From contig JACRLV010000030.1 of assembly GCA_016235145.1 (NCBI GenBank), positions 1 through 34,049 on the forward strand: DNA of 34,049 bases. Reading direction: 5' to 3'. Origin of the DNA: Planctomycetota bacterium. GTDB lineage: Bacteria > Planctomycetota > Phycisphaerae > UBA1845 > Fen-1342. Below the pieces are notes generated by a model, which worked only from the letters and a program-made list of their open reading frames with translations, did not search any database and was not told the DNA's origin. The first letter of the stretch is position 1, and the number at the start of each line of letters is the position of its first letter. Positions 1-34,049 of this stretch are shown here, piece by piece. A program made the translations under genes and the position numbers.

Positions 1-12
1 CAGGGGATCGGC

Positions 13-942
13 ATGAGCGTTGTCGTGGATACGGGGCTTTCATCGCGGGCGATCGTGGGGCGTTTCTATCGGCGGCTGGAGGAATTCGCCCAGTCGGCCT
101 GGTGGACGAAGCTGGCGATGCGTTTTGCCAGCACCCAGGAAAGCGAAACGTACAAGTGGCTCGGCATGGTGCCGCAGGTGCGGGAGTGGAAAGGCGGGCG
201 CGTCGTCAGGCCGCTGCGGGCGCAGGGCGTGACGATCGTCAACAAGGTATGGGAATCGACGATTCGGGTCGACGCCGACGAGGCGCGGCGCGACAAGACG
301 GGGCAGATCCTGATCCGCGTGAACGAGATGGCGCGGCGGGTGGCGACGCATCCGAACAAGCTGCTGACCGACCTGATTTCGGCCGGCGCCAGCAGCAACG
401 GCTATGACGGCGCGGCGTATTTCGGAGCGACGCACAGCGAAGGCGACTCGGGCACGCAGAGCAACAGCGTCACGTACGACGCGGCGACGCCGACCGCGCC
501 GACCGACGACGAGATGTACCAGGCGATCGTCAAGGGCATCTCGCAGATCGTGAGCTTCAAGGACGACCAGGCCGAGCCGATGAACGAGTCGGCGCGGGAG
601 TTTCTGGCGGTCGTGCCGATGCCGTTCCTGTCGCCGACGCTGGTGGCGCTGTCCGCCAAGCAGATCAACTCCTCGAGCAATCCGCTGGCGAGCGAGGGGC
701 CGTTCCGCGTGACGTGGGTCGCGAACCCGCGGCTGGGCTGGACGGACAAGTTCGCGATCTTCCGCACGGACGGGCAGTCGCGGCCGTTCATCTTCCAGGA
801 GGAGCTGCCGGTGCAGGTGCAAGTCCTGGCCGAGGGCAGCGAACTGGAAGCGAACGAGAACCAGCACCAGTACGGCGTGAAAGCCGTACACGAGGCGGGG
901 TACGGGTTCTGGCAGGACTCCTGTCTGGTGACGTTTGTCTGA
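13..942 (+). CDS. Mu-like prophage major head subunit gpT-like protein (major capsid)
   Basis: 309 aa ORF; 'FYRRLEEFAQSAWWTKLAMRFASTQESETYKWLGMVPQVREWKGGR' and later motifs resemble the Mu gpT capsid family; GGGG-containing tract before the ATG. Confidence 0.85.
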   Translation: MSVVVDTGLSSRAIVGRFYRRLEEFAQSAWWTKLAMRFASTQESETYKWLGMVPQVREWKGGRVVRPLRAQGVTIVNKVWESTIRVDADEARRDKTGQILIRVNEMARRVATHPNKLLTDLISAGASSNGYDGAAYFGATHSEGDSGTQSNSVTYDAATPTAPTDDEMYQAIVKGISQIVSFKDDQAEPMNESAREFLAVVPMPFLSPTLVALSAKQINSSSNPLASEGPFRVTWVANPRLGWTDKFAIFRTDGQSRPFIFQEELPVQVQVLAEGSELEANENQHQYGVKAVHEAGYGFWQDSCLVTFV

Positions 943-949
943 TGGCGAA

Positions 950-988
950 CGGGTGGGAAGGTGGGAAGGTGGAACGTGGGAAGGTGAG
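950..988. repeat. short degenerate tandem repeat (GTGGGAAG)n
   Basis: gggtgggaaggtgggaaggtggaacgtgggaaggtg directly after the gpT stop codon. Confidence 0.7.
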
Positions 989-1103
989 AGCGAGCAATCA
1001 CTACTGGCGGCGCTGGGTTGGCACAGGAGCGGTCGTGGTTTCCGCTTTCCCCTTTGCCGCGTTTTCACTTCCCGGCAGGGAATGAGCGAAGAGGAGATCG
1101 GCT

Positions 1104-1556
1104 GTGGCGTATGTCACGCTTCAACAACTGAAAGACCGGCTCGGGGCGAGCGCGTATGCACGGCTGACGGATCGGGCCGCGGGCACGACGGCCAGCGACG
1201 TCGTCGGGCAGCAGATCGTCGATGAGGCTGAGGCGGATGCGAACAGCCGGCTGGCGGTGCGGTATGCGACGCCGGTGGATCTGGCGGCGCGGCCGGAAGT
1301 CGCCACGGTGTTGGCGGCGCGGGTGCTGGATCTGGCCGAAGCGCTGGCGTGGCACACGTCGCCGCTGATGGGCGACGTGCCGGATCGGGTGCGGCTGCTG
1401 CGCGCGGATGCGGTGCGGTGGTTCGAGCAGGTGGCGGCGGGGCGAATCCACCTGCCGGCTGCCGCACCGCCGGGCTCGACGGCGGCGGTGGACGACGCGG
1501 CGCGGAGTTCGGGCGGCGGGCGGGCGTTCACCGCCGGCGAGTTGGATGGGCTGTGA
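1104..1556 (+). CDS. Mu gp36-like (DUF1320) head/tail-adaptor-type protein
   Basis: 150 aa 'MAYVTLQQLKDRLGASAYARLTDR...VDEAEADANSRLAVRYATPVD' typical of phage gp36/DUF1320; lies downstream of the capsid gene. Confidence 0.75.
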   Translation: MAYVTLQQLKDRLGASAYARLTDRAAGTTASDVVGQQIVDEAEADANSRLAVRYATPVDLAARPEVATVLAARVLDLAEALAWHTSPLMGDVPDRVRLLRADAVRWFEQVAAGRIHLPAAAPPGSTAAVDDAARSSGGGRAFTAGELDGL

Positions 1557-1577
1557 GTCTCTCGGAGGCGAGCGGCG

Positions 1578-1859
1578 ATGGATGAGATTCTCCGGCAGGC
1601 GTTTTCGCTGGGTATTTCCGGGTTGCTGTTCGTGATGTGGTGGCACGAGCGGCGCGAGCGGCTGGGGAGTACGGCGGGTCTGGACACGTGCGGCCGGGAC
1701 AAGGCGACGTTGACGGACATGACGACGAACCTGGTGAGCGTGATCCGCAACAACACGGACGTGCTGGCGGCGCTGCGCGAGGAGTTGCGGGCGCATCGAC
1801 AGGCCGAGGGGCAGTGGATGGGGATGTTGATGGAGCGGGTGGAGCGGTTGGGGGAGTAA
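1578..1859 (+). CDS. small protein with N-terminal TM and coiled-coil tail, holin-like
   Basis: 93 aa; 'ILRQAFSLGISGLLFVMWWHERRER' hydrophobic segment, then a helical tail; phage gene context. Confidence 0.55.
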   Translation: MDEILRQAFSLGISGLLFVMWWHERRERLGSTAGLDTCGRDKATLTDMTTNLVSVIRNNTDVLAALREELRAHRQAEGQWMGMLMERVERLGE

Positions 1860-1872
1860 GCCCTCATCCCGA

Positions 1873-1945
1873 CCCTCTCCCGGAGTACCGGGAGAGGGGG
1901 GAAGAACTCCCTCACCCGGTTCCTCTCCCGGGGTACCGGAAGAGG
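1873..1945. repeat. two adjacent hairpins (twin-hairpin intergenic repeat)
   Basis: CCCTCTCCCGG-agta-CCGGGAGAGGG (1873-1898) and CCTCTCCCGG-ggta-CCGGAAGAGG (1922-1945); the direct repeat 'ccctca..' recurs at ~48 bp. Confidence 0.8.
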
Positions 1946-1966
1946 GGGACATAGAAAGGAGTTACT

Positions 1967-2224
1967 GTGGATTTGAAACAGGCGGCACAGGCGGTAGATG
2001 GGCGGACGGCGCGGGCTTTTGTGAGCGCGGCGCGGCATTTCATTGACGCGCTGCTGATCGAGGGGCAGCGCGTGGCGAGCACGGCGACGCCGCCGGCGGG
2101 CGGCTGGCTGAGCTCGGAGGAGCTGCGCGGGGCGACGCAACGGATGTCGGAAGCGATCGCGGCGGAGCGGTGGGTGGACGGCGCGCTGGCGGTGGTGCGG
2201 GTGCTGGTGTTGTTGGGAATTTGA
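1967..2224 (+). CDS. hypothetical protein (phage block)
   Basis: 85 aa ORF preceded by 'agaaaggagttactgtg', a good SD with a GTG start. Confidence 0.6.
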   Translation: MDLKQAAQAVDGRTARAFVSAARHFIDALLIEGQRVASTATPPAGGWLSSEELRGATQRMSEAIAAERWVDGALAVVRVLVLLGI

Positions 2225-2315
2225 GGCGCAGGCACGAAGGCACGGAGGCACGCAGGTTCGGAAATGCCTCGTGTCTGACGGGCTGGGGGCGACGGCGAGA
2301 AATCGGAGGTGCGGC

Positions 2316-2492
2316 GTGGATCGGGTGAAGGTGACTGTGGAGCGGACGGATTCGGACGGGCGGACGCGGGCGCTGGACACGTTCGTGTACGAACTGCCGA
2401 TGAGCGCGGAGCAGACGGCGAGCGTCGGGCAGGCCGTGACGGACAAGCTCGAGAAGCTGAGCGCGGCGGCGGCGATCCAGGGCGGGCGATGA
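2316..2492 (+). CDS. small hypothetical protein (phage block)
   Basis: GTG start 'MDRVKVTVERTDSDGRTRALDTFVYELPMSAEQTASVGQAVTDKLEKLS'; upstream 'cggaggtgcg'; stop overlaps the next start (ATGA). Confidence 0.5.
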   Translation: MDRVKVTVERTDSDGRTRALDTFVYELPMSAEQTASVGQAVTDKLEKLSAAAAIQGGR

Positions 2493-3112
2493 AAGCGGGG
2501 GTGGGTATGAAGGGAATTTGGATCACGGTCGGTCTGGCGTGCTGCGGATGCACGGCGGAGTCGACGCGGCTGGCGATCGAGACGCAGCAGCGGGCCGACC
2601 AGGTGCAGGAGGCGCTGTTCGAACGGCAGCACGAGGGGCTGAACGTGCTGCTGTTTCGCGACGTCGTGCGGCGGCTGGAGACGGGTGGCGACGCGAAATT
2701 CTCGGCGGCGCAGCGCGATGTGCTGAATGAGGCCTGGAATGAGCGCGACTTGATCGAGTTCTGGCGCGTGCAGTTCGAGCGGGCCACGGCGCTGCGGATG
2801 ATCGGCGTGGATGCGAAGTTGTACGGCGAGCAGTCGATCGTCGATCTGCTGATCAAGAACATCGAGAGGGGCAGGAAAGAGAGGAAACAGATGAGCGAAA
2901 GTAGTACTGGTTTGGCGCGGTGGTTTTGGCCGCTTCAAAGCCGCAAGGTGCAGGTGGCGGTGGCCACGGTGCTCGTGGCGTGGCTTGCGCAGGCGGGGAT
3001 CGTTTTGAACGAGGAAAGCGTGGTCAACGTGTTGGCGATCGGGGCGGCCCTGATCCTCGGCATCGCACACGAAGACGCCGCGGCGAAGCGCGCCGCGGGC
3101 GGCGGGGAGTAG
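2489..3112 (+). CDS. lipoprotein with C-terminal holin-like hydrophobic region (possible lysis protein, or two fused genes)
   Basis: N-terminus 'MKGIWITVGLACCGCTAEST' has a lipobox; C-terminal 'KVQVAVATVLVAWLAQAGIVLNEESVVNVLAIGAALILGIAHED' resembles phage holins; internal ATG at 2891 has an upstream 'gagagg'. Confidence 0.6.
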   Translation: MKAGVGMKGIWITVGLACCGCTAESTRLAIETQQRADQVQEALFERQHEGLNVLLFRDVVRRLETGGDAKFSAAQRDVLNEAWNERDLIEFWRVQFERATALRMIGVDAKLYGEQSIVDLLIKNIERGRKERKQMSESSTGLARWFWPLQSRKVQVAVATVLVAWLAQAGIVLNEESVVNVLAIGAALILGIAHEDAAAKRAAGGGE

Positions 3113-3115
3113 GCG

Positions 3116-3307
3116 ATGCCTGCGGAAACGTTGGCCGCGGCGCGGGCGGCGGCACGTGCGAGCGCGATCGTGGTGGAGGAAATTGCGGCGGGCCTGGCGC
3201 GCTGGGCCGAGCGCGACGACGCGCTGCACGGAATCGAAGCAAAAGACGCGCTGCGGCGCATGAGCGAAGAATTGGCGCGCGAAGCGGAGCGGTTGCGAAA
3301 CGTGTAG
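3116..3307 (+). CDS. small helical hypothetical protein
   Basis: 63 aa ORF tightly spaced after the previous stop; helical composition. Confidence 0.45.
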   Translation: MPAETLAAARAAARASAIVVEEIAAGLARWAERDDALHGIEAKDALRRMSEELAREAERLRNV

Positions 3308-3347
3308 GTTCGAGCCGGATAGCGGTGAGGTTGCAGGCCGGGAAAAT

Positions 3348-3497
3348 GCAGCCGGGGGCGGCTGCGGTACATTCGCCCGCGGTACATGCGGCTGCGGGAC
3401 AAGCGAAAGGCAGCCGGGGGCGGCTGCGGTACATTCGCCCGCGGTACATGCGGCTGCGGGACAAGCGAAAGGCAGCCGGGGGCGGCTGCGGGACATG
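3348..3497. repeat. 62-bp tandem direct repeat, ~2.4 copies
   Basis: Unit 'gcagccgggggcggctgcggtacattcgcccgcggtacatgcggctgcgggacaagcgaaag' starts at 3348 and 3410, with a partial third copy at 3472; each unit begins with the palindrome GCAGCCG-gggg-CGGCTGC. Confidence 0.9.
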
Positions 3498-3518
3498 CGG
3501 CGGCGGTGCTCACGAAGA

Positions 3519-3565
3519 AAAAGGCCCGCGGTGCGGACCCGAGATTCAGGTCGCCCGCACCGCGG
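3519..3565 (-). terminator. Rho-independent terminator of the minus-strand lipoprotein gene
   Basis: 11-bp stem CCGCGGTGCGG (3526-3536)/CCGCACCGCGG (3555-3565); on the minus strand it is followed by ...GGCCTTTTTCTTC. Confidence 0.75.
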
Positions 3566-3601
3566 AGCCGCACGCACGAATTGTCAGCGCAACCGACGGT
3601 G

Positions 3602-4663
3602 TTATGGCACGTCGACGCGCGAGTCGAAATCCTGGATGACGCTGCCGCTGGAGTCCGTCACACGCCAGACCAACTGGGGAACGGGCGGGTTGCGGTCGTC
3701 ACGGAGGAAGACGTAGTCGATTCGGCCGCCGCGGGCGAACTGGTTGCAGGCTCGATTCCGCACCGCAATGGTCGGGGGCAGAAGCGATTGTTCTCCCTGG
3801 CTGAGCAACGCTGTGGTGAAACACTCGCAGCCGGTCCCCTGAATTTCCTCGGGAACGCGCCGATTGGATCCCTGTCCGAGTTGGTTGCTGCCGGCAGGAA
3901 TGTCATCCTCGGCGACGTAATAGAACGAATCTTGCGTGCACTCATCGAAAGACCCGATGACCGTCCCGCCTTCGCAGGGCTGCGGGTCGCCCCGGCTGAC
4001 ACGCAGGGAGCCGCCGGATGAACCGCCGGGGTTGTGGAACAAAATCACGTTGGGGACTGGCACCCGTTCGCCGGCGGAGGTGAAAAAGTTGTCGTAGGTC
4101 GGTGTTCCGGTGCCCTGCGCCGGTCCAATCGCCGAGCTGAGCGCATCGTCGCCGGTGCCGGCGCCGCGGAATCTCCCATCGCGATGGAAGTAGTACAGAG
4201 CCGGGCCCTGAATGCAGAAACTGCCGAACGTAAGCGGAGTGCCGCCATCGGGGATGAGCCGATAGCCGAAGGAAGTGTAAAGTTCGATGTCGTCGGTACA
4301 CACCGCTCCTTCCGGATACTGATCGCTATTCACGAACGCCACGAATACGACGAAGTAGTGGATGTAGTCGTCTGGGTCCAGATTGCGCATGGAGATGCGG
4401 ACGAACTTGCGGGCGAGCGTTTCGTCGCACGGATCGAGCGGCGCGCTTGAACCGCCCGGGCCGAAGGCGCCGCTTCCGCCGCCGCCGCCGCCGCCGGTCG
4501 TGGGTTCGCCGGTGAACGGACCGTTGCGGAAAATCTGCGAGCCAAGGAGGTAGGCGGAGTCTCCATTGAGAGAGCCGCAGCCCGCCAGCCATGTCCACGC
4601 CAAGCCGACCGCGCAAGCGAAGGCGGCGGCGGGGCGAACCCAATTTCGAATTGTTCTTCGCAT
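3602..4663 (-). CDS. secreted lipoprotein of unknown function
   Basis: Start at 'MRRTIRNWVRPAAAFACAVGLAWTWLAGCGSLNGDSAY' (lipobox LAGC); poly-Gly linker encoded by (CCG)n at ~4476-4497. Confidence 0.75.
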   Translation of the reverse strand: MRRTIRNWVRPAAAFACAVGLAWTWLAGCGSLNGDSAYLLGSQIFRNGPFTGEPTTGGGGGGGSGAFGPGGSSAPLDPCDETLARKFVRISMRNLDPDDYIHYFVVFVAFVNSDQYPEGAVCTDDIELYTSFGYRLIPDGGTPLTFGSFCIQGPALYYFHRDGRFRGAGTGDDALSSAIGPAQGTGTPTYDNFFTSAGERVPVPNVILFHNPGGSSGGSLRVSRGDPQPCEGGTVIGSFDECTQDSFYYVAEDDIPAGSNQLGQGSNRRVPEEIQGTGCECFTTALLSQGEQSLLPPTIAVRNRACNQFARGGRIDYVFLRDDRNPPVPQLVWRVTDSSGSVIQDFDSRVDVP

Positions 4664-4755
4664 CTGGAAAGCTCCAACCCGCGAGCGAGCAAGGGCGCTT
4701 ATCGCGCTGTGCGGCTCGACATTCGCGCGGCGCACAGGTCTCGCGAGGCGTAGAA

Positions 4756-4784
4756 TTTATACCGGGACACCAGGTTTCCGGCAA
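4756..4784 (-). promoter_or_regulatory. sigma70-type promoter for the 3602-4663 gene
   Basis: Minus strand TTGCCG (4784-4779) - 17 nt - TATAAA (4761-4756). Confidence 0.6.
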
Positions 4785-4920
4785 GCGTCGCTCGATCACG
4801 CAAACTCACCGAAACCGCTCCCGGAAGCTGGAGAACCGGGATTCGGCTGGCGTGAACCGAATACAGATCCAAACAGCACGCCGGGGCTTCCGCGGCACCC
4901 TCATTCGAGGGGCGGCGAAC

Positions 4921-5040
4921 TAGTGTAGCCAGTCAGAAATAGTGCATCGCGGGTGGTACGGGCGTCTCGCCCGTTGTCCGACCCGGGCGGGACGCCCGGA
5001 CCACCCTGTTAAGATGCAAACAGCGCGACTAACTACACTA
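4921..5040. repeat. 120-bp nested palindromic (MITE/BIME-like) element
   Basis: Terminal inverted repeats TAGTGTAGccAGTC (4921-4934)/GACTaaCTACACTA (5027-5040); gcatc/gatgc; inner 23-bp IR 4951-4973/4984-5006 (21/23), each arm itself a hairpin. Confidence 0.85.
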
Positions 5041-5715
5041 GCGCATGATCCAACGAGAAAGCACAAGCTCCGGCTCCTGGCCGGGGCGAGCGGACTCAGA
5101 GCCGGGGACGGCATAGCGCAGCTCGAGCGTCTTGCGAAGCGTGAAGTACTTCGGGTTCACAGTTATTTCGTGTTGCTGGCCGTCCTGGCCGGTAACGGCT
5201 TGCTTCTCCGGCTTGGACTGGTCATAGGACGGGTTTTTCAGCAGCCGCGCTTCGCCGCTGATCCCGGCGACGAAGATCGAGAAGTTGTTTACCGTCACGT
5301 CGGCGGCCCGCCAGATCGCGACGGACTCGCGGGCGTTGTCCGCGCCGCTGGGAAGGTCGCCGATGGCGCTGACCGGGTCAAGCAGGTGCGGGTGGGTGGC
5401 CTGGTGGCGCAAGCGGATCGCCTCGAACACCGCGTTGCTGATGGCGGAGTCGGTCTCGATCACGCGCAGGTCTTCGGTGACGAGCTGAATCGTCGGAAAG
5501 AAACGCTGCGTCACGGCGCTGTTGTTGGTGACTTTGTACACCAGATAGAAATAGGTCGTGCCGCCGACGTCGATCTTTCGCGGCGGGTTCAGGTAGGTGA
5601 ACTCCATCTCCCACGAGACCGGCGTCATGGCGGGCGCGGGTCCGACGCCGACTTCCTTGGCGCCCTGGTCGACGGGCGAGACGAGCAATGCGAGCAGCGA
5701 GATCCAGGCGATCAT
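5038..5715 (-). CDS. secreted hypothetical protein
   Basis: 225 aa with N-terminal hydrophobic signal 'MIAWISLLALLVSPVDQG'; RBS GGAG; stop TAG formed by the edge of the 4921-5040 element. Confidence 0.7.
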   Translation of the reverse strand: MIAWISLLALLVSPVDQGAKEVGVGPAPAMTPVSWEMEFTYLNPPRKIDVGGTTYFYLVYKVTNNSAVTQRFFPTIQLVTEDLRVIETDSAISNAVFEAIRLRHQATHPHLLDPVSAIGDLPSGADNARESVAIWRAADVTVNNFSIFVAGISGEARLLKNPSYDQSKPEKQAVTGQDGQQHEITVNPKYFTLRKTLELRYAVPGSESARPGQEPELVLSRWIMR

Positions 5716-5724
5716 CAGAGGCTC

Positions 5725-8114
5725 CTATCCGCCGTACTGATTCCGGATGATGACGCTGGCAGGATTGCCGGCGAGGTTGAGCGCGCCGAGCGTCTGGGAG
5801 GCGGCGGTGCGCAGGCTCATGTTGGCATCGGACTCGGCGATCTTGGTGATCGCGCCGACGGACGCGTCGCCGAGCTTGTTGCCCTGGCGGCGGCGAGCGC
5901 TTCCTGGGCCGCGGTCGAGCCCACGTAGGCCAGAACGGCGGCGACCTTGGTGCGCAGCACGGCGTTCTTGGTTGTGAGGATCGGGATGAGCGAGGACTCG
6001 GCCTCGTTCGCGCGGAACAGCGGGTTGCCGGTGTCGGCGAGGCGGTGCAGCACGTCGGTCGCCTCAAGCGAAACCTCGGTGGCGACGGCGGCCGTGAGGT
6101 CAGTGATTCCGGCGGCCCGGTTGATCGTGCTGAGGGCGGTCATCATCATGTCGGGGTTTGCGTCCGGGGCGACCAGACCGACGCGCCTGTCCGCGCGGCG
6201 GGCGGCGTCGGACGCATCGCGGTCGCCCTTCTTGAGGGCGATGAGGATCGGCGTCTGGACGAATTTCACTTCGCCGTGGATCTGCTGGACGGCCTTTTCC
6301 GGACCGCCGGCCAGATCGGAGCCGAACACGATCACATCGAGCGAAGGCAGCGTGGTGCGGGCTTTTTCGAGGCCGGCGAACAGGTCGGCGTCGATGACGA
6401 CGTTGTAGTCGAAGCCGCGCAGGGCTCCGCTCAGCGAGTTGGCGATCGACTCATCGGCGTCGACGACCAGTGCGTTGCGGGTCGAACCCTGCAAGGCGAC
6501 GGCTTCGCACAGGACGGTCATGAGGCTCTGCGAGTTCGTGAACGGCTTGCTTGGCAGGCCGGCGCCGAGCGCCAAAGCGGCCCGCACGCGAACCATGCGG
6601 TCCGTGAACGTGAGCGAATCGGCCAGCGGCGGGTTGCCGGCGTCGTCGCTGACGAGGCTTGCCGGTCCGGCGGTCAGGCGCAGGGCGGCGATGGCGCCGA
6701 GAGCGACGGCGGCTTCCTTGCGCTGGTTGGCGATCGCCAGAGCTTCGAGGCAGTAGGACGCGCCCGCCGCCTGCGCGAAATACGCGGGGGACGGGTAGTT
6801 GTCCGGCCGGGTGAAGTCGGTCGTGCCTTCCGGCAGGTCGGCGGCGCGGCGGAAGTTCGCGGCGAGCCATAGCGAGATGGCGGGCTTCAGCTCGGGATCC
6901 AGACGCAGCGCTTCTTCGCAGCAACGCATGGTCATGATGTCGCTGAAGACGACGGTCGGGACTTCCATGTTGTGGGCGGCGTCATCACGCCAATACCAGA
7001 CGTTGGCGACATCCTGGCGGGCGTCTGCCGCGAGCGAAGCCTGTCCTTCATAGTACTGATGGGCCAGGCGGAGGAATGCGTCCGCCGCCCGCATGTTCGC
7101 TTCGAGCGCGACGCCGTGGGCCTGAAGGTCGGCGAGTGAGGCGTCAACGGCCGAACGGATTTCGACCGGCGTGTCCTCCGCATCCCGCAGCGCCAGGAGA
7201 TAGGGAACCGACTGCCAGTAGCCGATCTGCCCGAGAGCGCGAACGACGTACTGCTTGAGCGTCCGGTCGCTGGTTCGCAGGCCCATGACGAGCGGATTCA
7301 GACCCGGGCGGCCGATCTGCGGCAGCGTCCGCAGGATCACCTGCGTGAGGTTCTGCTTCTGCGGATCGCGCAGGGCCTGGAGCAGGAAGGGGACGGAGAA
7401 TTCGCCGCTGTCCTTGAGGCGCGCGACGCTGTTTTCGAATTGCCGCGGCGGGCCGGCGAGCCGCTCGATGTTCTGCTTGATGCGGATCGGGTCGGCCTTG
7501 ATCAGGCGCTCGCCATCCTGGAGCAGCTTCATCACGCCCTTGACCGATTCGCCCATGATCGGATCGCCGGCCAGGGTGACGAGGATCTTGTGGCGGCGCT
7601 GCACACGGTCGGCGAATTCGAGCAGCGCGACGGGGTCGGGCTTTGAACCGATGAGGGCCTGGAAGTTGGCGTTGGCGACGCCGAACTGGCCGATCGAGGC
7701 GAAGTACCAGCCGTCGTCGGCTTCGTTCTTCTGCTCATCGCCGACTTCGAGCAGGTCGAAGATCTTCTTTCCGTTGTCCTTGAGCGAACCGGCCTGTCCG
7801 TCCTGGCGGAACAGGAGCACGCCGCCGGCGGCTTCGTTCTTCAGGATCGAACGCTCGGCCATGAGCGCCAGTCGGAAGGGCGTGGGGTTCAGCGCGGCGA
7901 GTTCGCCGAGCGCGGTCTCGGCCGCGTCCGGGTTCGACCGCAACTGCACCGCGTCCATCGCGGCCTTCCACTTGGTCCAGACTTCCGCGGCCGCCCCGGT
8001 TACGAATTCCTCGTCGCCGAGGTCCTGGGCTTGTGTCGTCGAGGCTGCCAGACCGCCGAGGAAAACGGCAACCAGGGCCGCTCCGAGCCGAATCCGCCGG
8101 AGGGAATCAGGCAT
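5725..8114 (-). CDS. secreted HEAT-repeat protein with embedded receiver-like segment (frameshifted near 5890)
   Basis: Start 'MPDSLRRIRLGAALVAVFLGGLAASTTQA'; HEAT-like repeats; the open frame ends early, but the alternate frame continues 'RQGNKLGDASVGAITKIAESDANMSLRTAASQTLGALNLAGNPASVIIRNQYGG*' to 5725. Confidence 0.75.
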
Positions 8115-8198
8115 GTCGCACACTCCAAAGAAGGACCAACCAGCGCCCGCCTTGCGGGCCGCATCGACCGCGCACGTTGTCATGAAAACCGGGTTGGG

Positions 8199-8227
8199 AT
8201 TCTACCGGGCGGCCCATCGCGGGCAAA
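8199..8227 (-). promoter_or_regulatory. sigma70-type promoter for the HEAT-repeat gene
   Basis: Minus strand TTTGCC (8227-8222) - 17 nt - TAGAAT (8204-8199). Confidence 0.5.
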
Positions 8228-8441
8228 GTCCGCCCGCCGGCGCGCCTGAATCGTCGGCGTCCGATGTGCGGCCAGGCGGAACATTCCACACTTCGGAAGC
8301 CCCGCCGGCGCACCGTCGCCGCGACCCCAACCGTGATGCGGATGTTAGCGAGCCGGCGCAAGGCTGTCACGCCAACGGTGGGGGAATTGCGCGAACGGGG
8401 GCACTGCTTCGGTGGGAGTCGGCCGGAAGCATCGAGCATGG

Positions 8442-8804
8442 TCAGATCGGCTCGCCGCATTCGGGGCAGCGCGGGGCGGTGAGTCCCTTGAGAATATGGT
8501 CGCATTTGAGGCAATGCAGGTAGCCGTCGTGCCGTCGTTTCCGCAGGATCGCCCACACCAGCAAGCCGACGAGGAACGCGGGCGTGTACACGAGGCCGTC
8601 GGAAACAAGCCATGCGGCGTTCGGCCAGTCGAGTTCTTCGCCAAAATCGCGCAGCGTTTCGATCGGACCGGACAGGATCGCGAGCGAATCGTCCTCGCTG
8701 GGGTTGTCCCACAGGCCATATGCCAGCCGCATCAGAAGGACTGCGCAGACGAAAAAAGCAGCGTACGCCGCGAGCAGCGCAAGCCAGAACGGGCGGTTTT
8801 TCAT
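8442..8804 (-). CDS. membrane protein with C-terminal zinc ribbon
   Basis: 120 aa; two hydrophobic segments; tail 'CLKCDHILKGLTAPRCPECGEPI'. Confidence 0.75.
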   Translation of the reverse strand: MKNRPFWLALLAAYAAFFVCAVLLMRLAYGLWDNPSEDDSLAILSGPIETLRDFGEELDWPNAAWLVSDGLVYTPAFLVGLLVWAILRKRRHDGYLHCLKCDHILKGLTAPRCPECGEPI

Positions 8805-8811
8805 GGCGAGG

Positions 8812-9878
8812 CTACTTCGCGCGCTTGTAGAACGGCGTCGGCACGACTTTTGCGTTCAGCCGCGAGCCGCGCAACTCGATCTCGATCGCGGTTCCAATCG
8901 CCGCGGCGGCGGAATCGACCAACGCCATTCCGATCACTTTTTCGAAAGTCGGGCTCTGCGTGCCGCTGGTGACTGCGCCCACTTGGGCGCCGTTGAGGAG
9001 CACGGCGGCGCCCTGCCGGGCGATTCGTCGATGACGCGGCGCGGACCGGATTCCTTCACGCGGTGAATGGCCGGCTGGCCGATGAAGTTCTTGGTCAGAT
9101 CCACGCACCATGCCTGTCCGCCGCTGATCGGATCCCAATCTTCCGTCAGTTCGTGCCCGTAGAGCGGCATCGCCGCCTCGAGCCGCAGCGTGTCGCGCGC
9201 CCCCAGCCCCGCGGGCTTGACCGGCCGGCCGGCCTGCTCGCTGGCGCTGCCGAGCATCGTCATCGCGGCGTCGGCGAAATTCGCCGGCAGGATGATCTCG
9301 ACGCCGTCCTCGCCGGTGTAGCCGCTGCGCGCGATCGTGTAGCTCGCGCCGACGACGCTGCCGGTCTTGAAGTGATAGCGTTTCAGATCGCCGACCGGGA
9401 AGGGGAGCAGCTTGTCGATCGTCTCGATCGCCTCGGGCCCCTGGATCGCGACCATGGCGGTCTCGAAGGTGCGGTCCGTGATCTCGACGTCGAAGCCGCG
9501 CTTCTGCCTGCCCCACCAGGCGAGCATCTTTTCGCGGTTGCTCGCGTTGCAGACCACCATGAAGTGGTCCTCGAAGCGCGAGACGATGATGTCGTCGAGA
9601 ATTCCGCCGTCCTCGCGGCAGGCGTGGCTGTAGCGGCTCTGGCCGGTCTTCATGTCGCCGATGCGCCGCTTGCAGGCGTGTTCGAGAAAAGCCTCGGCGC
9701 CGCTGCCGCGAAACTCGACCCGGCCCATGTGCGACACGTCGAAGACCGACGCGTGCCGCCGCGTCCAGTGGTGCTCTTCGATGATTCCGGTATAGACCAC
9801 CGGCATCTCCCAGCCGGCGAATTCGACCAGACGGGCGCCATTTCGGCGGTGAAACTCGATCAACGGAGTCGGGTGCAT
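8812..9878 (-). CDS. gcvT: glycine cleavage system T protein (aminomethyltransferase), frameshifted near 9020
   Basis: 'MHPTPLIEFHRRNGARLVEFAGWEMPVVYTGIIEEHHWTRRHASVFDVSHMGRVEFRG...' is characteristic of GcvT; C-terminus 'QGAAVLLNGAQVGAVTSGTQSPTFEKVIGMALVD' continues in another frame. Confidence 0.9.
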
Positions 9879-10114
9879 CGTGGGCAATCTCCGGGCGAAA
9901 CGAAATACGCCGCACCGGCGGCGCAGGAGCGCATGATACCTCATGCCTTCCGGCGCGGCACGGGCGTCAGTACTCGGAACGCGATTCCAAAAACGGTGGG
10001 ATTCTCTACCGCGATATCATGTTCCCGCGCGTGAACCGCGTTGTGCGGGCTGCACTACTGGGAGACGAGAGCGATGTCGCTCTGGCGAGGAAACCTGATC
10101 GGAGGAACCGACGC

Positions 10115-11443
10115 ATGACCACGCACGCACTCGTGATGGCGATCGTTGCCTGTCTGCTACAGTCGCCGGCGAAGCTTGACCCGCCGCCTGCACCCGATTT
10201 TTCGACGCCGGTCGATTACGCGGATTGGCTGAAGCGGCGCGTGGTCGGCGAGCAGCGCGAGGATCAGAACGCGGCCGGATTGTATGACGCGATTCTGAAT
10301 CAGGCCGGCTCCCCGGGCTACGCCCTGTTGGAGTTCAAGGGTCCGCGCACGCAGGCCGAGCCGGTGGATGTGATGGCACCCTGGGATCCGAGCGCGCATC
10401 CGGATTGGGAGGCGGCGTATCAGAAGACGCTGCCGAAGATCGAGCAGTTTCGCCTGGCTGCGGCGCGCCCGTACATCTGGTGGGGCGTTACTCCGCGCGA
10501 CGAAACGAGCGGCTACCTGCTCACGGGCATTGTGGACAGGCTTGGCGGCCTGCGCCGGTTGTGCAAAGGCGCCGCCGACGCGGCGTGGCGGGCTCCCAAC
10601 GGAAAGATCGACGACCGCCTGTTCCTGCCGAACTACCGCGCGATCCTGGGTGCGGCAAGACAGATCGAGCGCGACCCGCTGCTCATCTCGCAACTCGTGG
10701 GGTGTGTGATACGCTTGCTCGCCTACAGCGACCTGTTGCGTGCCGCCCAGGGCGACATCTTGAGCGACAAACAGCGGAGCGCCGTACTGACGTTTCTGAA
10801 AGGCGGCGACGAGGCGCCGCCGCCGCTCCGCTATCCGGTCAACGGGGAACTGGCGATTGCATACGACTTTCTGCAAGCGGTCCACAAGAATGGCGGAAAG
10901 TACGGCATTGGCGAGGGGATTTCCGGCGTGATGCTGGGCACGCCAACGCTCAAGGGCGATCTGCGCGCGGACGTCGCGAAGTCGCGCGATGCGTTGAAAC
11001 GCTATTACGCCGCCGTCGCCGAACTGTCAGAAAAACCGTTCACTCCGGAACTGCGCGAGCGGATCGACTCCGCCGCGAAGGCGGAATCGGAGGCGGACCC
11101 GCTCTTCAAGGCGATCGTTGCCGGAATGGGCCGCAGCCGCGAACTGTTTCTGCGCTGCGATGCGCACCGCCGCGCCACGCGGCTGGTTTACGAGCTGCTC
11201 GTATTCCGCGACAAGAACGGCCGCTGGCCGGCGGCGCTTTCCGACCTGCCTCCGGAGATCGATCGAACGCTGCGGATCGATCCGTTCTCGAACAAGCCCT
11301 TCGCCTACAAGCTCGTCGACGGCGAGCCGCTCCTGTACAGCGTCGCGCAGAACGGCAAGGACGACGGCGGGACGACGCACGATGAGCGGTGGGGAGACGA
11401 GGTTGATGACGCCGACTTTGTTTTCTGGCCGGTTCAGAAGTAG
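10115..11443 (+). CDS. secreted hypothetical protein
   Basis: 'MTTHALVMAIVACLLQSPAKLDPPPAPDFSTPVDYADWLKR...'; RBS 'cggagg' upstream of the ATG. Confidence 0.75.
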   Translation: MTTHALVMAIVACLLQSPAKLDPPPAPDFSTPVDYADWLKRRVVGEQREDQNAAGLYDAILNQAGSPGYALLEFKGPRTQAEPVDVMAPWDPSAHPDWEAAYQKTLPKIEQFRLAAARPYIWWGVTPRDETSGYLLTGIVDRLGGLRRLCKGAADAAWRAPNGKIDDRLFLPNYRAILGAARQIERDPLLISQLVGCVIRLLAYSDLLRAAQGDILSDKQRSAVLTFLKGGDEAPPPLRYPVNGELAIAYDFLQAVHKNGGKYGIGEGISGVMLGTPTLKGDLRADVAKSRDALKRYYAAVAELSEKPFTPELRERIDSAAKAESEADPLFKAIVAGMGRSRELFLRCDAHRRATRLVYELLVFRDKNGRWPAALSDLPPEIDRTLRIDPFSNKPFAYKLVDGEPLLYSVAQNGKDDGGTTHDERWGDEVDDADFVFWPVQK

Positions 11444-11523
11444 CCCAGAGACACCTGCCGACGCGAACAGCCGTCGGCAGGGCACCCGGCGAACCGCCGT
11501 CGACAGGGCGCCCGGTCCCATTT

Positions 11524-11725
11524 GTAGCGTCGGACCTCTGAGTCCGACGACGATTGAGCGGCGAAAATCCTCGTCGGACTCGGAGGTCCGACGCTACGGC
11601 ATGCCACGTTACGACGACAGCCGAACGATCCGCCGGACGATCGAGCGGCGAAAAACCTCGTCGGACTCGGAGGTCCGACGCTACGGCATGCCCCGCTACG
11701 GCGACAGCCGAACGATCCGCCGAGC
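11524..11725. repeat. palindromic twin-hairpin element followed by a second 87-bp direct copy
   Basis: GTAGCGTCGGACCTCTGAGTCCGACGA (11524-11550) vs TCGTCGGACTCGGAGGTCCGACGCTAC (11571-11597), 26/27; the block starting at 11551 repeats at 11638 (period 87). Confidence 0.85.
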
Positions 11726-11747
11726 GCCTGCGGTGCGAAGCGGCAGG

Positions 11748-12761
11748 TCAAACGGACGCCAGGCCGCGCAGGTGCGGAACATCCAGCACCTGGAATCGCG
11801 TTCGGACGGACGCGATCGTTTCACCGCGCTGGCGGATGTTGTGTTCCTGGATGGGCCCCAGTTTGCCGGATGCGCGGACGAGATACTCCACGCCGGAAAC
11901 ATTCAGCCCCATGACCCGCGTCGCGGTCGCGTCCACGGCGGGCAGGTTTCGCCCCACAATCAGGCAACCGACCGGCTTGGGGGTTCCCATGATCGGGCCG
12001 TCGCCCTCCATGCCGACGATTCCGTCGACGATCGCCAGATGCGGACGCACGGCAGCGTTGATGTCGAGGATGGACTGCGGGATTCCGTGCCAGTGCAGCA
12101 CGTTTTTCGGCCAACCGTAGACGATGCCGGGCATGACGCCGAAGAAGTTCTTCATCGAACAGGTCACGCCGGCCCAGTGGTGCGTCTTGAGCTTCGGGAG
12201 CGAGACGATGAAATCCGCGCCGAGCAGCGTTCGCGGCAAATGCAGCTCGGACAGGCTCGTCCAGCGGCCGACGTTGGCGACGGATTCCACTTCGTCGTGA
12301 TTGAGATCGAAGAAAGGCAGCTTCGCCTCGCGGATCGCGTGCTGCGTACCGGATTCTTCAAGCACCAGAAGGCTGTCGCGGCGGTGGCCCTGTCCTTCGG
12401 CGACCAGCACTTCCGCGGCGTCGCGGCGGCGAAAGACCTCCGCCGCCGCCGCCAGCACCGCCGGATGCGTGTTGATGTGCTGCTTGCCGATGGCGGTCTC
12501 GACCAGGTTCGGCTTGAGCAGGACGCGCTTGCCGCGGATCTCCTCGCGCATCACGCCGAGTTCGTCGAGCGAGTGTTCGATCGCGGCGACGAGGTCGCAG
12601 TCGTAGCCGGCCGCACGCGCGATGAAGACCTCGGCGCGAAGGCCACGCTCGTGGCGTTTCCATGCCGCCCCGCCGACGCCGATCGCGCCGCCCGCAGCGA
12701 GCAAGCCGGCCGCACCGATCAATTGGCGTCTGGAAATTCGTGGTTCGTGCGCGTGGCTCAT
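11748..12761 (-). CDS. Tat-exported DUF362 domain protein
   Basis: 'MSHAHEPRISRRQLIGAAGLLAAGGAIGVGG' twin-arginine signal; 'KRVLLKPNLVE...INTHPAVLAAAAEVFRRRDAAEVLVAEG...SLPKLKTHHWAGVTCSMKNFFGVMPG' typical of DUF362. Confidence 0.85.
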   Translation of the reverse strand: MSHAHEPRISRRQLIGAAGLLAAGGAIGVGGAAWKRHERGLRAEVFIARAAGYDCDLVAAIEHSLDELGVMREEIRGKRVLLKPNLVETAIGKQHINTHPAVLAAAAEVFRRRDAAEVLVAEGQGHRRDSLLVLEESGTQHAIREAKLPFFDLNHDEVESVANVGRWTSLSELHLPRTLLGADFIVSLPKLKTHHWAGVTCSMKNFFGVMPGIVYGWPKNVLHWHGIPQSILDINAAVRPHLAIVDGIVGMEGDGPIMGTPKPVGCLIVGRNLPAVDATATRVMGLNVSGVEYLVRASGKLGPIQEHNIRQRGETIASVRTRFQVLDVPHLRGLASV

Positions 12762-13663
12762 GGCGCCGCCGTCCCTTCGCCGCGGCGGAGCCATTGCGGC
12801 ACCGGACTTTTGTCGGCGGCAGCGAGCAGCAAGAGGGCGTCGTGCAGCGGATTTACGGGTCGCGCCATCGCCGCTTCGGCAGCTTCCGCGATCCATGCGC
12901 CAGCGTCGGCGGGACGGCGGCCCCAGGCGTGCAGGCCGATCAGCCCCCAGCCGAGCGCCAGCGGCGTTCGTATTCGCGGCAACTCCGTTTCGAGAAAGCG
13001 CGCCGCACGCTCGACGAAATCCTGAGAACCGAGGCGGGCGAGCGCCGTCAAAGCGACGCCGGTGGTCTCGGGAAACGCCCGCAGCGTGTGCTCCAGAACC
13101 TGCGTATTGCCGTAGTTCCAGCCTCCGCTCGGCAACGCGCGATCCGCCAGCAGGCGCAACCCATCGCGCGTGCGGGAGTGCTCGAGCCGGCCGGCGGCTC
13201 GCAACGCCATGACGGCGTAGGCGGTCGGCTCGACCCAGGAGTGCGTGTGTTCGACCCATGACCAGCCAGGAATGCCGGCGTCGTGCTGGGCTTCGGAAAG
13301 CCGCACGTCGGCGACTTCGCCCGTCGCCTTGCAGAGCCAGCTTACGCCGCGATCGAGGCTCGTCCGGTAGACTTCGCCTGCCTGGGACCAGACGAGTACG
13401 GCGAGCGACGTCGTCCACGCGGGCCGGCTGAGCGAGGTCGTGACGGAAACGGAACCATCCTGCTGCCGGCGTCGAGCGAGCCATTCGGCCGCGCCCGCCG
13501 CGGCGTCTGGCTCGCCGACGGTTGAAAGCGCGAGCGCGGCCCAGGCGGTTGGTTCGCTGGCGCCGGATTGGCTCGGCGCGTAACCCCACGAGCCGTCGTC
13601 GCGACGGGCGGCAAGCAGGCGCGCGGCGAGCTGTTGTCGCAGGGAATCCACGGCGGCAGTCAT
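12758..13663 (-). CDS. prenyltransferase/squalene-cyclase-like alpha-toroid repeat protein
   Basis: 'RRDDGSWGYAPSQSGASEPTAWAALALS', 'LPSGGWNYGNTQVLEHTLRAFPETTGVALTAL', 'LGWGLIGLHAWG'; 4-bp ATGA overlap with the DUF362 start. Confidence 0.75.
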   Translation of the reverse strand: MTAAVDSLRQQLAARLLAARRDDGSWGYAPSQSGASEPTAWAALALSTVGEPDAAAGAAEWLARRRQQDGSVSVTTSLSRPAWTTSLAVLVWSQAGEVYRTSLDRGVSWLCKATGEVADVRLSEAQHDAGIPGWSWVEHTHSWVEPTAYAVMALRAAGRLEHSRTRDGLRLLADRALPSGGWNYGNTQVLEHTLRAFPETTGVALTALARLGSQDFVERAARFLETELPRIRTPLALGWGLIGLHAWGRRPADAGAWIAEAAEAAMARPVNPLHDALLLLAAADKSPVPQWLRRGEGTAAP

Positions 13664-13727
13664 GCTTGAAGTGTTATCGACTTCGCGGCGAGACAGCTTC
13701 GGCAGTTTGCCGATGAGGATGGAGCGC

Positions 13728-13789
13728 AAAAAAGCGGCCCCGGCGGATTGCCGGGGCCAAGCCTAGGTCCCGCCGCTTTCGCGGCGGGA
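13728..13789 (-). terminator. terminator hairpins downstream of the 82-aa gene
   Basis: GGCCCCGGC-ggatt-GCCGGGGCC (13736-13758), followed on the minus strand by GCTTTTTTGCGC; second hairpin TCCCGCCGC-tttc-GCGGCGGGA (13768-13789). Confidence 0.7.
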
Positions 13790-13826
13790 GTCGCCTTTGC
13801 GCGGTCATTTCCCGCGCCTGCGAATA

Positions 13827-14075
13827 TCAGAACAAGGCTTCACCCCACTCGTGCTGGTAAGCCTCGTCGTTAATGATGGCGAAGAATCCGTCGTCGTCGG
13901 CTTCGACCGCGAAGACGGCGTCGGCGATCGAGCGGTAGGCGAAGAAATGAGTCAACGCGGTTCGAAGGTCATCGTCGTCCCAGCCTTCGGGCAGGTCGAG
14001 GTCGATCGAGCGAACCTGGGCGTAGTCATATCCAAACCGCGGAACGCAGCGGATGGACGTTACCGTCTTCTTCAT
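13827..14075 (-). CDS. small acidic hypothetical protein
   Basis: 82 aa ORF flanked by a strong promoter and a terminator. Confidence 0.7.
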   Translation of the reverse strand: MKKTVTSIRCVPRFGYDYAQVRSIDLDLPEGWDDDDLRTALTHFFAYRSIADAVFAVEADDDGFFAIINDEAYQHEWGEALF

Positions 14076-14128
14076 CGCGAATCATCCAACCCCACGGGCC
14101 GCGTCGCAGCCCCCTTCGTTCATCATTC

Positions 14129-14157
14129 ATTATAGCTCAGAACCCGCACGATCCAAA
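14129..14157 (-). promoter_or_regulatory. sigma70-type promoter of the 82-aa gene
   Basis: Minus strand TTTGGA (14157-14152) - 17 nt - TATAAT (14134-14129). Confidence 0.65.
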
Positions 14158-14195
14158 TTCCAATTCGCAGGTTCGAAAAAACATCTTGTTTTCTA

Positions 14196-15376
14196 TCAGT
14201 GGCTCGGCAGCGCATCGACCAACTGGCGCATTTCGTCGAGCGAATTGTAGTAGTGCGGACTCGCCCGCAGCCGCCCGAAACGATTCGCCACGATGATCTT
14301 GAACTCATTCCGCAGATGCTTGCGCAACTGGTCGGTGTCGTGTTTTTCCGATGAAAACGCGACAATCCCGCTCCATTCGCTGGCGGTCCGCGGACTATGG
14401 ACCGTCCAACCTTTGCTGCGCAGACCCTCGACGAGCAGGTCGGTGTTCTGTTTTATTCGGACCTGAATCTCGTCGATGCCCACCGCCGCCATCAAGTCGA
14501 GGGAGGCGCCCAGCGCGGCGATGCCGGCGAGGTTATAGGCACCGCTGTCGAACCGCCGGGCGTCGTCGTGAAAATCTTCCCAACGCAGGCGCGTGACTTC
14601 CGTCTCGTACCCGTGCTTCATACCCATGTAGCCGAGTTCGCTCGGCTTGATGTGGCCGATCAGCTCGCGTTTGCAGTAGAACAGACCCGTGCCCTCGGGC
14701 GCGGTGAGCCACTTGTGCCCGCCGGCCGCCAGAAAATCGATGTTCATCGTCCGCACGTCGAGGGGATGCACGCCCAGCGATTGGATCGCATCGACGAACA
14801 GCAGCACGCCCTTCTCGCGGCACAACTCGCCGAGCCGGGCCAGGTCCACTCGAAACCCGTTGGACCATTGCACGCTTGAGATCGTGACCAGCCGCGTGCG
14901 GCGGTCGATCGCCTTGGCGATGTGGTCGAACGGAACGCGGCCGTCCTCTTCGCCGACGCGTTTAAGCTGCACGCCGCGCGTTTCCAAAGCCATCCACGGA
15001 TAGACGTTGACGGCACCTTGTACGCCTCGGTGAGGCCCGCCTGCCATGTCCAGGTGTCGTCAACCGCGTAGGTCGCCGCCGCCCACGTGGCGGTTATGCC
15101 GTTGGCGACGTAGTTCACCGCCTCGCTGGTGTTCTTGGTGAAGGTGATCTCGGCGGAGTCGGCGTTAATGAAGCGGGCCGCCGTCTGGCGGACGCGCTCG
15201 GCGGTGCGATAGAACGTGCCGCGCAGATAGGCGAACTCCGCCAGCTCGTGCGCATAGCCGGCCATCGCCGCCGCCGCCGGCCCGGACATCGGGGCGACCG
15301 CGGCGTGGTTCTGGAAGTTGCAATTGCGTGTGATCGGGTATTGAGCCCGAATCTCTTCCAAGTTCATCGCATTCAC
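14196..15376 (-). CDS. class V aminotransferase (cysteine desulfurase / isopenicillin-N-epimerase-like), frameshifted near 15018
   Basis: N-part 'MNLEEIRAQYPITRNCNFQNHAAVAPM...FTKNTSEAVNYVANGI'; C-part 'NVYPWMALETRGVQLKRV...LFVDAIQSLGVHPLDVRTMNIDFLAAGGHKWLTAPEGTGLFYCKRE' in another frame. Confidence 0.85.
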
Positions 15377-15632
15377 CTTCCCGTCGGCCGTCCCGCAATC
15401 TTCAGGCCACAGCCGACTGATCGGCCCTCATCGTTCCATCGGTTCGAACCGCGCGCCGGGCCGATGGAGCGCGCTCCCACCAATATTATTGCGACAACCA
15501 GATGTACAAGTGCGTCTGGCTGATCCTGCCCCTGAGAGTATGCCGCAATTCTTATCGGGGTGACGGAAAAAAGTCCTTGAGCGGCAAAAAAGTCGGCGTG
15601 TTTGCGGGCCGCGGTTCAGCAGTTCGCGCACG

Positions 15633-17111
15633 TCAGGGGATTTCCGGCGTCTCCTGCCCGCCCGTGTAGCCCAGCGATTCAAGCTCGCGAACCATCTTCT
15701 CATCCATCTTGCGGAGCGGGCGCGGGGCGCCCTGGTCGAGATCCTTGCTTCGCGCCGCGAAATAATCGCACAGCAGGCGAAGCTGCTTGCGAAGATCGTC
15801 GGCGACGCCGGGTTTCGACTCGATCACGCTGGAGAGCTCGTGCGGATCGTCTTTGGAGTATAGCGCGTCGCCGGCGGCGGTTTTTGAGTGGAAACGCCAG
15901 TCGCGCGTGATGAGGACCATCTCCGCGCCGGGGTCGTCCGGGCAGGTGCGGGCGGAGCGGATCGCGACCAGGGAGCGCTCGCGAAAATCCGGCGCCAGGA
16001 CGTCGCGTCCGCTGCACGCGGCGGTCAGCGGTTTGGACCAATCCCAACCGAGCCGTCCTGCCACGGTCGGGAACACGTCGACGATACCCACCACCTTGTC
16101 GCATCGGGCGGCAGGAATGTGCGCCGCCTTGGGAAACTTGATCAGAAGTGGAATATGCAGCTGCTCGTTCCAGATGCGGCCGTGCTGGGGCCAGCCGTGC
16201 TGGTTGAGGCCTTCGCCGTGATCGCCGACGACGATGACGAGCGATTCGTCCCAGCGGCCGGACTCGCGCACCGCCGCGAATATGCGGGCGACGAGGTCAT
16301 CGGTGTAGCGCAACTCGCCGTCGTAGAGATTCGCCGCCGTGCGCGAGACGGTCGGGATGCGTCCCTTGCAGGTCGAGGGCTCGACGCGCTCGGGAATCTG
16401 CCGCTCGGCGATCCACGATTCGAGCTTCGGATCGGGGTCGCTTTGTCCGAACATGGTGTCGAGCGGCGGCTTGGGGGTGTAGGGGAAGTGCGGGTCGTAG
16501 AGGTGGACCCACAGCAGCGGCGGATTCTGCCTGGTGGTTTGCAGCCAGGCGAGGGCGTGCCCGATCGTTTCCGCGCCATCGCGGGTCGGGCCGTCCGGCT
16601 CGTCATATTCGTCGAAACCTGCGGAAAGGCCGGCGGCCTTTTTCAGCGGCGTCGCGCTGACGAAGGCCGCGGTGGCGTAGCCCGCCTGCTTCGCGAGTTC
16701 GGCCAGGGAGCGGGTTCCCGGTTTAAGGCCGAAGGCGTTTCCGCCGTCGTCGATGTTCGCCAGGATGCCGTGTTCGAGCGGCTCGTAGCCGGTCAGCAGC
16801 GACGCGTGGCTGGGCAGCGTGGTGGCGATCGGCGCGTACGCCCGATCAAAGACGACCGCTTCGCTCGCAAACGCCGCGAGCGCAGGCGTCGTTTCGCGAA
16901 AGTAGCCGTAGCAGCTCAAGTGATCGGCCCGGACGGTGTCGAGCGTGATGAGGATGATCGGGGGCCGGAGGTCGCGGGCGGCGTCAGGCGAGGGCTGCGA
17001 CGCCGGCGGCCGCTCGCAGCCGGCCAACGGGTGGAGCAAGCACGAAACCGCCAGAAGCAGACAATAGCGCCGAATGGGCAAGATCGCCTCGGGAACATTG
17101 AAAGCGGCCAT
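15633..17111 (-). CDS. sulfatase-fold lipoprotein lacking the formylglycine Cys/Ser
   Basis: Lipobox 'LLHPLAGCERPP'; 'PPIILITLDTVRADHLSCYGYFRETTPALAAFASEAVVFDRAYAPIATTLPSHASLLTGYEPLEHGI'; 'VVGDHGEGLNQHG'. Confidence 0.85.
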   Translation of the reverse strand: MAAFNVPEAILPIRRYCLLLAVSCLLHPLAGCERPPASQPSPDAARDLRPPIILITLDTVRADHLSCYGYFRETTPALAAFASEAVVFDRAYAPIATTLPSHASLLTGYEPLEHGILANIDDGGNAFGLKPGTRSLAELAKQAGYATAAFVSATPLKKAAGLSAGFDEYDEPDGPTRDGAETIGHALAWLQTTRQNPPLLWVHLYDPHFPYTPKPPLDTMFGQSDPDPKLESWIAERQIPERVEPSTCKGRIPTVSRTAANLYDGELRYTDDLVARIFAAVRESGRWDESLVIVVGDHGEGLNQHGWPQHGRIWNEQLHIPLLIKFPKAAHIPAARCDKVVGIVDVFPTVAGRLGWDWSKPLTAACSGRDVLAPDFRERSLVAIRSARTCPDDPGAEMVLITRDWRFHSKTAAGDALYSKDDPHELSSVIESKPGVADDLRKQLRLLCDYFAARSKDLDQGAPRPLRKMDEKMVRELESLGYTGGQETPEIP

Positions 17112-17192
17112 GCTCGGGCGGGGGCGCCAGACCAGGCCGATTGCCGCGCCCCGTGCGGCGCTCATCCGCGGCTGCCCCGGGGCATGCTGATT

Positions 17193-17870
17193 CTATCGGC
17201 TGTTCGGATTCGGGCGATCCTGGGGGTGTTCCGCTTCGGCGCGGCTTTCTCTCCTGCTCAATCGTTGCGTGATGAACGCCTGCGATGCAATCAGTTCGTC
17301 CAGTTCGAACGTCGAGCCGCACTCCGGACAGCGGAGGTCGCGCAGGCCGATCAGCGTGTATCCGCACGTCGGGCAGCGCACGTCGAGCTTGCCGTCGATG
17401 GTCGGGATTTCTCGATTTTCGGATCGGTAAAGAGGCCGCGACCAGAGCAGCGCGATCGCGGCCGCGCCGGCGAACAGCGCCGCGGCGACGAGGAACTCCT
17501 CTTCGATGCGCGTGGCGGCGTCAATCGCGATCGCCAGCGCAAATGCTGCCAGCGCGATCATGACGGACGCCGCGATGTTCCCGACGAACCGAATGCGCTC
17601 CTTCCGCGGGTGGCGGCGGTTTTTCTTTCGCCACGCGAAGATCCAGACGGCAATGGTCGCCAGCGTCGCGCCGATGGAACTCGCTCCGCCCACAATCTCA
17701 TCCGAGACGATCATCCATCCGGAAATGCGCAGCCGCTCCTGCCAGCCCAGGCAGAAGAACGGAACGCCAATCAACCCGATCGTCAGAAGCGTCGCGGCCA
17801 GCCAGGGCGACGAACGCACCATCGGCCGCCAGATCCACCAGATTGCGAATAGCCACAGCCACGCGGCCAT
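17193..17870 (-). CDS. multi-TM membrane protein with C-terminal zinc ribbon
   Basis: Several hydrophobic helices, then 'CPTCGYTLIGLRDLRCPECGSTFELDEL'. Confidence 0.75.
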   Translation of the reverse strand: MAAWLWLFAIWWIWRPMVRSSPWLAATLLTIGLIGVPFFCLGWQERLRISGWMIVSDEIVGGASSIGATLATIAVWIFAWRKKNRRHPRKERIRFVGNIAASVMIALAAFALAIAIDAATRIEEEFLVAAALFAGAAAIALLWSRPLYRSENREIPTIDGKLDVRCPTCGYTLIGLRDLRCPECGSTFELDELIASQAFITQRLSRRESRAEAEHPQDRPNPNSR

Positions 17871-17895
17871 GCTGATCGCAATTGCGAGGTCTGAA

Positions 17896-18129
17896 TCACG
17901 GACGCGCTACCAGCGCGTCATGACCGTTCCGCTCTGAGTCGCCCGCCGGGAAGCGCGGGATTGCAGTCCACTGTGGGAACACGAGCGCGATCAGCCATGC
18001 CAGCCCGAACAGCGCCGCGGTCGCGGCCAGCGCCGCCGAAAAGCTAAGCAGCAAGCGCGTGAGCGGCTCGCCTTCGGAATCTCGCAGGCGGCGGAGCATC
18101 TCGCGGAATTGCAGCGGTGCTTGCTTCAT
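17896..18129 (-). CDS. small single-TM protein
   Basis: 'MKQAPLQFREMLRRLRDSEGEPLTRLLLSFSAALAATAALFGLAWLIALVFPQWTAIPRFPAGDSERNGHDALVARP'; upstream of the zinc-ribbon gene on the same strand. Confidence 0.55.
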   Translation of the reverse strand: MKQAPLQFREMLRRLRDSEGEPLTRLLLSFSAALAATAALFGLAWLIALVFPQWTAIPRFPAGDSERNGHDALVARP

Positions 18130-18225
18130 GGGGTCGTCCACGCCGCCAATAGCCAATGGCGAATGGCGAATTGAAATCATGTGGCGATTGCGGCCCCGTT
18201 GGCAATAGCCAACGGCCCACGCCGC

Positions 18226-18403
18226 GTTAATGGGTGCGTGATAGTTTGGGCGGTCTTTTGTCGCTCTCGGGAGGGTGGCACGGTCAAGCGTACTCGCTTG
18301 GCCGTGGGAATCCCGTGAGAGGTGGTCGGTGCGGTGGAACACTGCCAACGGAGTATCGTTGACAGTGCCACCCCGCCGAAAGTGTCACGCACCACGCATT
18401 AAC
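18226..18403. repeat. 178-bp nested palindromic (MITE/BIME-like) element
   Basis: Ends GTTAATgggtGCGTGATAgtttGGGCGG ... CCGCCgaaagtgTCACGCaccacgcATTAAC; inner GGGTGGCA/TGCCACCC; hairpins CACGGTCAAGCG-tact-CGCTTGGCCGTG and CACTGCCAACG-gagtat-CGTTGACAGTG. Confidence 0.8.
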
Positions 18404-18691
18404 CCCCGCGGACCCGCCGCTTCAGGCCGTCGGCGAGACGCCGGCGCCGCATCCGCACTGTTCGAATTGGCCATCCGCCACTTGCTATTCTCCATTCGCT
18501 ATTCGATATTCGGCGCTCCGCCGCCCGCGCCACCCCTCGGTCCCAAGCTCACAAAAAAACGCCGCCAAACCTGGAGAATCCGCCTCCGACGCCGGAAGTA
18601 AGTCGGCGGCGCTCGGAGTAGAGCCCCGCCAGTGAGCACGACCGGCGGTAATTCGCCGAACCAGGGTGATTCGGGAAGAAGGGAGAATCTC

Positions 18692-20315
18692 ATGCGTTCG
18701 AAGACCTCCAGAACAGAAACGTGGCGTCGTGCGGCGATCGCGTGCGTCGCAGCCGCTGCATCCATGTCCAGCGCGAATGCGGCCGTTTTCCACACGCAAC
18801 GTCTGCACAATCCGGCGAACACCGGCGGCCAGGGAGTCGAGATCGAACCCTATGGCGGCGGCTTCGTTTACCTGGCCAACCACACGTCGCCATACCTGTT
18901 GCCGCTGTCGCTCAATGAGCGGCCGACGCTCGTGTTCACGGACTCGGCGTTGACCGCAGCGGCCTCGTACACCTTCATGCGGCCGAACGAGACGACGCAG
19001 CTCCTCCCGACGCAGCTTTATCTGGATTCGCGCGACTTCGCGAAGACCGCGGACGGCGGCTTCATCATCTGCGGCAACTACGCCGAGGGAGACGCGGCCA
19101 ACGGCGGCGGCCTGCAATATGGCGCCTTCCTGCTCCGCGTCGACGGCCTCAGCCTTCAGCCGCTGTGGTTCCGGCAATATCCGGCAACCGATCCGAACGC
19201 ATACGTCTCCGACATCCAGTTCAACTCGGTCGTCGAAACGAGCATCCCGGGCGGCGGCGGTTTCGTCGTCGCCGGCCAGATCACCGACACGCTGCTCAAC
19301 GAAGCCCTGATCGCCGGCTTCGACAGCCTGGGAAATCCGCTGTGGACGCGGGAGCTGACGAGCTTTGACGGCGGCTTTGGCGTCGCGACCGAAGTGATCA
19401 ACTACGACGCGGAGTCCGTCGCGGTCACCGGCTACGCCGGCGGCCGGCCGCACGTGCATTGCCAGAACAATCTGGCGCACGCGGACGTGCTCGTGGCTCG
19501 GTTCCAGAACGACGGCACGCCGCTGTTCGTATCGCTCTACGGCCAGTCGATCGGCGTGGTCAACGAGACGGTCGCATCATTCGGCGGGATCGGGGCGTCG
19601 CGGACGCGGCCGAACGGCTCGCCGGGGTTCGTTCAACGACGACATGCTGGCGTTCCGCATCGACCCGAGCGGCGCAGTCGTCTGGGCGCATCGGTACGGA
19701 CTTCCCGGCGCGATCAGCGTCCGCGGCGTGCAGATCAAGCCGATCAGCGCGTTCCTGGCGATCGCCGCCGAGACGAATACACTGCTCAACGGCACGGTGT
19801 CCGAGAACGTCGCCTACTACCGCCTGATGGCAGGCGGCGGCTCGCTCGCGGCGCAGACCGAGGTCTTCGGCGGCGATCAGGTTGACTCGGTCGCCGGGAT
19901 CATCCCGCTTGGGCCGCCGTATCCGACCCGGGCGGTGATGGTGGGGACGAGCGAGAGCTTCGGGACGCCGTTCCCGAAGCCGTACCTGATCGACCGCCAG
20001 GTGTTCGCGCAGCGGCATTGCAACGACGCGATGGTTCCGTCGCTGATCCAGCCGGTGATTCTCCCGCAACACGAAGTGCTGATCACGACGCCGCTCTTCC
20101 CGATGCGGTCGCAGGAGCTGCTGCTGCTGGGCGAGGAGATTTACGATCAGACGATCTGCGGTTTGTCGGGCGGCGTGGACACAGGGGGATCGGTCACGGT
20201 CGAGCAGATCTTCCAGATCCCGAACCCGACGCCGAGCCCGGTCATCGACCCGGGCGCAATCCCGTCCGCAGACGCGCAAGTGGAGGACGAGCCTGTCGTT
20301 GCCGACAACCCGTAA
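18692..20315 (+). CDS. secreted hypothetical protein (frameshifted near 19626)
   Basis: Signal 'MRSKTSRTETWRRAAIACVAAAASMSSANAA'; C-half 'SFNDDMLAFRIDPSGAVVWAHRYGLPG...' continues in another frame to 20315; RBS 'agaagggag'. Confidence 0.65.
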
Positions 20316-20350
20316 GCGTGCCGTCGTCCAACGCGCAAACGAGCAAGACC

Positions 20351-20380
20351 GCGCCGCCGGGGGCATCTCCTCGGCGGCGC
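20351..20380. terminator. hairpin between convergent genes (possible bidirectional terminator)
   Basis: GCGCCGCCG (20351-20359)/CGGCGGCGC (20372-20380), followed by gtccattttctgg. Confidence 0.55.
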
Positions 20381-20425
20381 GTCCATTTTCTGGTTCACGA
20401 TTCGTGGTTTGGACAGACTTCGGTT

Positions 20426-21157
20426 TCAGCGCCGCCGACAGGCCGCGACGCCGAGCAGGCTGATCAGGATCAGCGAAGTGGGCTCGGGAACCAGGTACCA
20501 CAGGCCCCAATCGATGCCGCTGATCGCCGGTACGTCGAACGTCGCAAGGACGGTGCCGGGCGTCTGCGAGTTCGGCGGGGGCGGCGGCTCACTACGGAGG
20601 ACGAACACCGCGTCGGGAGGTTCTGTTCCCAAGTCCCCGGCGTACCAAGCCGCGCCGCTTGGTGCGCCAACGCGGGAGACATCGATGGAGATGCGGGCAA
20701 TGTACCCGTCGACCGAGGGGGAGGTGCTGGTCGCCGGCGGAACGGCGAAGTAGGCGACGTTTAGTTCGGTCAGGTTCACACCTTGCCACGGACCCGGGGG
20801 GTTATATGTACCGGCGACCGCAGCCGCACCGTTGTTGAAGCGAGCATCGTCGTCCCGGCCGCGGGGCCGGCTCAGGCTCGTGTAGAACTTGTCGGACGTT
20901 CCGGGGTTGATCAAGGGGGCGAAGCTGGAACTGTTGGGATCGTAGTTCAGCCGCGCTCCACGCAGCGCAATCACACGAATGCCGGTACCGGTCCAGACGT
21001 CGGTCTCGGCGATGTCGACGTACACATCCACAATCTTGAAGTTGTCCGGGATCGTGCCGCTGGTTTCGCTTGGGTCGAGAACATCTAGCGAAAACGTGCC
21101 TTGCGCGAACGCGGCAGAGCACGCCAGGAGCGCGAAAAAAACGGCGCGTTTGGTCAT
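20426..21157 (-). CDS. PEP-CTERM sorting-domain protein, paralog 1
   Basis: Signal 'MTKRAVFFALLACSAAFAQ'; tail 'VPEPTSLILISLLGVAACRRR'. Confidence 0.85.
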   Translation of the reverse strand: MTKRAVFFALLACSAAFAQGTFSLDVLDPSETSGTIPDNFKIVDVYVDIAETDVWTGTGIRVIALRGARLNYDPNSSSFAPLINPGTSDKFYTSLSRPRGRDDDARFNNGAAAVAGTYNPPGPWQGVNLTELNVAYFAVPPATSTSPSVDGYIARISIDVSRVGAPSGAAWYAGDLGTEPPDAVFVLRSEPPPPPNSQTPGTVLATFDVPAISGIDWGLWYLVPEPTSLILISLLGVAACRRR

Positions 21158-21167
21158 GGTTCACTCC

Positions 21168-21932
21168 TCATTTCGAGTGCGGCCTATCGAAATACCGCCA
21201 CCGAACCGCCAGACCGCCAAGCATCAGCAGGCTCAACGAAGTCGGTTCGGGAACGAGATACCAGAGGCTCCAGTCCATGCCGTTGGGTGCCGGTACGTCG
21301 TATGTCGCCAACGCCGTGCCATTGCCCCGCGGACGATCCGGGAACCGGCTTTGCACCACAAAGACGGCCCCGAGAGGTTCCGCGCCCAACACGCTGATGC
21401 CCCAGAAGGCGTCCTGTGGAGCGCCAACCGCGGAAACGTCGACGGAAATGCGCGCCACGTAGCCGTCAACCGAGGGCGATGTGCTACTCTCAGGCGGGAC
21501 GGCGAAGTACGCGACGTCCAGTTCGTGCGGATCCGTTAACGGAGGGGGAGGACGACCTGTATACCCGCCCGCAGCGACTGCGCCCGCACTGGTGAAGCGC
21601 GCGTCGGCGTCGCGTGGGCGAGGTTTGCTCAGGCTCGTCGTAAACCTGTTTTCGACGCCGGGGTCGAACAAGCCCGGCTGTGTGCCCGCGGTATTGGGAT
21701 CGGAGTCGAAGTAGACGAAGGTCGCGCCGTTGTATGTGATCGCCCGGATGCCGCCGGCGGTCCACACGTCCGTAGGGGCGATATCGACGTACACGTCCAC
21801 GATTTTCAAGTTGTCGGGAATCGTGAAGGTAGTTTCGATCGGGTCGAGCAGATCGACCGAGAGCGTGCCTTGTGCCGCCGCAACTGAGCACGTCACGAGG
21901 GTGAATAGGACGCCGACAGTGTTTTTCGTCAT
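21168..21932 (-). CDS. PEP-CTERM sorting-domain protein, paralog 2
   Basis: 'MTKNTVGVLFTLVTCSVAAAQGTLSVDLLDPIET...'; tail 'VPEPTSLSLLMLGGLAVRWRYFDRPHSK'. Confidence 0.85.
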   Translation of the reverse strand: MTKNTVGVLFTLVTCSVAAAQGTLSVDLLDPIETTFTIPDNLKIVDVYVDIAPTDVWTAGGIRAITYNGATFVYFDSDPNTAGTQPGLFDPGVENRFTTSLSKPRPRDADARFTSAGAVAAGGYTGRPPPPLTDPHELDVAYFAVPPESSTSPSVDGYVARISVDVSAVGAPQDAFWGISVLGAEPLGAVFVVQSRFPDRPRGNGTALATYDVPAPNGMDWSLWYLVPEPTSLSLLMLGGLAVRWRYFDRPHSK

Positions 21933-22702
21933 TGCTTGCGCCTTAGATGTGAAAGCCGGCCGCCGAAACGCCGGCCCCCAGCCGTGAGCGCACCGAGGAC
22001 CAGCAGGATCAGCGAAGTGGGTTCGGGAACGAGGTACCACAGGCCCCAATCGATTCCGCTGATCGCCGGCACGTCGAACGTCGCCAGGACCGTGCCGCGG
22101 TTCGATTGAAACGGGAATCGGCTTTGCAGAACAAAGACTGCTCCCGTGGGTTCGGCGCCCAGCACACTCGCGCCCCAAGACGCATCGTCCGGCGCGCCAA
22201 CAGCAGAAATGTCCACCGAAATGCGAGCCACGTATCCATCAACCGAGGGCGACGTGCTGCTGGGAGGCGGGTTAGTGAAGTAGGCGACGTTCAGTTCGTT
22301 TGGTACCGTGACCGCAGCCGCACCGCCGGTGTACCCGCCAGCAACCCCCACACCTCCGTTCGTGAAACGCGCGTTACCGTCTCGGGCGCGAGGCCGGCTC
22401 AGACTCGTGAAGAACTTGTTCTCCAAGCCGGGGTTAACCAGACCCGGTTGCGTACCGGCCCTGTTTGGGTCGGCGTCGAAGTAGACCAGCGCTCCGCCGT
22501 TCTGAGCAACCGCTCGAATGCCGCCCGCTGTCCACACGTCGGTCACCGCAATATCCACATACACGTCCACGATTTTGAAGTTGTCCGGAATCGTGCCGCT
22601 GGTTTCGCTTGGGTCCAGCAGATCGACCGAGAGCGTGCCTTGTGCCGCCGCAACTGAGCACGCCACGAGGGCGAAAAAAGCGGCGGCGATGCGTTTGGTC
22701 AT
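21929..22702 (-). CDS. PEP-CTERM sorting-domain protein, paralog 3
   Basis: 'MTKRIAAAFFALVACSVAAAQGTLSVDLLDPSETSG...'; tail 'VPEPTSLILLVLGALTAGGRRFGG...RRKQ'; ATGA overlap with paralog 2. Confidence 0.85.
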   Translation of the reverse strand: MTKRIAAAFFALVACSVAAAQGTLSVDLLDPSETSGTIPDNFKIVDVYVDIAVTDVWTAGGIRAVAQNGGALVYFDADPNRAGTQPGLVNPGLENKFFTSLSRPRARDGNARFTNGGVGVAGGYTGGAAAVTVPNELNVAYFTNPPPSSTSPSVDGYVARISVDISAVGAPDDASWGASVLGAEPTGAVFVLQSRFPFQSNRGTVLATFDVPAISGIDWGLWYLVPEPTSLILLVLGALTAGGRRFGGRLSHLRRKQ

Positions 22703-22712
22703 GGTTTGGTCC

Positions 22713-23480
22713 TCATTTCGAGCGCGGCCTATCGAGATACCGCCAACGAACTGCCAAACCGCCAAGCGTCAGCAGGATCAGCGAGGTCGGCTCGGGAACG
22801 ACGTACCACATGCCCCAGTTGATGCCGCTGATTTGCGGTACGTCCCAGGTCGCGACAATCGTGCCCGGCGTCTGCGAGCCCGGCGGCGGAGGCGGCTCGC
22901 TACGGAGCACAAACACCGCTCCGGCGGGTTCCGTGCCCAACAGGCCCGCCCCCCAAACCGCGCCATCCCCCGCGCCAACGGCGGAGATATCGACCGAAAT
23001 GCGCGCCACACAGCCGTCAAACGAGGGCGACGTGCTGCTCTCGGGCGGGCTTGCGAAGTAGGCGACGTTCAATGCACCTGGATAAGTCCATGCATTCGGG
23101 CCGCCGTAAACCGGACCGGCAACCGCAACCCCACCGTTCGTGAACCTGGCGTCGGCGTCGCGCGGGCGCGGCCTGCTCAGGCTCGTAGTGAATTTGTCTT
23201 CGACGCCGGGGTTGACCAGCCCTGGCTGCGTGCCGTACGTATTGGGATCGGCGTCGAAATAGACGAAGGTTGCGCCATTATGCGTGAACGCGACGATGCC
23301 GCACGCGGCCCACACATCCGTCACGGCGATATCGACGTACACGTCCACGATTTTGAAGTTGTCCGGGATCGTGCCGCTGGTTTCGCTGGGGTCGAGCAGA
23401 TCGACCGAGAGCGTGCCTTGAGCCGTCGCGACTGAGCACGCCACGAGGGCAAGAAAGGAGGCGGCGATGCGTTTGGTCAT
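22713..23480 (-). CDS. PEP-CTERM sorting-domain protein, paralog 4
   Basis: 'MTKRIAASFLALVACSVATAQGTLSVDLLDPSETSG...'; tail 'VPEPTSLILLTLGGLAVRWRYLDRPRSK'. Confidence 0.85.
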   Translation of the reverse strand: MTKRIAASFLALVACSVATAQGTLSVDLLDPSETSGTIPDNFKIVDVYVDIAVTDVWAACGIVAFTHNGATFVYFDADPNTYGTQPGLVNPGVEDKFTTSLSRPRPRDADARFTNGGVAVAGPVYGGPNAWTYPGALNVAYFASPPESSTSPSFDGCVARISVDISAVGAGDGAVWGAGLLGTEPAGAVFVLRSEPPPPPGSQTPGTIVATWDVPQISGINWGMWYVVPEPTSLILLTLGGLAVRWRYLDRPRSK

Positions 23481-23490
23481 GGTTTGGTCC

Positions 23491-24255
23491 TCATCTCGAG
23501 CGCGGCCTATCGAGATACCGCCAACGAACTGCCAAACCGCCAAGCGTCAGCAGGATCAGCGAGGTCGGCTCGGGAACGACGTACCACATGCCCCAGTTGA
23601 TGCCGCTGATTTGCGGTACGTCCCATGTCGTCAGCGCGGTGCCTGGAGCGCCGGTGCCTCCCGGCAATTGGCTGCGCAGGACATACACAGCTCCCTGCGG
23701 CCCGTCGCCAACCAAACCGGCACCCCAGATTGCACCCTGCGGCGCGCCGACGCCGGCGACGTCAACGGCGACGCGAGCGACATAGCCGTCAACCGAAGGC
23801 GAGGCGCCGTTCTCAGGTGGGCTTGCAAAATGAACCACGTTGAACTCGTTTGCCGTCGTAATCGGCACCGGCAAGTCTGGGTAGTATCCCGTCGCGGCGG
23901 CGGCGCCGGCGTTGTGGAATCGATCTTCGCCATCGCGCGGGCGCGGCTTGCTCAGGCTGGTTACGAACTTATTTTCGACGCCGGGGTTGAATAAGCCGGG
24001 CCGATAGACTCCCTCATTGGGATCGACATCGAAGTAAACAAATGCCGCGCCGTTTGACGTGATCGCGCGAATGCCGCCCGCGGTCCACACATCGGTCTCG
24101 ACGATGTCGACGTGTACGTCCACGATCTTGTAGTTGGCCGGGATCGTGCCGCTGGTTTCGCTGGGGTCGAGCAGATCGACCGCGAGCGTGCCCTGGGCCA
24201 AAGCCGCCGCATTTGTGGCGACGGCGAGCGCGACCGTGAGAAACTGAGATTTCAC
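23491..24255 (-). CDS. PEP-CTERM sorting-domain protein, paralog 5
   Basis: GTG start after RBS GAGGACC; 'VKSQFLTVALAVATNAAALAQGTLAVDLLDPSETSG...'; tail 'VPEPTSLILLTLGGLAVRWRYLDRPRSR'. Confidence 0.85.
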   Translation of the reverse strand: MKSQFLTVALAVATNAAALAQGTLAVDLLDPSETSGTIPANYKIVDVHVDIVETDVWTAGGIRAITSNGAAFVYFDVDPNEGVYRPGLFNPGVENKFVTSLSKPRPRDGEDRFHNAGAAAATGYYPDLPVPITTANEFNVVHFASPPENGASPSVDGYVARVAVDVAGVGAPQGAIWGAGLVGDGPQGAVYVLRSQLPGGTGAPGTALTTWDVPQISGINWGMWYVVPEPTSLILLTLGGLAVRWRYLDRPRSR

Positions 24256-24517
24256 TGGCGGTCCTCGCGTGCGACCGGAGGTGAAGGAAATGCACCGCGC
24301 CGCTCGGACGGAGCCGGCGCGCGGCGCCTCAGCGGACTCATCCAATTCATAGGCGCGATGACGGTCGGTTTCCACTTTTTCGGACGTGTTATGCCCCCGG
24401 GATGGGCTCCAGGTTGATCCGGCGGCCGCAAGGCGTGGTTCGAACGCGTTGGCCTTCGCCCGGCAAGGCGGGCCCCTGCACCCACCGGCGGGCAGGACGC
24501 CGGAGACGGGAATTCGT

Positions 24518-25516
24518 TCAGCCGCCGCAGACTTCGCCGAAGCGCATGAGAAGGAGCGCGAGATCTTCCAGATCGACGTTCTGGTCGCAATCCAGATCGC
24601 CGTCGCCATAACCCATCACGCCGGGTTCCGTGAAATTGGCGAGCAAATACGCCAGATCCTGGAGGTTGATGATTCCGTTTCCATCCAGGTCGCCGAAGCA
24701 GGGAGCGTCGGCGGCGCGGGTGATCTCCAGATTGTCGATCGCGAGGATGTTGCCGCTGGTGTGATCGCCGGGGAAGCCCCCGCCGCCGAAGATCCGGAAC
24801 GCGCTCGCCGTCCCGTCGGGATCAGCGCCGCCGGCCAGGTAGTATCCCTCCAACGACTGCGGCGTGAACGTGTGGGCCGGCGCGGCGTCCGCGAGGTCGC
24901 GTATTCGCAGAGAGGTCAGCGCGTTCGTGCTCGCCAGCTCCAGCCTGGCGGACAGGCGAAACCAGTGGTTCGCGGGCAGCCGCCGAAACGCCGAGTCCGC
25001 CACGGGCAGGCCGGACAGATAGGGCACATTTCCATCCGCGTCGTAGCCGAGCACTCGAACGGTGAACGTCTTCGCGCTGTGCACGTCGTCCCAGTTGAAC
25101 AGAATGCCGATCGTTCCGGGGGCCGCCCACGGCTGAAGCGTGAACGAGCCCGCGTAGTTTTGCGTGGGAAGCGCGCCGTCATAGGCCACGTTGAAATCGA
25201 ATTCCATCAGCCAGCAATCGGCGTCGAGTTGAACGTTGTGCTGGGCACGGCTGAACGCACCCGAAATCCGCCGGGCGGCCGCGAACTGGGCGCCGCCTTC
25301 CGGATTTCCGATAATCCCCAGAACATTGTCCGCGTACGTGAAGCACGCGCCATCGGCGTCGTCAATCGCCGGCACGTAGAAACCATCCTGGCCGGCGAGT
25401 GGAACGCCGGATGCCGCGCCGCTGAACGCGGGCGTCTCAAAATCGGTCGAATACTGGGCGAGTGAAGCACCGGGCAGCAGCGCTGGTGCTGCGACCCAAA
25501 TAGCCGCATACAGCAT
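24518..25516 (-). CDS. secreted protein with C-terminal dockerin-like repeats
   Basis: Signal 'MLYAAIWVAAPALLPGASLAQ'; tail 'GDLDGNGIINLQDLAYLLANF...GDGDLDCDQNVDLEDLALLLMRFG' (two Ca-binding-type repeats). The start could also be 25537. Confidence 0.75.
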   Translation of the reverse strand: MLYAAIWVAAPALLPGASLAQYSTDFETPAFSGAASGVPLAGQDGFYVPAIDDADGACFTYADNVLGIIGNPEGGAQFAAARRISGAFSRAQHNVQLDADCWLMEFDFNVAYDGALPTQNYAGSFTLQPWAAPGTIGILFNWDDVHSAKTFTVRVLGYDADGNVPYLSGLPVADSAFRRLPANHWFRLSARLELASTNALTSLRIRDLADAAPAHTFTPQSLEGYYLAGGADPDGTASAFRIFGGGGFPGDHTSGNILAIDNLEITRAADAPCFGDLDGNGIINLQDLAYLLANFTEPGVMGYGDGDLDCDQNVDLEDLALLLMRFGEVCGG

Positions 25517-25740
25517 CTTTGCAGCATGAGTGCGCAATGATCAACCCCCCGGAATCGGCGATCCGGCGCAGCTCGCCAGAGAGCGCGCCGCCCCCTCTGA
25601 TTATCCAATTCCACCAGCCGCTGAAAGTCAAACGCGACGCCCGATCGAATTAGCGGCGAAAGGACTGACACCGCCTCCAGGCGCCGCGCGATGGACCGTA
25701 GGGATGCGCTGACCGTCTCCCCGGCGATTTCGGCCACATT

Positions 25741-26787
25741 TTATTGTGCCGGCGTTTGCGATTCGAACAAGCCCGGCGGCTCATCCGATGTGCGCGGCTG
25801 TGCGAGCCCGAGGTGTTCGTACGCGGCCGGGCGGGCCTGGCGGCCGCGCGGCGTTCGAATCACAAAGCCGAGTTGCAGCAGATAGGGCTCCACCACGTCT
25901 TCGAGCGTGTCGCGCTCGTGTCCCATCGTCGCGGCGATCGCCTCGATTCCCGCGGGTCCGCCGTCGTAGTGGCGCATCAACGCCTGAAGATAGCCGTGGT
26001 CGAGCGAATCCAGGCCCAGCGAATCGATTTGCAGAATATCCAGTGCGGCGTCGACGACCTTCGGCGTGAGCGTCCCATCGCCCCTGACCTCCGCGTAGTC
26101 GCGCACCCGCCGCAGCAGGCGATTGACGATGCGGGGCGTGCCGCGCGAGCGCGAGGCGAGCCGGCACAGAGCGGCGGCATCCGCCGTAATCCGCAGCCGC
26201 TGGGCCGAGCGCGAGGCGATCTCCGTCAGCTCATCGACGGTGTAGTACTGCATGTGGAAGAAATGGCCGAACCGCCCGCGCAGCGCCGCCGAGAGCATGC
26301 CGGCCCGCGTCGTCGCGCCGATCAGCGTGAACGGCTTGAGTGCGAAATTCACGGTGCGCCCGCCGATGCCGCTGTCCGTCGTGAAATCCACGCGGAAGTC
26401 CTCGAGCGCCGGATAGAGGAACTCTTCGATGACCTTGTTGAGCCGGTGAATCTCGTCGATGAAGAGAATGTCGCCGTGCTCCATTTGCGTGAGCATGGCC
26501 ATCAGGTCGCCCTGCCGCGTGATGGCCGGTCCGCTGGTCTGCCGCACGGTCGCGCCCATTTCCGTCGCGATGACGTGGGCCAGCGTGGTCTTGCCCAGGC
26601 CCGGCGGCCCGTCCAGCAGGATGTGGTCGAGCGGTTCGCGGCGGCCCTGCGCGGCCTGAAGCGCGATCGTGAGCTGCTGCTTGACCCGCTCCTGCCCAAT
26701 GCACTCATCCAGCCGCTGCGGGCGCAGCGAGGTGAGGTATCGCTCTTCGTCCGGTCCGGGCGATGTGAACACGCGGTCGATGGCCAT
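25741..26787 (-). CDS. ruvB: Holliday junction branch migration helicase RuvB
   Basis: 'RPQRLDECIGQERVKQQL', Walker A 'GPPGLGKTTLAHVIA', 'ILFIDEIHRLNKVIEEFLYPALEDF', 'FTLIGATTRAGMLSAALRGRFG'. Confidence 0.97.
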   Translation of the reverse strand: MAIDRVFTSPGPDEERYLTSLRPQRLDECIGQERVKQQLTIALQAAQGRREPLDHILLDGPPGLGKTTLAHVIATEMGATVRQTSGPAITRQGDLMAMLTQMEHGDILFIDEIHRLNKVIEEFLYPALEDFRVDFTTDSGIGGRTVNFALKPFTLIGATTRAGMLSAALRGRFGHFFHMQYYTVDELTEIASRSAQRLRITADAAALCRLASRSRGTPRIVNRLLRRVRDYAEVRGDGTLTPKVVDAALDILQIDSLGLDSLDHGYLQALMRHYDGGPAGIEAIAATMGHERDTLEDVVEPYLLQLGFVIRTPRGRQARPAAYEHLGLAQPRTSDEPPGLFESQTPAQ

Positions 26788-27019
26788 GCGGCGGATTATC
26801 GCCGCTGCGGCGGCTTTCGCCAGACGGGGCGGGGCGCAAGGTGAACAGAGCGCTCAAGCCGGACGCCAATCCGCCGCCACCGTCCCACATGGTCCCGTTT
26901 CACTCTCTCGGCCGTTCGCGGTATTCTTCGCGGCGCGTCGCAGCGTTCGTTTGCACCGTCCGTCGGACGGTCGCGCCGCGGCTCTGTCCACGCTGCGGGC
27001 CCGCGCCCGCGAGACCTCC

Positions 27020-29419
27020 ATGCACGCCTTCAGAGCTGTCTCTTCATCACTCCTTGTCGCTATTTCAATTTTCGCACAACCGCTACCGCCCGTCGCGGCC
27101 GCGTCGGCGACTGACGAGCCGGCGATCATCCCGCGGCCGACCGCCATCGAGCCGGGCGTCGGTTCGTTCACGATTCGACCCGACACCGCGCTCCACGTGC
27201 AGGCCGAGGCTGCCCAGCCGGTCGCTGCATATCTGGCGGACCACATCGCCGCCGCAACCGGCATCCGCCTTGCGCCGAAAGCCGGGCCGGCCGACGCAGG
27301 CGCCGGCAACGTGATCTTCCTTGCCATCGCCGCCGGCGAGGGCGGCAACGAAAGTTATGAGCTGCGCGTATCCGAGACCCGCGTCGAGCTGCGGGCGCCT
27401 TCGCCTGCGGGGCTGTTTCGCGGAGTTCAGACGATTCGCCAGCTATTGCCGCTGGCCGCCGCGGCGGCTTCCGCTCCCGCCGAGCCCGCTCCAGCGCAGC
27501 TCGCGGCGGTCAGAATCGCGGACTCGCCGCGCTATCCGTGGCGCGGCATGCTGCTGGATTGCGGGCGTCACTTCGTCCCCAAGGACATGGTGAAGCGCTA
27601 CATCGATCTGCTCGCCTACCACAAGATGAACGTCTTGCACTGGCACCTGACCGAAGATCAGGGCTGGCGAATCGAGATCAAGAAGTTTCCGAAGCTGACG
27701 GAGGTCGGCGCGTGGCGGACGGCGACGCGCGATTCGGAGCAGCCGCGCGACGGGCAGAATCGCTACGGCGGCTTCTACACCCAGGACGACATTCGCGAGA
27801 TCGTCGCGTATGCACAATCGCGCTTCATCACCGTCGTGCCGGAAATCGAATTGCCCGGACATTGCCGGGCGGCGCTGGCGGCCTATCCCGAATACTCCTG
27901 CACCGGCGGCCCCTTCAAGGTCAGAACGGATTGGGGCGTCGAGGACGACGTCTACTGCGCCGGGAGCGACAAGACTTTCGACTTTCTCCAGGCCGTGCTG
28001 ACCGAGGTGATCGAGCTCTTTCCGTCGCCGTGCATTCACATCGGCGGCGACGAGTGTCCGAAAGCCCGCTGGAAGAACTGCCCGATCTGCCAGCAGCGGA
28101 TCAAGGCGGAAGGCCGGAAGGACGAGCGCGAACTTCAGAGCTACTTTGTCCGGCGAATCGAGAAGTTCCTGAACGAAAAAGGCCGCCGGCTGATCGGATG
28201 GGACGAAATCCTCGAAGGCGGCCTGGCGCCGAACGCGACGGTCCAGTCCTGGCGCGGCATGGAGGGCGCGATCGCCGCGGCGAGCGCCGACCACGACGTG
28301 ATCTCTTCGCCGACAAGCCACTGCTACATCGATTATTCGCAGGGGGCAGGGATCGACGAGCCGCGCCTCATGGGTTTCGTGCCGCTTGAGCGGTGCTATC
28401 AGTTCGAACCGACGCCCGAATCGCTGCCGCCGGAAAAAGCCGATCACATCCTGGGCCTTGAGGGCAATCTGTGGACCGAGCATGCGCCGCCTGCGCTGCT
28501 CGATCGCCAGGCGTTTCCGCGCCTGCTGGCATTGGCCGAAGTGGGCTGGACCGCGAAGCAGCGGCGAGATTGGCCTGACTTTCAGCGCCGGCTAAAATCC
28601 CACTATCCACGGCTGGATGCCCTCGGCGTGAATTACTATGTGCCGACTCCGACGTTCAAACTGGCCACGGGTGCTGCCGGACCGAACGGCGAATTCGATC
28701 CCGCCTCGCTCACTGCGGCCGGCGGCGTGACGGCCATCACCGACAAGCCGCGAAAACTGGTGATTCAGGCGAACTCGGCGGGCGAGATCCGCTTCACCGT
28801 GGACGGCTCGAACCCCACCGCGGACTCCCCAAAGTACGCCGGCCCGATCGACGTGGCCGACTCCGCCATCGTGCGGGCCCGTTCGATTCTGCCGACCGGC
28901 AACGCGGGCGCAATCGGCGAGCTGCGCTTCGTCAAGGTCGCGCCGCTCGATCCGACGCAGGCGACCGCCGGCGAGGCGGGCGTGGCGGTCGACGTCTACA
29001 AGGGCACCTGGAAGCAGCTTCCTGATTTTTCCAAGCTCACGCCCGCGGCGAGCACCGTGCTGCCCGGTACTGAAACCGATCCGGTGATCCGCGAAAACGC
29101 GATCGCCGACCTGGATACGCAGTTTGCGCTTCGTTTCCGGGGTCTGTTCAAGGCTCCAACCGAAGGCCTATACACCTTTGCACTGCGCTCCGACGACGGC
29201 AGCCGGCTCACGATCGGCGCGACGGTGGTGGCGGACAACGACGGCGAGCACCCCGTGCGGCAGGCGGTGGGATACGCCTGGCTTCGGGCGGGCTATCATG
29301 CTCTCACCGTCGAGTACTTCCAGGGCATCGGCGGACGCAAGCTCGAATTGCTTGTGGACGGACCGGGAATGAAAGCTGGCCCTATCACTGGAGCGTCGCT
29401 TTTCGTCGAGAAGAAATGA
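27020..29419 (+). CDS. GH20 beta-N-acetylhexosaminidase with C-terminal PA14-like domain
   Basis: 'YPWRGMLLDCGRHFVPKDMVKRYIDLLAYHKMNVLHWHLTEDQGWRIEIKKFPKLTEVGAWR', 'HIGGDECPKARW'; C-terminal 'FRGLFKAPTEGLYTFALRSDDGSRLTIGATVVADNDGEH'. Confidence 0.93.
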   Translation: MHAFRAVSSSLLVAISIFAQPLPPVAAASATDEPAIIPRPTAIEPGVGSFTIRPDTALHVQAEAAQPVAAYLADHIAAATGIRLAPKAGPADAGAGNVIFLAIAAGEGGNESYELRVSETRVELRAPSPAGLFRGVQTIRQLLPLAAAAASAPAEPAPAQLAAVRIADSPRYPWRGMLLDCGRHFVPKDMVKRYIDLLAYHKMNVLHWHLTEDQGWRIEIKKFPKLTEVGAWRTATRDSEQPRDGQNRYGGFYTQDDIREIVAYAQSRFITVVPEIELPGHCRAALAAYPEYSCTGGPFKVRTDWGVEDDVYCAGSDKTFDFLQAVLTEVIELFPSPCIHIGGDECPKARWKNCPICQQRIKAEGRKDERELQSYFVRRIEKFLNEKGRRLIGWDEILEGGLAPNATVQSWRGMEGAIAAASADHDVISSPTSHCYIDYSQGAGIDEPRLMGFVPLERCYQFEPTPESLPPEKADHILGLEGNLWTEHAPPALLDRQAFPRLLALAEVGWTAKQRRDWPDFQRRLKSHYPRLDALGVNYYVPTPTFKLATGAAGPNGEFDPASLTAAGGVTAITDKPRKLVIQANSAGEIRFTVDGSNPTADSPKYAGPIDVADSAIVRARSILPTGNAGAIGELRFVKVAPLDPTQATAGEAGVAVDVYKGTWKQLPDFSKLTPAASTVLPGTETDPVIRENAIADLDTQFALRFRGLFKAPTEGLYTFALRSDDGSRLTIGATVVADNDGEHPVRQAVGYAWLRAGYHALTVEYFQGIGGRKLELLVDGPGMKAGPITGASLFVEKK

Positions 29420-29508
29420 ATCACGCAGGCCCGGACGCTTCCGCGCCATTCTCGTCGAACGCCGACGCCGAAGCGCTCAGATCCAACGCCCAATCTTCGG
29501 AGGATTCC

Positions 29509-31473
29509 ATGAACCGATCCTGTCTAAGCTGCTCCGCCGCTCTGCTGCTGAGCGTCGCCCCACTCGCATCGGGCAACATTCGGCTGCCCGCAATCTTCGC
29601 CGACAACATGGTCCTCCAGCGCGAGACCGAGGCGCCGATCTGGGGCTGGGCCGCGCCCGGCGAGCAGGTGGTCATTCGCGGCGAATGGTCGAATCGCGAC
29701 GTGAAGGTCGAGGCCGGACAGGACGGCCGCTGGAACGCGAAGCTGCCGACCGGTGCGGCGGGCGGCCCCTATTCCCTGACCATCCGCGGCCAGGACACCG
29801 TGACGCTCAAGAACGTGATGCTCGGCGAAGTCTGGATCTGCTCCGGCCAATCCAACATGGAATGGACGGTCGGGCCGGCAGTCGGACCTGGGATCGCGCA
29901 CCACGTCGAGGAAATCAAGGCCGCCGATCATCCGAATGTCCGCCTCTTTACAGTGGCCAAGGCGCGATCCAAGAAGCCCGAGGCGGACTGCTCCGGCAAG
30001 TGGCAGCCTTGCTCGTCCGAGTCGGTGAAACCGTTCTCCGCCAGCGCGTATTTCTTTGGCCGAAAGTTGAACCAGGAACTGAACGTCCCCGTCGGCCTGA
30101 TTGCCACCAGTTGGGGCGGCACTGAGGTCGAGTTGTGGATCAGCGAGCCGGGAATGCGCAGCGATCCGGAGCTGTCCGCCGCAATTGAAGGCCGCGCCAA
30201 GGCGAAGGAAGACTACAAGAGCAACTTCGCCGCGTGGGTTCAGGCGTGCCAGAAGGCGGACCCGGGTTGGGACTCGTGGGCGGCGCCGGCGATGGACGAC
30301 GCGAGCTGGACGCCGCTGCCCCAGCTCACGCTGTGGGATCGGCAGGATCTCGGCAACTACGACGGAACGGCCTGGTATCGCGGAAACTTCACCGCCCCGG
30401 CGGATTGGAACGGCAAGCCCGCGATGCTGGAACTCGGCGCGATCGACGACCTCGACGTCACCTGGATCAACGGCCAGCAGGTCGGCGCCACCGATAGCTA
30501 CTCCATTCAGCGCTCGTACGCGATCAAACCCGGCGTGATCAAGCCCGGCGAGAACACGATCGCGATCCGCGTGCACGACTTCATCGCACAAGGCGGATTC
30601 ACGCTATCCGAGGGCCAGCCGTGTCTGCGCTGCGGCGACAAAGCGATTTCGCTCGGGCCGTGGCGGTACAAGGTCGGCGTGGAGCAGAAGAAGCTCAAGC
30701 CGCCGCCGCAAAACGCCGCGAGCGAGAACTCCGTGCTGTACAACGCGATGATCGCGCCGCTGGTTCCGCTGGCGATTCGCGGGGCGATCTGGTACCAGGG
30801 CGAGTCGAACGTCTTTCGGGCGCAGCAGTATCGCCGGTCATTTCCGCTCATGATCGCGGATTGGCGCAAGGCGTGGGGCCGCGGGGATTTTCCGTTCTAC
30901 TTCGTGCAGATCGCGCCGTTCGACTATCACGCATTTCGTGCCAGCGACCCCACCGACACCTGGCCGCACCCCGGCGCCGAGTTGCGCGAAGCCCAGCGGC
31001 TGAGCCTGTCGACGCCGAACACCGGCATGATCGTGACCACCGACATCACCGACGACGTCAAGAACATCCATCCGTCGAACAAGCAAGACGTCGGAGCGCG
31101 CTTGGCGTTGTGGGCGATGAAACACGATTACGGCCGCGACGTCGAATGTTCGGGCCCGCTTTACAAGTCGATGGCCGTCGAAGGAGGCAAGATTCGGCTG
31201 CATTTTGACCACATCGGCGGCGGCCTGGTCGCGCGCGACGGCGAGCTGCGCGAGTTCACCATCGCCGGCGCGGACAAGAAATTCGTCGCGGCTCAGGCGA
31301 AGATCGACGGCGACTCGATCGTCGTCTCGTCGCCCGAGGTGAAATCGCCGCTGGCGGTCCGCTTCGGCTGGACGGATACGTCTACCCCGAATCTCTTCAA
31401 CAAGGCCGGGCTGCCCGCGTCGACGTTCCGCACAGACGAGTGGCCGGTTTCGACGGACGGGGTGAAGTGGTAG
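29509..31473 (+). CDS. sialate O-acetylesterase family protein
   Basis: 'PAIFADNMVLQRETEAPIWGWAAPGEQV', 'MLGEVWICSGQSNMEW', 'GLIATSWGGTEVELWIS', 'IRGAIWYQGESN'. Confidence 0.92.
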   Translation: MNRSCLSCSAALLLSVAPLASGNIRLPAIFADNMVLQRETEAPIWGWAAPGEQVVIRGEWSNRDVKVEAGQDGRWNAKLPTGAAGGPYSLTIRGQDTVTLKNVMLGEVWICSGQSNMEWTVGPAVGPGIAHHVEEIKAADHPNVRLFTVAKARSKKPEADCSGKWQPCSSESVKPFSASAYFFGRKLNQELNVPVGLIATSWGGTEVELWISEPGMRSDPELSAAIEGRAKAKEDYKSNFAAWVQACQKADPGWDSWAAPAMDDASWTPLPQLTLWDRQDLGNYDGTAWYRGNFTAPADWNGKPAMLELGAIDDLDVTWINGQQVGATDSYSIQRSYAIKPGVIKPGENTIAIRVHDFIAQGGFTLSEGQPCLRCGDKAISLGPWRYKVGVEQKKLKPPPQNAASENSVLYNAMIAPLVPLAIRGAIWYQGESNVFRAQQYRRSFPLMIADWRKAWGRGDFPFYFVQIAPFDYHAFRASDPTDTWPHPGAELREAQRLSLSTPNTGMIVTTDITDDVKNIHPSNKQDVGARLALWAMKHDYGRDVECSGPLYKSMAVEGGKIRLHFDHIGGGLVARDGELREFTIAGADKKFVAAQAKIDGDSIVVSSPEVKSPLAVRFGWTDTSTPNLFNKAGLPASTFRTDEWPVSTDGVKW

Positions 31474-31486
31474 TGAAGGAATGAAA

Positions 31487-31528
31487 CCGCCCCGCCGATT
31501 GCGGGTATCGCATCCGGCGGGGCGGCGT
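31487..31528. terminator. bidirectional Rho-independent terminator
   Basis: CCGCCCCGCCG (31487-31497)/CGGCGGGGCGG (31515-31525); plus strand followed by cgttttc, minus strand followed by TTTCATTCC. Confidence 0.75.
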
Positions 31529-31560
31529 TTTCGGCTGCTGTGGCAGCCACGTTCGCTGCA

Positions 31561-31596
31561 TCACAGCAGCTTACGACAACTACCTGTATCTGCCAC
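31561..31596 (-). CDS. candidate 11-aa ORF (MADTGSCRKLL) with extended Shine-Dalgarno
   Basis: Minus strand GAAAGGAGGTGGTCC-GTG GCA GAT ACA GGT AGT TGT CGT AAG CTG CTG TGA; SD core 6 nt from the GTG. Confidence 0.4.
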   Translation of the reverse strand: MADTGSCRKLL

Positions 31597-31798
31597 GGAC
31601 CACCTCCTTTCGCACGGGCAGGAGTCCCACCGGGGCCTGTGACAGTAAGCCACCGGCAGGCTTGGCCCCGCCTGTCGACCGTCGCCGACAGGCACAACGC
31701 CCGGCGGATCTCACCGCCGCTCGGCCGACGCTCCACGGATCGGACGCACGCGCCCATTCTTGCGGCGCCCGAACCCCGCTTCGCGTCTGCACTATTAG

Positions 31799-31826
31799 CT
31801 TATACGCGCTTTTGCCTGCGCGGCAA
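31799..31826 (-). promoter_or_regulatory. sigma70-type promoter for the candidate small transcript
   Basis: Minus strand TTGCCG (31826-31821) - 16 nt - TATAAG (31804-31799). Confidence 0.45.
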
Positions 31827-31923
31827 CAAAAAACGCGATTTTGCGGATGTTCCGGCGAAATACGGTCGATTTCGCGGCTGCGTCCCAAACTCCGCCGAAA
31901 AGGGGCCGCGTCCGCCGGGCGCG

Positions 31924-31993
31924 GCGTCGGACCTCCGAATCCGACGGCGTTTTGGTTTCAACCTCATCGTCGGACTTGGCGGTCCGACGCTAC
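31924..31993. repeat. second copy of the CGTCGGAC...GTCCGACG twin-hairpin family
   Basis: gcgtcggacctccgaatccgacg (31924-31946) vs cgtcggacttggcggtccgacgctac (31968-31993), inverted; same core as 11524-11597. Confidence 0.8.
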
Positions 31994-32028
31994 GGTTCAA
32001 CCCGCAGCACTGCCGAGCGGTTGCCAAC

Positions 32029-32056
32029 GGCAGGTCGCGAACGGCCGCGACCTGCC
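32029..32056 (-). terminator. hairpin immediately after the stop of the propeller-like gene
   Basis: GGCAGGTCGCG (32029-32039)-aacggc-CGCGACCTGCC (32046-32056), perfect 11-bp stem; no clear U-tract. Confidence 0.4.
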
Positions 32057-34045
32057 CTACGTGCCGAAATTCGCCAGCAGCAACGCCAGATCCTGAAGCG
32101 TCACGCAATTGTCGCCGTCGAAATCCACGGCCGGATCGAAGTTGGGATCGGGAGCGCAAATGCCGAAGTGCGCCAGCAAGTTCGCCAAATCCTGAATGTC
32201 CACGTCGCCGTCGCCGTCCGTGTCGCCGACCACGCCCGGTTCGCAATGCCAGCGCGCCAGATAGCCCGACACGTCGCCGCCGGCGATGACGAATTCGCCG
32301 CCGAGCAGCACATCGTCTCCGAGCGCGCCGAATGCGTGGACATACGAATCGGTCCCGCCATCCAAATCCTGCCAGACGCCGCCCACGGTGCGCGCCAGGT
32401 ATGGATTCGGGAAGATCGGATCGACGAGATCGCCGGCCACGTACAGCGCGCCGTTGTGCGAATAAACCTTGCTGATGTAGTTCGGCATCGCGCCGCCGAG
32501 GTTCGTCCAATGCGAACCATTCCAAGCCGCCACACCGAACATTGCAGGCGCTCCGGAGCGGGTGAAGTCCCCACCTGCCACCAGCAGCCCCTCATGCACC
32601 GTCAAGCTCTTCACGGCAGAGAATGGGCCGCCCAGTCCGCTGCCCAGCGCGGACCAATTCGCCCCATTCCACGCGGCAATATTGGTGACGGCGGTTCCGC
32701 CAGCGTCGGTGAAATCACCTCCGACCACGAGCAACCCGTTCCATTCGACCAGCGCCCACACGGGCCCATTCACGCCGCCGCCGACCGGAAACCAGTTTCC
32801 AGCGACAAGCCGGACGATGTTGTGCAAGTTCGCGCCGAGTGCCAAGGTCGCCCCCGCGGCGTAGAGATTGCTATTGTATTCGGCGAGCGCGACAACCTGC
32901 GGATGATTCGGCCACGCCCCGAGCCCGCCGTCGATCGCCAACCAACTCGTGCCATTCCAGGCCGCAATGCCGTCGGTGTCGGCGACACTGGCGAGTTGTC
33001 CGGGCCCGCCGACCACAAAGAAGCCTTGGAATTCAAGTCCGCAAGCCGGCGTGTTGAGGAGTCCCGGCGCAAAGGGCTGCCACGCCGCGCTGTCCCAGCG
33101 CGCGATGTAGTCGCTCTCCGCGCCGTCCAGCACCTTGAAGAAGCCCATCGCAACCGGCTGGGCCTGGTACGACGCGAAATCCGCCACCCAGTCGTTCGTG
33201 CCCCCGCCCATCGCAAACCAGTTCACACCGCCGAAGCGGGCGATGTTGGTGACGCCTTTGCCACCGGCCTCGCGGAATTCGCCCAGCACGATCAGATCGC
33301 CGTTGTAGCTGACGAGCCCTTCGATATCGATGTAATGGGGAGCGCCGGGAACCTCCTGCCACGCCGCACCGTCCCAGCGCGCCAGGCCGTCGGCGGAACC
33401 GCTCGCTTCGCCGGCCATGTAGAGTTCGTTGTTGTGAACGACCAGATCGTATGCGACGCTCGAATGGACACCCATGTCGAACCAGCTATTGCTGTTCCAA
33501 CGCGCGACGTCGTCGACCGCCTGACCGCCGGCATCGTCGAAGCTGCCCAAAGCGTAGATTTCATCGTTGAACAGGACCAGCGACTCCACGCGGGCATTAC
33601 CGCTGCTGCGCGTGACGCCGCCGCCCAAATCGAACCAGCGTGTCCCGTCCCAGCGGGCGACGTTGTTCACGGGCGTGGTATCGGCGGTCGTAAACTCGCC
33701 GCCGACGAAAACTGAACTGGCTCGCAGGGCAAGCGCATTGACCCTCGCCGAGTCATCGATGTTGTTGACCCCGCCGGCGGTTTGCTCCCAGTTGGTCCCC
33801 GTCCAGGAAGCCAGGTTTTTCGCGAGGGTTCCGCCGATCGAATCGAAATATCCCCCCACCAGCAGCTTTCCGTCGTACTCGACCATTGCATTGATCATTA
33901 CGGAGGTCGTGTTCCCCAGGTCCGCCCAGCGAGAGCCATTCCAGCGCGCGATATCGCTCGCGCGTACGCCGCCAGCCTCGGTGAAATCGCCGGCGACGAT
34001 CAGCTCGTTACCGAAGACCGCAAGGGCCGTCACTTCAGGAAACAA
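32057..34045 (-). CDS. large repeat (propeller/delta-60-like) secreted protein with dockerin-like C-terminus, 5' end possibly outside the window
   Basis: Repeated 'GGDFTDAGGTAVTNIAAWNGANWSALGSGL'-type units; tail 'GDTDGDGDVDIQDLANLLAHFG...VDFDGDNCVTLQDLALLLANFGT'. Confidence 0.8.
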   Translation of the reverse strand: MFPEVTALAVFGNELIVAGDFTEAGGVRASDIARWNGSRWADLGNTTSVMINAMVEYDGKLLVGGYFDSIGGTLAKNLASWTGTNWEQTAGGVNNIDDSARVNALALRASSVFVGGEFTTADTTPVNNVARWDGTRWFDLGGGVTRSSGNARVESLVLFNDEIYALGSFDDAGGQAVDDVARWNSNSWFDMGVHSSVAYDLVVHNNELYMAGEASGSADGLARWDGAAWQEVPGAPHYIDIEGLVSYNGDLIVLGEFREAGGKGVTNIARFGGVNWFAMGGGTNDWVADFASYQAQPVAMGFFKVLDGAESDYIARWDSAAWQPFAPGLLNTPACGLEFQGFFVVGGPGQLASVADTDGIAAWNGTSWLAIDGGLGAWPNHPQVVALAEYNSNLYAAGATLALGANLHNIVRLVAGNWFPVGGGVNGPVWALVEWNGLLVVGGDFTDAGGTAVTNIAAWNGANWSALGSGLGGPFSAVKSLTVHEGLLVAGGDFTRSGAPAMFGVAAWNGSHWTNLGGAMPNYISKVYSHNGALYVAGDLVDPIFPNPYLARTVGGVWQDLDGGTDSYVHAFGALGDDVLLGGEFVIAGGDVSGYLARWHCEPGVVGDTDGDGDVDIQDLANLLAHFGICAPDPNFDPAVDFDGDNCVTLQDLALLLANFGT

Positions 34046-34049
34046 GGTT

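Follow-up and report, generated by a model that had tools for sequence, protein, structure and literature searches.

Why would a single bacterium encode five adjacent variants of one exported protein? The locus that raises this question lies within a window of 34,049 nucleotides (the whole stretch of DNA that was analysed, contig JACRLV010000030.1) from a Planctomycetota MAG of 4.6 Mb in 392 contigs, 82% complete. We consider it probable that the five genes, g1 to g5, are an operon of paralogous exosortase substrates made by local tandem duplication. Their positions are as follows.

23491..24255, minus strand: g1, PEP-CTERM paralog 1, GTG start, 254 aa
22713..23480, minus strand: g2, PEP-CTERM paralog 2, 255 aa
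21929..22702, minus strand: g3, PEP-CTERM paralog 3, 257 aa
21168..21932, minus strand: g4, PEP-CTERM paralog 4, 254 aa, ATGA overlap with g3
20426..21157, minus strand: g5, PEP-CTERM paralog 5, the last gene of the array, 243 aa

All five open reading frames are complete (243-257 aa, no internal stops, GC3 of 0.70-0.78), with start-to-start spacings from g1 to g5 of 775, 778, 770 and 775 bp. Successive genes lie 10 bp apart, except g3 and g4, which overlap by 4 bp (ATGA). These coordinates agree with the preliminary description of five adjacent minus-strand genes joined by 10-bp gaps or an ATGA overlap, and the layout and junctions sustain its reading of one operon-like array. Because consensus scans upstream of g1 found no sigma-70-like promoter, and no sigma-54-like site either, it is the spacing that defines the putative transcription unit, which suggests that the five genes would be co-transcribed and translated together as one operon. 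Past the end of the array lies a candidate terminator.

20350..20381, no strand assigned: G+C-rich hairpin of 14 pairs, 45 nt past the g5 stop, between convergent genes

We infer that this hairpin is likely to be a terminator shared by the array and the convergent gene; its T-run scores on the plus strand only. The reading frame of the convergent gene itself (18602-20315, plus strand) seems to shift near 19600-19890, between the ORFs 18632-19885 and 19644-20315, which points to a frameshift or else to a sequencing error.

Each of the five proteins carries the same parts in the same order: a leader, a conserved N-domain, a variable middle and a VPEPTSL motif followed by a hydrophobic stretch and an Arg-rich end. 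By inspection, the hydrophobic N-terminal leaders end in A-x-A-Q or A-Q (A-Q-G), so that all five were judged to have the Sec signal peptide expected of exosortase substrates. The PEP motif, hydrophobic stretch and basic end together score above the TIGR02595 cut-off in five of five (17.2-22.6 bits against 16), and three of the five also exceed the stricter cut-off of Pfam PF07589. The signal peptide, common N-domain and VPEPTSL-TM-Arg tail that had been read from the letters are thus present throughout the array. The mature proteins are acidic and Cys-poor, like those of the PEP-CTERM cohort described earlier (PMC1569441).

The claim that these proteins are sorted by an exosortase would have failed had the genome lacked one, but a search returned two exosortase loci. 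Both match PF09721 (E 2.4e-56 and 5.2e-51) and clear the TIGR02602 cut-off of 105.55 bits with 150.6 and 134.3 bits, while reaching none of the cut-offs set for named subtypes, and in both the catalytic Cys, Arg and His motifs can be read (EGCSG / NVLRL / FHDFAG and DACSG / NFIRV / YHTALG). The first stands next to a gene of the EpsI family or the second does, and its counterpart on C215 is adjacent to an SLBB/Poly_export polysaccharide-export gene with a hexapeptide transferase nearby. The genome thus holds both the exosortase and the exopolysaccharide genes of a PEP-CTERM system, and since both exosortases have intact motifs and each stands beside EpsI-like or polysaccharide-export genes, the sorting assignment is sound. 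It also appears to be general in the lineage, because PEP-CTERM tails occur in all 27 of the taxonomic family's genomes that were searched and an exosortase in 26 of the 27. On this basis each array protein would leave the cytoplasm through Sec, stay anchored in the inner membrane by its hydrophobic tail and be cut by an exosortase at the VPEP site. Together with exopolysaccharide, it would then be set free or attached, as a protein of the extracellular matrix or of the surface.

The passenger domain gave no match in Pfam, NCBIfam or PDB outside the tail, a PDB profile search with the array family found nothing, and AlphaFold run on six sequences gave an unusable model (mean pLDDT 33). As the passenger has neither a family nor a fold match and the model is unusable, it is the sorting tail that points to a role in the matrix or at the surface, which we regard as probable. 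The domain is an uncharacterised, unnamed family without a match in family databases.

Alignment of the five genes did not uphold the impression that they are near-identical. Pairwise identity is 56-72% at the amino acid level and 62-74% at the nucleotide level, with dS of about 0.65-1.4 and dN/dS of 0.23-0.35; homology is far beyond chance all the same, the other array copies matching g3 with E-values of 1e-90 to 1e-110. The most conserved parts are the N-domain and the C-terminal region, and the middle is more variable between these conserved ends, as the diverged central regions of the preliminary description had it. From this identity and these substitution rates, g1 to g5 are best described as old duplicates under purifying selection. 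That the array is instead selectively neutral, a snapshot of gain and loss in which five copies bring no benefit, is unlikely: purifying selection acts in all pairs over dS 0.65-1.4 and there is no pseudogene among the five, although the array was found in none of the kin searched (below), as rapid turnover would predict, the family is patchy, and the host genome has another tandem array, whose passengers are unrelated.

The preliminary description also called the array mosaic, and this proved correct chiefly at the 3' end, where two copies of a homogenised tract lie (boundaries approximate to a few bases).

23462..23626, minus strand: homogenised tract, copy 1, comprising the g1 3' end, the 10-bp junction and the g2 start
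22684..22848, minus strand: homogenised tract, copy 2, comprising the g2 3' end, the 10-bp junction and the g3 start

Between g1 and g2, 130 nt are identical at the 3' ends, followed by one mismatch and then by 34 identical nt into the next gene. A run of this length was reached in 0 of 2000 permutations of polymorphic sites, and a weaker run near the leader was found for g3/g4 (permutation p 0.0005); with silent sites only, no pair was significant (lowest p 0.14). Topology tests on three large segments gave no clear conflict, which appeared only when the alignment was divided more finely, at codon 211. In codons 178-211, g2+g5 is the preferred grouping and g1+g2|g4|g3+g5 is rejected (AU 0.0008); in codons 211-261 it is g1+g2|g4|g3+g5 that is preferred and g2+g5|g1|g3+g4 that is rejected (AU 0.002). 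These p-values are somewhat optimistic because the breakpoint was picked after viewing the alignment. The identical tract and the mutually rejected segment trees support recombination or gene conversion between copies as the probable source of the pattern, chiefly at the 3' end. That the five genes share one origin to the exclusion of the copy on C84 was recovered in no more than 57% of bootstraps.

The homogenised tract also bears on whether the array is real. An exact repeat of 130 nt plus 34 nt could mislead short-read assembly in a MAG of 392 contigs, so that a single gene might have been multiplied artificially. We put the probability of such an artefact close to nil, because the copies differ at 26-38% of nucleotides, and the array is an internal part of one 34-kb contig. 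The objection that had been foreseen to the array does not apply.

A system of phase or antigenic variation, in which the five copies would serve as a repertoire, either expressed singly or recombined to vary a surface protein, would likewise show conserved ends around a more variable middle, with recombination between neighbouring copies. Several features make this highly improbable. Every copy has its start, leader and tail, leaving no silent cassettes; the 10-bp and overlapping junctions leave no space for separate promoters; pairwise dN/dS is well below 1; the homogenised tract lies in the conserved part, at the C-terminus and tail, and not in the variable middle; and the tandem-repeat output shows, at the gene starts, no simple repeat of the kind that slipped-strand switching would use. 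With five complete copies packed closely together, the sequence lends no support to switching or to one-at-a-time expression. The copy number is most likely a product of birth-and-death evolution by unequal crossing-over and conversion, not of a switching system: tandem duplication and gene conversion would amplify an operon of secreted exosortase substrates, whose extra copies may raise dosage and let the exposed middle diverge.

A search of the host genome with g3 returned 15 matches, namely the array five, the C84 copy (63% identical) and nine more distant ones. Elsewhere the family is rare. Any match to it was found in 5 of 60 kin genomes, and the array itself in none of the 60. A profile search of 298 genomes of the class added few convincing relatives and returned mostly PEP-CTERM tail matches (nine candidates were scored per genome, and absence there is not proof). 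Back-translated peptide scans of genomes found one relative only, in the Planctomycetota MAG contig JAATGM010000022.1, and viral contigs held no relatives of the family. Judged from these searches, the array is specific to the host genome among those searched.

The same genome contains a second tandem PEP-CTERM array of four adjacent paralogs on contig C12 (G000:C12, L078 2542-6646): two members have PEP-CTERM tails, one ORF runs into Ns, and the last has a dockerin-type tail. Like g1 to g5, these are same-strand adjacent paralogs with leaders and PEP-CTERM tails, but their passengers belong to an unrelated family, are 30-54% identical and include the dockerin-tailed member. PEP-CTERM genes also occur as neighbours in other genomes of the taxonomic family. 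In one (L075, G003:C59), two nearby PEP-CTERM genes at 269-940 and 1589-2335 have near-identical leaders and tails and different passengers, as if the leader and tail ends had been reused as a cassette.

Dockerin-type tails recur around the array family. The product of the gene upstream of the array (24518-25537, minus strand, 262 bp from g1) is an exported protein that ends in a dockerin-like EF-hand tail; the best PDB sequence matches of this protein are dockerins, though weak (E 0.016-0.03). One relative of the array family (L022, G000:C204:9957-10586) ends in a dockerin-like repeat instead of a PEP-CTERM tail. The genome has 108 Dockerin_1 matches at E<=0.1, about 60 of them over the cut-off, against no match to Cohesin (PF00963), which leaves the dockerins as orphans. 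On G000:C339 (L077), a same-strand run of dockerin-tailed genes lies within 10 kb, with mostly unrelated passengers and tails 56-76% identical.

This imbalance, together with the dockerin-like-tailed protein encoded directly upstream, could mean that the array displays cohesin-like docking sites for the many dockerin-tailed proteins. Such a receptor is extremely improbable, as the family has no Pfam Cohesin match and no other sequence or structure match to cohesin, the PDB profile search and the fold model yielded nothing usable in its favour, and the dockerin-like tail of L022 itself fits an exchange of tails better than a receptor and its ligand. A broader proposal is that, in this lineage, the same exported passenger families can carry either PEP-CTERM or dockerin-type tails as exchangeable modules for surface targeting. 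The array domain would then serve such a system as a so far uncharacterised domain for adhesion or docking, although the genome has no recognisable cohesin; we hold this to be improbable. The few relatives with a dockerin-type tail in place of PEP-CTERM are a modest curiosity, and the exchange could be a handle on the role of orphan dockerins.

Five tandem variants are thus less odd than was first implied. The adjacency stands, but a second tandem array and ten scattered paralogs accompany it in the genome, and paralogous, lineage-specific expansion of PEP-CTERM proteins was described by Haft et al. 2006 (PMC1569441). The array is a clear instance of such duplication and an ordinary one. It illustrates cleanly how Planctomycetota exosortase substrates undergo tandem amplification accompanied by gene conversion, and marks out an unnamed passenger family, with fifteen matches in one genome and rare elsewhere; it does not alter understanding of PEP-CTERM sorting.

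Among characterised proteins, the Aquincola PEP-CTERM protein PepA promotes floc formation and polymer binding (PMC9850573). Like the array proteins it is an exported PEP-CTERM protein of similar size, and it provides a precedent for a matrix role. The resemblance is confined to the tail: the PepA model NF033554 gave no full-length match over 80 bits, its matches covering the tail only at 10-16 bits against that cut-off (10.4-10.6 bits in two array members), and the passengers are unrelated. The array also resembles the PEP-CTERM/exosortase system of Haft et al. 2006 (TIGR02595 / PF07589 with TIGR02602 / PF09721; PMC1569441). That system shares with ours the signal peptide, the PEP motif, TM segment and basic end, and a genome that holds an exosortase with EpsI and export genes; its PEP-CTERM cohort likewise consists of Cys-poor passengers without Pfam matches that have undergone paralog expansion. 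The difference lies in arrangement: the available part of that report describes paralog clades and no such arrays, whereas here five paralogs are strictly tandem and operon-like.

Follow-up and report, generated by a model that had tools for sequence, protein, structure and literature searches.

The window analysed here, a 34,049-nt stretch of DNA from a Planctomycetota bacterium, raised the question of whether the gap between an esterase-like gene and a beta-propeller gene harbours an RNA gene of its own and, if so, what such an RNA could do. A preliminary description of this gap had proposed a small gene or regulatory RNA on the minus strand, to be checked by conservation and covariation in relatives, and had listed a promoter, a structured leader, a Shine-Dalgarno (SD) tract, a short open reading frame (ORF), a hairpin and a terminator. 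We found each of these elements at its place within a unit spanning positions 31826-31486 (minus strand). The esterase-like gene (29416-31473, plus strand), which carries the Pfam SASA domain and a galactose-binding-like domain, is convergent with the RNA gene, and the beta-propeller gene (32057-34048, minus strand) lies upstream on the same strand as the RNA. In addition, a gene for a GH20-type hexosaminidase (26669-29419, plus strand) overlaps the start of the SASA-type esterase gene by 4 nt. The hexosaminidase and esterase genes probably form an operon for glycan degradation, which converges on the RNA gene.

Elements of the locus and their independence from the neighbouring genes

All the elements described here lie on the minus strand. 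Transcription would start from a sigma-70-type promoter, TTGCCG-16-TATAAG (31799..31826), whose boxes are located at 31826-31821 (TTGCCG) and 31804-31799 (TATAAG). About 187 nt of leader separate TATAAG from the SD tract. The 5′ part of this leader folded into hairpins (P1/P2 region, 31694..31792) that were less conserved, although a AAAATGGGC hairpin loop was recurrent there within the window's own order. It is followed by P3 (31670..31693), a 10-bp hairpin with a GACG tetraloop (31683-31680), and by the P4 domain (31613..31669), which extends from P3 to the SD and displays UCAC in its apical loop. The full-length SD tract GAAAGGAGGTGGTCC (31597..31611) precedes an 11-codon mini-ORF, MADTGSCRKLL (31561..31596), with a GTG start and a TGA stop. 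The stop codon is overlapped by the P5 hairpin (31534..31570), in which GCTGCTGTG (31570-31562) and CACAGCAGC (31542-31534) form the outer stem and GCAGC-GAACGTG-GCTGC the inner one. The unit ends in an intrinsic terminator (31486..31526) with a weak U tract in the window genome; the terminator itself was as anticipated, but its GC stem comprised 13 bp in the fold instead of the 11 bp initially claimed. The fold of the whole RNA yielded a z of -5.6 against dinucleotide shuffles, and those of the terminator and P5 yielded z values of -5.5 and -3.5, respectively, against shuffles.

A short ORF followed by hairpins that might pair in two ways and by a terminator could also be read as a leader peptide with an attenuator of a downstream gene. 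We consider this very improbable, since the downstream gene is convergent in the window and, among 21 loci whose surroundings were compared, the next gene was found about as often on one strand as on the other. Neighbouring genes were common to close relatives only, and no downstream gene was shared beyond those. A cis-acting leader of any kind was likewise rejected by synteny, as these 21 loci presented no conserved same-strand gene immediately downstream. The promoter and the terminator were conserved. A TTGAC(C/G)-16/18-TATAAT-like promoter was present at the same distance in 28 out of 28 aligned copies, and scores of at least 9/12 were reached by 59% of 71 loci but only 1.4% of control windows. 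Similarly, a terminator was detected in 82% of the 71 loci and in 4% of the controls. Because the neighbours are unconserved, the next gene may lie on either strand, and both promoter and terminator are conserved, the RNA is, as judged from sequence comparison, a stand-alone gene with its own promoter and terminator and not a leader.

We also observed that the terminator stem CCCGCCGG/CCGGCGGG was nearly letter-identical in many family members (e.g., L002, L010 and L012). This recurring stem resembles a lineage-wide terminator word, and the letters of the P3 stem are similar.

Distribution and structural conservation of the family

The searches for the family covered Planctomycetota genomes. 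BLASTN with the 340-nt unit produced clear matches in the same family and order, which were concentrated on the SD, the ORF and P5. R1, a covariance model restricted to the 3′ half of the unit, had hits in 99 out of 299 genomes from the class, with further hits in other classes within the phylum. A second model (R2), which comprised P3, P4 and the SD and was built from 42 diverse copies, matched 42 out of 48 genomes in the window's order, with one strong copy per genome. The same model matched 79 out of 249 genomes in a class sample and 87 out of 393 in a phylum sample (Planctomycetota), each of these genomes again containing a single strong match. As R2 is weak outside the window's own order, the detection rates there are probably underestimates. 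Within that order, a few good-quality genomes presented no R2 match (G008, G027, G029, G032, G036 and G055). When 20 of the weakest R2 matches were inspected, nearly all of them contained an SD and a short ORF; at least one match, L205 (E = 2e-5), looked like chance. The named records carrying the family were Phycisphaerales, Phycisphaerae and Planctomycetota MAGs. The elements recurring across the phylum were the promoter, P3, P4, the SD, the start codon, the short ORF, the stop-codon hairpin and the terminator.

In an alignment of 42 sequences, 95.5% of the P3 cells were paired and compensatory changes occurred in all eight pairs tested, while the inner helix of P4 was paired in 84.8% of the cells and showed compensatory changes in five out of five pairs. 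The covariation score was 0.563, compared to 0.240 (sd 0.016) in shuffled controls and at most 0.159 in slid ones, both of which model phylogeny only partly. GACG loops closed by stems of 5 bp or more were observed 59 times in 72 loci when 1.3 were expected, which represents a 45-fold enrichment. Many members carried a second GACG or GAACGTG hairpin 46-65 nt past the SD. GC-rich genomes readily give stable folds, and GC-rich hairpins could in principle have been assembled by chance around an SD-like word; phylum-wide conservation and covariation refute this explanation, which is almost certainly wrong. Both checks on relatives thus bore out the proposal of a small gene or regulatory RNA. Altogether, these comparisons provide good support for a real RNA gene, single-copy and of about 300 nt, that reaches distant families of Planctomycetota.

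The P5 hairpin presented a more intricate pattern. Its GCTGC/GCAGC segments were nearly invariant, and the bases just inside them changed in a paired fashion, the substitutions in the outer stem being compensatory. The four segments permit two pairings, 1:2 plus 3:4 or 1:4 plus 2:3, and covariation favours 1:4. The consensus returned by RNAalifold for P5 (1:2 and 3:4) was judged an alignment artefact, since the spacers of the 1:4 pairing covary. The alternative pairing would make a two-state switch at P5 possible. In much of the window's family, the stop codon immediately precedes the conserved portion of P5, and elsewhere, as well as in the window, it is located 1-2 codons inside. Because the position of the stop relative to P5 differs, the geometry between ribosome and P5 would also differ among members.

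The SD tract, the mini-ORF and their possible function

The preliminary description had noted that the SD tract can pair along its whole length with a 16S tail, counting one G-U pair. The 16S tail of the relatives, GGAUCACCUCCUUUC, confirmed this, being complementary to the window SD tract with one G-U pair in the window genome. The relatives carry AAAGGAGGTGATCC(A) as their SD, which complements the 16S tail over up to 15 nt; the window copy, which is followed by GTG, carries GGTGGTCC, hence the one G-U pair. Within the window, the SD 15-mer has no second copy, and 0.04 sites would be expected even if two mismatches were allowed. It is also the sole exact copy in the whole genome, with one further site carrying one mismatch. 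Among 41 relative genomes, 37 contained the exact 15-mer GGATCACCTCCTTTC, in most cases at one or two sites. Those of its sites whose context was read corresponded only to the 16S 3′ end or to the antisense strand of the RNA gene, and two lay at contig ends.

The proposed masking of the SD by the upstream GGACTCCT did not stand. That sequence exists but is peculiar to the window genome, and sequestration based on it was rejected for lack of conservation, as CTCC was present upstream in only 8 out of 72 relatives. The P4 loop presents a UCAC(C) that is complementary to the GGUGA of the SD, with a weak match to the SD in the window. TCAC was found in the P4 loop of 35% of all 72 loci versus 7% expected, the enrichment being found mainly in the window's order. 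Within this order, the P4-loop UCAC(C) would be a better candidate for SD masking than GGACTCCT, and its putative pairing with the SD hints at a control of initiation. As a separate observation, the P4 apical loop (31650-31632, minus strand, in the window) often reads (GA)UCACC in own-order relatives, which are the letters of part of the 16S tail.

Regarding the mini-ORF, a start codon was present in 70 out of 70 distinct loci (GTG in 43, TTG in 15 and ATG in 12), its distance to the first G of GGAGG being 11-12 nt in most cases. An ORF of 5-20 codons followed in 69 out of the 70 loci, compared to 5.5% of random windows. The ORFs ranged from 6 to 18 codons and their length differences were in whole codons, with all three stop codons being used at equivalent positions. 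The frame-wise substitution ratio was 0.49 for frame 0 and 0.40 for frame 2; the former is no lower than the latter because the RNA structure (P5) overlaps the ORF. In view of its conserved start, stop and length, the mini-ORF is likely translated.

Some members deviated from this pattern. The usual stop position was lost in L063 and L181, whose ORFs reach 14 and 26 codons, respectively, and which are possibly natural variants or degenerating copies. In L086 (about 2011-2106, minus strand) and L198/L186, two copies from a single family, the peptides were far longer and different (MSNLSQDLKRIHDRTLRR and MMNLSQDFVMESNDGLLR) and the 3′ hairpin region was rearranged, with P3, P4 and the SD being retained.

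If the mini-ORF is translated, the micro-peptide could itself be the product, either secreted or intracellular, and the RNA structure would merely control its synthesis. The conserved SD, start and stop agree with this idea, as do the residues DC(T/M)(K/R)GL(H/R), recurrent in one family, and the RGG or RRW(L/V) endings found in others. However, the peptides diverge widely in both sequence and length across the phylum (compare MKGDKR with MSNLSQDLKRIHDRTLRR), and the codons that recur fall on the strand that forms P5. We regard a peptide product as improbable.

The reading that we favour, to which we give about even weight, is that of a dual-function regulatory RNA coupled to translation, which would signal in trans either the availability of ribosomes or termination. 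Base-pairing of up to 15 nt between the unpaired SD tract and the 3′ end of 16S would capture a 30S subunit, which would then translate the ORF of 6-18 codons (11 in the window). Since the stop codon is located at or just inside the 5′ arm of P5, that arm would be covered by the ribosome during termination, and the formation of P5 with its GA(A)CG loop would thus depend on ribosome occupancy. The GACG-loop hairpins P3 and P5, which flank the SD and the ORF, are the likely places at which a partner, either protein or RNA, would bind. As the proposed output step, the signal would be passed in trans by the RNA. We infer transcription, translation, the ribosome-P5 switch and the output in trans from sequence alone.

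Part of the same evidence could also be accounted for by a ribosome decoy, that is, an idealised mini-mRNA that would use the 16S tail to occupy or titrate free 30S subunits, as a ribosome-directed counterpart of 6S RNA, with an incidental peptide. Maximal SD complementarity is retained phylum-wide, the 15-mer is otherwise just the 16S tail where checked, the ORF is short and variable in sequence, and the promoter is strong and conserved. Yet a decoy needs no conserved start, stop, whole-codon ORF length or stop-codon hairpin, all of which have been kept, and it would require a very high abundance of the RNA; we find it unlikely. Beyond the dual-function regulatory RNA preferred here, and only as a tentative and rather doubtful proposal, the family might be a ribosome-directed, phylum-wide housekeeping RNA, in which a mini-mRNA with optimal 16S pairing would sense or buffer free 30S subunits and signal via the GACG-loop hairpins as a translation-side counterpart of 6S RNA.

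A structured single-copy RNA that has been kept phylum-wide probably does something central, in a group with little RNA biology. The near-exclusive complement of the 16S tail ties this RNA to the ribosome and poses the question of whether a tiny ORF allows the cell to gauge how available its ribosomes are. A direct starting point is provided by the covariance models and the named relatives.

Comparison with known systems

Rfam 15 at the gathering score produced no match over the RNA element in the window and nine relatives. At permissive E-values, the element and 10 distant relatives yielded only sub-threshold matches to CC2171 over the element. CC2171 (RF01867), a Caulobacter sRNA, was the top Rfam match in four distant relatives, scoring 26-37 bits where the cut-off is 75 (maximum of 37 in L083), and gave no match in the window itself. 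The likeness consists of GAAAGGAGGUGAUCCAGUG, a full-length SD followed by GUG and a short frame, and a GC-rich terminator, the match being owed chiefly to the SD/start word and to the latter. The window also has a full-length SD followed by GTG, but the gathering cut-off was not reached. Unlike the planctomycete RNA, the CC2171 model in Rfam starts at the SD and includes neither a P3/P4 domain nor GACG hairpins.

In combining RNA structure with a very short frame, the planctomycete RNA is reminiscent of tmRNA. This identity (RF00023) was rejected, as the window gave no match and the true tmRNA is a separate gene (G000:C68:4205-4602). Leader-peptide attenuators share the short ORF, a stop overlapping hairpins that might be alternative, and the terminator that follows, but they have a regulated downstream gene, which the planctomycete RNA lacks at the 21 loci compared. 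Guanidine-II (mini-ykkC) riboswitches resemble it in their two small hairpins with CG-containing loops near the SD. Their loops are ACGR and lie upstream of a guanidine-related gene, whereas the planctomycete loop is GACG closed by Y-G and no such downstream gene exists; with no Rfam match at the gathering score either, identity with Guanidine-II was discarded. The Rhodopirellula-1 motif, which has no Rfam accession, is assigned to Proteobacteria and Planctomycetes and described as probably cis-regulatory (PMC2864571). A description of the family was not found in the literature, taken as open-access texts without supplements. The RNA family is previously uncatalogued, in that it lies beyond the Rfam 15 models at the gathering score, Rhodopirellula-1 being considered here by its description alone.

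In Staphylococcus aureus, extended, start-codon-proximal SD:anti-SD pairing, which includes small ORFs, is a genome-wide initiation rule (PMC13009471). In contrast, the perfect 15-mer occurs only in the planctomycete RNA gene, besides the 16S tail on the other strand. Finally, sRNAs with short ORFs and dual-function sRNAs have been surveyed with a lower limit of 10 aa (PMC5521070). The planctomycete RNA resembles them in being a stand-alone structured transcript with a strong SD and a plausible translated short ORF, and its sequence and conservation indicate that it has its own promoter and terminator. It differs from those surveyed in that the ORFs of many members fall below 10 aa and in that the SD, the ORF and the flanking hairpins are conserved phylum-wide.
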